Positions 1-44,789 of a DNA stretch of 44,789 nt are shown piece after piece. The notes beneath the pieces were generated by a model. The model did not search any database. It was given only the letters and a program-made list of their open reading frames with translations, and was not told where the DNA came from. Made by a program: the position numbers and the translations under genes. The stretch spans positions 1 to 44,789 of IMG/VR virus record IMGVR_UViG_3300010885_047103. One strand, 5' to 3'. Position 1 is the stretch's first letter; each line of letters begins with the position of its first letter. The DNA comes from a virus.

Positions 1-2
1 AT

Positions 3-50
3 CAGGGCCAGTGCGACACGCGCCTCACGCGGGTGACGGTGCTCGCGTGA
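3..50 (+). CDS. C-terminal tail of a gene cut by the window edge
   Basis: An open frame runs from the window edge to TGA at 48-50 (last residues RVTVLA). The next gene starts with GTG at 47, overlapping this stop in the GTGA pattern used throughout this operon, so the frame is probably the end of a real gene. Too little remains to say what it encodes. Confidence 0.4.
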   Translation, partial: QGQCDTRLTRVTVLA

Positions 51-220
51 CGAAGAAGCGGCAGGCCCGGCTGGCGCGCCTCCTGGGGCGAGTCGACCGC
101 GACCTGGCGGCCATCCGCCGGCTGTACCTCGACTCCGATGACGCGGCCCCCCAGACCCTGATCACCGCCCACGCGACCGTCCGCGGGATGAACGCCTGGG
201 CGCCTAGAAAGGTGACATGA
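47..220 (+). CDS. small basic protein of unknown function
   Basis: A 57-residue protein starting at GTG 47, which overlaps the preceding stop. It is Arg-rich in its first half (KKRQARLARLLGRVDRDLA) and probably helical. A start at ATG 11 is possible but would run deep into the preceding frame. It overlaps the next gene by four bases (ATGA at 217-220), so the two are translationally coupled. No family recognised. Confidence 0.5.
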   Translation: MTKKRQARLARLLGRVDRDLAAIRRLYLDSDDAAPQTLITAHATVRGMNAWAPRKVT

Positions 221-369
221 TGAACTGCATAGTGTGTGGTAACCCCAAGCCGTCCGACCCCTACACGGCTCAGGAGGACTCATCGTATAAGGCCTTCTAC
301 TGCCTGGCCTGCCTCGTCGAGGTGATCACCGTGGTGAAGCGCGTGGTCACCCCGAGGGACCCCGAGTGA
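217..369 (+). CDS. small zinc-knuckle protein (two CxxC pairs)
   Basis: A 50-residue protein (ATG 217, stop TGA 367-369). It has a CIVCG pair near residue 4-7 and a YCLACL pair near residue 34, which together make a plausible four-cysteine zinc ribbon. The frame overlaps both neighbours by four bases (ATGA and GTGA), as expected for an operon member. Small treble-clef or ribbon proteins are common in early phage regions and often bind nucleic acid or host proteins; no specific role can be assigned. Confidence 0.6.
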   Translation: MMNCIVCGNPKPSDPYTAQEDSSYKAFYCLACLVEVITVVKRVVTPRDPE

Positions 370-773
370 CCTGCCCGACCTGCGCCGCCCCGTGCACCCC
401 TGGCGGGGTCTGCCTCCCGTGCCACAAGCGCCAGGTCCGGGGTGAGGTCTGCGTGATCGAGGAAGTGCCGATCGGCAAGAAAGTGCCGCCCCCCATGGCG
501 CGCCCCCCTCGGAATCGCTGGCTTCTCGGCCGGCACGGTACGTGCTCCGGTGAAGGGTACCATGACGAACCTGACCCCCTGGACGAGATACAAGGGCCCC
601 GAGGGCCACGGCCAGCAGAGAGCAGACTCGCTGCTCCGCTCGGTGGTGGTGGTCCGAGGGTCCCAGGGCTGGGACTGGAGCGCCTTCGGAAGCCGCGGAC
701 ACCGCGCCCGGTACGTCGGCGGCCAGGGCCTCGGGCACGCCAGCGCGTGCGCTTCCGCCACCGCATGGCTTGA
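366..773 (+). CDS. zinc-knuckle protein, C-terminal half doubtful
   Basis: GTG start at 366 overlaps the previous TGA. The N-terminus is convincing: CPTCAAPC followed by CLPCHK gives a compact zinc-binding fold in about the first 20 residues. From base 562 on, a second and better-looking frame (562-783) occupies the same DNA, and the residues encoded here become Arg/Pro/Gly-rich in the manner of a shadow frame. Either the two genes truly overlap by about 210 bases or an indel hides an earlier stop. The N-terminal zinc region is well supported; the end coordinate is not. Confidence 0.45.
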   Translation: MTCPTCAAPCTPGGVCLPCHKRQVRGEVCVIEEVPIGKKVPPPMARPPRNRWLLGRHGTCSGEGYHDEPDPLDEIQGPRGPRPAESRLAAPLGGGGPRVPGLGLERLRKPRTPRPVRRRPGPRARQRVRFRHRMA

Positions 774-783
774 GCTGGGGTGA
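562..783 (+). CDS. small protein of unknown function
   Basis: A 73-residue protein (ATG 562) preceded by GTGAAGGGTACC, a passable ribosome site. Its composition is balanced (TPWTRYKGPEGHGQQRADSLL..., then VVVVRGSQGWDWSAFGSRG) and looks coding, unlike the Arg/Pro-rich alternative frame over the same bases. Ala/Gly-rich C-terminus. No family recognised. Confidence 0.5.
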   Translation: MTNLTPWTRYKGPEGHGQQRADSLLRSVVVVRGSQGWDWSAFGSRGHRARYVGGQGLGHASACASATAWLELG

Positions 784-785
784 CG

Positions 786-920
786 ATGGACAACCTGCTC
801 GCGGCAGAGAGCATCGCGAAGGCCCTCCGGGTGGTGGGCACCGCGGTGATCCTCAAGCGGGCGGAGGAATTGTGGCGGCGGTCCCCGCGCCTCTTCCTCG
901 ACTGGATCTGGGGACGCTAG
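786..920 (+). CDS. very small protein of unknown function
   Basis: A 44-residue protein from ATG 786 to TAG 918-920, directly after the preceding stop. It is amphipathic and basic near the end (LKRAEELWRRSPRLFLDWIWGR), a single predicted helix followed by a Trp-rich tail. GC-rich third codon positions match its neighbours. It fills the whole gap between two genes, which supports it. Function unknown. Confidence 0.5.
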   Translation: MDNLLAAESIAKALRVVGTAVILKRAEELWRRSPRLFLDWIWGR

Positions 921-928
921 GAGTCACG

Positions 929-1900
929 ATGAGCGCACACTTCGAGAGCGGGTTCTTCGCCGGTGAGGCCGCCTGGCACGGGTTCGGGACCGTCGTTCCG
1001 GAGAACATCCCCTGGGCCCAGGCGATCAAGCTCGCCGGCCTCGACTGGGAGGTGGGGCTCTCGCCCCTCTTCGCCGTCCTCGACTCGGGCAAGCGCGTGT
1101 CGACCAGCGCCTATGGGGTCGTGCGCGGCCAGGACGACCGGGTCCTCGGGGTGGTCGGCGACCGCTACACCCCGATTCAGAACGCCGAGGCCTTCGGGGT
1201 CTTCGAGCGCCTGTTCGGGGACGAGGCCCGCCTGCACACGGCCGGGTCGCTGAAGGGCGGCCAGGTGATCTGGGGGCTCGCGGAGCTGAAGGAGACGGAG
1301 ATCGCGGGCGACCGCTACCGCCGCTTCCTGCTCGTAACGACGGCGCACGACGGCTCCGGCGCCCTCCTCGCCATCCCCACCAACACCCGAGTCGTCTGCT
1401 GGAACACCCTGTCGGCCGCCAAGGCGGTGGGCCGAAAGGAGGTGGGGTTCAAGGTCCGCCATACCCAGAGCGCGCCCACGGCGCTCGCCGCTAAGACGGA
1501 CGAGCTGGGGGTTGCCCTGGGGATCTTCGACGACTTCGCCATCCGCGCCGCCCGCCTCGCCGACATCACGGTCACGGACGGGGACCTGGTCGACCTCTGC
1601 CGCGAGTTCACCGTCTGCAAGCCCTACCGGGACCTCGGCACGGCCGAGTTCATCACCCAGGGCCCGGCCGCCGACATCCTCCAGCTCTCCTACCTGGGGA
1701 CCGGGAACGCCGCCTATGGCGGGACGCTCTACGGGCTCCTCCAGGGGGTGACCGAGTACGTCGATCACCACTCGCGGGGAGCGCGGCGCAGCCGGGAGGA
1801 GTCGCGCTTCGCCTACATCCTCACCGGGTCGGGCGCCGACCACAAGGCCCAGGCCTTCCAGGTCCTGGACGCCTACGGCCGCACCTCGAAGGCCGCCTGA
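929..1900 (+). CDS. DUF932 phage/plasmid-like protein
   Basis: A 323-residue protein from ATG 929 (AGGAG in TAGGAGTCACG upstream). The N-terminus (FFAGEAAWHGFGTVVPENI), the region around residues 65-80 (GVVRGQDDRVLGVVGDRYTPIQN) and WNTLSAA near residue 160 are typical of the DUF932/TIGR03299 family found widely in phages and plasmids. Its biochemical role is not established. Full length for the family. A UUCG-capped hairpin follows at 1916-1935. It lies among small early genes, upstream of the replication operon. Confidence 0.85.
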   Translation: MSAHFESGFFAGEAAWHGFGTVVPENIPWAQAIKLAGLDWEVGLSPLFAVLDSGKRVSTSAYGVVRGQDDRVLGVVGDRYTPIQNAEAFGVFERLFGDEARLHTAGSLKGGQVIWGLAELKETEIAGDRYRRFLLVTTAHDGSGALLAIPTNTRVVCWNTLSAAKAVGRKEVGFKVRHTQSAPTALAAKTDELGVALGIFDDFAIRAARLADITVTDGDLVDLCREFTVCKPYRDLGTAEFITQGPAADILQLSYLGTGNAAYGGTLYGLLQGVTEYVDHHSRGARRSREESRFAYILTGSGADHKAQAFQVLDAYGRTSKAA

Positions 1901-1915
1901 CCTACCCACCTCAGC

Positions 1916-1935
1916 CGGGGACCTTCGGGTCCCCG
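1916..1935 (+). terminator. UUCG-capped stem-loop after DUF932 gene
   Basis: CGGGGACC-TTCG-GGTCCCCG: an 8-bp perfect stem closed by a TTCG (UUCG) tetraloop, 15 bases after the stop. No T-run follows, so it is as likely to be an mRNA-stabilising or attenuating hairpin as a full intrinsic terminator. Confidence 0.6.
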
Positions 1936-1952
1936 CCCCCCAGGGAGAGAGC

Positions 1953-2159
1953 ATGAAAGACATCGAGTGGATCGTCAAGGAGAACCAGGAGCACGAGGCG
2001 CTGACCGCGGCCCCCTCGCCCGACGACGTGGCGGACTTCGGCGAGCTGTGCGAGGCCCTGGCCGTCCGCTGCCTGAGGCTCGGCCGCTACCCGCAGGCCC
2101 GCTGGTACGAGGCGACCGGTAATCTCTACCGCCAGTTGAAGGCGGAGGGGAAGCTGTGA
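1953..2159 (+). CDS. small acidic helical protein, unknown
   Basis: A 68-residue protein with a good ribosome site (CAGGGAGAGAGC) before ATG 1953. It is predicted to be helical (FGELCEALAVRCLRLGRYPQARWYEATGNLYRQLKAEGK). The GRYPQARWYEATG section resembles a TPR-like hairpin by eye, but one repeat is not enough to call it. Stop overlaps the next GTG (GTGA). Confidence 0.6.
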   Translation: MKDIEWIVKENQEHEALTAAPSPDDVADFGELCEALAVRCLRLGRYPQARWYEATGNLYRQLKAEGKL

Positions 2160-2335
2160 GCCCCACGACCCTCCTGGCGCACGAGGTGAAGGAGGTCGCC
2201 GCCGGCCTCCTGGCCCTCGTTCAGAACCCCATCGCGGCTCGCGTGAGGGTCCACCTATCATACGCCGCGCAGAACCTGACCGCTGCGGCCGCCGTCCTGG
2301 AGTCGATGGGCGAGGAGCAAGAGGAGATAGAATGA
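2156..2335 (+). CDS. small Ala-rich helical protein, unknown
   Basis: A 59-residue protein from GTG 2156, overlapping the previous stop, to TGA 2333-2335, which overlaps the next ATG. Mostly two helices (VKEVAAGLLALVQ and YAAQNLTAAAAVLESM) with an acidic tail (GEEQEEIE). No family recognised; the start and stop overlaps on both sides support it. Confidence 0.55.
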   Translation: MSPTTLLAHEVKEVAAGLLALVQNPIAARVRVHLSYAAQNLTAAAAVLESMGEEQEEIE

Positions 2336-2502
2336 CATACTACTACGCGAAGCTCGTGCCGGTCGAGAGGCCCGACGAGCGCGACGGCATCAGCTACGGC
2401 GGGGCGCTGGCGATCTTCGACTCGATCCGCCTCGACGACGGGACGTGGGTCGTATACGTGGCCGACCACACCGCGTGGGTCCGGGGGCGCGACGATGGGT
2501 GA
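2332..2502 (+). CDS. small protein of unknown function
   Basis: A 56-residue protein (ATG 2332, ATGA overlap). Sequence such as YYYAKLVPVERPDERDGISYGG and WVVYVADHTAWVRGRDDG suggests a small beta-rich fold. It overlaps the next gene at 2495-2502. No family recognised. Confidence 0.55.
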   Translation: MTYYYAKLVPVERPDERDGISYGGALAIFDSIRLDDGTWVVYVADHTAWVRGRDDG

Positions 2503-2695
2503 CGGGGGCTGGCCGGCCGACGAGGCTCGCCGCTGCGAGGGCTGCTCGAAGACGAGCCACCAGGTGCGGGTCCGCATCAACCTCCCAACCCGCCCGCAGC
2601 TCTGCCTGCGCTGCTTCGCGTTCGCCTTGAAGCCTGCGCTCTCGACATTCGCGAACCCCGGTGACACACTACCGGGTGGAGGTAGGACGGAATGA
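2495..2695 (+). CDS. small four-cysteine zinc-finger protein
   Basis: A 66-residue protein from ATG 2495. CEGC at about residue 14 and CLRC at about residue 37, about 20 residues apart, form a likely zinc ribbon; the spacer RVRINLPTRPQL looks like a beta hairpin. It ends at TGA 2693-2695, overlapping the ATG of the DUF2786 gene. It is the third small CxxC protein in the first 2.7 kb. Confidence 0.6.
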   Translation: MGDGGWPADEARRCEGCSKTSHQVRVRINLPTRPQLCLRCFAFALKPALSTFANPGDTLPGGGRTE

Positions 2696-3405
2696 ACGAC
2701 GCCATCCAGAACGTGATCACGAAGGTCCGCAAGCTGCTGAACCTGGCGCAGTCCCGCGGGGCCACCGAGGCCGAGGCCTCGCTCGCCGCCGAGCACGCCC
2801 AGCGCCTCTTGGAGGAGTACGCGCTCACCCGGGCGCAGGTCGACGGGCATGACGTCGACCCCCTGGGGCGCGTCACCTCCGGGGTGCACGGGAGCCGCAA
2901 GACCGTCCCCACCTGGGTCGGGTGGATCGCGACCTCCGTCGCCGCCACCAGCTACACCTTCGTCCTGAAGGGGCCGGCTGGCTCGCTCCAGTGGATCGGC
3001 ACCGAGCCGAACGTCCGCGCGTCCATCGCGCTGCTGGACTTCCTGGTACAGCAGTGCTCTCAGCTCCGGCGGGACTACCGGGCGACCTCTCGCATCCAGG
3101 GAGAGGACTTCGTCCGGGGCTGCGCGAGCAGGGTATCGCGCCGGCTGCGGGACGCCTACAAGGAGCGCCAGGCCGCGCGCAACACCGCCGGTGAGACTAC
3201 CGCCCTGGTGGTGCTCGACCAGCAGCGGAACGCGGTCGACCGCTACGTCGAGCAGCACGTCCGCCACACGAAGCCGCGGCAGGACGTCAGGGGAACCCGG
3301 GACCGGGGCGCCTACTTCGATGGGCAGGCTGCCGGGAACCGGGTCCAGATCAACAACCGCGAGCGGGTCGCGGCACGGCGCACGCCGTCCGGGCTCCTCG
3401 CCTAG
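2692..3405 (+). CDS. DUF2786 family protein
   Basis: A 237-residue protein. The first 45 residues (VITKVRKLLNLAQSRGATEAEASLAAEHAQRLLEEYAL in pieces) are the hallmark of DUF2786, a short helical domain of unknown role found in bacteria and phages. The remainder (WIGTEPNVRASIALLDFLVQQC, then a basic C-terminus with RVAARRTPSG) matches the C-terminal part usually seen in phage members. ATG 2692 overlaps the previous stop; a good SD-like GGTGGAGGTAGGA precedes it. Function unestablished. Confidence 0.8.
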   Translation: MNDAIQNVITKVRKLLNLAQSRGATEAEASLAAEHAQRLLEEYALTRAQVDGHDVDPLGRVTSGVHGSRKTVPTWVGWIATSVAATSYTFVLKGPAGSLQWIGTEPNVRASIALLDFLVQQCSQLRRDYRATSRIQGEDFVRGCASRVSRRLRDAYKERQAARNTAGETTALVVLDQQRNAVDRYVEQHVRHTKPRQDVRGTRDRGAYFDGQAAGNRVQINNRERVAARRTPSGLLA

Positions 3406-3422
3406 AAAGGAAGGAGACGACG

Positions 3423-3728
3423 TTGACACACTACGAGCGGAGGCTGTACACCCTCGACGCTTCGGACCTCGTGGACGAGATCCACCGGCTGGAGATCGAG
3501 CGCGACGGCTTGATTGACGCCACGATGAACCGGGACGCCGAGATCGAGAAGCACACCATCGAGAACGTGAAGCTCCGCCGGGAGATCGCCTATCTGAGAA
3601 GCTGCGTCGCGAACTACGAGTCCAGCGTCTGCCGGTACGTCGCCAAGGTGGTCTGCCTGGAGGGCGCGCTGGAGGAGTGCTACGCCGGGCTCCTGAAGGC
3701 GGCCCGCGTCCTGTGGGCCCGGCCGTGA
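3423..3728 (+). CDS. coiled-coil protein, TTG start
   Basis: A 101-residue protein starting with TTG at 3423 behind a strong ribosome site (GAAAGGAAGGAGACGACG). Residues about 18-75 show heptad-like spacing (VDEIHRLEIERDGLI..., IEKHTIENVKLRREIAYLR), predicting a coiled coil, so it is probably a dimer. No family recognised. The stop overlaps the next GTG start. Confidence 0.65.
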   Translation: MTHYERRLYTLDASDLVDEIHRLEIERDGLIDATMNRDAEIEKHTIENVKLRREIAYLRSCVANYESSVCRYVAKVVCLEGALEECYAGLLKAARVLWARP

Positions 3729-4165
3729 ACCCGTACGGCCTGACCATCCCCTACGTCGTCTTCTCCCAGCCCAGCGCCCTCGACCTCGGCATGATGAAGC
3801 GGCTACAGGAGGCGATGCGCGACACCCTCGGCCTGGCGGCCATGCGCGTGCTCTGCCCTGGCGCCGTACAGCTCGACGTGATCTGGCGAATCGCCCGCGT
3901 CTGCGTCGCGTCCGGCCTCTGCGTCGAGCGCGGGCGGCGGCGGTCGAGGCCGAGACGTGACGGCGGGGGCCTCCGCATCCGGCGACCCACGACCATCGCA
4001 GGCCGGGAGCCGTCGTCCGTCTACGTCTGCGTCCAGGAGGACTACATCTACATCGAGGGCGGCTTCGACCGACTTGGCCGCCGCCTCCGGGAGATGCGCT
4101 ACCCCCTTCACGACGCCGGCACCCGCCGGGCCCTCCGCACGATCATCCGCCGGACCCCGGTATGA
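3725..4165 (+). CDS. phage protein of unknown function
   Basis: A 146-residue protein from GTG 3725, overlapping the preceding TGA. A central basic patch (ERGRRRSRPRRDGG) divides an N-terminal helical part from a C-terminal beta part (SSVYVCVQEDYIYIEGGFDRLGRRLREM). An upstream in-frame ATG at 3677 lies inside the previous gene and is less likely. No family recognised. Confidence 0.55.
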   Translation: MNPYGLTIPYVVFSQPSALDLGMMKRLQEAMRDTLGLAAMRVLCPGAVQLDVIWRIARVCVASGLCVERGRRRSRPRRDGGGLRIRRPTTIAGREPSSVYVCVQEDYIYIEGGFDRLGRRLREMRYPLHDAGTRRALRTIIRRTPV

Positions 4166-4482
4166 GAACCCCTCCTCAGGCATCTCTTCGCCGTCTGGTG
4201 GAAGCGATACGGGACAACCAGTTCCAGGAGCAGGTGATCGAGTGGCGCCGCCCCATCCCGGTGAGCCAGGGGGTGGCCGGGCTTCAGCTCGCCGTCCTGG
4301 CGGACGCCTGCACCAGGGGCTACATCAAGGAGCGGACCTGGTTCGAGTCGCCCGACGCGGACTACGTCTTCTCCTTCCGCACCATCTGCGAAACCCTGGG
4401 GCTCTCGGCCACGATGCTGCTCGCCCGCGTCAAGGGCGGCCGTGCGTGGGGGCCCGGCTCCCGGCGGAGGGGGGCGGCATGA
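4162..4482 (+). CDS. phage protein of unknown function
   Basis: A 106-residue protein with ATGA overlaps at both ends. The middle (LAVLADACTRGYIKERTWFESPDADYVFSFRTICETLGLSATMLLARV) resembles a small helix-turn-helix: TICETLGLSATMLLARV could be the turn and recognition helix. It may therefore bind DNA, but this is inference from pattern only. Confidence 0.55.
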   Translation: MRTPPQASLRRLVEAIRDNQFQEQVIEWRRPIPVSQGVAGLQLAVLADACTRGYIKERTWFESPDADYVFSFRTICETLGLSATMLLARVKGGRAWGPGSRRRGAA

Positions 4483-4685
4483 TGGCGCGCGAGGCGGGGG
4501 TGAGCACGATGGAGATGTTCTTCGACTGCAACCCCGAGCTGAAGCTGGAGGAGGGGCTGATCTGGCGCGTCTACCGCTCGCACTTCGACATGCTCGCCGG
4601 CCTCCCCACGATCACCGCGCTGGACGTCCTCGGAGTTCTCTGCTACCAGGAGTTGCGCGCGCAAGGGCGCAGGAGGGATCACTGA
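4479..4685 (+). CDS. small protein of unknown function
   Basis: A 68-residue protein with tandem ATGATG start at 4479, overlapping the preceding TGA. Acidic-helical N-terminus (NPELKLEEGLIWRVYRSHFDML) and a basic end. It lies immediately before the primase-helicase gene (next ATG at 4686), so it probably belongs to the replication operon. No family recognised. Confidence 0.55.
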   Translation: MMAREAGVSTMEMFFDCNPELKLEEGLIWRVYRSHFDMLAGLPTITALDVLGVLCYQELRAQGRRRDH

Positions 4686-6494
4686 ATGGCGATGATGAAG
4701 GACTACGCGCTGGCGTACTACGATCACGGGTGGGTGCCCGTGCCGGTGACGCCGGGTGAGAAGGCCCCGACGCTCGTGGCCTGGGGACCGTTCCAGAGGA
4801 AGCGCCCGACCAGGGAGCAGGTAGCCGAGTGGTGGGGGAAGTGGCCGGACGCGAACATCGCCATCCTGACCGGTGATCCGTCTGGGGTCGACGTGGTTGA
4901 CGTCGACGTCAAGACGAAGGGGGACCCGAAGCCGTTCCAGGGGTCTACCCAGTGTTGGGTGAACACGCCCTCCGGTGGCTGGCACTTCTACTACATCACC
5001 AAGAAGCTGACGAGCCGGGCCGGCGTTCTCCAGGGTGTCGACGTCCGCGGCAACGGCGGCTACGTTCTCGCCCCGCCCTCTCGGATCAAGGGGGTGGGAG
5101 GCTACGTCTGGGGAGGGGAGCCCGTCACGCGCGTGGCGCCCCAGGCGATGCCGTCGAAGGTCTTTCACCTGGTCGCCCCGAAGAAGGCGGAGGAGAAGAA
5201 GGCGACGGTGGTGCGCCCGACCGAGAACTGGCTGGCGGGAATCCTCACCGACGGCGTGGGTGAGGGCGGACGGAACAGCGCCGCAGCGAAGCTGGCCGGC
5301 TACTTCCTGAGCAAGGGCATGCCACGCGACGTGGTGGTCGCGGCGCTCGACGGATGGAACTCGAAGAACCAGCCACCGTTGGAGTACGAGGAGCTGGGGC
5401 GGATCGTCACCAGCATCGCTGCGAAGGAGGAGCAGCGCGCCCAGGAGGTTGCGTCCGAGGCCTCCAAAATGGTGCTCTACTCGTTCGAGGCGTTCATGCA
5501 GCGGTTCGAGGGCCGCGAGAAGGAGTGGCTGATCGAGGGTTGGCTTCCTGCCGCCACCATCGGCATGATCCTCGGTGAGCCGCGGGCGTTCAAGACCTGG
5601 ACCTCGCAGGACCTCGCCCTGTCGGTCGCGACCGGCCAGCCGTTCCTCGGCACCTACCCCGTCGCGCGCCCGGGCCCCGTCCTGATGATTCAGGAGGAGG
5701 ACTCCCCGGAGGACACCGCCGGCAGGATGGGCCCCCTGTCGGTCGCCAAGTACTACGACGGCCCCGCCGACTTCTACGACGTCCCAACCAACATCCCCCT
5801 CACCATCTCCCCGATGGGCGGCTTCACGTTCGAGGACGAGGTGTGCTGGACGAACCTGCACCACGCGCTGGAGGCCCTACGCCCCTCCCTCGTCATGTTC
5901 GATCCGCTCTACATCATCGCCAGTTACAAGGACTGGTTCGCCGGCTGCCTGCGGCATATCAACCGGCTGAAGAGGTTGAGAGACATCTACAAGACTACCT
6001 TCCTCATCGTGCACCACACGCGCAAGCCCACGGGGGAGAAGAAGGACGGGCCCACGAATCCGCTGCACGAGATGTACGGCAGCCAGCTCCTGGTGGCCTC
6101 GACCGAAACCGTCTGGTCGTTCAGTCGGAAGCCGTTGACCAACAACGTGGTCGTGTCGCGGCACTTCAAGGCCGGGGAGGACCTGCTGCCTACCAACCTG
6201 CACTTCGACGTCAAGTTGGACCGGGTCCCGATCATGGTCGTGACGGAGAGTGAGCCGGAGGTGAAGGAGGAGAAGTCGGGAGAGGAGAGGTTGACGAAGC
6301 TACAGGGAGAGGTTCTGGAGGAGGTACGGCGCAACAAGGTCCCGGTCACCGCCGAGCTGGTTTCTGGGGTGCTCGACATGAACAAGGGGACCATCCTCAA
6401 CGCCCTGCGCCAGCTCGCACAGAAGGGCTTCATCGAGGGGAACAACAGCCACGGCTGGTCCGTCACGAAGGTAAACGTGGAGGAGCTTCTATGA
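4686..6494 (+). CDS. bifunctional primase-polymerase / RepA-like helicase
   Basis: A 602-residue protein that should prime and unwind the replication fork. Residues about 1-170 form a prim-pol domain: WVPVPVTPGEKAP at the start, the metal-binding DVDV near residues 71-75, and PSGGWHFYY near 98. Residues about 270-500 are a RecA-fold helicase domain of the RepA/AAA_25 type: Walker A-like GEPRAFKTW near 296-304, Walker B MFDPLY near 404 and HHTRKP near 440. The last 60 residues look like a winged helix. The usual glycine before the Walker lysine is Phe here, a variant known in this family from memory. The prim-pol plus helicase fusion is the usual replicative module of such phages. Confidence 0.88.
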   Translation: MAMMKDYALAYYDHGWVPVPVTPGEKAPTLVAWGPFQRKRPTREQVAEWWGKWPDANIAILTGDPSGVDVVDVDVKTKGDPKPFQGSTQCWVNTPSGGWHFYYITKKLTSRAGVLQGVDVRGNGGYVLAPPSRIKGVGGYVWGGEPVTRVAPQAMPSKVFHLVAPKKAEEKKATVVRPTENWLAGILTDGVGEGGRNSAAAKLAGYFLSKGMPRDVVVAALDGWNSKNQPPLEYEELGRIVTSIAAKEEQRAQEVASEASKMVLYSFEAFMQRFEGREKEWLIEGWLPAATIGMILGEPRAFKTWTSQDLALSVATGQPFLGTYPVARPGPVLMIQEEDSPEDTAGRMGPLSVAKYYDGPADFYDVPTNIPLTISPMGGFTFEDEVCWTNLHHALEALRPSLVMFDPLYIIASYKDWFAGCLRHINRLKRLRDIYKTTFLIVHHTRKPTGEKKDGPTNPLHEMYGSQLLVASTETVWSFSRKPLTNNVVVSRHFKAGEDLLPTNLHFDVKLDRVPIMVVTESEPEVKEEKSGEERLTKLQGEVLEEVRRNKVPVTAELVSGVLDMNKGTILNALRQLAQKGFIEGNNSHGWSVTKVNVEELL

Positions 6495-6694
6495 CGATCC
6501 GCATCAGCAAGCTGCCGTCGGGCTACTGGCACATCCGGGGCCAGGGGCCGTCGAACTGGGCCCAGTGCCTGGTGCTGCCCGAGACGATGGAGGAGGTCAG
6601 GAAGGTAGCGTACGACGCGAGCGATGACTTCTGCTACGAGGTGGCCAAGGTGGTTCGCCAGCTCCTGCGTCGGGATCGGGTGGAGGGAGAATGA
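6491..6694 (+). CDS. small protein of unknown function
   Basis: A 67-residue protein between helicase and nuclease genes with ATGA overlaps to both. Begins with a short beta-like stretch (ISKLPSGYWHIRGQGPSNWAQCLVLPETM) followed by an acidic helix. No family recognised; its position suggests a replication or recombination accessory. Confidence 0.6.
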   Translation: MTIRISKLPSGYWHIRGQGPSNWAQCLVLPETMEEVRKVAYDASDDFCYEVAKVVRQLLRRDRVEGE

Positions 6695-7662
6695 GGCTGT
6701 CGTATAGCATCCTGCGGGGATATCAGACCTGCGAGTTCAAGGCGAAGGTTCTATCCTTCGACCGCGTCGAGGTAGAGGACACGATGCGGGACGTCACGAC
6801 GAGGATCACCGGCATCCTCGCACACGCCGGCATGGAGGGCTACCTCAAGGCCTGCCAGATTCGGCCCTTCATCGAGGCGGCGTGTTCGGAGTTCACGTTC
6901 CCCGAGGGCTTCAGTGCGGCCGATCAGGAGGCCCTGGTGGCGAAGGCGACACGCCTGGCGCAGCGGACCGTCGACTGGTTCCAGCCCACGAAGCGGTTCA
7001 AGACGGCGGTGCTCAACGGGCACCCGCTCATCGACTACAAGCTGCTCTGGGAGAAGCGGGTGGGGATCTTCGACGCCGTCGTCGCCAAGCCGGACTGGGT
7101 CTGCACCGACAAGGACGGCCTGAGCTGGATACTCGACTGGAAGTTCTCGTCGGACATGAGCGACCCCGAGATCACCCGCTACGACATCCAGGCGGCGCTC
7201 TATCAGAAGGTCCTGGCGGAGCTGGGGATGCCGGTGCGGGGCACCATCATGGTCCGGGCCCTAACCGAGGACCCCACGAAGCCGTCCGTCAACAAGGACG
7301 GCACGATGTCACGCCGGCCGATCCGCTGCTCGTGGCACGACTACCGCCAGGCGCTGCTGCAGCACGGGCTCGACCCTGGCGCGTACTCCGACATGCAAGA
7401 TAAGTTGCTGCCGTTCCACAAGGAGTACCGGAACTACCGCTCCCACGCCGAGGTCGAGGCGATCTGGGACCGTGTGGTTGTCCCCCTTGCCACCCGGATC
7501 AGTCGTGGTATAGAGGGGGGCGACGATGCGGCGTTCATTCGCAGCCTGGACTACGCGAAGTGCCGGTGGTGTGGGGTGCGGGAGGACTGTCTCGCGGGCC
7601 TTCGTGGGCAGGCCACTCACCCAGCCTACGGTTCCAACAGCCCCGTGAAGGAGGGGGAGTAG
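6691..7662 (+). CDS. PD-(D/E)XK nuclease, Cas4/RecB-like
   Basis: A 323-residue exonuclease-like protein. The N-terminus LSYSILRGYQTCEFKAKV is typical of RecB/Cas4-type nucleases. The active site is visible: a Glu/Asp region (EKRVGIFDAVVAKPDWV, about 121-133), then ILDWKFS near 146-152 with the catalytic D-x-K, and a following QAALYQKV motif. The C-terminus has CRWCGVREDC near 291-300, so with the early Cys at residue 11 it could hold an iron-sulphur cluster as in Cas4/AddB. It is followed at once by a RecA-like ATPase and an SSB-like gene, a recombination set. GTG/ATG overlap with the previous gene. Confidence 0.85.
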   Translation: MRLSYSILRGYQTCEFKAKVLSFDRVEVEDTMRDVTTRITGILAHAGMEGYLKACQIRPFIEAACSEFTFPEGFSAADQEALVAKATRLAQRTVDWFQPTKRFKTAVLNGHPLIDYKLLWEKRVGIFDAVVAKPDWVCTDKDGLSWILDWKFSSDMSDPEITRYDIQAALYQKVLAELGMPVRGTIMVRALTEDPTKPSVNKDGTMSRRPIRCSWHDYRQALLQHGLDPGAYSDMQDKLLPFHKEYRNYRSHAEVEAIWDRVVVPLATRISRGIEGGDDAAFIRSLDYAKCRWCGVREDCLAGLRGQATHPAYGSNSPVKEGE

Positions 7663-7663
7663 C

Positions 7664-8512
7664 ATGCCCGAGTTGGTCAACATCGAGAGGTTCCTGCTGA
7701 ACGGGCTCGTGGTGGGCCCCGCCGGGGACGGGAAGACGAGCCTGCTCGCCACCGCGGCCGACGTGGAGGAGATGGCGCCCGTCCTCTTCCTGGACATCGA
7801 GGGAGGCACGCTATCCGTCGCGCACCGCCAGGACATCTGGAAGGAGAGGATCAAGACGGTCGACCAGTTCGAGAGCGTCTTCTGGAAGTTGGCGAACGGC
7901 GCCAAGGAATACGCCGAGTTCAAGTCGGTGGTCGTCGACAGCGGGACCGAGCTGGCCTCGATGGGGCTGGAGGAGACGGTCAGCGATGCGTTCAAGAAGG
8001 GAGGGAACCGGGAGTCACGCGACGACGTGCAGCTCCAGGACTACGGGAAGAACACGACCCGCCAGCGCCGGCTGTTCCGCTGGTTCCGGGACCTCGACAA
8101 GCACGTCCTGATCACGGCGCTGCCGCAGGTCAGGTACCCTCAGCCGCCGGCCTCCGCCACCGTGGAGGACAGGAAGAGGTTCGACGAGAACGTGAGGCGG
8201 GGCCTCATCAAGCCGCTGAGCATCGGGCCCGCGTTCACCGAGAAGTTGGGGGGCGCCATCATCGGGTTCGTCGACTTCGCGTGGTACCTGCACCGCACGC
8301 CCGACGGCAAGCGGGTGCTGCTCACCGAGAAGCAGGGCCCGGTGGGGTTCTGTAAGACCAGGGGGGCGAGGTTCGCCGAGGCCCTTGGCGGCATGGTGGA
8401 GGTGGAGCCGGGTAATCCCGGTCCCACCATCAAGGGGCTGCCCGCCATGAAGTACATCTACAACCTGTACGCCCAGACGCAGACCATGGGCAAGAAGGGA
8501 GACAGCAAGTGA
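7664..8512 (+). CDS. RecA-fold ATPase, Sak4/AAA_24-like recombinase
   Basis: A 282-residue P-loop protein. Walker A is GPAGDGKTS at residues 18-26; Walker B-like FLDIEGG near 45 and VVVDSGTELAS near 86. Length and placement between a Cas4-like nuclease and an ssDNA-binding-like protein match phage Sak4-type single-strand annealing/recombination ATPases (AAA_24 family). Likely promotes annealing or strand exchange during replication. It starts two bases after the nuclease stop. Confidence 0.8.
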   Translation: MPELVNIERFLLNGLVVGPAGDGKTSLLATAADVEEMAPVLFLDIEGGTLSVAHRQDIWKERIKTVDQFESVFWKLANGAKEYAEFKSVVVDSGTELASMGLEETVSDAFKKGGNRESRDDVQLQDYGKNTTRQRRLFRWFRDLDKHVLITALPQVRYPQPPASATVEDRKRFDENVRRGLIKPLSIGPAFTEKLGGAIIGFVDFAWYLHRTPDGKRVLLTEKQGPVGFCKTRGARFAEALGGMVEVEPGNPGPTIKGLPAMKYIYNLYAQTQTMGKKGDSK

Positions 8513-9006
8513 TCGAGTTCAACGGCGAGACGAAGGGGGCCAACCCCGACATGTTCGGGTCCGACCTCTGGCCGGCCCACGACGACGTCCCGGTCGACGT
8601 CGACACCCCGGTCGAGGAGATCGAGATCGACGGCAGCTCGCTCGCGCTGCCGGCGGAGGGCGACTACGACGTGATCGTCCGCGGTGCCGACTTCTCGAAG
8701 AAGGCGAAGGACGGCTCGACGATGTTCGTCCTCAGCCTGGAGTGCGTCGAGGAGCCGCTCGTCAAGGGGAAGCTGTTCCTCGTGGCGAGCCCGAAGGCCC
8801 GCTGGCGCTTCAACGGCGCGCTCCGCGCCCTCGGCCTGGAGCCGCCCACGAAGGGGAGCAAGGTCACCTTCAAGGTGGCGGACTTCATCGGCAAGAAGCT
8901 GCGCGCCCAGGTGAAGCACGGCAGCTACAAGGGAGAGGACCAGATCGAGTTCGGCGACGTCTCGGCCCCGCCGGAGGGGGCTGGTTACCGGGCCTTCGAC
9001 GAGTGA
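8509..9006 (+). CDS. ssDNA-binding-like protein (DUF669 type)
   Basis: A 165-residue acidic protein from GTG 8509, overlapping the ATPase stop. The core (LPAEGDYDVIVRGADFSKKAKDG, MFVLSLECVEEPLVKGKLFLV, WRFNGALRALGL, FIGKKLRAQVKHGSYKGEDQIEF, in pieces) matches the OB-fold pattern of phage DUF669-type proteins, which lie beside Sak/Sak4 recombinases and probably bind single-stranded DNA. The acidic, Asp-rich N-terminus (residues 15-45) is unusual in that it is not the usual C-terminal tail. Confidence 0.7.
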   Translation: MIEFNGETKGANPDMFGSDLWPAHDDVPVDVDTPVEEIEIDGSSLALPAEGDYDVIVRGADFSKKAKDGSTMFVLSLECVEEPLVKGKLFLVASPKARWRFNGALRALGLEPPTKGSKVTFKVADFIGKKLRAQVKHGSYKGEDQIEFGDVSAPPEGAGYRAFDE

Positions 9007-9119
9007 TGGGGAGCGTCCTGGGGCTTCTCTTCCTGGTGGGGCTCGTGGCCGTCGTGTGGGCCCTCATCGGGATCGAGATCGACGTCCGGATCGACAAGAA
9101 GGACATCAAGGAGGGCTGA
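9006..9119 (+). CDS. 37-residue single-pass membrane protein
   Basis: ATG 9006 shares its A with the previous TGA; TGA 9117-9119 abuts the polymerase ATG. Residues 3-24 (VLGLLFLVGLVAVVWALIGI) form one transmembrane helix followed by a charged tail (DVRIDKKDIKEG). A tiny membrane protein embedded in a replication operon is unusual; it could anchor replication to the membrane or act on the host. Function unknown. Confidence 0.6.
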   Translation: MGSVLGLLFLVGLVAVVWALIGIEIDVRIDKKDIKEG

Positions 9120-10811
9120 ATGATCATCGGCGCCGACGACGTAGAGAGGGAGCTATCTCGGGTGCGGGACACCAGGTTCATCATCATGGACCTGGAGACG
9201 CGGGGGCTCGACCCCTGGCACCGGGATAGCTGCGTCGTCGGCGCCGCGGTGAAGTGCGGGAGTGGGGAGCCGGTCTACTTCCCCTTCCGTCACCCCGAGA
9301 CGGAGAACCTGCCGCTGGCGGTCCTCAGTGACCTCTGGGCCCTGGTCAGGGATAGGGTATGGGCGAACCACAACCTGCCCTTCGACCTGCGGATGCTGAA
9401 GGTGGCGGAGGGGATGGGCGGGTGGCCTGTCTCGATCTTCGACACCAGGGTGCTGGCGCACCTCTGGACCGAGAACCTTCGCAGCTACGCCTTGAAGCGG
9501 CTGATCACCCAGCTACGAGGGTCGGCCGCGGTCAGGACGGAGACGGAGCTACTCCAGTACGCGAAGGAGCATGGGCTCGACGCGAAGGCCGACATCTGGA
9601 GGATGCCGGCGACCGTGGTCGCGCCCTACGCCGAGGACGACTGCCGCCACGTCCAGTACCTGATCGACACGATCGTCCCGAGGATGCGCCGCACCCGCAC
9701 CGATCACCTCATCAGCGAGTACATGCGGTACTGGCTGCTGCTGACGCGGATGGAGCTGCACGGGTTGCAGATCGACATGCCTCTCGTCGACCAGTACCTG
9801 ACCGAGGCCGAGCAGATGGAGCAGTTCGAGGAGCGGGAGTTCCAGCGGCTCTGCGGGCAGGCGGTCAACCCACGCTCCCCGAAGCAGCTCAAGGAGGTGC
9901 TGGGGCTCGAATCGACCGCCAGGGTGCTGATCGAACACCTACCGGATGAGCGCGTCCGCGCGCTGCTTCGCCATCGGGCCTGGTCGAAGGCCGCGAGGTC
10001 GTTCTACACCCCCTACCGGAGGTTCGCCAAGGAGGGCGTGCTTCACCCGTCGTTCTGGTTCGTCAAGACGGGCCGGCTGTCCATCAAGGAGCCGGCGCTC
10101 CACGCGACCCCGCACCGCAGCGAGTGGTTCAAGTGCAAGGACGTGTTCGTCGCGCGGCCCGGCTACCGTCTCTACCTGGCGGACTGGTCGCAGGCCGAGA
10201 TGCGCCTCTGCGCGCACTACACCCAGGACCCGCTACTCATGCGCTCGTTCCTCACCGGTGCGGACGTGCACGAGGAAGTAGCGAGGAAGCTGGGGATACC
10301 AAGAAGGATTGCTAAGAACATCAACTACGGTGCCGCGTACGGGCTCGGGGCCGCCAAGCTGGGCAGGACGCTGCACATCGAGACGCGCGATGCGAGGAAG
10401 TGGCTCTCACTCTATCACTCGCGCATCAAGGGCCCTCGGGCGCTGTTCCGGAGGGCGGCCGACCTGGCGGAGCTGCACTGGTACGTGCGGCTGTGGGATG
10501 GGAGGATACGGCACTTCGACGTCACCAGCAATTTCCCTCGCACGGCGAGCAATTCGATACTCCAGGGAGGAGTCGGGGCGATGGCCCGGCGCTCGATGCT
10601 GCGGCTCGAACCCTTCATCTACGAGTCGTTGGGCGGCAGGATGCTGCTCCAGATTCACGACGCTATCCTGTTCGAGTTGCCGCAACGAACCACGTTCCAT
10701 GACCTACGGGAGATCGCGCACACGATGGGGGACTTCCCCTTCCGCGTGAGCATGCCCGTAGAGTTCAAAGCCGGCCCCGACTGGGGCCACATGAAGGAGG
10801 TCACCCTATGA
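9120..10811 (+). CDS. family A DNA polymerase with 3'-5' exonuclease
   Basis: A 563-residue replicative polymerase. Exonuclease motifs: MDLETRG with D24/E26 (Exo I), ANHNLPFDLR near 82-91 (Exo II), YAEDDCRHV near 171-179 (Exo III). Polymerase motifs: A, DWSQAEMRLCA near 355-365; B, RRIAKNINYGAAYG near 395-408; C, QIHDAILFE near 512-520. All catalytic positions appear intact, so both activities are expected. The protein is short for the family and lacks any 5'-3' exonuclease domain, as in phage polymerases. Directly coupled to a MazZ/DUF5664-like gene (ATGA overlap), an arrangement relevant to nucleotide-pool control. Confidence 0.92.
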   Translation: MIIGADDVERELSRVRDTRFIIMDLETRGLDPWHRDSCVVGAAVKCGSGEPVYFPFRHPETENLPLAVLSDLWALVRDRVWANHNLPFDLRMLKVAEGMGGWPVSIFDTRVLAHLWTENLRSYALKRLITQLRGSAAVRTETELLQYAKEHGLDAKADIWRMPATVVAPYAEDDCRHVQYLIDTIVPRMRRTRTDHLISEYMRYWLLLTRMELHGLQIDMPLVDQYLTEAEQMEQFEEREFQRLCGQAVNPRSPKQLKEVLGLESTARVLIEHLPDERVRALLRHRAWSKAARSFYTPYRRFAKEGVLHPSFWFVKTGRLSIKEPALHATPHRSEWFKCKDVFVARPGYRLYLADWSQAEMRLCAHYTQDPLLMRSFLTGADVHEEVARKLGIPRRIAKNINYGAAYGLGAAKLGRTLHIETRDARKWLSLYHSRIKGPRALFRRAADLAELHWYVRLWDGRIRHFDVTSNFPRTASNSILQGGVGAMARRSMLRLEPFIYESLGGRMLLQIHDAILFELPQRTTFHDLREIAHTMGDFPFRVSMPVEFKAGPDWGHMKEVTL

Positions 10812-11356
10812 ACGATGGCTTGAACCCGAAGGACGCTGTCGGCCTGACGAAGGCCCCGCTGCGCCTCGTCCCGCCGGTTGGCCTGGTCCAGGTCGCCAAG
10901 GTCATGGCCCACGGCGCCGAGAAGTACGGCCCGTACAATTGGAGGGAGAGCAAGGTCCGCTACTCCGTCTACATCGAGGCCGCGCTGCGGCACCTCTACG
11001 CCGCGATGGACGGGGAGGACAACGACACCGAGGCCGGCGCCCCCCACCTGGCGAGCGTCGCGGCCTGCATGCTGATCCTGCTCGACGCCGTCTCCCTCGG
11101 GTCGTTCGTTGACGACCGGCCGGCGGTCAGGGGGAAGACTGGCCAGGAGCTGCGCCTCTGTCGGAGCGTCCCCGTTGCCCCTCGGGCACCGCGCACCGTG
11201 GCGGAGATCGTACGGCAGAACGAGGGGCCGATGCCGCCGGACTTCCCGTACACGAGGCCCTCGACCGAGTCGCCCAAGGTGTGGGTCGATGGGGTCTACC
11301 GCCCGCTTACCGTAGAAGAGGTGCGGGACATCTTCGGAGGGGAGAGCTACGCATGA
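10808..11356 (+). CDS. dATP/dGTP pyrophosphohydrolase-like (DUF5664/MazZ-type)
   Basis: A 182-residue protein. The first 100 residues (GLNPKDAVGLTKAPLRLVPP, VMAHGAEKYGPYNWRES, YIEAALRHLYAAMDGEDND, GAPHLASVAACMLILLDA in pieces) match the DUF5664 domain annotated as dATP/dGTP diphosphohydrolase, an all-alpha MazG-like fold that hydrolyses nucleoside triphosphates. E, E, D residues of EAALRHLY and GEDNDTEAG are probable metal ligands. Residues after 110 are unrelated, basic and Pro-rich. In some phages such enzymes clear canonical purine nucleotides for modified genomes; in most they probably just shape nucleotide pools. Confidence 0.75.
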   Translation: MNDGLNPKDAVGLTKAPLRLVPPVGLVQVAKVMAHGAEKYGPYNWRESKVRYSVYIEAALRHLYAAMDGEDNDTEAGAPHLASVAACMLILLDAVSLGSFVDDRPAVRGKTGQELRLCRSVPVAPRAPRTVAEIVRQNEGPMPPDFPYTRPSTESPKVWVDGVYRPLTVEEVRDIFGGESYA

Positions 11357-12198
11357 GGTTCCCGGAGGACATCGACGCGCACTGGATCGCGGTCCAGAGC
11401 CACATCCACCGCAACGCGACCCACGGGTTCGCCTTGGAGCGCGCCGGCTGGAGCCTGTTCGGGTGGCGCTGCGGGAACAGCGGCGCCGGGATCGCGATCC
11501 CCCGCCCCAACGCCGCCCTGGGCTACCCGATCCTCGCCATGACGGAGCTGGAGAGCCATGGGGACTTCGACTCCAGCCGGTGGATTGTCCAGACGGCGGA
11601 CCACCAGGATGCGGCGCTCGCGAACGGGCTCGCTCACCTCGGGTTCGAGTGCACGTACACCATGCCGATCTGGGCCCTCTTTCCGAAGGACCTCGACGCG
11701 GTGACGGAGCACAGCTACGAGGCCGCCTGCCGGAACCATGACCTGATGCCCCTGGTGGAAATCAAGCTCGTGGACGACACCCAGACCCTCGACGACTTCG
11801 TCCACGTCCAACACCTGGCGTGCCGGGAAACCTGGGGCTGGACGCTGGCCGACGTCCAGGGGTTCTACGGTCACCTCGAATCGCTGGTAGGGCGGCACAC
11901 GGCCGCGTTCATCCTCTACCTCGACGGGCGCCCGGTCCGCACCGTGGTGCTCTACGTGTTCGAGGGGATCGCCAGCATCGGGGGCGGGGCGTGCGTTCCC
12001 AGCGAGCGCGGGAGGCACCTGGGGAACTTCCTCGTGCAGCTAGCCTTGGAGGAGGCGTTCGAGCGGGGAGTAGAGATGGCGGTGGGGTTCTCGCAGCCGA
12101 CGGGGACCCCGGTGGGGAAGCGGTACTGTGGCTCGCCACTGCTACAGTACCGGCAGTGGAGGAAGACGAACGGCGTCCTGGTAGACGTGGTGGCCTAG
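11353..12198 (+). CDS. GNAT-fold acetyltransferase, probable tandem GNAT
   Basis: A 281-residue protein from ATG 11353 (ATGA overlap with the previous stop). The C-terminal half has the GNAT core: YVFEGIASIGGGACVPSERGRHLGNFLVQLALEEAFERG, where PSERGRHLG is the acetyl-CoA pyrophosphate-binding motif A and the following helix is standard. The N-terminal half (ending DHQDAALANGLAHLGFECTYTMPIWAL) resembles a second, degenerate GNAT domain lacking a clear motif A. Substrate unknown: DNA base, protein or a small molecule. It is the last gene of the plus-strand operon. Confidence 0.75.
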   Translation: MRFPEDIDAHWIAVQSHIHRNATHGFALERAGWSLFGWRCGNSGAGIAIPRPNAALGYPILAMTELESHGDFDSSRWIVQTADHQDAALANGLAHLGFECTYTMPIWALFPKDLDAVTEHSYEAACRNHDLMPLVEIKLVDDTQTLDDFVHVQHLACRETWGWTLADVQGFYGHLESLVGRHTAAFILYLDGRPVRTVVLYVFEGIASIGGGACVPSERGRHLGNFLVQLALEEAFERGVEMAVGFSQPTGTPVGKRYCGSPLLQYRQWRKTNGVLVDVVA

Positions 12199-12228
12199 AG
12201 AGAGGCCGAGGGCCAGGAAGATGAGGTG

Positions 12229-12260
12229 GAGGCCCTGGGGGTTCGCGCCCCCGGGGCCTC
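12229..12260. terminator. strong bidirectional terminator between convergent operons
   Basis: GAGGCCCTGGGGG, six-base loop TTCGCG, CCCCCGGGGCCTC: a 13-bp stem with a single T-G wobble. It is followed on the plus strand by CTTGGTTT and lies between the convergent ends of the early (plus) and late (minus) operons, so it can stop transcription from both sides. The minus-strand side overlaps nothing coding; the holin stop codon starts at 12270. Confidence 0.8.
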
Positions 12261-12267
12261 TTGGTTT

Positions 12268-12681
12268 CTAGCGCCGCTTGTTGGCGGACTGCACCTTCTC
12301 GATGGTCCGGAGCCCGCCGAGCCCGAGGAGCCCGAACAGCACGGGCATCAGCTCCCCGAGAGCCAGGTCTGGGAGAGGCGGGACCTTGATCCCGGAGGCG
12401 ATCAGCGCCCAGGTGAGCAGGGGGCAGAGCACGTAGGCCCACGCCAGGGCGGCTCCGCACACCCAGCCGACGAACGGGCGCCAGCCGGCGACGAAGCGCG
12501 ACTCGCTGGCGGCCTCCTGCTTGTTGACTTCGAGCTGCCCCAGGACCCCCGTCCAGTCCTGTTTGAGCAGTTCAAGCTCGATCTGAGCGCGCTCCTGCTC
12601 CGTCATCTTCTCCGCGGGGAGGACCCGCTTCAGGATCGTGGTGATGAGATCGGCCACAGGGCCAACGACGAGGGGGATCAT
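12268..12681 (-). CDS. holin, three-segment type (PF11351-like)
   Basis: A 137-residue membrane protein from ATG 12681, which overlaps the endolysin stop (ATGA). It begins with a short hydrophobic run (MIPLVVGPVADLITTIL), then a charged helix (KMTEQERAQIELELLKQDW), and two strong membrane segments (FVGWVCGAALAWAYVLCPLLTWALIASG and LALGELMPVLFGLLGLGGL, in pieces). This order fits the holin family with three membrane segments first described in gene-transfer agents. It probably forms the lesion that releases the adjacent lysozyme. Last gene of the late operon. Confidence 0.8.
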   Translation of the reverse strand: MIPLVVGPVADLITTILKRVLPAEKMTEQERAQIELELLKQDWTGVLGQLEVNKQEAASESRFVAGWRPFVGWVCGAALAWAYVLCPLLTWALIASGIKVPPLPDLALGELMPVLFGLLGLGGLRTIEKVQSANKRR

Positions 12682-13139
12682 GGCTTGTCTTCCTTCGTGC
12701 AGAGCACGGTGAGTCGCTTCATCCGGTTCATCCAACCGGACAAGAACGCGAGCTGAGATGGCTTCGTCTTCGTTAGGTAGACGTAGAACGCCTCCCGGAG
12801 TCCGATGTATCTGCGCCAGTTGCCGGCGCTCTCCACGATGAACTTGCGGGCCCGCGCAGGGCCATGGTTCACCGCGGCGTCGAAGTGCACCAGCGCCAGG
12901 GGCCAGGGGAGGTCATCGCACCCGGCGGCCTGCCAGTACTCCTCTAGATAGATCTGCTCCTTCTCGTACCGGGTCATCCCGATGACGGTCAGCTCGGGGA
13001 GCCCGCGCTTCCGGCGCCATCCGTCGTAGGTTCCCTGGGTGACGCCCCACTTCGTCAGCCCGCCCTTGTCCGCCTTGTGGTTGCTGACCCCGCCCTCGAT
13101 CGGGCCGAGCCAGGACATGGCCTCCTCGAACCTGCTCAC
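12678..13139 (-). CDS. endolysin, GH108-type N-acetylmuramidase
   Basis: A 153-residue lysozyme from GTG 13139 (SD GAGGAGGAG upstream). IEGGVSNHKADKGGLTKWGV (about residues 14-33) is the signature of glycoside hydrolase family 108, with catalytic Glu15; ALVHFDAAVNHGP near 82-94 is the conserved second motif. Residues 95-150 form the peptidoglycan-binding helical part. No signal peptide, so it needs the adjacent holin. Family members cleave the glycan strands of peptidoglycan; they are commonest in phages and bacteria with a Gram-negative wall. Confidence 0.9.
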   Translation of the reverse strand: MSRFEEAMSWLGPIEGGVSNHKADKGGLTKWGVTQGTYDGWRRKRGLPELTVIGMTRYEKEQIYLEEYWQAAGCDDLPWPLALVHFDAAVNHGPARARKFIVESAGNWRRYIGLREAFYVYLTKTKPSQLAFLSGWMNRMKRLTVLCTKEDKP

Positions 13140-13552
13140 CGCCTCTCCTCCTCATCGGTCTTGCTGGGGGTCGCGGCGACTACCGGCGGCAGCTTACCGG
13201 GGTAGAGGCACGAGAGCTTCTCCTCGATAGGCCTGAGCGCGACGGCCGCGGCGCTATGGGTGGAGAGACAGGTCTGCCTGATCCGCTCGACGTGCTGGTC
13301 GAGCTGCTCGACCCTCTTCTGTAGGGCCTTGAACTGATGCTCGTCCTCCCGGATGTGGTGCTTGACCTCCACCTCGTGTACCGCGAGCTTGGTCGTGAGC
13401 CCGTTGAGGACGGAGTGCAGCGCCGCCACCGTTACCGTCAGTGCGTCGATCTTGGTAGCTAGCTGCATCACGGCCATGCGGTTCGCCCCGAAGCCGGCGG
13501 CTAGCCCCAGGACGGTTACCAGAATCGGCCAAAGTTGATGCAGAATTTCCAT
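13136..13552 (-). CDS. membrane-anchored coiled-coil protein, possible inner-membrane spanin
   Basis: About 138 residues. An N-terminal membrane helix (ILHQLWPILVTVLGLAAGFGA) is followed by a long helix with coiled-coil spacing (LATKIDALTVTVAALHSVLNGL..., EHQFKALQKRVEQLDQHVERI) and a Pro-containing tail. Topology and its place next to endolysin and holin fit an Rz-like inner-membrane spanin; no Rz1-type lipoprotein frame was recognised inside it, so a hemolysin-XhlA-like role is an alternative. The ATG at 13552 has GAGGAG at ideal spacing; ATG 13558 abuts it too closely. Confidence 0.55.
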   Translation of the reverse strand: MEILHQLWPILVTVLGLAAGFGANRMAVMQLATKIDALTVTVAALHSVLNGLTTKLAVHEVEVKHHIREDEHQFKALQKRVEQLDQHVERIRQTCLSTHSAAAVALRPIEEKLSCLYPGKLPPVVAATPSKTDEEERR

Positions 13553-13577
13553 CGCCATCTCCTCATACGCCCCACCA

Positions 13578-16500
13578 CTACATGAGGGCTTCGAGGCCGG
13601 GGATCGGGACCCCCTGGCGGACGTACCGCAAGGCCTTCCACTTGATAAGGTCCAGCTTCGGGCTGGCGTGCATCTGGATGAGCTTCCGGCGGTCAGGCGC
13701 CGAGCTTCGCTCCCACGCTCCCGTGGTCGTTACCTGCTTCGCGACGTCGTAGAGAACCCGGCCGCGGGCCTGGGCGACGACGTTCTGGTCGGCCGGCGAG
13801 AGCGGATAGGTCTTGCCGTTCACCGTGAACTGCTTCGTGTCCTGCATCGGAAGACGTAGCCCCGACTCCGCCATCGCCGTCCTGGTGGGGTTCTCGTTGA
13901 TCGGCACGATGTCGGGGTCGACCAGCGGGTTCGTCTTGTTCGTGACGACGCGGCCGGAGTTCCCGATCCGAGGCAGCACGTACTGCGTCTGCCCCGGGAG
14001 CCCGGACTGCACCGTCTGCTTCACGAGCGAGGACACCTGGCTGTAGAGCGAGTCCCCCTCCGCCTGCGGCTTGCGAACGACCGGGTCCTGATACCGGGCG
14101 AGGGCGCGCAGGCCGGCGCCAGCGGGGGTGAGGGCGTTCGTGACGCCCTGAATCCACCGCTTCCCCATCATCTCCGGGTCCTCGATGAGGTTCAGGAAGT
14201 CGTACATGTTCCGGAAGGCGCCGAGGCTCACCATGGTAGAGCCCACCCGGCCAGCTACCTCGAAAGCCCTCGCCATGTAGTCGACGGGCTTGTCCGGATT
14301 CCGCGCCTGGCGAAGGCGTGCGTCTTCGAGCGCGTCGTTGAGGTTCCCGATCGCGGACATGGGCACCGCCAGGGGCCCCAGGGCCTTGAACGGGATCGAG
14401 TACTCGTCGGACGAGGAGGGTGCGAGCCCCATCGCCCCCTGCACCGACCGCGGGATCTTCACCCGGACCGACTGGGGCAGGTTCCCGGCAGCGAGCCAGG
14501 TGTCGCGGTCGGCGGGGTCGGAGGGCCCGGCCCCGGTAATCTCGATGAGCCCGTGCATCTTGGCCGCCAGGATGGCGCCGGTGAACATCGTGCCCGCGAT
14601 CATCTCGCCCTGGAGTTGCCTGGCGGTGCGGTCCCCGGCGCGCGCCTGCTTGAACAGGATGCCGAGCGGGGTCGCCTGCACCCCCTGCTTGCCGATCGTG
14701 AGCGGGGTCTTGATGAACGTCGCGGTAACATCCCCGAGGGGCCCGAAGGCGTCCCGCATCTGCTTGACCGACCGGATCATGGGCCCGGCCGCCTCCTGGA
14801 AGACGGTCCGCTCCCCTACCTTCTGGGCCGCGCGGAGAATGTCGACCGGATTCTCCGCAACCAGCCGGGCGTACTCCTCGGCGATCTTCCCCCTGGCGGT
14901 GTGCCCGCGGCTCCCGCTCTCCAGGACCCGTCGCCGGGCCAGGTAGTAGGCGTGCCCTCGACGTGCCTGCTCGGTCGAGATCGTGCGGGCGAAGACGTCA
15001 GCCATCGCGCTCACGCGGCCGGGGGCGTTCAGAAGACCAACGATCGGGTCGGGGACCACACCGGCACCGACCTCCGGGGGTCGCATCTCCAAGTCTCCAG
15101 CGTCGAGCCCCTCGGGCGTGTAGCCCTTCAGCAGGACGTGGAGGGACTTCCGGACCGCCGGGATGATAGAGGTGGCCAGGCCCACCATCTGGGGGCTCAC
15201 CTCCCCGGCGTAGAGCTGCCGAGGGCGCCCCGTCACCGCGCTCACCGCCGCGTCGAACGGCGCCGCAGCGAGGGTGGAGACGGGCAGCCGCACGGTGTTG
15301 AGCAGGTTCGTGATGACGTTGGTTTCGTGGGTCTGGGGGTTCGAGAGCAGGTTGCTCACGATGTACCAGCGCCACAGGCCGCCCAGGCCGATCCTCCTGG
15401 CCGCCATCAGGGCGCGGAACTGGGCCGCCGGGTTGCCGGCGTTCTCCTGCATCGCGGACTGGACCTTGTCGATCGAGATCCCGGCCTGTAGGGCGCGGTC
15501 GATCATCCGCTGGTCGTGCGACGCCAGGGCCGACATCTGGTAGCGCATGAAAGCGAGCCCGCGACCCATCTCGCTGCGGACCCCGCGCATCGAGATCACG
15601 GCGTTCACCAGCTCCTGGTGGGCGAGCTTGAGCTTCAGGAGGTTGGCCGGCGAGGCCCCCTCGGGGGTCGCGCAGAGGCGGCTCAGCTCCGCCACCTTCT
15701 CCTGCAGGGCACCGACGAGGGACCCGAGGTGGGCGAGCTGGGCGTCGTTCAGGGTCGTGCCCTTCGCCAGCGGGCCGCTGCGGACCTCGGAGGTGATCTG
15801 CTCCCCGAGAGCCCGTGCACGCTCCCGGGACTGGGTGCCGCGCGTCCAGGCCTCGATGCGGTCCCGGTTGCTCTCGACGATCTGATGCAGCGCGTCACGG
15901 GCCTCCTGAGGCCTGTCCGCGTACATCCGCTCGAACGCCTCCGGAGAGAACCGGTCGTCCGGGGCCTCTCCCTGCCTTGGGAGCCCGGGCGTGTCCTCGG
16001 GAAGGGGAGAGATACGGCCGGCGTTCCTGGAGGCCTCCTGGGCCGTCCTGAGCGCGTCTGCGCTGTTTGCCGGCACCGCGCCGGCACTGCCGACCTTCGG
16101 TGCTACTTCTCGGGCAGCTTGTGCAGCCGCCGCAGCCGCCGGTCCTCCTCCTCCAGTAGCTTGCCCGTCTTGAGCCACCCCTCCCGGAGGCTTCGGCGCT
16201 CCAGCGGTGCTACCTGCTCCGCCAGGCGGAGGTGCTCCTTGTACGCCGGGTCGTCCGGCCCGGAGAACCGCGTCGGGCGCCGGCACGCCTCCCGCCACCG
16301 CGCCATCAACGCCTTGTCGGAATCCGTCGTAGACGTCCTGGGAGATTCGTCCTGCTGCATGCTCTTCCTCTAGGATTCGGAGGGCCTCGGCCCTCAGTTC
16401 ATTCTTGTCCGGGATCGGCAGAGAGTCAAGCTGGGCCTGGACCTCGGCCGCGCCCATCCGCTCGTCGCCGATGAAGCTACGGCCAGCCGAGAACTCCTCG

Positions 16501-19500
16501 TGGTCCGCGGGGCGGCCGTCGGGCCCCTCGGCCACCTTGAACAGGCTGAACCTGTACCGGGGGTCCTGCATGAAGTGCGCGAGCCGATCCTTGGCGCTCG
16601 CCAGGGCCCCGATGTGTCCGCTCACGAAGGCGTCGACCGGGACGGTCCTCCCGTTGGTCATCGCCCGGTGCAGGGCCCCCCTGAACGACGCGATGGGGTC
16701 CCGCCAGGTGAAGCTGTCGGTGACATACCAGCCCTTCGCCAGGGCCTGGGTCATCATCCGGATGGCGTTCTTCGCGGTCTTCATGGTGCCGTCCCAGACG
16801 TAGCCGGCACCCTGCACGTCCATGAGGCGCTCCCTGGCGGCCGTCTTGCCGGCGCCGGGCCCTCCCCCCGTGAACCCGAACTCCTGGTCCCCGTGTCCTC
16901 CCTCGTTGACGATGTCGTTGAAGCGGCGGTCCATCAGGGCCGCGACGTCCTCGTGGATCACGGCCGCGTACTTCCAGGGCTCCTTGACGTACCGGGGGTC
17001 CAGCTCGCGCGCGAGGTCGGCGTCGAGGACGCGCCCTCCGCGGCTGCTCGGGAGCTTCGCGTAAGCGTCCACGTCGGCGCGGTAGTTGGCCCCGACCCGG
17101 TGCGGACCCTTCGCTCCCCAACCGGCCGCCCGGTAGGAGCTGAACGCGCCTCCGAGCAGGTCCCAACCTCGCTGCCACGCCTTGCTGAGGTACGGCCGGA
17201 TGGACGGGCCGAACTCCAGGAGGGCCGAGCGCGACCACTCCTTGAACCGCCGCGACCCCTTCGCGATGGCGCCGGCAGCGATGACCGGGAGCTGGCCGAA
17301 GATGTCAGGCCGCATCGCGCCACGCTGGCCTCGCCCGCGCTTCCCCGGGAGCTGCTTCGGGGTCGTCTTGGCCTCCACGGCGGGGGTCACCCGCGATCCG
17401 GACACCAGGGCCTGAATCTCCCCCATCTGGCGCTGGAAGTGCCAGTCGCCCGACTCCCAGGGAGGCTTGATCCCCTCGGTACCGCGGACCTCACCGATGC
17501 GCCAGGGGTTGGGGTTCCCCTCGACGAACCCGGCGGGCAGCTTTCCGAAGTTGGGGTTGGGCACCTTGATCTTGCGCGGCTTCCCCTTGGCGTCGACCGC
17601 CCCGCTCGGGTCGTTGATGCTGATCTCCCTCTTGGAATCTCGGAGGAAGTCGTACGACTTCACGGGGAAGAGGGATGGGTGAGCGAGGATGGTAGAAAGC
17701 TCGGTGGGAGACAGCTCGGTACCCTGGGTGGTCGCGCCCTTCTCGATCGCGGCGCGGACCATGTCCTTGCCGGCCTCCTTCAGCCGGCCGCCTTCGAACC
17801 CGCGCATCCAGAGCCCGGCCTCGTACAGCTCCTGGGGGCTCAGGGTTGCCCGGATGGCGGTGTGCAGCTCTTCGGCAGCGCGCCCCGACTCCCGGGAGAA
17901 CAGTTGCACCACACGGTCAGTGACCTCGTCGGGGATCTGAAGGCGCTGCGCCACCAGCTCGCCGTACCCGCGGAACGGCATGTTGCCGACCCGGTGGAGC
18001 CCCACCCAGTTCATCGCGAACCTGTCGCGTGGGTTGATCCCCGTCTGGTACGCCAGGTCGCGGATGATGGCTTCGGCGATCCGGTACTCGGCGTCGCCCT
18101 GCGGGGCGTCCCCAGGCATCCCGAGCATGTGCCGCCACTCGAACACGTCCACGGTCACGGCGTTCTCGTCACCGAGCGCGTTGCGCTGGAAGTGCCGGGT
18201 CTTGAGCCCGCCGAACGCGCCCCAGGGGCCCTCGGTCAGCAGGTTCTCGACGTTGGCCTGGCGGGACGGGAACCCTCCTCCGGCGATCTTCGCGACCTCG
18301 GCCGGATCGACCCCGGCCTTCCACGCGAGGTAGCCTTCGAGCCCGAGGTTCGTGTTCATGTGGAGGTCCGCCCGGGTGCTCGTGGCGGACATGAATCCGA
18401 GCAGCCAGGGGATGTCTTCCTTCGGCACCCCGAGCCGCTCGAACATCGGGCCAGTCTTCGAGAACCACTGGCGCCCGGCCTCACCGGCGTTGGACACCGC
18501 GAACCGTTCGAACTCACGCAGCTCTGGTGCGCTGCGCGCCGCACGGGAGAAGAAGTCGGCGAAGTCCCTCTGTCCCTCGTCCCAGAGGCGGTCCATCATC
18601 GTGTCGTAGACCTTGGCCCCGGCCGCCTGCTCTTTCTTGGTGGGCTTCTGCGGCTTCTTCAGGACGTCGAGGGCGTCGCCGAAGTCCTCCCGCATCCTGG
18701 CCTCCCAGGAGGCGCGATCGGGGAAGAACGCCATGTGCCCGGAGCCGACGCTTCGCAGAGCGTTCACCAGCTTCGTCTGCTGGCCGTGCTGCCGGAGCAT
18801 GAGGGCGGTATCCCAGATCGTGGTGGGATCGAGGCCGGCAACGGCGGCGTTCAGCGTCCCGCGCTTCTCTGCCGCCTGGCGTCGTGCCTCGGCGATCCGC
18901 TTGAGCCGAGCGACCGTGGTGTAGATCTCGTCCCGGGCGCTCATCGACTTGGCGAAGAGCCCGCCAAGGGGGCCACCCATGGTGGCGTCAGCCAGGGCCT
19001 CGGCCTCGTCGATCTTGATCGGCTTGCCGTCTCCTCCGGTCGGGATCTCCTCCATCTTGTGGAGGTTGAAGATCGCCTCCTGGTTGTACTTCCTGCCAAG
19101 GTAGATGGCATGGGCCTTCGATCGTGGCGTCGCCACGATGTCCAGGACCCACGCCCCCCTACCCTCGTGCCACCAGGTGCCGACCCCGAGCCGGCCCTTC
19201 CCCTTGCTGAGGATGTCCTGGTTCCTGGCGATGTAGTTGGCGATGACCTCCGGCTTCAGGTCCTCCTTCGGTCCCACCACATCGAGGCTTCGCTCGGGGA
19301 AGATGGAGACGGCGAATCGCCGGTGGCCAGCCATGTTCCCGCCACGGGTCGGGTTGTAGGTCGCCCCACCGTGCTGATGTGATAGTTCGGCAATCTCCTC
19401 ACCGAACTGCTTGCGCTCCAGGTTCCAGCGACGAGGGTCGCGCCCCGCCCTGTTCACGCGGGCGTCGTGCACGGCGCCTGGCGCCTCGAAGACGCCACTG

Positions 19501-20204
19501 AAGCCAACGCCGAGGGCGAAGGCGAACTTCGCTCCGGTGAGCGCCTCCTCCTGGGTGAGCAGGGCCTCGCGGAGCGGGCGCTTGTCCCACAGGGTGTTCG
19601 AGAGCTTCTCGCCCTGCTGCTGGCCCCAGTTCATCGCCACGGCTTCGGTGCCGCGTACGGCGAGTCGCTTGGCCACCTCCCCGACGGCCGAGTAGCCCGG
19701 GATGAGATGGGTGCCGGGCATGACGTCGAACGGGAACTGGATCGCCGTCTTCGTAATCGTCTTTTCCAGGCCCTTGGGGTCCTCCTGGATGTTGCCGGCG
19801 TTCGCGAGGTACTCGGTGGTGTTCCAGCCGATCCCGACCGCGCCGGCCGCCATGGGGCCGCCCATGAGCCCGGCGGAGAGCATCGCCATCGTCCGGGGCC
19901 CGCCCACGTCGATGAACTTCTGGGTGAGGGGGTGGTTCGCGGTGGTCTGCTTCGCCCCTTCGAGCCACTCCCCAAACCTGTCCTCCGGCGGAGCCTTCGG
20001 GCGCGTCAGGAATGGGTCGAAGTCGGGGGGCGGAGGTACGACCTTCGGCGGCTCGATGATGGTCAGGGGAGCGTCGCGGTCGTAGGTCCAGCTCCTACCT
20101 GCCCCGGCCCCGCTGAATCCTGAGCCCCCTGGGGTCGAGATGGGGAAGCCGCCCTGGTCTAGGCCGACGTTGGGGCCGTACAGCTCCTCGATGGTCCGCG
20201 CCAT
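13578..20204 (-). CDS. giant 2,208-residue polyvalent internal/ejected virion protein
   Basis: By far the largest gene. N-terminal Pro-rich segment (1-75); a hydrophobic region near 105-135; a mixed alpha/beta domain about 285-392 (MAGHRRFAVSIFPERS ... NLHKMEEIPTGG); a helical domain about 590-790 with WLLGFMSATSTRADLHMN and later TVDVFEWRHMLG, like glycosylase-type domains of phage polyproteins; a zeta-toxin-like P-loop domain about 1085-1245 with GGGPGAGKT at 1113-1121; a Gly/Ala/Pro-rich linker about 1290-1400 that covers a nested frame; and a C-terminal region (about 1605-2150) with SNLLSNPQTHETNVITNLLNT and IKTPLTIGK, like polyvalent-protein domain LPD38. Position after tail fibres and before lysis genes, and domain mix, suggest it is packaged and injected. 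Domain names are from memory. Confidence 0.8.
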   Translation of the reverse strand: MARTIEELYGPNVGLDQGGFPISTPGGSGFSGAGAGRSWTYDRDAPLTIIEPPKVVPPPPDFDPFLTRPKAPPEDRFGEWLEGAKQTTANHPLTQKFIDVGGPRTMAMLSAGLMGGPMAAGAVGIGWNTTEYLANAGNIQEDPKGLEKTITKTAIQFPFDVMPGTHLIPGYSAVGEVAKRLAVRGTEAVAMNWGQQQGEKLSNTLWDKRPLREALLTQEEALTGAKFAFALGVGFSGVFEAPGAVHDARVNRAGRDPRRWNLERKQFGEEIAELSHQHGGATYNPTRGGNMAGHRRFAVSIFPERSLDVVGPKEDLKPEVIANYIARNQDILSKGKGRLGVGTWWHEGRGAWVLDIVATPRSKAHAIYLGRKYNQEAIFNLHKMEEIPTGGDGKPIKIDEAEALADATMGGPLGGLFAKSMSARDEIYTTVARLKRIAEARRQAAEKRGTLNAAVAGLDPTTIWDTALMLRQHGQQTKLVNALRSVGSGHMAFFPDRASWEARMREDFGDALDVLKKPQKPTKKEQAAGAKVYDTMMDRLWDEGQRDFADFFSRAARSAPELREFERFAVSNAGEAGRQWFSKTGPMFERLGVPKEDIPWLLGFMSATSTRADLHMNTNLGLEGYLAWKAGVDPAEVAKIAGGGFPSRQANVENLLTEGPWGAFGGLKTRHFQRNALGDENAVTVDVFEWRHMLGMPGDAPQGDAEYRIAEAIIRDLAYQTGINPRDRFAMNWVGLHRVGNMPFRGYGELVAQRLQIPDEVTDRVVQLFSRESGRAAEELHTAIRATLSPQELYEAGLWMRGFEGGRLKEAGKDMVRAAIEKGATTQGTELSPTELSTILAHPSLFPVKSYDFLRDSKREISINDPSGAVDAKGKPRKIKVPNPNFGKLPAGFVEGNPNPWRIGEVRGTEGIKPPWESGDWHFQRQMGEIQALVSGSRVTPAVEAKTTPKQLPGKRGRGQRGAMRPDIFGQLPVIAAGAIAKGSRRFKEWSRSALLEFGPSIRPYLSKAWQRGWDLLGGAFSSYRAAGWGAKGPHRVGANYRADVDAYAKLPSSRGGRVLDADLARELDPRYVKEPWKYAAVIHEDVAALMDRRFNDIVNEGGHGDQEFGFTGGGPGAGKTAARERLMDVQGAGYVWDGTMKTAKNAIRMMTQALAKGWYVTDSFTWRDPIASFRGALHRAMTNGRTVPVDAFVSGHIGALASAKDRLAHFMQDPRYRFSLFKVAEGPDGRPADHEEFSAGRSFIGDERMGAAEVQAQLDSLPIPDKNELRAEALRILEEEHAAGRISQDVYDGFRQGVDGAVAGGVPAPDAVLRAGRPGVQGAPPPGGAGSTAGAPKPPGGVAQDGQATGGGGPAAAAAAQAAREVAPKVGSAGAVPANSADALRTAQEASRNAGRISPLPEDTPGLPRQGEAPDDRFSPEAFERMYADRPQEARDALHQIVESNRDRIEAWTRGTQSRERARALGEQITSEVRSGPLAKGTTLNDAQLAHLGSLVGALQEKVAELSRLCATPEGASPANLLKLKLAHQELVNAVISMRGVRSEMGRGLAFMRYQMSALASHDQRMIDRALQAGISIDKVQSAMQENAGNPAAQFRALMAARRIGLGGLWRWYIVSNLLSNPQTHETNVITNLLNTVRLPVSTLAAAPFDAAVSAVTGRPRQLYAGEVSPQMVGLATSIIPAVRKSLHVLLKGYTPEGLDAGDLEMRPPEVGAGVVPDPIVGLLNAPGRVSAMADVFARTISTEQARRGHAYYLARRRVLESGSRGHTARGKIAEEYARLVAENPVDILRAAQKVGERTVFQEAAGPMIRSVKQMRDAFGPLGDVTATFIKTPLTIGKQGVQATPLGILFKQARAGDRTARQLQGEMIAGTMFTGAILAAKMHGLIEITGAGPSDPADRDTWLAAGNLPQSVRVKIPRSVQGAMGLAPSSSDEYSIPFKALGPLAVPMSAIGNLNDALEDARLRQARNPDKPVDYMARAFEVAGRVGSTMVSLGAFRNMYDFLNLIEDPEMMGKRWIQGVTNALTPAGAGLRALARYQDPVVRKPQAEGDSLYSQVSSLVKQTVQSGLPGQTQYVLPRIGNSGRVVTNKTNPLVDPDIVPINENPTRTAMAESGLRLPMQDTKQFTVNGKTYPLSPADQNVVAQARGRVLYDVAKQVTTTGAWERSSAPDRRKLIQMHASPKLDLIKWKALRYVRQGVPIPGLEALM
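16103..16360 (-). CDS. nested overprinted gene inside the giant protein gene
   Basis: An 85-codon frame lying wholly inside the 2,208-codon gene in another reading frame of the same strand. ATG 16360 has an SD-like AGAGGAAGAGC just upstream and the frame ends in TAG. By hand count about 90% of its third codon positions are G or C, as in ordinary genes here, whereas the giant frame over the same bases falls to about half and encodes a Gly/Ala/Pro-rich linker. The product is highly charged and helical (MARWREACRRPTRFSGPDD, YKEHLRLAEQVAPLERRSL, LLEEEDRRLRRLHKLPEK). It sits about 40 codons after the zeta-like domain. Alternative: two compensating frameshifts. Function unknown. Confidence 0.55.
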   Translation of the reverse strand: MQQDESPRTSTTDSDKALMARWREACRRPTRFSGPDDPAYKEHLRLAEQVAPLERRSLREGWLKTGKLLEEEDRRLRRLHKLPEK

Positions 20205-20213
20205 CCGCAGACC

Positions 20214-21317
20214 CTAGAGGCCGAGATCGTCGCCGCTGTCAGTGGGGACCATCCCGCTCCGCTCGCCGGGGAGCCCGCCCCCGAGAGCGCGATCGAGTGC
20301 GGCCGGGTCGTTGACGAACCGCATCGCCTCCCTCACCATTTCGGCCTTGGTCTTCGCGTCCGCCGAGATGAACATCGGCTGCTTCATCAGCTCCTTGATC
20401 ACGTCCTCGTAGCCGTAGCCGGGAGATACCGTCTCGCTGATCGACGGACCCTTCGAGGTCATCTTGCGCGTGACCGACCTCCGCCCCGGGAGAGACGGGT
20501 AGGGGTTCCGCGGGCCCGTGCGGGGAAGTGGCTGAGCTTCGCCGAAGATGTCGGCCGTGGCCTCGGGGGTCAGGGTCTGGCCGCCCAGCTCTCCCGTGAT
20601 CGGGTTCGGGGTCTCCGCATCGAGCATCGCGGACTCGCCAGGCATGAGGCTGTCCTCGGGGCCGGCAGCCCCGCCCATCGTTCCGCCAGGGGGGCCGCCC
20701 ATCCCGCCGAAGTCTCCGAAACTCTGCCACGCCTGCATCATCGAGTTGCGGTCGGCGCCGACGTCGCCCGCCTTGGCGTTGTAGAAGTTGGCCATGGCCG
20801 ACTTGTACTCCAGGTCCGCGTCCAGCGTCTGCTGCTCGCGCTGCGCCTGAAGGGCGTCGAGGTTGGCCTTGAACATCTTCGCCTTGACGTCGTTCTGGGC
20901 GGTGAGGATGCCGCGGGCGGTGTCGAGCATCGCCAGGTTCGTCTTCGCGGCCAGCTCCTTCCGGCGCTGCTGACGGTTCTGCATCTCACGTACGAGGTCG
21001 AGCGCGCCGGTCGGGTTGCTCATCGCCATCGCGAACAGCCCCATCTTCTGGGTCCCGTTCATCGTGAGCGCCTCGTCGCTGGCGAGCTGGTTCACGCCGG
21101 GCACCATGTCCATGAGCTGGTCACGCATCGAGCCCAGCTCGGTGACCGACCCCTCGTAGAACTTCGGCACCGTGAGCGAGGGCGGGGCACCGCCCGGTTG
21201 CATGCTCCCCATCGGGGCGGGAGCCATCGGGGCGCCGTACTCGGCCCCAGCAGAGGGGTCCTCCGCCGCCATGTCCTGCGCCGTCGAGAACGGGTTACCG
21301 ACCATCGGGTCAGCCAT
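20214..21317 (-). CDS. probable internal virion protein with coiled coil
   Basis: A 367-residue protein with a good SD (AGGAAGGAAGAC before ATG 21317). Low-complexity Met/Pro/Ala N-terminus (1-50); residues about 105-190 are a long charged helix (LVREMQNRQQRRKELAAK ... LDALQAQREQQTLDADLEYKSAMANFYNAK in pieces); then a Gly-rich linker and a C-terminal helical part. Such proteins stand between tail-fibre genes and the giant ejection protein in podoviruses and are often internal virion proteins. No family recognised with certainty. Confidence 0.6.
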   Translation of the reverse strand: MADPMVGNPFSTAQDMAAEDPSAGAEYGAPMAPAPMGSMQPGGAPPSLTVPKFYEGSVTELGSMRDQLMDMVPGVNQLASDEALTMNGTQKMGLFAMAMSNPTGALDLVREMQNRQQRRKELAAKTNLAMLDTARGILTAQNDVKAKMFKANLDALQAQREQQTLDADLEYKSAMANFYNAKAGDVGADRNSMMQAWQSFGDFGGMGGPPGGTMGGAAGPEDSLMPGESAMLDAETPNPITGELGGQTLTPEATADIFGEAQPLPRTGPRNPYPSLPGRRSVTRKMTSKGPSISETVSPGYGYEDVIKELMKQPMFISADAKTKAEMVREAMRFVNDPAALDRALGGGLPGERSGMVPTDSGDDLGL

Positions 21318-21332
21318 CTGTCTTCCTTCCTG

Positions 21333-22493
21333 TTAGCTCTTGAGCCAGTCCCAGGCTTTCCCAACCGGGTCGGTCCAACCGCTGGGCTGCTGGCCGGTCT
21401 TGGGTGCCGTCTGAGACACTCCCCAGGCGTAGGCGCCGGCACCCTGCCCGAGCTGTCCGAGGCCGCTCGCGAGCGCACCCATGGTGCCGCCAGCAGCTTC
21501 GTACCTGCGCGCCGCCGTCTCTCGGTCGGCTTCGAGCTGGCCCATCCTGTCACGCTGGTACGACTCCGTGGCCGTCTGGTACTCCTTCCCCAGGTTCGCC
21601 ATCCGGGTGGCTGCATCGGAGTAGGCGCCAGACGGGGCCAGGGCCAGACGGATGCGGTTCGCGGACTGTTCGGCGAGGCTCTGCTCGAACTGCTGCCGCA
21701 GCGGGAGGAACTCGGTGATGTCCTTCCTGGCGTAGTCGGCGAGCAGCTCCTGCCGCCGCTTGCCGAACTCCTGGGTCGCGTACGCCCCGGCGGTCGACGT
21801 CTCGTAGTCGGACCCGAACTGCCTGCCGAGCTTCGCGCGAAGCTCAGCCTCATCCTCCGCCAGCTTGCGGAGGAGGTACGGGTCCTCGGTGACGTTACCC
21901 TCCAGGGCGCCGCTCACGCGGCTGAGTAGCTTCTCGCTGACGCCCCGCTCCTCCTCGCTCCCGAGCCCGCCAGGGCGGCGCTTGATCGACGTCGGGTTGA
22001 AGAGCTGCTCCGCGGCGGCGTCCGCCTCGGCCTGGGCAGTCTCGGCTTCGCGGTCGGCCCAGATCCGGGCCTTCCGGGCACGGTTCCTGCGCTTCTCGAA
22101 CTTCTTGGTGCCCTTCTTCTTGGCGGAGGTGGAGCCCTTCAGGTCGTCCAGCTCACGCTGCCGGTCGAGCCGGGCCTGCTGCGCCCGCTGGACCTTGGCC
22201 TGGGCTGCCTCGTAGTTGGCGACCGCGTTGGGGTCCTGCTCCGCGTCGAACCCGGCGAAGTCATAGAGATCCGGGGTGATCATCCCCATCTGCGCCCTGG
22301 CGCTGCGGTCGTAGTTGCCGGCGCCGGTCAGCATGTTGTACTGGGTCCGGCGCATCAGCGCCTCGCGGGGACCGGGGGCCTGCATCGTGGCGCCCTTGCC
22401 GGCGGCCTTCTCCTTCTTCTTCGCCGAGGCCATCGAGGCCGCGGTGCTCGCAACGGTTGCCGTTGCGGCTACGGCCGCTGCGGTGATCGCCAT
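21333..22493 (-). CDS. probable internal virion / DNA-ejection protein
   Basis: A 386-residue protein. The N-terminus is an Ala/Thr-rich hydrophobic stretch (ITAAAVAATATVASTAASMASA) followed by Lys-rich KKKEKAAGKG, as in many podoviral internal virion proteins. Long charged helices cover about residues 90-185 and 200-330 (QRAQQARLDRQRELDDL, TLATESYQRDRMGQLEADRETAARRYEAA in part). The end is Gly-rich with a Trp motif (WDWLKS). Its role in genome ejection is inferred from composition and from adjacency to the giant protein. Confidence 0.6.
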   Translation of the reverse strand: MAITAAAVAATATVASTAASMASAKKKEKAAGKGATMQAPGPREALMRRTQYNMLTGAGNYDRSARAQMGMITPDLYDFAGFDAEQDPNAVANYEAAQAKVQRAQQARLDRQRELDDLKGSTSAKKKGTKKFEKRRNRARKARIWADREAETAQAEADAAAEQLFNPTSIKRRPGGLGSEEERGVSEKLLSRVSGALEGNVTEDPYLLRKLAEDEAELRAKLGRQFGSDYETSTAGAYATQEFGKRRQELLADYARKDITEFLPLRQQFEQSLAEQSANRIRLALAPSGAYSDAATRMANLGKEYQTATESYQRDRMGQLEADRETAARRYEAAGGTMGALASGLGQLGQGAGAYAWGVSQTAPKTGQQPSGWTDPVGKAWDWLKS

Positions 22494-22494
22494 C

Positions 22495-23286
22495 TTACTG
22501 GTAGCCTCCCACGAGGGTCGCGCTGAGGTGCGGTGAGTAGTTCTGACTCTTGTTGATCGTCACGGTGGCGTTGCTGTCCTGCTGGACGACCAGCTCAATG
22601 GTGGCACCCGCCGCGCAGTCGATGATCGAGAACCCGTTCTGGCAGATGGTTCCGTCGGCGGCGGTGGCGAGCGCAGGGACCGTCTGCACCGACTCGATGA
22701 CCCCGCCCGACCCGTTCTTCCGGATCGCGCAGACCCGGTACCCGGCCGTCCCTCCGCCAGTCCCCCACTCGATGCCGAACTCGACTACGTAGAGCCCCTT
22801 CTGCACGATCGTGATGAGCCCGGAAGGGGTGCTCCCGCCGCCGAGGGCCCACATCGTGGGGTAGTTGTAGTCGGCGGTGTCGAACGTGACGACGGTCCAG
22901 TCGGCGTCGGACGCGGTGAACGGGATGGTCTTCGCCTTCGTCGCGATCGTCTGTGCAGCCGCGGTCACGAGCCGAAGGTGAACGTGGGGCACCCGGATCA
23001 CCGGGTAGGTCTGGGTCGTGTACCAGTAGGTCGGGTCGGTGTCGACGTTCAGGTACCGCCCGAGCTGCTTGATCCGGTACCGGAGCCGCTCCAGCTCGCC
23101 CGCCAGGGTGGTCGACAGGGCGCCAGCAGGGTCGGTCACCGTCTGGAACTCCGCCGCGTTGGAGGAGTAGTCGTCGATGACCGACGGCTTCATGTTGTCG
23201 ATGTGGTTCTGGTGGTCGCCGTTGTAGATCGTGGCCGTGAGGGTCGTTCCCGCGGCCCTGGTCACATGGCTGTAGCTCGCTCCCAT
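22495..23286 (-). CDS. tail fibre / receptor-binding protein with C1q-like jelly roll
   Basis: A 263-residue protein whose gene directly follows a late promoter box. Residues 1-40 (THVTRAAGTTLTATIYNGDHQNHIDNM in part) are a recurrent phage fibre N-terminus that attaches to the tail or head. The C-terminal 150 residues are beta-rich with patterns of a C1q/TNF-like jelly roll (FDTADYNYPTMWALGG, GLITIVQKGLYVVEFGIEW, YRVCAIRKNGSGG, IELVVQQDSNATVTI). Likely a trimer at the particle surface that binds the host. ATG 23286 has GAGGATA as SD. Confidence 0.65.
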   Translation of the reverse strand: MGASYSHVTRAAGTTLTATIYNGDHQNHIDNMKPSVIDDYSSNAAEFQTVTDPAGALSTTLAGELERLRYRIKQLGRYLNVDTDPTYWYTTQTYPVIRVPHVHLRLVTAAAQTIATKAKTIPFTASDADWTVVTFDTADYNYPTMWALGGGSTPSGLITIVQKGLYVVEFGIEWGTGGGTAGYRVCAIRKNGSGGVIESVQTVPALATAADGTICQNGFSIIDCAAGATIELVVQQDSNATVTINKSQNYSPHLSATLVGGYQ

Positions 23287-23293
23287 GGCTATC

Positions 23294-23312
23294 CTCTATT
23301 CTACCACGTTCA
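23294..23312 (-). promoter_or_regulatory. late promoter box, copy 1 (fibre gene)
   Basis: Minus strand TGAACGTGGTAGAATAGAG, with extended -10 TGG-TAGAAT; the first TGA is the stop codon of the upstream gene. Eleven bases separate the -10 from ATG 23286. No -35 is recognisable at 17 bases. The 10-base core GTGGTAGAAT recurs in three other places on this strand, each just before a start codon. Confidence 0.65.
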
Positions 23313-24179
23313 GGCCCGGCGCAGCATGACGCCAGAGCCGCCGCTGGACATGTCGTTGTGGGTGAAGGCGGAGACAGGCGGGAGGGTCCCGCTGATGGCG
23401 GTCCTGTAGAGGAGGGCGTACGGCTCCCCACCGACCCCACCGGACTCGACCATGCTCCCCTGGTAGGGGCTCAGGAACCCGAAGACGTTCTCCCCGCGGT
23501 TCCCGCTCTGGCAGACGGAGACCACGCTGCCGTTCCCGGTCCCGCCGGTGATCTGAGCGTAGAGCCCGAGAAGACCGGACCACGTCAGGGGCCCGCCAGG
23601 TAGGGCGGTGGTGTAAGTGGTGCTGATCGTCAGCGACGGGCCGAAGGTGGGGATCTGAACCAGGAGGGAGGTGGGGAGGAGGGTCGTGGGGTCGACGCGG
23701 TAGATCCCGATGTCCAGCGCAGACCCGGTCCCGAAACCGACCGTGGAGGTCCTGAACCCCACCTGATCGAAGGAGAAGTTCTTCCCGAGGTGCATGACGT
23801 CCATCCGTCCCCAGCCCCTCACCCAGCCGGTGACGCCGCCGAACTGGTCGCCCCAGGACGAGCCGTACCAGCGGCCGGCGACCCACGGCTGGAGGATGTG
23901 GCTGAAGGGGACCGCCATGAAGTTGTCGACGTAGGCCTTGCAGACGACCTCGGAGGACTCCACCGGGACGCGGGGAACGTAGAGGGTCCCAGGGAGGCCC
24001 GTCAGGGAGGGGTCGTCCCTGTCCACCCACTGAGGCTCGACCCGCTTCGCGATGAGCCCGTCGTGGTTCTCGGGCGACTTCAGTGGGTTCGTGCTGGTGG
24101 GGGCGGTGCCGGTGATCGACTCGTCGACCGCGACCCTACGCCACCTCCCAGCGATGCTGATGTCGAAGAACTCGCTCAT
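23310..24179 (-). CDS. tail fibre-like protein, paralogue A
   Basis: A 289-residue protein from ATG 24179, overlapping the previous stop. Contains VVCKAYVDNF near residue 75 and WVAGRWYGSSW near 95, features shared with the two genes upstream (AATKGYVD / AATKNYVD and GGWYCGM / VGRWYNH). The rest is beta-rich and Gly/Ser/Thr-rich, as expected of a surface fibre domain. Probably one of three diverged tandem copies. A longer frame to 24254 exists but would overlap the neighbour by 75 bases. Confidence 0.65.
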   Translation of the reverse strand: MSEFFDISIAGRWRRVAVDESITGTAPTSTNPLKSPENHDGLIAKRVEPQWVDRDDPSLTGLPGTLYVPRVPVESSEVVCKAYVDNFMAVPFSHILQPWVAGRWYGSSWGDQFGGVTGWVRGWGRMDVMHLGKNFSFDQVGFRTSTVGFGTGSALDIGIYRVDPTTLLPTSLLVQIPTFGPSLTISTTYTTALPGGPLTWSGLLGLYAQITGGTGNGSVVSVCQSGNRGENVFGFLSPYQGSMVESGGVGGEPYALLYRTAISGTLPPVSAFTHNDMSSGGSGVMLRRA

Positions 24180-24952
24180 GGCGTTGGGATCACCTTGATG
24201 TGGACCGTGGGGGCCCCGTACCCCGAGGTCGTTCCGGACGGGGACCACTCCCACGCGGAGCTGGCGAAGTTGGTGGGGAACGCCCCATCGCTAACCGTCG
24301 TCACGTACCGCATGCAGTTGTACCTGAGGTCGTTATTGCAGTCCGGGCTGGCAAAGCCACCAAGTGGTCCCCACTCTCCGTTCTGCGTCTCGCTCGGGCC
24401 GGGGCGCGCGTTCGCCGCGGAGCCCTCGGACTGGCACGCGAGCCCGATCCACTTGATCCCCGCGGTCGTCAGGCTACAGGTGGTGGTCTTGATTCCGGTC
24501 GAGGCGCCCGATACCGTCCCACAGTCCGCCAGGAGTTGCGTTGGTAGAAAGGTACCTTCCGCGAGCTGGAAGACGCCGAGGCGGAGGAGGTTGCCCACCA
24601 CGGCGTTCCTGACCTGAATCCCGATCGTCGAGAACGTGTGGGTGTGGTTCAGGCCCAGGAACTGGATGATGTAGTAGCACTTTCCGCGGGCGAGCTGCAT
24701 CCCGGTACTCGCACTATAGTTGCTGGTCATTCCGCAGTACCAGCCACCGACCGAGGAGTTGAACGAGTACGGGATCGTCTCGTAGTCGATGTTTCCGATA
24801 TTCGCGCTCGCGATGTCGACGTAACCCTTCGTCGCCGCATCGAGCGGCAGGACCGGGTCCGGGGTCTTCAGGGCGTTGATCATGGTACCGCCCACGATGC
24901 CGCCGGCCCGCAGGAGCGCGTACCTGACCGGTCTGGCGATGTCGGGGTTCAT
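24176..24952 (-). CDS. tail fibre-like protein, paralogue B
   Basis: A 258-residue protein from ATG 24952. Begins MNPDIARPVRYALLRAGG, then DPVLPLDAATKGYVD, the classic short attachment motif of phage fibre proteins, then a conserved block with GGWYCGMTSNYSA and a beta-rich C-terminus that includes NDLRYNCMRYVTTVSDGAFPT in two pieces. It overlaps both neighbours by four bases. Shares motifs with the genes on either side. Confidence 0.65.
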   Translation of the reverse strand: MNPDIARPVRYALLRAGGIVGGTMINALKTPDPVLPLDAATKGYVDIASANIGNIDYETIPYSFNSSVGGWYCGMTSNYSASTGMQLARGKCYYIIQFLGLNHTHTFSTIGIQVRNAVVGNLLRLGVFQLAEGTFLPTQLLADCGTVSGASTGIKTTTCSLTTAGIKWIGLACQSEGSAANARPGPSETQNGEWGPLGGFASPDCNNDLRYNCMRYVTTVSDGAFPTNFASSAWEWSPSGTTSGYGAPTVHIKVIPTP

Positions 24953-25677
24953 GGGCGAGACTTCAGCTTGGTCATCAGCCGGACCGGATAGACGGTCCCG
25001 GTGTTCATCGCCCACGCCGACCCAGAGGGCGGGAGCCCAGTCGCGGAGGTAGCCTGCCAGACCGGAGGAACGTCGTAGGGGTAGCCGGCGGTGGAGTGAC
25101 CAGGCCAGCAATAGGAGCCCCTGGAGAAACCGGTCTGGTCGTACCCTGCGCTGCCCGCGCCGCCGTGCCAGAGGGCGAGGTAGAACCAGGGGTCAGTGAC
25201 CGAGTACGTGCAGACGTGGTTGTGGATGTCCATGCCCGTGAAGTCCGCTGTCTCCTCGACGGGGAGGATGGGAGACAGATAGATGACCTGGTCGGGCATG
25301 TAGGTCGTCGGGTTGAGCGTGTAGGCGCCGAGCTGCATGGTCTGGGTCCCGAGGCCTGGCGCTGCCATGGATGAGCGAGCGACGGCGATGTTCTCCCAGG
25401 TCGACTGGCCGCCAGCGTAGTAGATCATCGCGCGACACGACCTGGCGGCGATGTTGTTGCTGACGGCGGCGCAGCACAGGAAGTGGTTGTACCAGCGCCC
25501 GACGAGCCGAGGCACGGGGCCGCCAGGGCCGGGAACGAGGCGGGTGTCGACGTAGTTCTTCGTCGCTGCCTCGGTGTCCGCTACCGGGTCGCCCACGACC
25601 AGGATCGGGTAGTCGAGGGTGTCCCCCGACCTAGAGACTGACCCGACTCGGTTCTCGGAGGTGTACGGCTCGCCCAC
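24949..25677 (-). CDS. tail fibre-like protein, paralogue C
   Basis: A 242-residue protein from GTG 25677, two bases after the nozzle gene stop. DPVADTEAATKNYVDTRL near residue 30-47 matches the attachment motif of its neighbours, followed by VGRWYNHFLCCAAVSNN. Several cysteines (CC near 67, C81, C151, C187) are unusual for a fibre. Likely surface-exposed; function inferred from motifs and position. Confidence 0.62.
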   Translation of the reverse strand: MGEPYTSENRVGSVSRSGDTLDYPILVVGDPVADTEAATKNYVDTRLVPGPGGPVPRLVGRWYNHFLCCAAVSNNIAARSCRAMIYYAGGQSTWENIAVARSSMAAPGLGTQTMQLGAYTLNPTTYMPDQVIYLSPILPVEETADFTGMDIHNHVCTYSVTDPWFYLALWHGGAGSAGYDQTGFSRGSYCWPGHSTAGYPYDVPPVWQATSATGLPPSGSAWAMNTGTVYPVRLMTKLKSRP

Positions 25678-25679
25678 CG

Positions 25680-27398
25680 TCAGCTCCGCAGGTCTTGTCC
25701 AGCCTCCCGGAAGCCCAAGTAGATCCCGGTGATGTTGAAGTCCTCGGACGCCGTCGCGTTCGAGAACTCGAACGAGATGCGGCGGCCTGTCCCGGTCAAC
25801 CTTACATGCTGGACGGAGAGCGGGGCGGGGCCTGACGCGGTGGAGCCGCCAAGGAGGCTGGCGGCCGTCGTACCGCTACCCAAGTAGATGACGAAGTCGG
25901 TCCCGCTAGAGTAGGCAATCTTCGGCCCGGACGGCTGTAGGGTGACCGAGATGGTGTCGGTCAGGGTCCCGTCGACCCACGTCCTGATGGTGAGGGTGCC
26001 CTGGGAGGTCGGGATGTACTCGATCTCTAGAAAGTCGAAGATCTTCATCATCGACTTGATCTTGTCCGCGTCGGCGGCGTCGGAGAGGTACTCCCCGAGA
26101 TTCGAGTGCGAGGTCTGGAACAGACCCGTGTACGCCGAGCTGACGTTCGTCCGGTCGGCCTTCCCGATGACCCTGAGCGTCCCTGGGGCGCCGGAGGTGC
26201 CGTAGAACGTCTCGAACTGGTAGCTGACCGGGTTCCTCCGGACACCGAGGCAGGTCGCCGCGTCCTTGGTGTCGTACGAGACGCGAGGGACCCCTCCCTC
26301 CTTCCCCATGGCGGAGAAGTCGTTCACGATGGTGAGTCCCCACGAGAGGCCGTTCTTGGCGTAGGAGCTGAAGATGGCTTCCTTGGTCGTGGTGTTCCAC
26401 ACCCCGCGGATCTTGTCGAGCTGCCCGAGGTGCAGGTTCTCCCGCAGCCAGGAATCGAGCCCCAGCTTCTCCCCGTAGTTGACTACCTCGATGCCACCCT
26501 GGGTGTTCGCCAGGAGGGCGTACAGGTTACCGTCCGCCGAGACGAACAGGATGCCGTCGTCAAGCTGAATCGCGGCCTGTGGACTCGGGGCGCACCCGAT
26601 CGAGTCGGTGATCTGCTGAACGCGCCACCCGGCCGGGTTCACGTCGGTGTCGTCGAGCCAGAACAGTCCCCGCGGGTACTTCAGGATGAAGAGCATCCCC
26701 TTGTAGGACTTGGCGACGTAGATCCGTTGCCCGACCCCCGGGTAGACGGACTGGAAGATCGCGTCCATCGTGGGGGTCGTAGTGGTGGCGAAGTCAGCAT
26801 GATCGCTGAGCCGCGACCTGTAGAGGTAGTGCGGGCGGTTCGCGTTCCCGTACGCCCACAGCCCCCCGTTGTGGATCACACCGCCGAGGGGCATGTTGGA
26901 GGCGGAGTTCCAGTCCCCGGTGACGGTGACGGCCTGGACGGTCCCGGCGTCCCCGCGGAACCCGACGGGGGTGCACTCCCCGGTGAACAGCATGATCATG
27001 CGGTCCTTGACCGGGTCGGTGCGGGTAGACGCCTCGTTGCCGCACTCGACGAACACCCCCTTCGAGGGTACCGGCGAGAGCGTGGTCAGGGTCGTGGTGT
27101 TGACCTGGGCCGGCGAGTCGGAATCGCAGCGGTAGACCACGCCACTGGCCCCGAGGCTGTAGATGTACGACTTCCCGTCAGTCGGGGCGAACTCCCAGGC
27201 CGCCAGCGGGTAGGTCGTCACCCCGCCATCGTAGGTGGCGATCTGCGTGACGCCAGGCGCCTTGCGGAGCGTGTCGTCCGCGAACGTCAGCCCCTTGGCT
27301 TCGAGCAGGCCGGCTGGCGGAATCTGCGCTGGGTTAGGGCTCTGGTTGAGGCCCTGCGACCCGAGCGGGATGTGGATGACCCGGCCCTTGTACGCCAC
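25680..27398 (-). CDS. podoviral tail nozzle protein
   Basis: A 572-residue protein from GTG 27398. The N-terminus LGSQGLNQSPNPAQIPPAGLL and EAKGLTFADDTLRKAPGVTQ are typical of podovirus tail-tip/nozzle (P22 gp10-like) proteins that clamp beneath the tail adaptor. The middle has repeated beta strands with Gly/Asn turns consistent with a beta-propeller (IYVAKSYKGMLFILKYPRGLFWLD, IQLDDGILFVSADGNLYALLA in pieces). It is followed by fibre genes and preceded by the adaptor gene, in the expected order. Confidence 0.75.
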   Translation of the reverse strand: MAYKGRVIHIPLGSQGLNQSPNPAQIPPAGLLEAKGLTFADDTLRKAPGVTQIATYDGGVTTYPLAAWEFAPTDGKSYIYSLGASGVVYRCDSDSPAQVNTTTLTTLSPVPSKGVFVECGNEASTRTDPVKDRMIMLFTGECTPVGFRGDAGTVQAVTVTGDWNSASNMPLGGVIHNGGLWAYGNANRPHYLYRSRLSDHADFATTTTPTMDAIFQSVYPGVGQRIYVAKSYKGMLFILKYPRGLFWLDDTDVNPAGWRVQQITDSIGCAPSPQAAIQLDDGILFVSADGNLYALLANTQGGIEVVNYGEKLGLDSWLRENLHLGQLDKIRGVWNTTTKEAIFSSYAKNGLSWGLTIVNDFSAMGKEGGVPRVSYDTKDAATCLGVRRNPVSYQFETFYGTSGAPGTLRVIGKADRTNVSSAYTGLFQTSHSNLGEYLSDAADADKIKSMMKIFDFLEIEYIPTSQGTLTIRTWVDGTLTDTISVTLQPSGPKIAYSSGTDFVIYLGSGTTAASLLGGSTASGPAPLSVQHVRLTGTGRRISFEFSNATASEDFNITGIYLGFREAGQDLRS

Positions 27399-27401
27399 AG
27401 G

Positions 27402-28367
27402 TCACCCGATGATGACGCCAGAGCTGGTCCGCAGGACGCCCCACGACGTGCCCGTCGGCCGGGGGATGAGCCGCCCCATGTCGGGGCTGCGGGCGGAGTC
27501 CTTGATCTGGACCTTCTCCATCGCGTCCCAGGCGGTCTGGAAGACGATCCCCATCGCGGCCTGCTTGTCGTCGTTCTTCTCGAACAGCATCTGGAGGGCG
27601 GCGCCGAACGAGAGGATGCGGCGGTGCGGGTGAGGCACGACAGGGTCGCTCCCACCGACCGTCAGAGCGGCGGGCGAGTAGACGTAGTCGTACTCGAAGA
27701 CGCGCGGCTTCCCGTCGGCGTAGTAGTGGGAGAGGTGGACCTTGGTGCCGTTCCCCACCATCGCCGCCAGTTGCGGGGTCCCGGCCGTGATCGTGGCCAG
27801 GGGGAACGCGGAGTCCAGGGACGCCAGGTCGGTGATCCCGATCTCGTAGGGCCACTCGGGGACCTGTAGGGGGCCGGCGAACCGCACGAAGTCGGTCGCG
27901 AGGGCGAACTCCAGAGGCACCAGCTTGTAGTTCGAGGTCACGACCGTGGCCGGCTTCCAGGCCATGTCGAGCGTGATCGCGGTTCCGCCAGCGGTATGAC
28001 TCGCGACGGACGGGATCTGCTCACGCTGGCCGTCGAGGACGATCCGGTAGTAGTCCAGGTCGACGGAGCACGCGGCGCCAAGGGTGGCGGAGGTGCTGTC
28101 CTTCGTCAGCGTGATGCTACCGATCGCGGTGTAGCCGGTGATGTTCTGTGCCGGCAGGACCGTGAGATTCGCACGCTTCTTCGCCCACCACCAGTCCATG
28201 GCGGGGAGGACGATGTTCCCGATCGCGCCCCCGGTGACCAGCGCCTGCTGCATCGCGCTCACCAGGTTGGTGGCGCGGGTGTAGTACTGGCCCGTGGACG
28301 AGGAGGGCTCGCCAGCTAGCCAGAGGGCGTCCTCCACGATGTCCTGGACGGTCGTGAAGTTCGCCAC
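27402..28367 (-). CDS. tail adaptor / tail tubular protein
   Basis: A 321-residue protein (GTG 28367). N-terminal helices (FTTVQDIVEDALWLAGE, YYTRATNLVSAMQQALV) and a conserved DWWWAKKRANL, followed by a beta domain and C-terminal helices (ILSFGAALQMLFEKNDD, MGIVFQTAWDAMEKV). This matches head-to-tail adaptor proteins of podoviruses that bind the portal. Position just upstream of the nozzle gene agrees. Confidence 0.65.
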   Translation of the reverse strand: MANFTTVQDIVEDALWLAGEPSSSTGQYYTRATNLVSAMQQALVTGGAIGNIVLPAMDWWWAKKRANLTVLPAQNITGYTAIGSITLTKDSTSATLGAACSVDLDYYRIVLDGQREQIPSVASHTAGGTAITLDMAWKPATVVTSNYKLVPLEFALATDFVRFAGPLQVPEWPYEIGITDLASLDSAFPLATITAGTPQLAAMVGNGTKVHLSHYYADGKPRVFEYDYVYSPAALTVGGSDPVVPHPHRRILSFGAALQMLFEKNDDKQAAMGIVFQTAWDAMEKVQIKDSARSPDMGRLIPRPTGTSWGVLRTSSGVIIG

Positions 28368-28742
28368 CTAGTTCCTCCGGCGGTCGACTCGTCCGATGCT
28401 GGTGATGGTCAGCGAGGTCCCGGCCCCGGCCCCCGAGGTCGTGCAGCGGAGCCACTGGTAGCCGCACTCCCGGGTGGGGACGTACTTGAGCCCGGCCGCC
28501 GAGAAGGTGATCGAGCTGGCGAGCGGACGCCAGGCGTCGGCGTGAGGGGCCCCGGCTCCCGTCCCGAAGTTGTTCGAGACTTCGAGCGTGACCGTCGCGC
28601 CGTCGAACGTCCCGGTGACCTGCACGGCGCAGACGTACATGTCCGCCAGGTGGATGGGGGCGGTGCTCTCGTTGGCGGTCGTGGTCCAGACGCAGCGCCG
28701 GACCCCTGCCCCGATCGCCGTGTCGACCTTCGTCGTCGCCAT
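28368..28742 (-). CDS. small beta-rich structural protein
   Basis: A 124-residue protein. CAVQVTGTFDGATVTLEVSNNFGTG and ASSITFSAAGLKYVPTRE are alternating beta strands like an Ig-like or jelly-roll decoration domain, and closely resemble the pattern in the next gene (28742-29101: IQATGTFGASGTILIKGSNDG, LTFSSAGVLTLPD). Probably paralogous decoration or tail-associated proteins. Confidence 0.6.
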   Translation of the reverse strand: MATTKVDTAIGAGVRRCVWTTTANESTAPIHLADMYVCAVQVTGTFDGATVTLEVSNNFGTGAGAPHADAWRPLASSITFSAAGLKYVPTRECGYQWLRCTTSGAGAGTSLTITSIGRVDRRRN

Positions 28743-29101
28743 CAGTCGCCCTCGCGAGCGACCAGGGTGACGACGTAGTCCCCGCCGCCGGCCCCGGGGT
28801 TCGTGAACTCGGGCCGAACCCAGAGCGGGCGTTCGGCATCGGGGAGGGTCAGGACACCGGCGGACGAGAACGTGAGCGCGACCGGGAAGGCGACGAAGTT
28901 GCTTCCGTCGTTCGACCCCTTGATCAGGATCGTACCGCTGGCCCCGAACGTGCCAGTCGCCTGGATGGAGACGGTGTCGGACTGGACGACCGGGATGTGG
29001 GCGCCGTTGCCGGTGTCGCCGCTCGCCAGGGTGACCGTCCAGGTCGTCTTGCGGACCTTCGGGGCCGAGGCGTGGGTCGAGTTGGTCGCGGTGAACGCCA
29101 T
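28742..29101 (-). CDS. small beta-rich structural protein, paralogue
   Basis: A 119-residue protein with the same strand pattern as its downstream neighbour (ATGTFG, KGSNDGSNFVAFP, TFSSAGVLTLPD, then PGAGGGDYVVTLVAREGD). This pattern of x-V-x-G-T-F-x-G-x-T-V-x-V-x-x-S-x-D recurs in small phage head/tail decoration proteins. Four-base-type overlap with the neighbour (shared A at 28742). Confidence 0.6.
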   Translation of the reverse strand: MAFTATNSTHASAPKVRKTTWTVTLASGDTGNGAHIPVVQSDTVSIQATGTFGASGTILIKGSNDGSNFVAFPVALTFSSAGVLTLPDAERPLWVRPEFTNPGAGGGDYVVTLVAREGD

Positions 29102-29108
29102 CTAGAGG

Positions 29109-29486
29109 CTACTCCTTCTTGCGCTTCGGGGGCGTGGGGGCCTCACCCTCGAACCCACTGGCGGCTCGGGCGTGGGTGATGAGGTGCTGCTCGTACTCGC
29201 CGCTCGCGACCGGGTCGGAGCAGATGGCGCAGTGCTTCAGGACCTGTTCGATCGTCTGCGACCCCGTGCGGAGAGGGTTCGTGAGAAGGCTCTCCAGAAT
29301 GTAAGACGGCACGTCGGTGAGGGCCATCTCGTTGCCCCCGTCGTCGTAGTACTTCACCGTCCCGTAGTGGTCCTGGACCGTGACCGGGAGATGGTCCATG
29401 GAGACGTAGCGCCTGGTGGCGTTCGTCCTCCCCAGGACGGCCATCCCGGTCGCGCGGTCGATCTGGTACTCGTGAACCCTCAGCAT
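29109..29486 (-). CDS. structural-operon protein with C2H2 zinc finger
   Basis: A 125-residue protein, SD GGAGAGGATG before ATG 29486. Residues 1-60 are beta-like (VHEYQIDRATGMAVLGR, VTVQDHYGTVKYYDDGGNE). Residues 86-105 hold C-x2-C-x11-H-x3-H (CAICSDPVASGEYEQHLITH spans exactly this), a classical zinc finger, and the tail is Lys/Pro-rich (TPPKRKKE). Function unknown; a DNA- or protein-binding role is possible. Confidence 0.6.
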   Translation of the reverse strand: MLRVHEYQIDRATGMAVLGRTNATRRYVSMDHLPVTVQDHYGTVKYYDDGGNEMALTDVPSYILESLLTNPLRTGSQTIEQVLKHCAICSDPVASGEYEQHLITHARAASGFEGEAPTPPKRKKE

Positions 29487-29508
29487 CCTCTCCTCCTCCT
29501 TCTCTCTA

Positions 29509-29892
29509 TCACGCCAGGTCGCAGTGTGCGGTCAGCAGGATCGTGACGTCCTTCGCCGCGCCGCCAGCGGGGTTGGCGTAGGCGACCCGGTAGTATCCCG
29601 TCTTGAGCGATGCGGACGGCAGGCCCTTGATGCCCGCGGCCGTGAACTGCTGGGTAGGCGACAGAGCCGCGAACGCCGTCGGCGAGCCGTCATCGACCGA
29701 GTACTGCAACGTGCAGTCCCCACCATCATCGCTCGCGGAGATTTCCGCGAACTCGATCCCGGTCGGGTTGATCAGGTAGACGCTCCCCGAGTTCACCGCC
29801 GTGTCGGCGGCCGCCCCCACGAGGTGGAAGAGCGTCGCCTTCCCCGGGGCGCGGAAGATCTTCGTCGTGACCGTCGCGGTAACGGCGGCCAT
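29509..29892 (-). CDS. beta-rich decoration-like protein
   Basis: A 127-residue protein with strands such as TATVTTKIFRAPGKATLFHLV and CTLQYSVDDGSPTAFAALSPTQQF in part, ending KDVTILLTAHCDLA. Composition and location among other small beta proteins just after the capsid gene suggest a capsid decoration or minor head protein. No exact family. Confidence 0.55.
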   Translation of the reverse strand: MAAVTATVTTKIFRAPGKATLFHLVGAAADTAVNSGSVYLINPTGIEFAEISASDDGGDCTLQYSVDDGSPTAFAALSPTQQFTAAGIKGLPSASLKTGYYRVAYANPAGGAAKDVTILLTAHCDLA

Positions 29893-29895
29893 CGA

Positions 29896-30258
29896 CTAGT
29901 ACCCGAGGCAGGTGAGTTCGAGGTCCTGCGCGGCGGGGGTGTCCGAACCGTCGAGGTTGATCAGCCCGGTGTCGCCGGCCGCGGTGGCATCGACCTCCAG
30001 GCCGAGCAGCGTGGGGGCGGTCGTGTTGCCGTTCCAGACCCACAGGCTCTGGGTGCTGGTGGCGTTCACGTTCACCACGACGCTCTCCACCTGGGTCTTG
30101 AAGCCCAGCTTCGCGAGCGTGAGCGGGACGCCAGCGGCCGGGTAGGTCAGGGTCGCGTTGCCGAACTGCACCCGGGTCTTCGTGTGCGTCAGCTTCCCGA
30201 CCCTCTTGGCGAGCCCGCGGTCGGTGTAGGTCACGTCGCCTGCGGCGATGTCGGCCAT
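29896..30258 (-). CDS. beta-rich decoration-like protein
   Basis: A 120-residue protein. DVTYTDRGLAKRVGKLTHTKTRVQF in part followed by alternating strands (VESVVVNVNATSTQSLWVWNG). Preceded by a hairpin at 30278-30301. Likely a minor head protein by position between the capsid-adjacent 159-residue gene and further small beta proteins. Confidence 0.55.
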   Translation of the reverse strand: MADIAAGDVTYTDRGLAKRVGKLTHTKTRVQFGNATLTYPAAGVPLTLAKLGFKTQVESVVVNVNATSTQSLWVWNGNTTAPTLLGLEVDATAAGDTGLINLDGSDTPAAQDLELTCLGY

Positions 30259-30277
30259 GCTTTCTCCTGTTCACCAG

Positions 30278-30301
30278 GGGGAGGGACCTGTGCCCCTCCC
30301 C
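30278..30301 (-). terminator. stem-loop between decoration genes
   Basis: On the minus strand GGGGAGGG, eight-base loop, CCCTCCCC: an 8-bp perfect stem in the 62-base gap between the 159- and 120-residue genes. No T-run follows. In head operons such hairpins often lower expression of genes after the abundant capsid proteins, by partial termination or mRNA-end protection. Confidence 0.5.
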
Positions 30302-30320
30302 GTGGTAGGTTGGTGGTCTG

Positions 30321-30800
30321 TTACGCGGCCTTCCGGCTGACCGGAGCGGCCGAGTTGGTTCCGCCGTAGCCGTCGAGACGGACGATGGCGTAGGCGAAGT
30401 AGTCGCCCGTGTCGGCGTTGCCGGCGGTCTTCTGCTTGAAGACGACGACCTCGCCCGGCTTCACCCGGTAGGGGAAGTTGGCCGAGGACGAGATGACGCG
30501 CGTACCCGCCGGGGCGCTGGCCGCGGGGGTGATGGTCGCGATCTCGGTGCCGCTGGCGCCGACCGCGGAGGCCGCCCCGACGAGCAGGGCGACGACCGGG
30601 GCCGCGGAGGCCTGGGTGCCCAGGGTGACCTGGACGTTGAGCCCGAACTCCAGGATCGTGCAGCCGCCCGGGAAGGCGTACTCTTCCCCGAAGGTCGGCG
30701 TGCTGACGCTCTGGGCGCCCTGGATGGCCTGGACCGCGGCGCCCGTGCCCTCGGGGAGGCTGACCGAGCGGATGAACATGAGTCCATCGGTGTAAGACAT
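30321..30800 (-). CDS. probable head decoration protein
   Basis: A 159-residue protein directly downstream of the major capsid gene. Strands such as CTILEFGLNVQVTLGTQ, VVALLVGAASAVG, YRVKPGEVVVFKQKTAG, and YFAYAIVRLDGYGG suggest a beta-sandwich. Position right after the capsid gene is typical for decoration or stabilisation proteins. SD AGGAAAAGGAGAAAG precedes ATG 30800. Confidence 0.6.
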   Translation of the reverse strand: MSYTDGLMFIRSVSLPEGTGAAVQAIQGAQSVSTPTFGEEYAFPGGCTILEFGLNVQVTLGTQASAAPVVALLVGAASAVGASGTEIATITPAASAPAGTRVISSSANFPYRVKPGEVVVFKQKTAGNADTGDYFAYAIVRLDGYGGTNSAAPVSRKAA

Positions 30801-30837
30801 TCTTGCTTTCTCCTTTTCCTTGCCTTGCGCTTGTGGC

Positions 30838-31779
30838 TTACGCCGAGGTCACCCGAACGATGCGGGCCTCACCCGCGTTCGACGTGTCCCAGATGATCCC
30901 GAACGCCAGGATGCCGTACCAGGCGACCGCCTTCGAGCGACCGAAATCCTGGGGAATGGCTGCGCGCAGCTCGGGGGTGAGGACCTCCGCCAGGGCGACG
31001 GAGTCCTGGCCGAAGAACACGCACTCGCCGAGGACGCTGGAGGTGCCGACCTTGCCGAGGGCGTTGTTGTGGTTGGTCTGGATGAAGCGGACGCCCTCCA
31101 GGCGGCCGACCTCGCCGTTGGCCTTGACCTCGGGCGTGTTGTACTTCTTCCACTCCTCCCACGTCGGGTCGCGCTTGATGCCGCGGAGCGCCAGGGTGCG
31201 GCAGATCGCGACGTAGTCGTCGCCCGACCACTTCGGCACGCGGAGCGTGTCCCACATGTAGTCGGCGATCTCCTCGACGTGGAACACGTTGAGGTTCGCG
31301 GTCGCGGTGTAGGACGGCGAGCCGTCCGTGTCCCACACGCCCGACGCCGCGGTGTACGGGGTGTAGATGATCTTCGCGGTCTTGAAGGCCGCCGCGCAGG
31401 CGGTGTCGAGGACCAGCTTCTGCTGCTCCTTGAGGCGCTGCTGGATCGGGTTCTCGATGTCGAACTCGGAGAGGTCCTCGGAGAGCGAGGTGAACGGCAC
31501 GGCGCGCCCGTACTCGCTGACCGTGATCGAGGTCGTGCTGAGCGCGAACGTGTCCTCGGGGATGCGCGTCGTCTCGGTGATGGTCGCCGAGCTGGGCTCC
31601 GCGATCGTGGGGAGGCGCACCAGGGTGACCGTCTCACCCTTCTTCTTGCCGAAGCCATCGACGGGACGAGCGAACTCGACGAACTGACTGTCCTCGATGC
31701 TCTTCTCGTAGAGGTGCTTCGACATCGCGTGCGACTTGTAGACGCCCGACGGGGCATCGTACGTCCAGGTGAACGGCAT
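30838..31779 (-). CDS. major capsid protein, N4 gp56-like
   Basis: A 313-residue protein from ATG 31779 (SD AGGAGTACACTCCC). YDAPSGVYKSHAMSKHLYEKSIEDSQF, then GFGKKKGETVTLVRLP (near 45-60) and TETTRIPEDTFALSTTSITVSEYGRAVPFT (near 68-97) are typical of the N4-gp56 family of HK97-fold capsid proteins, as is FHVEEIADYMWDTL followed by DYVAICRTLALRGIK. No N-terminal delta domain is present; a separate scaffold gene lies immediately upstream. It should be the most abundant virion protein. Confidence 0.88.
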   Translation of the reverse strand: MPFTWTYDAPSGVYKSHAMSKHLYEKSIEDSQFVEFARPVDGFGKKKGETVTLVRLPTIAEPSSATITETTRIPEDTFALSTTSITVSEYGRAVPFTSLSEDLSEFDIENPIQQRLKEQQKLVLDTACAAAFKTAKIIYTPYTAASGVWDTDGSPSYTATANLNVFHVEEIADYMWDTLRVPKWSGDDYVAICRTLALRGIKRDPTWEEWKKYNTPEVKANGEVGRLEGVRFIQTNHNNALGKVGTSSVLGECVFFGQDSVALAEVLTPELRAAIPQDFGRSKAVAWYGILAFGIIWDTSNAGEARIVRVTSA

Positions 31780-31815
31780 GGGAGTGTACTCCTGTGGTGG
31801 TGTAGTGCTTGACGG

Positions 31816-32595
31816 CTACCCAGACGTCGCCGGCATCCGGAGCCCCGAATTGCGCGCCCGCTGCCTCTCCCGGATGAAAGCAGACATGCTACCTGCCTGC
31901 TGCTCCTCCGGCTTCGGCTGCGCCTTCGGGCGGGTCGTAGAGCCCGCCTCCAAGGTCACGCGCTTCGAGGCCACCTTCTTGCCGTGCTCGGTGAGCCCGA
32001 CGAGCCGGTCGGCCGATAGCCGGGCCAGCTCCTCGAACCCGTCCTTGACGGGTAGGTCCTTCAGCGTGTTGTAGTTGTTCCTCCAGACGGCATCGACCAC
32101 GTCCTCCGCGCCCTTCAGCTCCGGGTGTCCCCGGTAGAACTGCTGGACGGCGGAGTTCCACGCCGACTCCCTCTGGGACTCCTGCTGCCGCTGCTGCGCC
32201 TCCTCGTAGCGCCGCTGCTCTAGGGCCAGGGCCGTCCGGTGAACGAGCGCCTCGTTGTACTCGCGCTGCTTCCGGGCGTGCTCGACTGGGTCCTCCAGAG
32301 CCAAGCGGTCATCGGGTGGCTGGAGCTGAGCGGACTCCTGCGCCGGCCTGCTGTCCTCGGTGCGATCCTCCTCCAGGCGGGCCAGCCGCTCCTGGAGCTG
32401 CTGTAGTCGGGCCCCATGCTCGCCGTCGCGACGGTTGACCTCGCGGCGGAAAGCATCGGCGACGTCAGCAGGGACGTCGAAGGCGGTGCCTCCGATGTTG
32501 ATACGGGCGGAGGTCGGCGCACTGTCAGGCGTCGGCCTCGAATCAGCAGCGGCGCTCTCGGCGTCGCTACCTGGGTGTCCTGCGATCTGGCTCAT
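31816..32595 (-). CDS. capsid scaffolding protein
   Basis: A 259-residue, highly charged, Gln/Glu/Arg-rich protein directly upstream of the capsid gene. Residues about 50-165 are helical with coiled-coil character (LQQLQERLARLEEDRTED, LEQRRYEEAQQRQQESQRES). The basic C-terminus (SAFIRERQRARNSG) fits the helix-loop-helix that binds capsid protein in phage scaffolds. Gene follows late promoter box copy 2; SD AGGAGGAGAGG precedes ATG 32595. Confidence 0.75.
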   Translation of the reverse strand: MSQIAGHPGSDAESAAADSRPTPDSAPTSARINIGGTAFDVPADVADAFRREVNRRDGEHGARLQQLQERLARLEEDRTEDSRPAQESAQLQPPDDRLALEDPVEHARKQREYNEALVHRTALALEQRRYEEAQQRQQESQRESAWNSAVQQFYRGHPELKGAEDVVDAVWRNNYNTLKDLPVKDGFEELARLSADRLVGLTEHGKKVASKRVTLEAGSTTRPKAQPKPEEQQAGSMSAFIRERQRARNSGLRMPATSG

Positions 32596-32605
32596 CCCTC
32601 TCCTC

Positions 32606-32622
32606 CTATTCTACCACATCCC
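32606..32622 (-). promoter_or_regulatory. late promoter box, copy 2 (scaffold/capsid)
   Basis: Minus strand GGATGTGGTAGAATAGG, core GTGGTAGAAT with extended -10 TGG-TAGAAT at 32608-32613. The TAG within it is the stop codon of the preceding gene (32606-32608). Twelve bases separate the -10 from ATG 32595. It would add transcription right before scaffold and capsid. Confidence 0.65.
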
Positions 32623-32875
32623 CGCCAAGAGCGGCACCGGCCTCGTGTTGCCCGAGGGCAACCCGGTGTTCTAACTCCTCGCGGAAGCCGAAGATGGCGT
32701 CTAACTTGCCCACGAAGACCAGGGCCTTCTCGGGAGACATCGACCCGGACCGGTACAGCATGATGGCGTTCCGGACCGCGGTGTCGAACCACTCGTCGAA
32801 GAGCCCGACGGTGATCTGGAGGACGAGTCCCGCCTCGCGGCCCGTCGAGATGACGGCGGACTGCTCCGGGGTCAC
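32606..32875 (-). CDS. small protein of unknown function
   Basis: An 89-residue protein from GTG 32875, overlapping the previous TGA. Helical, with VLQITVGLFDEWFDTAVRNAIMLYRSG and FVGKLDAIFGFREELEHRVALG. Its last four codons and stop (GTG GTA GAA TAG region) coincide with the promoter box of the scaffold gene. A head-assembly role is possible from location only. Confidence 0.55.
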   Translation of the reverse strand: MTPEQSAVISTGREAGLVLQITVGLFDEWFDTAVRNAIMLYRSGSMSPEKALVFVGKLDAIFGFREELEHRVALGQHEAGAALGGDVVE

Positions 32876-33369
32876 TCGGCCTCCTCGCCCAGCTCTGCCT
32901 TCGCGCCCAGCACGTCGGCGCGGGGGTTCACGTTCACCAGGAGGTGGCCCTTCCGCAGGATCTGCGCGGCCTCCCTGGCGAGGCGAACCTGCATCCGCAT
33001 GGCCCCCTGCAACGCCGCGAAGAGGAACAGCGCCCACCGCGGCATCGAGCGGTGGTCCAGCTCCTCGCTGTGCTTCTCGAACCAGGCGAGCCGCCTCTCG
33101 GCGTCCTCTTCCAGGCCCGTCGTGTCCTCTTCCATCGTCCCACCTCCCGTCCAGTATGCGTTCTTGCGGAGCCGGCGCGCCATGATGATGAACGACTGGT
33201 GCAGGGTGATCGTCGCCCGGCAGGCGAACACGCACCAGGGCTCGCTCTGGACGAGCTGGCCGCCCCAGTAGTCCAGGTAGTCCATCCACTGGCTGGCTTT
33301 CACCAGCCCGCTCCCCTTGACCTGCAAGTCCGCGGTGCGCCGACCGCGGAGGTCTACGACCTCACCCAT
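32872..33369 (-). CDS. head-operon protein of unknown function
   Basis: A 165-residue protein from ATG 33369, five bases after AGGAGG. Includes WMDYLDYWGGQLVQSEPWCVFACRATITLHQSF in pieces and a hydrophobic helix (MPRWALFLFAALQGAMRM) that might be a membrane segment or buried helix. Acidic C-terminus. No family recognised. Confidence 0.6.
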   Translation of the reverse strand: MGEVVDLRGRRTADLQVKGSGLVKASQWMDYLDYWGGQLVQSEPWCVFACRATITLHQSFIIMARRLRKNAYWTGGGTMEEDTTGLEEDAERRLAWFEKHSEELDHRSMPRWALFLFAALQGAMRMQVRLAREAAQILRKGHLLVNVNPRADVLGAKAELGEEAE

Positions 33370-33390
33370 CCCCACCTCCTCGCGACCGAG

Positions 33391-33630
33391 TTACTTGCCC
33401 CGGGCCGCGTTGAACATGCTCGACTGCCGCGCGCGGCGCCGAGCCTCGATGTCTTCGTCGCTGAGGCCGACAGACGGCGCCACGGCGGGAGCCGGCGAGC
33501 CGACGGAGCGATAGCCGCGCCTGAGGTCTTCCCCCTGCGCGGCGACCGCCTGCTGCTTCTGAACTCGGACGAGCTTGGCTGCGTCTCCCTTCCGAGCTTG
33601 AGCGAACGCGCGCTCGTTGATCGCGGGCAT
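33391..33630 (-). CDS. small basic head-operon protein
   Basis: A 79-residue protein from ATG 33630, whose A is shared with the preceding TGA. Contains two basic helical parts (FAQARKGDAAKLVRVQKQQAV and EDIEARRRARQSSMFNAARGK). A longer frame to 33780 runs through the preceding gene and is rejected. Function unknown. Confidence 0.6.
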   Translation of the reverse strand: MPAINERAFAQARKGDAAKLVRVQKQQAVAAQGEDLRRGYRSVGSPAPAVAPSVGLSDEDIEARRRARQSSMFNAARGK

Positions 33631-34163
33631 CAACGCCCCTTGCGAGGCTGGTCCGAGGACATGTTGGAGCCACGGAAAGCCGACGATCCCGCAGGGGCGT
33701 TCGACTGGTCCGGGCCCGCGCCACCGACGGACGGAGAGTACGACCCGGAGGCGTCGGTCGACGGGCTCGCCACCGACCACTTCCCGCCACGCGCCGCCTG
33801 GCGCTTCGCACGCTTCTCGGAGCGGTGGGAGTTGGGGTCGGCGTAGGCCGCCTCGATGGCCTTCTCGCGCGCCTCGGGGCTCTCGTAGTCCCGCATCTTG
33901 GCCGCCATGACGGGCCTCTCGGCCGCGACCTTGGCGCCGATGTCACCGCCGGCCTGGATGGCCGCACGGGCGCCACGCTTGCGGAGCTTGTCGATCTTGA
34001 CCGACTTGGCCTTCTTCCCGCTCTTGTTCTGAATCGTGACCTTGTCGTCCGTCGCCCCGGTGATCTTCCGGTAACGGTTGTGTCCCCGGACGATGTGGTC
34101 GTTCGGACACATCCCGCCCAGGTAGCCGAAGTACTTCGGGTCAGTGAACGCACCGTTCTGCAT
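33630..34163 (-). CDS. basic protein of unknown function
   Basis: A 177-residue protein from ATG 34163 (SD AGGGAGACATC). N-terminal part (FTDPKYFGYLGGMCPNDHIVRGHNRYRKI) could bind metal through C19, H23 and H28, but no known motif is met. A Lys/Arg-rich middle (NKSGKKAKSVKIDKLRKRGARAA) and a Ser/Gly/Pro tail suggest nucleic-acid contact or disorder. No family recognised. Confidence 0.55.
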   Translation of the reverse strand: MQNGAFTDPKYFGYLGGMCPNDHIVRGHNRYRKITGATDDKVTIQNKSGKKAKSVKIDKLRKRGARAAIQAGGDIGAKVAAERPVMAAKMRDYESPEAREKAIEAAYADPNSHRSEKRAKRQAARGGKWSVASPSTDASGSYSPSVGGAGPDQSNAPAGSSAFRGSNMSSDQPRKGR

Positions 34164-34180
34164 GATGTCTCCCTAGCTTG

Positions 34181-34366
34181 TTAGTCTACGAACGTCCCAC
34201 GACGGTCAAGGTGAACGCCGTCCTTTCGGTACCGGCGGTAACGCCCGGTGGCGAACCGGCCGAGGTAGCGGAACTCTGGGAGCGTCGGCTCGTGGGGTCC
34301 ACCGCGCATGGCTTCCCGCTCCTTCTCCTGCTTCTCTTCGAGGCTGAGCCTCTTAGGCTCGGCCAC
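34181..34366 (-). CDS. small basic protein, unknown
   Basis: A 61-residue protein from GTG 34366, overlapping the end of the upstream gene by 14 bases. Acidic/basic helix (LSLEEKQEKEREAM) then a Tyr/Arg-rich end (FRYLGRFATGRYRRYRKDGVHL). No family recognised. An earlier in-frame start (34528) would lie inside the upstream gene. Confidence 0.5.
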   Translation of the reverse strand: MAEPKRLSLEEKQEKEREAMRGGPHEPTLPEFRYLGRFATGRYRRYRKDGVHLDRRGTFVD

Positions 34367-35432
34367 GCTTCCCCTTCCCCTTCCTCTTGCCGCCAGGCTG
34401 GCCCTTGCCGCCAGGCTTGCGCTTCGTGCTGACGGGGTTGGCGGCCTTCGCCATGGTGGTCGGCGCACCCTCCTGCCCTGCGCTGGGGTCGCCGTCGAAG
34501 TACCCGGTGTCCCCGTCCTCCTCGTCACCGGCGTTCGCCTGCCACACCGCCTCGTCGTACTCGGGGGTCCCCCACTCGGGGATGCCGCGGTCGGCGCGGA
34601 GCTGCTTCATGGCGTCCTTGCCGTAGCGGCGGTTGTAGTAGTTGTCGACCTCCCCGGACGGAAGGTACTCGCGCGCGCCACGGACCGCCGTCCAGTCAGC
34701 GGGCTTCGAGGGCTCGGAGGGCTTCACCTCCTGGCCGCCCTCGGTTTCCTTCTTGGGGTCGCTGGCGCCAGGGGTGACGGGGGTCCCGCCAGTGGGGGCG
34801 GGCATGACCGGGGCCACCTGGGGGGTGGTGCCCGGAGGCTGGATGCCGTTGGGGCCCTGCTGCCAGCCCGCCTTGACCAGGTCCTCGTACTCCTGCGACC
34901 CCGGCTTCGGCTGGTTGAAGGCCGGCTGGAGGTTGGGAGGGGTGGCGCCGCCACCCGTCGGGGCTGCGGCCCCTGGCTGCGCTGGCGGGGAAGCGGCACC
35001 TCCACCGTACTGGGTGGCCATCGCGTTCATGGCGTTCGGCCCGAGCGAGGGCCCCGGCTGCATCGAGGGCGGGGCGGGCATCTGCTGAGGGGCGACGGCC
35101 CCCATCGTCGGGGGCTGCGGACGGACGTTGCTCTTGCTGAGCCTGCCGTCGGCGTTCGCCATCGTGTTGATGGTGCCCTGCGACTGCCGGCCGACGTCGA
35201 CCGCCTGGGAGGCGCGCCAGATGTCCTGGGGGGAGAAGAAGGCCCCGCTCGACGTCTTCAGCCGAGCGCCCTCGGGCTTCGAGCCAGGAGCGGCACCGGC
35301 GGGCCGGCGAGGCGGCGCGGGAGGGATGAGGGGGTTCTGCCTCGTCTGGAGCATCCGGTCGAGGCTGAAGAGGGCGTCGAGGCGGGTGCTCCCCGTGCCC
35401 CCGCCACTGAGGGCGTCGATCGACGAAGCCAT
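34353..35432 (-). CDS. Pro/Gly-rich structural protein, unknown
   Basis: A 359-residue protein downstream of the portal gene, preceded by late promoter box copy 3 with only six bases between -10 and ATG. Residues about 100-260 are low-complexity Pro/Ala/Gly/Thr; residues 285-305 (DNYYNRRYGKDAMKQLRADRG) are ordered; the C-terminus is extremely basic (KRKPGGKGQPGGKRKGKGKRGRA in pieces), suggesting DNA or RNA contact. Possibly an internal head protein. No family recognised. Confidence 0.6.
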   Translation of the reverse strand: MASSIDALSGGGTGSTRLDALFSLDRMLQTRQNPLIPPAPPRRPAGAAPGSKPEGARLKTSSGAFFSPQDIWRASQAVDVGRQSQGTINTMANADGRLSKSNVRPQPPTMGAVAPQQMPAPPSMQPGPSLGPNAMNAMATQYGGGAASPPAQPGAAAPTGGGATPPNLQPAFNQPKPGSQEYEDLVKAGWQQGPNGIQPPGTTPQVAPVMPAPTGGTPVTPGASDPKKETEGGQEVKPSEPSKPADWTAVRGAREYLPSGEVDNYYNRRYGKDAMKQLRADRGIPEWGTPEYDEAVWQANAGDEEDGDTGYFDGDPSAGQEGAPTTMAKAANPVSTKRKPGGKGQPGGKRKGKGKRGRA

Positions 35433-35434
35433 TG

Positions 35435-35453
35435 CTCTATTCTACCACGTTCA
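35435..35453 (-). promoter_or_regulatory. late promoter box, copy 3
   Basis: Minus strand TGAACGTGGTAGAATAGAG, identical over 19 bases to copy 1, again starting at the stop codon of the upstream gene. The -10 TAGAAT (35439-35444) is only six bases from ATG 35432, the geometry of a leaderless promoter. SD is absent in the six-base gap (AGAGCA). Confidence 0.65.
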
Positions 35454-37472
35454 GAGCTGGGTGCCGCGGAAGCCAGTTGGGTTGGGAGGCGCCATGCCCG
35501 CCTCGATCGGAGGCTGGCTGACGTCGCCAGGGATACCCGTTCCGGGAGCGGGGCCCGCGGGGGACCCACCGGTGAGGAGGGAGGGGTCCAGCTCAGGGCC
35601 TTCGCCCTCGCGCTTCTCCAGCTCCGTCGGGTCGAGGTTCACCGACCTGATCAGCTTCTCCAGGAGCCGTGCCGTCGAGAACCGCGCGTCCCACGCCATC
35701 GCGATGGTCGGGCTCTGGGCGATGGACCCGAGGATCGTGTTGAACTTCTGGAAGTCTTTCACCCTGGAGAGCAGGTTGCGGAGTCCTCGGACCTTGAACT
35801 TCACGTTGTTCGCCATGAGGACGAACCTCTCCTCGGCTGAGAGCGAGCGCAGGATGGTCGCGCGCTGCGGCCCCAGGATCTGAACCAGCTCGGGGGAGCT
35901 GAAGTCGTCGAGCCCCTGCCAGAGGGTCATCCAGATGAGCTGGAGCGCCGGCTCGATGAGGGACTCCTCCACCCGCGTGGCGACCGACTCGAAGAGGTTC
36001 CCGTTCGCCTCCTCGGCCATGACCGCCTCAGTTGCCTTGATCTGCCGGGGCGCCATCTGACCGACCGACATGGCGGTCACCGCGAGCGCGGTCTGACGGG
36101 CCGCGGAGAGGCGGTTCATCATCTCGATGGCGTACTGAGGGATCTGCGTTCCCTCGTCGACCCGCTCCAGGAAGCTGACGCCAGGGGGGACGTTCTTCTT
36201 GAGGATCGCGGTGAAGCCGGCGCCGATCCCCTTGGCGATCTGGGCTGGGTTGTCGAGGATCTCGGGCCGGCACTGCCGGACACCGAGCACGCTGTTCAGG
36301 CCGCCGTCCACCATGAGGGCGACGGTTTCGTTCTCGGCCTCCGCCGAGGAAATGGCCCGGTCGACCATGGCGACGTGCACGGGCGACTTCGGGGTCCGGA
36401 GCATGCTCGCCCGGATGAACGGGGAGAACCCGTGCCACATGGGGTTCGGGGTCGGGTAGCGGAGAACCTCGCTCCCGGCGATGGTCACGAGCTGGTTGGT
36501 CGCGTACACCTCTCCGGTGGTCCAGTCGATGAGGTTCCCCCAGTACTCCAGGACCTCGACCTCCCACGGGTCAGTCGGGATCTTGATGGACGAGCCGGAG
36601 CGCCGCTGCTTGTCCTGCTCCCTCTCCATCTCGTACGCCCTGCCGCGAAGGCGCTCGATCGCCTCCTGGTCGTAGTCCGGGTTTGCCTTCAGCTCGCTGA
36701 TGTGGCGACGGACGACGTGGATCTCGTACTGCTTCAGAGGAGACGGGTCGGGGTAGAAGTCCTCGAACGGGACGATCTCGATCGCGATCCGGCAGGTCCG
36801 CAGCACGGCGCGCCGAACCGTGTAGCTGGTGCGCTCGTAGGTGCGGGGGGACTTCGTCTCGATCTCTGGGGGCTCGCCAAGGATGCCGGCGGGAGCCCCG
36901 GGCTCCGAACTCTCCAGCATGTAGACGCACCGCTCGGAGTCGACGTTGAAGATCTTCCAGCAGACCTCGGACTCTAGGAGGCCCATCTTGATAGAATCGC
37001 CAAGGGTCGTGGGGAACTTGACGGCAGTCTCCATCGTGTTCCCCGGCTCCCACAGGCGCTCCAGGACGTGCTGCATGAGGAGCCGAACCGTGTCCGGGTC
37101 GAAGATGCTCAGCCCGCCCAGCGTCTCGACGCCGAACCAGTTGGTGAAGTTCACCAGGTGGTTCTCGATCGTGGCGGCGGCCTGCTCGATCGCCATGGGG
37201 AGGTCGGGGAGGCTGATCTTCGACTGGCCCGGGAGCTTGTGCGACCAGTCATGCCGCGCGTTGAAGAAGTCCCAGTTGGTCCGATTCTTCTGCCGACGCT
37301 CGCGACGCACGTCGTACGACCGCTGCTTGGCCTCGTTGATGAGCTTGCAGATGAGCGTCTTGTCCAGCCCGTCGGTCTTAGGCGCCAGGTCGGACATGGT
37401 GGCCTCGGGACCGCCCACCATGGCGGGGTCTGGAGGCGGGGTTGGGAGCTGCTCGGAGGGAGGAAGTGCCAT
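35451..37472 (-). CDS. portal protein
   Basis: A 673-residue protein just downstream of the large terminase. The pattern is typical of podoviral portals: RRQKNRTNWDFFNARHDWSHKLPGQSK in parts near 58-85, VWKIFNV/FEDFYPDPSPL (about 227-255), a central region with DRAISSAEAENETVALMVDGG, and GTQIPQYAIEMMNRLSAARQTALAV then MAPRQIKATEAVMAE (about 440-490), the long helix region of the stem/crown. Forms the dodecameric DNA gate of the head. ATG 37472. Confidence 0.88.
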   Translation of the reverse strand: MALPPSEQLPTPPPDPAMVGGPEATMSDLAPKTDGLDKTLICKLINEAKQRSYDVRRERRQKNRTNWDFFNARHDWSHKLPGQSKISLPDLPMAIEQAAATIENHLVNFTNWFGVETLGGLSIFDPDTVRLLMQHVLERLWEPGNTMETAVKFPTTLGDSIKMGLLESEVCWKIFNVDSERCVYMLESSEPGAPAGILGEPPEIETKSPRTYERTSYTVRRAVLRTCRIAIEIVPFEDFYPDPSPLKQYEIHVVRRHISELKANPDYDQEAIERLRGRAYEMEREQDKQRRSGSSIKIPTDPWEVEVLEYWGNLIDWTTGEVYATNQLVTIAGSEVLRYPTPNPMWHGFSPFIRASMLRTPKSPVHVAMVDRAISSAEAENETVALMVDGGLNSVLGVRQCRPEILDNPAQIAKGIGAGFTAILKKNVPPGVSFLERVDEGTQIPQYAIEMMNRLSAARQTALAVTAMSVGQMAPRQIKATEAVMAEEANGNLFESVATRVEESLIEPALQLIWMTLWQGLDDFSSPELVQILGPQRATILRSLSAEERFVLMANNVKFKVRGLRNLLSRVKDFQKFNTILGSIAQSPTIAMAWDARFSTARLLEKLIRSVNLDPTELEKREGEGPELDPSLLTGGSPAGPAPGTGIPGDVSQPPIEAGMAPPNPTGFRGTQL

Positions 37473-37473
37473 G

Positions 37474-39006
37474 TTACCTCGCGAAGGCGTAGCCGGCGGA
37501 CGGGATGGTGGCGACCGCGGTCGAACGCGCGCTCGCGTACGGCCCTCGCATCGCCTCTACAGAGCCAACCGGCTCACGGTAGACGAACATGTAGCCGGCG
37601 CCGTCGCTGGTGTGGGTCCTGCGCCAGTAGGGGTCCTTGCGCTCGTGCGTCTTCTTGATCCCGCCGTTCTTGTCCAGCAGGACCGTCTCGAAGTCCTCCG
37701 CCAGCTCCTTGCAGGTCGGGCCCAGCTCGACGCGGACCTCGCCACCGATCCCCCGGAGCATGAAGTTCACCGAGTTGACCCGGTCGCGCACCGGCGGGTT
37801 TACGGTCGGGAGGCAGAGGGTGATCGGGTAGGGGAGCCCTTGCAGCTCGGACATCAAGACGTCGTAGTCCGACTGGGACGTCTGCGCCGTGATCCGCTTC
37901 GAGGTGGCGTCGCCGTAGACCATCAGCTCAGCGCCATGGTGGGGGAAGCGGCGACGGAACTCCTTCCCCAGCTCGGTGATCCCGCCGCGCTCGATCACGA
38001 TCTCCTCGAAGCAGCGGTAGAGCCGGCCGTGCTGCTGCCACACGGTCGCGGTGCATGGGGCGGCGTTCGAGTCGAAGGCGAGCAGGAGAGGGAGGTGGTA
38101 GTTCAGGTGCTTCTCGCGGGAGAGGACCGGGTTGACGTGGATGTCGGACCGGAAGGCGCTGTAGGCGGTCGCCCCGACGACCTGCGGCAGCCAGACGCCC
38201 TGGAGGCGAATCGCGCGATCGACCGAGCCCACCGGGTAGATGGCCTCTAGGCGCTCGATCTCGTCCTTGGGCATGTACGGGTTGTCGTAGATGGACGCGC
38301 CCACCAGGAGCAGGTCCTTCGGCCGCTGCCCAGACTGCCACGGCTTGATCTTGGCGTTGTAGAGCCACGAGACGCCGCCGACGACCCCCTCTGGCGGAAG
38401 CAGCGTGGCCGCGCCTCGAATATACAGCTTTCTACCTGCCTCGATACGTATGGCGCACTCGTTATAGACGATCTGCGGAGGAGCCTCATCGAAGGCCACC
38501 AGGTCGCGGCCTGCCCCCTGAAGCGCGGCCTGACCTTGGTCGGCCGACTTGAACACGATGATCGAGCCGTTCTTGAGCGTGAGCGTCGCCGTGGTCGTGT
38601 TCCACTGCTTGATCTCGTAGGTGGGGATGAACGGCTGATGCGGCTGTCCCGGAGGAACGTGCATGTTGTCGAAGATCTTCGGCTGGAGGATCTCGCGCGA
38701 CATGGGGAAGGTGAGGGAGATTGCCCAACACGCGATGGCCCGGTCGTAGATGTAGCTCCCCTGGCCAACGTACGCCGGCCGAGGGTCCATGTTCCCGTTC
38801 CGCGCCATCGAGGCGACGATGGCCGCGAGGCAGTCCGACTTCCCGGTGCGGTTGGCGCCGAGGTACCAGGCCTCGGCCTCGGTCGCCTGGAGGAAGGCGT
38901 TCTGGGGCCCGAACGGCGTCCAGAGCCAGAGCGGGTCGATCTGCTGACGCTCCGAGAGCAGACGGGCGGCTTCGGCGCCGGTCCGCAGCCAGTGGTCCTG
39001 GTTCAC
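37474..39006 (-). CDS. large terminase subunit
   Basis: A 510-residue packaging motor from GTG 39006, overlapping the upstream TGA. ATPase: Walker A GANRTGKS at 50-57, Walker B LVAFDE near 168-173 with catalytic Glu. Nuclease: LLLAFDSNAAPCTATVW near 308-324 (first Asp), LMVYGDATSK near 362-371 and HTSDGAGYMF near 466-475 (last Asp). All elements look intact. Cuts concatemeric DNA and drives it through the portal, whose gene follows at once. Confidence 0.9.
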   Translation of the reverse strand: MNQDHWLRTGAEAARLLSERQQIDPLWLWTPFGPQNAFLQATEAEAWYLGANRTGKSDCLAAIVASMARNGNMDPRPAYVGQGSYIYDRAIACWAISLTFPMSREILQPKIFDNMHVPPGQPHQPFIPTYEIKQWNTTTATLTLKNGSIIVFKSADQGQAALQGAGRDLVAFDEAPPQIVYNECAIRIEAGRKLYIRGAATLLPPEGVVGGVSWLYNAKIKPWQSGQRPKDLLLVGASIYDNPYMPKDEIERLEAIYPVGSVDRAIRLQGVWLPQVVGATAYSAFRSDIHVNPVLSREKHLNYHLPLLLAFDSNAAPCTATVWQQHGRLYRCFEEIVIERGGITELGKEFRRRFPHHGAELMVYGDATSKRITAQTSQSDYDVLMSELQGLPYPITLCLPTVNPPVRDRVNSVNFMLRGIGGEVRVELGPTCKELAEDFETVLLDKNGGIKKTHERKDPYWRRTHTSDGAGYMFVYREPVGSVEAMRGPYASARSTAVATIPSAGYAFAR

Positions 39007-39482
39007 CCGATCGCCTTGATCCGGTCAGCGATGATGGTGCCGAGGCCGCGTGCGACCGCGGACTGGACCAGGATGTCGAGCAGCTCCTTGTCGGAGAGGG
39101 TCGCCAGGTCGGGCCTGGAGTCCGGGCCGCCGCCGAGGAAGCTGCGAAGACGAGAGCCCTCGTCGAGGGCCTTCGTCAGGTTGAGGCTGATCTTCGAGAA
39201 CCGCTCTAGGAAGGTAGTCAGGTCCGCCATCAGCTCCCTGACGAAGTTGCCCGCGCTGGTCGGCTGGTTCTGGCGGTTCACCAGCGGGGCGCCGGTGACG
39301 AGGCTCGCCTTCGAGCGCGCGACCTCCTCGGAGAGGCTCTCGATCCAGTCGGTGACGAGGGGCTCGATCCGGGACCAGGCCGCCAGGGAGCGGGTGAGCG
39401 CCTCCAGCGACTCGGAGAGGACCGGGTCGAGGCGCTCGGGAGCGAAGGGGGAGGCCGGTGGCGGGGGCGCGTTCTTCGGCAT
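39003..39482 (-). CDS. probable small terminase / packaging protein
   Basis: A 159-residue protein from ATG 39482, 14 bases after late promoter box copy 4. Long central helices (LSESLEALTRSLAAW, SLSEEVARSKASL, ELMADLTTFLERFSKISLNLTKALDEG) could oligomerise. Its overlap with the large terminase gene (GTGA) and position suggest the small terminase, but no helix-turn-helix was recognised, so this is inference. The neighbouring HTH-like protein (ending 39767) is an alternative candidate. Confidence 0.5.
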   Translation of the reverse strand: MPKNAPPPPASPFAPERLDPVLSESLEALTRSLAAWSRIEPLVTDWIESLSEEVARSKASLVTGAPLVNRQNQPTSAGNFVRELMADLTTFLERFSKISLNLTKALDEGSRLRSFLGGGPDSRPDLATLSDKELLDILVQSAVARGLGTIIADRIKAIG

Positions 39483-39496
39483 CGTGTGCTCTCTCC

Positions 39497-39508
39497 ATTC
39501 TACCACGC
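39497..39508 (-). promoter_or_regulatory. late promoter box, copy 4 (terminase operon)
   Basis: Minus strand GCGTGGTAGAAT with extended -10 TGG-TAGAAT (39497-39502), 14 bases upstream of ATG 39482. It differs from copies 1 and 3 only outside the ten-base core (GGAG instead of AGAG after it). It should start the whole packaging-head-tail-lysis unit. Confidence 0.65.
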
Positions 39509-39766
39509 GGGGCCCGCACGCGACGGGAGTAGAACAGGGGGCTCGCGTGTCGGGTTTTCCGCCCCCCGGGGGCTAGAGAGCGCGCGCGACCCCCACCCCC
39601 CACACACTGTCCGGTTCGCCCGGGGGTATGCGTGGTCGAGCCGCGTCGAGGGACGAGACGATCGGATTCCGAATCCGATGGTCCAGCGCAACGTACCGAG
39701 ATCGTTGACGTTTTCGAGGCCCTCTCTCGGGACTTCGCGCACAGCGAGTGCGAGGTCGACGCCCTA
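39507..39766. other. intergenic region upstream of terminase genes, candidate pac/cos site
   Basis: About 260 bases without a credible gene, next to the terminase genes. Contains the palindromes GCCCCCCGGGGGC near 39570-39582 and ATCGGATTCCGAATCCGAT at 39661-39679, and runs of C and G. Noncoding DNA beside terminase genes often contains the packaging start; this is inference. No promoter with both boxes was recognised apart from late box copy 4. Confidence 0.4.
39661..39679. repeat. 19-base perfect palindrome
   Basis: ATCGGATTC-C-GAATCCGAT: 9-base arms with one central base. Such a compact odd palindrome fits a dimeric DNA-binding protein. It lies 155-185 bases upstream of the terminase start and about 90 bases past the end of an HTH-like gene, whose product is a candidate binder. 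Confidence 0.55.
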
Positions 39767-40306
39767 TCAGGCAGACGCACCAGGGTCGGGCATGGCGCTC
39801 GCGTAGGTCGGCCGAGAGGCAGACGTATCGAGCAGCCCTTGCCAGTGCTTCGTGCTGGGTGCTGCCATCGAACGTTCGGTGGCCTGCGGATGGCCACGCT
39901 TGAGGTTCACGAGCCCGAGGATGCCCGCGAGGAGGACGTAGTTCGTCGTCCACTGCTTCCGGAACCGCGTGCCACGCGACGCCGTCATCCACATGATGAT
40001 GCCCTCGCGGCGCCACCGGCGCAAAGTGTCGGCGGTCGGCACGTTCCCCCGACGGTCACGCAGCCCCATGGTCGCCATCCACTGACGGATGCCCTCGATG
40101 CCGTAGAGCGGGTACTCCCCGCCAGGCAGCTTGTCACGCAGGTACGCCAGGCGCCCCTGAGACGTCTTGAGCTGGCCCCGGCGTGCTCTTCGGCGATCGG
40201 TGGCCGCGACTACCCTTGCGGAGCGTAACGGTGCGCGTGACCCAGCCCGTGGGGATGGCGAAGAGGTCATCGACATGGTCCTCGGCGTCTCCATCGTCAG
40301 CCTCAT
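39767..40306 (-). CDS. HTH-like protein, start uncertain
   Basis: The credible part begins near 40175 and runs to the stop at 39767: GQLKTSQGRLAYLRDKLPGGEYPLYG, then TADTLRRWRREGIIMWMT, a MerR/excisionase-like turn and recognition helix, and KQWTTNYVLLAGILGLVN. The first 40 residues of the longer frame have odd codon use and lie over the upstream gene, so they are probably not translated. No ATG, GTG or TTG was found near the start of the good section; it may use a rare start or be joined to the upstream gene by a +1 shift. Could be a DNA-binding regulator or small terminase. Confidence 0.55.
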   Translation of the reverse strand: MRLTMETPRTMSMTSSPSPRAGSRAPLRSARVVAATDRRRARRGQLKTSQGRLAYLRDKLPGGEYPLYGIEGIRQWMATMGLRDRRGNVPTADTLRRWRREGIIMWMTASRGTRFRKQWTTNYVLLAGILGLVNLKRGHPQATERSMAAPSTKHWQGLLDTSASRPTYASAMPDPGASA

Positions 40307-40451
40307 CGAAGGATACCGCCAGGGTCAGGCGGTCCTGGTCCTGGTGCACGAGCCAGCCCACCGTGCGCCTGGTGCTCAGGCCGGCGGCCTCGTGCGCCGT
40401 CGAGATGGGCTCGCACTTGTGGCGCAGCGTTGCGTCCCTCCACACGACCAT
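40134..40451 (-). CDS. small protein of unknown function
   Basis: About 105 residues from ATG 40451. MVVWRDATLRHKCEPISTAHEA, then TVGWLVHQDQDRLTLAVSFDEADD and DLFAIPTGWVTRTVTLRKG look genuine and resemble small phage proteins often found near early regulators. The last 25 residues (after LRKG) have atypical codons and overlap the downstream gene. A GTG start at 40499 is also possible. Confidence 0.5.
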   Translation of the reverse strand: MVVWRDATLRHKCEPISTAHEAAGLSTRRTVGWLVHQDQDRLTLAVSFDEADDGDAEDHVDDLFAIPTGWVTRTVTLRKGSRGHRSPKSTPGPAQDVSGAPGVPA

Positions 40452-40476
40452 CACGACCGGTGGAAGGGAGGGAACG

Positions 40477-40710
40477 CTACGCTTCCCGCTCGCCCTCACG
40501 GCCGATCTCGAAGACCTCGTAGAGCGCGGAGGTCACCTCGCGCTCGCACTGGTCGACAATCTGTCCGAGGAACTCTTCGAGGTCCTCACCGTTCGGCAGC
40601 GTGACGTCGCGGTGCTTGAAGGCGCGCCGCACCCCGAACCAGAGCGCGCTGGTGACGTCGTCCTCGATCTTGGTGCGGACCCAGCTAGATGCCAGGCTAA
40701 CGATCGCCAT
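40477..40710 (-). CDS. small acidic protein of unknown function
   Basis: A 77-residue protein: SSWVRTKIEDDVTSALWFGVRRAFKHRD, PNGEDLEEFLGQIVDQCERE, and VTSALYEVFEIGREGE. Alternating helices. Overlaps the upstream small gene by 14 bases. No family recognised. Confidence 0.6.
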   Translation of the reverse strand: MAIVSLASSWVRTKIEDDVTSALWFGVRRAFKHRDVTLPNGEDLEEFLGQIVDQCEREVTSALYEVFEIGREGEREA

Positions 40711-40879
40711 CGTCGCCGTCCTTCAGCAGCAGCAGGGCGCCGGCCTCCTGGAGGATCAAGCCGAGCAGCCTGATCTGCGCGTCGTCCAGGTCTTCCATGT
40801 CCTCGGCCAGGTCCTGAAGCATCGAGAGAACAGACGCCAGGTCCTCCGTCGCGTACATATCGTTGTAGTCGTTGCACAT
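40697..40879 (-). CDS. small acidic protein of unknown function
   Basis: A 60-residue acidic protein with long helices (DLASVLSMLQDLAEDMEDLDD and RLLGLILQEAGALLLL). Its acidity and Leu-rich helices resemble DNA-mimic or inhibitor-type small phage proteins, but no family is recognised. SD GAGAGGGGACACTGAG precedes ATG 40879. Confidence 0.55.
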   Translation of the reverse strand: MCNDYNDMYATEDLASVLSMLQDLAEDMEDLDDAQIRLLGLILQEAGALLLLKDGDDGDR

Positions 40880-40880
40880 C

Positions 40881-41075
40881 TCAGTGTCCCCTCTCCTTGC
40901 TCTCCTGCTTGAGAACCGTCTTGAACTCGCCCTCTCCCATCCGGACGAACTCGATCTCCCCCGCCATGGCCAGCTTCACGACAGCCTCCAGGACCGCCAG
41001 GTGGCAGGCAATCGCGATCGAGTCCCACAGGTGCCAACAGAGTACCCGCCTCCGCCCGTAGCGCCAGAGCCTCAT
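40881..41075 (-). CDS. small protein of unknown function
   Basis: A 64-residue protein. Basic N-terminus (MRLWRYGRRRVLC), helix DSIAIACHLAVLEAVVKLAMAG and end EFVRMGEGEFKTVLKQESKERGH. The next gene's ATG begins just after this stop. No family recognised. Confidence 0.55.
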   Translation of the reverse strand: MRLWRYGRRRVLCWHLWDSIAIACHLAVLEAVVKLAMAGEIEFVRMGEGEFKTVLKQESKERGH

Positions 41076-41078
41076 GCG

Positions 41079-41297
41079 TCACCCACCCTTCCGTCTGTTC
41101 GTCTTGCGCGAGACGACCCGGAGGTTCGTCGGCGCGTTGGTTCCGCCCTTCGACATGGGGCGAATGTGGTCGACCTCCCTCGGATCGCCCACCGCCAGGT
41201 CAGCCATGCGGCGAGCACGATTGCGCGCAGCACGGTTCCTCTTCTGCTCTGGCTTAGCATGATAGTCCCGATACTCCTTAGCGTAGTCACGAGCCAT
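41079..41297 (-). CDS. HNH endonuclease, small
   Basis: A 72-residue protein from ATG 41297, sharing its A with the preceding TGA. The HNH core is complete: EVDHIRPMSKGGTNAPTNLRVVSRKTN, with the D-H pair near 43-44, the GGTN turn and N56/N59; the final H is replaced by N, as in many HNH variants. An Arg-rich N-terminus (KRNRAARNRARRM) likely binds DNA. A longer frame to 41336 exists but is less likely. HNH genes near terminases can assist packaging cleavage. Confidence 0.75.
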   Translation of the reverse strand: MARDYAKEYRDYHAKPEQKRNRAARNRARRMADLAVGDPREVDHIRPMSKGGTNAPTNLRVVSRKTNRRKGG

Positions 41298-41851
41298 CAG
41301 GCCTGCACCCCATTGTGGCGCACCACGCGAGCGCACCAGTCGAAGAACGTGTCGTCAGCCAGCTCGCCACGCGCCCTGTTCGCGAACCAGCACACGAGCC
41401 GCACGTTGTCCAGGACGTAGCCGCGGTTAGGGTCGATTCGGTCGATGCTGATGGTCGTGGGACACGTAAGCCCGCGCCGAGTACCCAACGGCAGCAGGCA
41501 GGTCATCGTCACCCCAGTGAGCGCGCACCGCCCCTCCTGATCCCACAGGCGCCCGAGGATCTCACCGACGGTGATGGTATGCGTCAGGCCCCGCTCCTTC
41601 GCGCGGTTGCGTGACGCCCGCACACGCATCTTGACGTGCTTCCACCAGCCGTTCTCCCCACCGCTCTCTGCGCGCCTGAGCTGCGCCTGGTGATGGTTGT
41701 AACGCTCGCGGCACCCGACGCAGCAGAACTTCCTCGGCTGCCCGATGCGGAAGATCCACTCGAACACCGAGCCGCACTCCATGCAGCGGGTGATCCTCAG
41801 CTCCGGGACCTTACGCTTGCGCTGCACGATCAGAGCCTCGTTCCGTCCCAC
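41297..41851 (-). CDS. HNH-type nuclease with N-terminal zinc finger
   Basis: A 184-residue protein. Cysteines at 23, 26, 43/44 and 47 (RCMECGSVFEWIF ... FCCVGCRERYN) form a zinc finger. The C-terminal part (EGRCALTGVTM, then TISIDRIDPNRGYVLDNVRLVCWFANRARG) matches HNH homing-type nucleases, with SIDRIDP replacing the usual DHI/V and conserved NVRLVC. GTG 41851 used as start; 41824 GTG is possible. Two consecutive HNH genes suggest mobile or packaging-associated nucleases. Confidence 0.7.
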   Translation of the reverse strand: MGRNEALIVQRKRKVPELRITRCMECGSVFEWIFRIGQPRKFCCVGCRERYNHHQAQLRRAESGGENGWWKHVKMRVRASRNRAKERGLTHTITVGEILGRLWDQEGRCALTGVTMTCLLPLGTRRGLTCPTTISIDRIDPNRGYVLDNVRLVCWFANRARGELADDTFFDWCARVVRHNGVQA

Positions 41852-42025
41852 GCCCAGCCGGCGCCAGTCCAGGCGGTACGCCAGGCGAGGGAGTTGCGCT
41901 TCTTGACGTGCAGCCCCCAGCCGTTCGCCTTCACGTTGGCCCGGTGCAGCGCGCGCTTCGACGGCTCATCGCCAAGGCGGCGCTGTCGGCGCGCAGCGGC
42001 ACGGAGCCAGCCGCGGCAGGGGCTA
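41830..42025 (-). CDS. short basic protein, start uncertain
   Basis: The open frame runs upstream to 42114, but only the part after about 42020 looks coding: DEPSKRALHRANVKANGWGLHVKKRNSLAWRTAWTGAGWAWDGTRL in pieces, with GC-rich third positions. No ordinary start codon with an SD was found near 42020, so the start is not fixed. It may be out of phase because of an indel or be expressed by a +1 shift from the upstream 66-residue gene. Confidence 0.35.
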
Positions 42026-42223
42026 TCGAGCGAAGCCCGGCTCGACTGCCCGAACAAGGAACACCTCTTCGATGGTGGTGTCGAACACCATGATCTGGCG
42101 GGCGTCGCGCGCATCGAGGATCGGAGCGCAGACCAGCATGTAGTGGTCGCGGTCGTGGAACGTGTCGAGGACCAGGTAGCGCACGTCGCTGCACCCGATC
42201 TGAACCTTGCTGCCCACCATCAT
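42023..42223 (-). CDS. small protein of unknown function
   Basis: A 66-residue protein from the tandem ATG at 42223, whose first ATGA overlaps the RusA gene stop. MMVGSKVQIGCSDVRYLVLDTF, then HYMLVCAPILDARDARQIMVFDTTIEEVFLVRAVEPGF reads as a compact beta-rich domain (SH3/KOW-like by pattern only). No family recognised. Confidence 0.55.
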   Translation of the reverse strand: MMVGSKVQIGCSDVRYLVLDTFHDRDHYMLVCAPILDARDARQIMVFDTTIEEVFLVRAVEPGFAR

Positions 42224-42660
42224 GACTTCTTCCCCTTCCTCTTGCCGTAGCCATGGTCGCTCGTGTCCGCGATCGAGACAGCAATCTCGACGCGCTCTAG
42301 TTCGCCAGGGCGTGTTGGTTGCTTGGTTGCTAGAAGACCAACGATCATGTCGTCGTCCGTGTACACCGGGCCGGTCATCGCGTCGAACACGCCGCGCACC
42401 AGCTTGTCGAGGTCCCCGATGCAGCGACCCGACGACTTCGTCTCGTTGATGTGGAAGCGGCACGACACGTTGAGCTTCGCTCCGAAGACGGGCAGCCCGT
42501 TCCACTCCATCGCCGCCCTCGCCGCCTCCCTCACCAGGGCTTCCCACTCGCGTACCTGCGGAGGGTAGAACAACCCCACCTTCCCACTCCGGTACGCCAC
42601 GGCCCTGAGCCCACCCTTGGGCACCGGGTGCCCCACCACCGTGAGGTCGAGCTGGGCCAT
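42220..42660 (-). CDS. RusA-like Holliday junction resolvase
   Basis: A 146-residue endonuclease. The family pattern is clear: LTVVGHPVPKGGLRA (residues 6-20), PPQVREWEALVREAA near 33-47, and the catalytic GDLDKLVRGVFDAMTGPVYTDDDMI (82-106) with Asp83, Asp85 and the TDDD aspartates at 102-104. Acts as a homodimer to cut four-way junctions formed in recombination or replication; in phages this can debranch DNA before packaging. ATG 42660. Confidence 0.88.
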   Translation of the reverse strand: MAQLDLTVVGHPVPKGGLRAVAYRSGKVGLFYPPQVREWEALVREAARAAMEWNGLPVFGAKLNVSCRFHINETKSSGRCIGDLDKLVRGVFDAMTGPVYTDDDMIVGLLATKQPTRPGELERVEIAVSIADTSDHGYGKRKGKKS

Positions 42661-42661
42661 C

Positions 42662-42826
42662 CTACAGCGCGAGTTCGCCGCGGGCGTGCGGCGCAGGCTT
42701 CGGTGCGTCAGGCCCGACGCACAGGCAGACGGCGTCCTTCGGCATCGTGAAGACGGGCGAGCCGATGGCCACCCCGATGTAGAGGCCGGCCGCGAGCAGT
42801 CCCAGGCAGATGGCAGCTAGCTTCAT
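42662..42826 (-). CDS. small secreted or membrane-anchored protein
   Basis: A 54-residue protein from ATG 42826 (SD AGGAAACC). Residues 2-24 (KLAAICLGLLAAGLYIGVAIG) form a signal peptide or membrane anchor; the rest has a CLC pair (AVCLCVGPDAPKPAPHARG). Shares the theme of cysteines and export with the next upstream gene and may form a pair with it. Function unknown. Confidence 0.5.
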   Translation of the reverse strand: MKLAAICLGLLAAGLYIGVAIGSPVFTMPKDAVCLCVGPDAPKPAPHARGELAL

Positions 42827-42913
42827 GGTTTCCTCGTTGGTTGAGGAGAGGGCCGGCATCCTTGCCGACCCCCTCCCCCAGTGCCAGGGGTGCAGTCCTG
42901 GCACTTCGCGTTC

Positions 42914-43471
42914 TTACCAGACGCGGGTCCTGCAGGGGCCGCCCGCGCACGGCGTACGGTTGGTCAGGCCATCGTTCTTCGGCTGGATCGCGTCGGACAC
43001 GACGACGTTGCACTTCTTGCCGATCACCGTCCCGTCCTTGAGGGTCCGCGTCCGCTTGCAGTGGAGAACCGACGCGCTGACGTTGACGTCGGGGCACGCC
43101 GGGGGCGCGGGGCACGCCACGGCCACGTTGCCGCACACCGTGCTCGCGTCGCCGCAGGACTGGTCCGCCGAGCCGCAGTGGGTCTGCGTCACCGAGGCCT
43201 GGATGTTCGCGTTCGTGCACGCGGACTTCGTCACGGCCAGGCTGAACGCCGAGCCGCCGTTACAGAAGGCGACCGCGTCGCCGCAGATCGCGAGGGCCTT
43301 CGCCTCGGCCTCGGCCTCGACGTAGACGCGGCAGGCCGCCGACGCATCGGCGTCGTTGAGCACGACCCCGTTCGAGTCGTGGCACTTGTCGAGCCCGGGC
43401 GGGGTCCCGTTGGGGGTGGCCGCGCAGACGCCGACGAGCAGCAGCAGCGCGGTGATGGTGCGGAACAGCAT
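42914..43471 (-). CDS. secreted Cys-rich protein of unknown function
   Basis: A 185-residue protein from ATG 43471 (SD AGAGGAGATCACTATC). Residues 1-19 (MLFRTITALLLLVGVCAATP) are a signal peptide; GVC lacks a canonical lipobox, so signal peptidase I cleavage is more likely than lipidation. The mature part has about 14-15 cysteines in pairs (CGDAVAFCNGG, HCGSADQSCGDASTVCGN, ACPAPPACPD). Exported disulphide-rich proteins are rare in phages. Preceded by a TTGACA promoter (43549-43576). Could act in the periplasm, on the surface, or in superinfection exclusion; unproven. Confidence 0.6.
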   Translation of the reverse strand: MLFRTITALLLLVGVCAATPNGTPPGLDKCHDSNGVVLNDADASAACRVYVEAEAEAKALAICGDAVAFCNGGSAFSLAVTKSACTNANIQASVTQTHCGSADQSCGDASTVCGNVAVACPAPPACPDVNVSASVLHCKRTRTLKDGTVIGKKCNVVVSDAIQPKNDGLTNRTPCAGGPCRTRVW

Positions 43472-43548
43472 GATAGTGATCTCCTCTGAGGCAGGGTCCC
43501 CCTGCCAGTCTGTCGTCGCCGAAGCCCGGCGTGGCATGTTGCGCTAAC

Positions 43549-43576
43549 CTTGTACCCGATCCAGCAGACGTGTCAA
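43549..43576 (-). promoter_or_regulatory. sigma70-like promoter for the secreted-protein operon
   Basis: Minus strand TTGACA (43571-43576), 16-base spacer, TACAAG (43549-43554). About 78 bases from the -10 to ATG 43471, leaving a leader with a good SD. It reads toward the Cys-rich gene and on into the RusA/HNH operon. Confidence 0.6.
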
Positions 43577-43626
43577 GGGGGTCCCTCTTCTCTGCACCTC
43601 AGCTCGTCACCAGGCCCTAAGGGAGC

Positions 43627-43653
43627 GGGCCCAGGCCATCAGGCCGTGGGCCC
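43627..43653. other. GC-rich hairpin in the intergenic region
   Basis: GGGCCC, then A, GGCC, loop ATCA, GGCC, GT and GGGCCC: a bulged inverted repeat of 6 plus 4 pairs. No T-run on either side, so it is unlikely to be a simple terminator; it may be a transcriptional insulator or a protein-binding structure. Confidence 0.4.
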
Positions 43654-43696
43654 AAGCGACACAGGGCCCCCACCCCAACCCACCACCTCCATCCAT

Positions 43697-43720
43697 CTCT
43701 CTCTCGCTCGGGAGAGAGAG
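43697..43720. repeat. CT/GA hairpin
   Basis: CTCTCTCTC, six-base loop GCTCGG, GAGAGAGAG: 9 perfect pairs. It is composed of dinucleotide repeats and may be slippage-prone. It lies about 80 bases upstream of a promoter. Confidence 0.4.
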
Positions 43721-43769
43721 GGTGATTGGAGTGTTCCCCCAACCTGGCGGAATCATTGAGTTCCCATGC

Positions 43770-43804
43770 ACCCACCCATTCTTGTTGAACAAGAGTGCGT
43801 GGGT
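43770..43804. repeat. 35-base palindrome next to a promoter, candidate operator
   Basis: Left arm ACCCACcCATTCTTGTT, centre G, right arm AACAAGAGTGcGTGGGT. Fifteen of 17 arm positions pair (one mismatch, one T-G wobble). Its last base is the first base of the -35 box TTGACT, so a bound protein would block or activate that promoter. May be an operator, or a recombination core for the nearby integrase. Confidence 0.55.
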
Positions 43805-43832
43805 TGACTGTCCGCCCGCCCAGAGCTACCCT
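43804..43832 (+). promoter_or_regulatory. leaderless promoter of the HNH-like gene
   Basis: TTGACT (43804-43809), 17-base spacer, TACCCT (43827-43832), then six bases and ATG 43839. The expected start of transcription coincides with the start codon. A TAnnnT -10 with six bases before ATG is the pattern of leaderless genes. Confidence 0.6.
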
Positions 43833-43838
43833 GCCGGC

Positions 43839-44222
43839 ATGGACCTGCGCTACTTCTTCAAGACGATGCCCGACGGTCGGCGCCTTCAGCTCCGCCGCTA
43901 CTACCTCCCTTCCGAGCGGGGCCTCGTCATCCTCCGGGCCGGGATCATCGCCTACCTCGGTGGCCGCTGCGAGGACTGCGCGAGGCCGGGCGCGCTCACC
44001 CTGGGCCTGCGGGCCCCCCGGGAGCGTCCGTCGGGCTGGAGGCTCGCCGAGCTGGTCGAGGCGCTGTTGATGACGGACGATCAGCTACGGGAGCACGTCC
44101 GGGTCCGGTGCCGGCGCTGCGTGGCCCGCGATCCCCGCACCCTTCGCCGAGCCGCCCGCTCTCGGGCTGCGCGTCGGGCGGACTTGACACCCCCACCCCC
44201 CGACAGTAGCGTAGGGGCATGA
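43839..44222 (+). CDS. HNH-like zinc protein with lost catalytic residues
   Basis: A 127-residue protein starting at the predicted leaderless ATG. YLGGRCEDCARPGALTLGLRAP (near 39-60) and HVRVRCRRCVARD (near 88-100) match the zinc-binding frame of HNH proteins: CxxC, then CxxC. The expected H/D catalytic residues in the first part are replaced (LTLGLRAP), so it may bind DNA without cutting. Ala/Arg-rich C-terminus that ends in PPPPDSS, where the next promoter lies. Overlaps the integrase start by four bases. Confidence 0.55.
   Translation: MDLRYFFKTMPDGRRLQLRRYYLPSERGLVILRAGIIAYLGGRCEDCARPGALTLGLRAPRERPSGWRLAELVEALLMTDDQLREHVRVRCRRCVARDPRTLRRAARSRAARRADLTPPPPDSSVGA
44184..44212 (+). promoter_or_regulatory. 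leaderless promoter of the integrase
   Basis: TTGACA (44184-44189), 17-base spacer, TAGCGT (44207-44212), then six bases and ATG 44219, the same geometry as the preceding promoter. It lies inside the 3' end of the upstream gene, whose encoded residues there (LTPPPPDSSVGA) look non-structural. Confidence 0.55.
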
Positions 44223-44789
44223 CGTCCCACCGCCTGCAGGTCAACGACCTGCTCGACCTCCTGATCGAGGACCTACGGGCCCAGGGCCGGGCCACCGCCC
44301 GCGAGGTCGAGGGCCGCGTCGCCCTGCACCTCCGCCCTACCCTCGGCCCCCTCCTGGCGGGCCAGGTCCGCGGCTCGACCCTCGTCGAGTACGTCCGCCG
44401 ACGGCGCGACAGCGGCGCCACCGGTGCCACCGTCAACCGCGAGCTGAGCTACCTCGGCCGGGCGTACTCCGTCGCCAAGGCCCGCGACCTGCTCGACTAC
44501 CGCCCCCACCTCCCCCTCCAGCGTGAGGCCCAGCCCCGGCAGGGCTTCCTGACCTCCGACCAGGTGGCCGCCCTGGCGGGACACCTCGATGGCCCGACCG
44601 CGGACGTCGTCCGCTTCCTGGCCGCCACGGGGTGGCGCCTCGGTGAGGCCCTGGCGCTCCGGTGGTCCGAGGTGACCGAGCAGGGGGTGTTCGTCAGCCG
44701 GGCGAAGAACGGTGAGGCCCGGGTCTTCCCCTGGACCGCGGCCCTCCGTGCCGTGATAGAGTCCCGGCCCGCGGCCGCGCCCCCCGGCC
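44219..44789 (+). CDS. tyrosine recombinase / integrase, truncated by window end
   Basis: The first 190 residues of an integrase that normally has about 300-400. An N-terminal helical part is followed by a core-binding (SAM-like) domain (STLVEYVRRRRDSGATGATVNRELSYLGRAY in parts, near 58-95) and the start of the catalytic domain: FLAATGWRLGEALALRW near 138-154, where Arg is the first catalytic residue, and SRAKNGEARVFPWT near 165-178, with the beta-hairpin Lys. The H-x-x-R and Tyr lie beyond the window. It would integrate or excise the phage, so a temperate life cycle is likely. Start overlaps the previous stop (ATGA). Confidence 0.85.
   Translation, partial: MTSHRLQVNDLLDLLIEDLRAQGRATAREVEGRVALHLRPTLGPLLAGQVRGSTLVEYVRRRRDSGATGATVNRELSYLGRAYSVAKARDLLDYRPHLPLQREAQPRQGFLTSDQVAALAGHLDGPTADVVRFLAATGWRLGEALALRWSEVTEQGVFVSRAKNGEARVFPWTAALRAVIESRPAAAPPG

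What the first reader, a model, noticed from the sequence alone, without database searches (positions are those of the whole stretch)
16103..16360. Out-of-frame gene nested in the giant protein gene
An 85-codon frame with an SD (AGAGGAAG), ATG and TAG lies inside the 2,208-codon gene. Over these bases the giant frame encodes a Gly/Ala/Pro-rich linker and has about half G/C at third positions, while the nested frame has about 90% (hand count), like normal genes here. The product is charged and helical. It lies just after a zeta-toxin-like domain, so it might modulate that domain or act alone. I do not recognise it.
Basis: seen in the sequence. Interest (0 to 1): 0.82.

Follow-up and report, generated by a model that had tools for sequence, protein, structure and literature searches.

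The report
Hidden gene nested behind zeta toxin
Inside a giant phage protein gene, directly after a part resembling a bacterial "zeta" toxin, sits a second small gene read in another frame; unannotated small genes occur at the same spot after this toxin type in many phages, plasmids and bacterial chromosomes, so it may encode the toxin's missing partner or inhibitor.

Summary
ORF 16103-16360(-) has an SD, ATG and TAG and encodes 85 aa. Across it the giant frame has GC3 0.49, against 0.89±0.03 expected for that peptide (0 of 20,000 synonymous resamplings) and at least 0.76 in every other 255-nt gene window of the genome.

No close relative of the window exists in the collections, but the upstream domain is a zeta kinase of the gonococcal zeta1 subclass (AF2 pLDDT 91; TM 0.79 to 6EPH; family profile E 3e-25). 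In 47 of 48 non-redundant zeta modules from phages and bacterial genomes a +1-frame ORF of 39-85 codons starts in the module's last helices; ATG plus SD occurs in 34/48, against 0-1/48 at control positions. In 26 loci, window included, the small gene lies wholly inside a longer zeta-frame ORF. Where it extends past the zeta stop it is under purifying selection (pN/pS 0.18). Six later chromosome/plasmid loci repeat the pattern; one lacking it has an upstream epsilon-like ORF instead.

Most likely function: the zeta domain's inhibitor (antitoxin-like), inferred only. The window product itself has no detectable sequence homologue, including this family.

The parts
16103..16360 (-). Nested +1-frame small gene, 85 aa (P0001), including TAG at 16103-16105
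   Evidence: ATG/TAG/SD; giant-frame GC3 0.49 vs 0.89 expected, 0/20,000 resamplings; same position and frame as small ORFs at 46 of 47 other zeta loci
16364..16371 (-). Shine-Dalgarno AGAGGAAG of the nested gene; overlaps the in-frame TAG (16370-16372) that closes the nested frame upstream
   Evidence: Sequence; SD-like sites at the same place in 42 of 47 loci
16308..16360 (-). Dual-coding stretch: giant frame encodes the end of the zeta module (..AAGRISQDVYDGFRQGV), nested frame the first ~17 residues of the small protein
   Evidence: Zeta homologues conserve these residues; AF2 helix 255-262 with pLDDT ~96; profile match to 6EPH runs to this helix; GC3 of giant frame 0.53 vs 0.90
16308..17102 (-). 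Zeta-toxin-like kinase module of the giant protein (about residues 1035-1299), P-loop GGGPGAGKT
   Evidence: phmmer 84 bits to L049; AF2 pLDDT 90.8, Foldseek 6EPH TM 0.79; family profile A4 vs zeta_1 toxin E 2.7e-25
16106..16307 (-). Gly/Ala/Pro-rich linker of the giant protein, read in the giant frame through the nested gene
   Evidence: Translation and codon-position GC
13683..15857 (-). C-terminal internal-virion-protein-D-like (ejection protein) region of the giant protein
   Evidence: phmmer to Pelagibacter phage internal virion protein D; tblastn to L032 E 6e-30
13578..20204 (-). Giant gene, 2208 codons
   Evidence: Continuous frame with normal codon-position GC on both sides of the nested gene

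Best explanation
16103-16360(-) is a real small gene. It starts at its own SD and ATG inside the last helices of a zeta-type kinase module of a giant, probably virion-associated phage protein, and runs in the +1 frame through the stretch that the giant frame uses as a Gly/Ala/Pro linker. It is the positional counterpart of small ORFs that follow zeta1-class modules in phages, plasmids and bacterial chromosomes. SHOWN: the gene signature in the window; the conserved position, frame and start signals elsewhere; purifying selection on the relatives where the zeta frame has stopped. INFERRED: ribosomes making the giant protein reinitiate at the internal SD, so each zeta module is made together with a small protein that binds and inhibits its kinase (antitoxin-like) until the zeta protein is delivered or the partner is lost. 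My estimates: real gene 0.93; same arrangement as the relatives 0.85; cognate inhibitor/antitoxin 0.5.
For: Window. Zeta identity. Relatives: +1 ORF in 47/48 non-redundant loci, ATG+SD 34/48 against 0-1/48 at four control positions, frame +2 0/48. 25 other nested loci: GC3 0.82 in the small-gene frame, 0.44 in the zeta frame over it, 0.73 in the zeta module; the zeta frame returns to normal right after the small stop and encodes a similar tail (..AVACFLSRG) in several loci. pN/pS 0.18, substitutions 38/19/108 by codon position, in 23 independent pairs. Replication: six new loci on plasmids and chromosomes, with mutually homologous products. Partner argument: the ORF follows the module in stand-alone genes, polyvalent fusions and a chromosomal zeta gene beside an integrase; L162 has an upstream 113-aa ORF at the epsilon position and no +1 gene; predicted disordered tail plus one long helix, loosely like ng_epsilon1, which binds ng_zeta1 as an extended, non-globular chain (PMC5923241); AvrRxo1:Arc1 is a zeta-like toxin with its antitoxin gene downstream (PMC4938570).
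Against: The window product scores at chance against both small-protein profiles (3.5 bits, 85/2000 shuffles as good; 0.6 bits; hhalign aligns only 12 residues that the zeta frame imposes) and lacks the common C-terminal motif. No selection test could be run on the window itself, for want of close relatives. Among close nested pairs purifying selection is not seen in the small frame (L078/L082 pN 0.081, pS 0.084; L135/L137 ratio 1.18, doubtful members). No similarity to any known antitoxin. Complementary distribution with epsilon rests on one locus. No expression or toxicity data.
Confidence: 0.62

Rival explanations
1. A real nested gene, translationally coupled to the giant gene, but with a job unrelated to the zeta kinase (for example a small virion, scaffold or regulatory protein); its position is shared ancestry or packing.
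For: In many phages the region is part of the structural module (terminase near L081; ejection-like domain in the window); no antitoxin homology; the window product is very different in sequence.
Against: The small ORF goes with the zeta module in unrelated contexts: stand-alone phage genes, polyvalent fusions with different domains, plasmids, a chromosomal zeta gene outside a virion module.
Confidence: 0.28
2. The +1 frame is reached mainly by ribosomal frameshifting, giving a zeta protein with an alternative C-terminus, rather than by internal initiation.
For: The frame offset is always +1 relative to zeta (frame +2: 0/48).
Against: Start codon and SD are conserved (34/48 ATG+SD, 42/47 with an SD); in the window an in-frame TAG lies 9 nt upstream of the ATG. 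A conserved slippery site was not looked for systematically.
Confidence: 0.06
3. Artefact or local frameshift: two compensating indels, natural or from assembly, put part of a normal protein into the +1 frame; start and SD are chance.
For: An in-frame ATG with SD and an open frame are not rare given this peptide (P 0.10).
Against: The giant frame is a conserved zeta helix for ~50 nt inside the nested ORF, so a first indel would have to follow it, yet GC3 is already low from the ATG; the same arrangement recurs in independent contigs, plasmids and genomes.
Confidence: 0.03

Closest known systems
epsilon1/zeta1 toxin-antitoxin system of Neisseria gonorrhoeae (PDB 6EPG/6EPH/6EPI; PMC5923241)
   Same: Zeta module matches by profile (E 2.7e-25) and fold (TM 0.79) along its whole length; its antitoxin is also a small, non-globular chain that covers the ATP site.
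   Different: There the pair is a bicistronic operon with epsilon upstream (order taken from the cloning primers in PMC11964940); here the small gene is downstream, in the +1 frame, overlapping or nested in the zeta frame; no sequence similarity of the small proteins was found.
AvrRxo1:Arc1 (zeta-like toxin with downstream antitoxin; PMC4938570)
   Same: Zeta-like fold (4Z8Q, weaker Foldseek hit) and small partner gene downstream of the toxin.
   Different: The paper describes an open reading frame following the toxin gene and mentions no overlap; different zeta subclass; no sequence similarity found to the small protein here.
Polyvalent proteins of phages and conjugative elements with zeta-like kinase domains (Iyer et al. 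2017, PMC5512222)
   Same: Several proteins carrying the nested gene are polyvalent proteins (zeta with LPD38, LPD22, ddrB-ParB, ART-PolyVal).
   Different: No small or overlapping partner gene is mentioned there (0 hits for 'overlap' and 'small protein' in the main text).
Internal virion protein D of autographiviruses (Pelagibacter phages)
   Same: C-terminal part of the giant protein.
   Different: Those genes are not annotated with a zeta module; the giant is about 1000 residues longer.

Membership tests
Zeta toxin kinase, zeta1 subclass (giant protein module) | Homology over the kinase domain including the P-loop | tested here: met
   Profile A4 vs 6EPH E 2.7e-25; Foldseek TM 0.79; invariant P-loop G80 G81 G85 K86, also D104 and R152. 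Pfam Zeta_toxin alone is sub-threshold for the window (17.8 of 22.3 bits) but passed by relatives.
Epsilon/zeta toxin-antitoxin system | Small partner gene next to the zeta gene | tested here: met
   Small +1 ORF at 47/48 loci, downstream rather than upstream
Epsilon/zeta toxin-antitoxin system | Partner homologous to a known epsilon/PezA/Arc1 antitoxin | tested here: not met
   No match in PDB sequences, Pfam, NCBIfam, PHROGs or PADLOC
Epsilon/zeta toxin-antitoxin system | Zeta is toxic and the partner neutralises it | not testable with these tools
   Needs expression in a laboratory strain
Zeta-overlap small-protein arrangement described here | Start in the last helices of the zeta module, +1 frame, SD | tested here: met
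   Window start at -50 nt from the module end (relatives median -62), ATG, AGGA(5)
Zeta-overlap small-protein sequence family | Sequence profile and C-terminal [LIM]N / NL[KRN] helix motif | tested here: not met
   Window 3.5 bits, not above shuffles; motif absent. It is filed as a positional counterpart, not a proven sequence member.
Protein-coding gene | Codon signature and purifying selection | tested here: inconclusive
   Codon signature met in the window; selection met in relatives past the zeta stop (pN/pS 0.18) but not seen in close nested pairs; not testable in the window
Polyvalent protein | Very large multidomain protein with LPD or effector domains | tested here: inconclusive
   Window protein: zeta plus sub-threshold DUF7178 and internal virion protein D similarity; relatives clearly polyvalent

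The most novel reading that the evidence does not exclude
Zeta1-class kinases spread by phages, plasmids and islands carry their antitoxin as a gene written out of frame into the end of the toxin module itself. When the toxin is fused into giant effector or ejection proteins the antitoxin stays behind, nested in the linker, so the toxin module can be shuffled between proteins without ever losing its immunity gene.
Probability: 0.42. Interest if true: 0.9.

Novelty: new variant of a known kind. Interest (0 to 1): 0.77.

Why it matters
Conserved genes nested out of frame inside prokaryotic or phage genes are rarely documented, and annotation pipelines tend to skip them; here one arrangement recurs across phages, plasmids and chromosomes and was unannotated in the three annotated records looked at. 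If the product inhibits the zeta kinase, it explains how phages can make giant zeta-bearing proteins without stopping cell-wall synthesis too early, and shows how a toxin module and its immunity gene can be physically inseparable. It gives a cheap, direct test (zeta with and without the small gene in a laboratory strain) and a set of well over 50 loci to choose from.

Tried and rejected
Close relatives of the giant gene or nested gene in INPHARED and IMG/VR: none. Records reached through the major capsid protein (54-78% identity) are fragments, or (the 47-kb G003) encode other proteins after the tail genes, so they could not test the nested gene. One viral scan was wasted on an out-of-frame query. 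AKAP2_C, phrog_27872, Microviridae and NEDD1 hits are chance-level. Openness and high GC3 of the nested frame were rejected as evidence because synonymous resampling produces them. The compensating-indel model was rejected on the conserved dual-coding helix. An upstream ~70-aa gene conserved in one phage lineage was considered as the antitoxin and set aside because other stand-alone zeta loci lack it. Structure prediction of a zeta-small protein complex was not possible with the tool.

Full report
What is there. The window is a 44,789-base IMG/VR virus record, 67.6% G+C. On the minus strand, 13578-20204 is a 2208-codon frame. Inside it, 16103-16360(-) is an 85-codon ORF with ATG, TAG and SD TAGAGGAAGAGCATG. 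Codon-position GC of the nested frame (0.70/0.49/0.91) equals that of normal genes here (0.68/0.50/0.89), while the giant frame over the same bases reads 0.91/0.70/0.49.

More than chance. I resampled synonymous codons for the giant peptide with the phage's own usage 20,000 times. The nested frame comes out open in 80% of cases and with GC3 0.896 on average, so those two observations carry little weight. The giant frame's GC3 is the real signal: 0.488 observed, 0.887±0.034 expected, minimum 0.709. It holds for the first 51 nt (0.53 vs 0.90) and for the rest (0.485 vs 0.88). The lowest 255-nt window in any other gene scored is 0.765. Something other than the giant protein has chosen these third positions; they are the second positions of the nested codons.

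Surroundings. Residues 1035-1299 of the giant are a zeta-type kinase: AF2 pLDDT 90.8, best PDB folds 6EPH/6EPG/6EPI, the gonococcal epsilon1/zeta1 system (TM 0.79), then 1GVN, PezT and AvrRxo1. The family profile hits the zeta_1 toxin at 2.7e-25 through its last helix. The C-terminal half resembles internal virion protein D of Pelagibacter autographiviruses and longer IMG/VR proteins. The nested ATG falls inside the last helices of the zeta module: the giant-frame residues ..EEHAAGRISQDVYDGF are conserved in homologues and predicted as confident helix, so about 50 nt are dual-coding and the rest is linker. This argues against the compensating-indel explanation.

Relatives. No close relative of the phage gene exists in the collections. 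A motif scan and then an alignment scan gave 99 loci with this zeta subclass; an annotated phage record, MW202577, and the window were added. Of 48 non-redundant loci, 47 have a +1-frame ORF of at least 35 codons that starts near the last helices and crosses the module end (the 48th contig ends 42 codons later); none has one in frame +2. ATG with SD: 34/48, against 0, 0, 0 and 1 of 48 at four control positions, where +1 ORFs of that size occur in 11-19 of 48. Median start is 62 nt before the module end (window 50), median length 57 codons (window 85, the joint longest). In 21 loci the zeta frame ends soon after, so the genes merely overlap; in 26, the window included, the zeta frame runs on and the small gene is fully nested. 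Nested loci are richer in G+C (0.63 vs 0.50), and the label changes at least five times on a quick zeta tree, in which the window has a very long branch and no firm place.

Is the small ORF a gene elsewhere? In 23 independent pairs, using only the part beyond the zeta stop, pN/pS is 0.18 and substitutions fall 38/19/108 on codon positions 1/2/3. In 25 other nested loci GC3 is 0.82 in the small frame, 0.44 in the zeta frame over it and 0.73 in the zeta module; after the small stop the zeta frame returns to normal and in several loci encodes a similar tail. The products form a family (leave-one-out 18-62 bits for most), predicted as a disordered N-terminus and one long helix, with no match in Pfam, PHROGs, NCBIfam, PADLOC or PDB sequences. 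The N-terminal S-x-K-P-S-T is imposed by the zeta frame and is not evidence. Against: the only close, regular nested pair (L078/L082) shows no excess of synonymous change in the small frame.

Replication. Searches made afterwards in bacterial genomes and plasmids gave new zeta loci. Six (L156, L160, L163, L166, L167, L168) carry a +1 ORF of 63-73 codons with ATG and SD, nested or nearly so, whose products share a C-terminal M..DEEYR..AKR.F motif. L162 has instead an upstream 113-codon ORF overlapping the zeta start and no +1 ORF with a start signal. L161 and L164 match only part of the profile and were not counted. The three annotated records looked at (MW202577, NZ_CP039696, NZ_CP117473) list no such gene.

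The window product. It shares position, frame and start signals, but not detectable sequence: 3.5 bits against the phage family (85 of 2000 shuffles as good), 0.6 bits against the plasmid family, and only 12 imposed residues by hhalign. It is therefore called a positional counterpart, not a proven family member.

How it probably works. Zeta1-class toxins phosphorylate peptidoglycan precursors and need an inhibitor; in the gonococcal pair the antitoxin is a small extended chain that covers the ATP site (PMC5923241). AvrRxo1:Arc1 shows that a zeta-like toxin can have its antitoxin downstream (PMC4938570). The small gene here goes with the zeta module whether that module is a single phage gene, part of a polyvalent protein, on a plasmid, or in an Acidobacteriaceae chromosome beside an integrase. 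Reinitiation at an internal SD on the same message would give both products together. I therefore favour a cognate inhibitor made from inside its toxin's gene. Binding and inhibition are inference.

Novelty. Polyvalent proteins with zeta kinases are known (PMC5512222), as are epsilon/zeta systems. I found no report of the overlapping or nested small gene in the open-access library, which does not cover most subscription journals.

Noticed in passing
L052 6695-6814 (MW202577.1): The annotated phage record lists the zeta gene as 'thymidylate kinase' and has no gene where a 40-codon +1 ORF with the family motif (VQGLNQATKK) follows.
   Followed up: partly
L063, L066, L067, L081, L103, L106, L129, just upstream of the zeta gene: A conserved ~70-aa small protein ending ..FDGGRSKGVCYTHDRKSYQK precedes the stand-alone zeta gene in one phage lineage; absent from the other stand-alone loci.
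   Followed up: partly
L057, L059, L060, L062, L069, L072, L096, L104: end of zeta-frame ORF: After the nested gene the zeta frame encodes a similar ~60-residue tail (..NPDLVIRMEDG..AVACFLSRG) of unknown function.
   Followed up: no
L144 4884-5814: Zeta gene plus +1 small gene in an Acidobacteriaceae chromosome between host genes (MutS, AnmK) and an integrase; patchy in the family (4 of 300 genomes with a zeta match): looks like a mobile toxin-antitoxin-type unit.
   Followed up: partly
L162 1091-2619: A 399-codon zeta1-type gene with an overlapping upstream 113-codon ORF at the classical epsilon position and no +1 downstream gene.
   Followed up: partly
window 22495-23286: Its N-terminal ~90 residues match two places in each of several relatives (L005, L008, L009), as if a tail-attachment domain were duplicated there.
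   Followed up: no
window 30838-31779 and relatives L002-L017: Major capsid protein 54-78% identical to a set of IMG/VR phages, while downstream tail and ejection genes diverge quickly; the 47-kb relative G003 shows no detectable match to the giant gene.
   Followed up: partly
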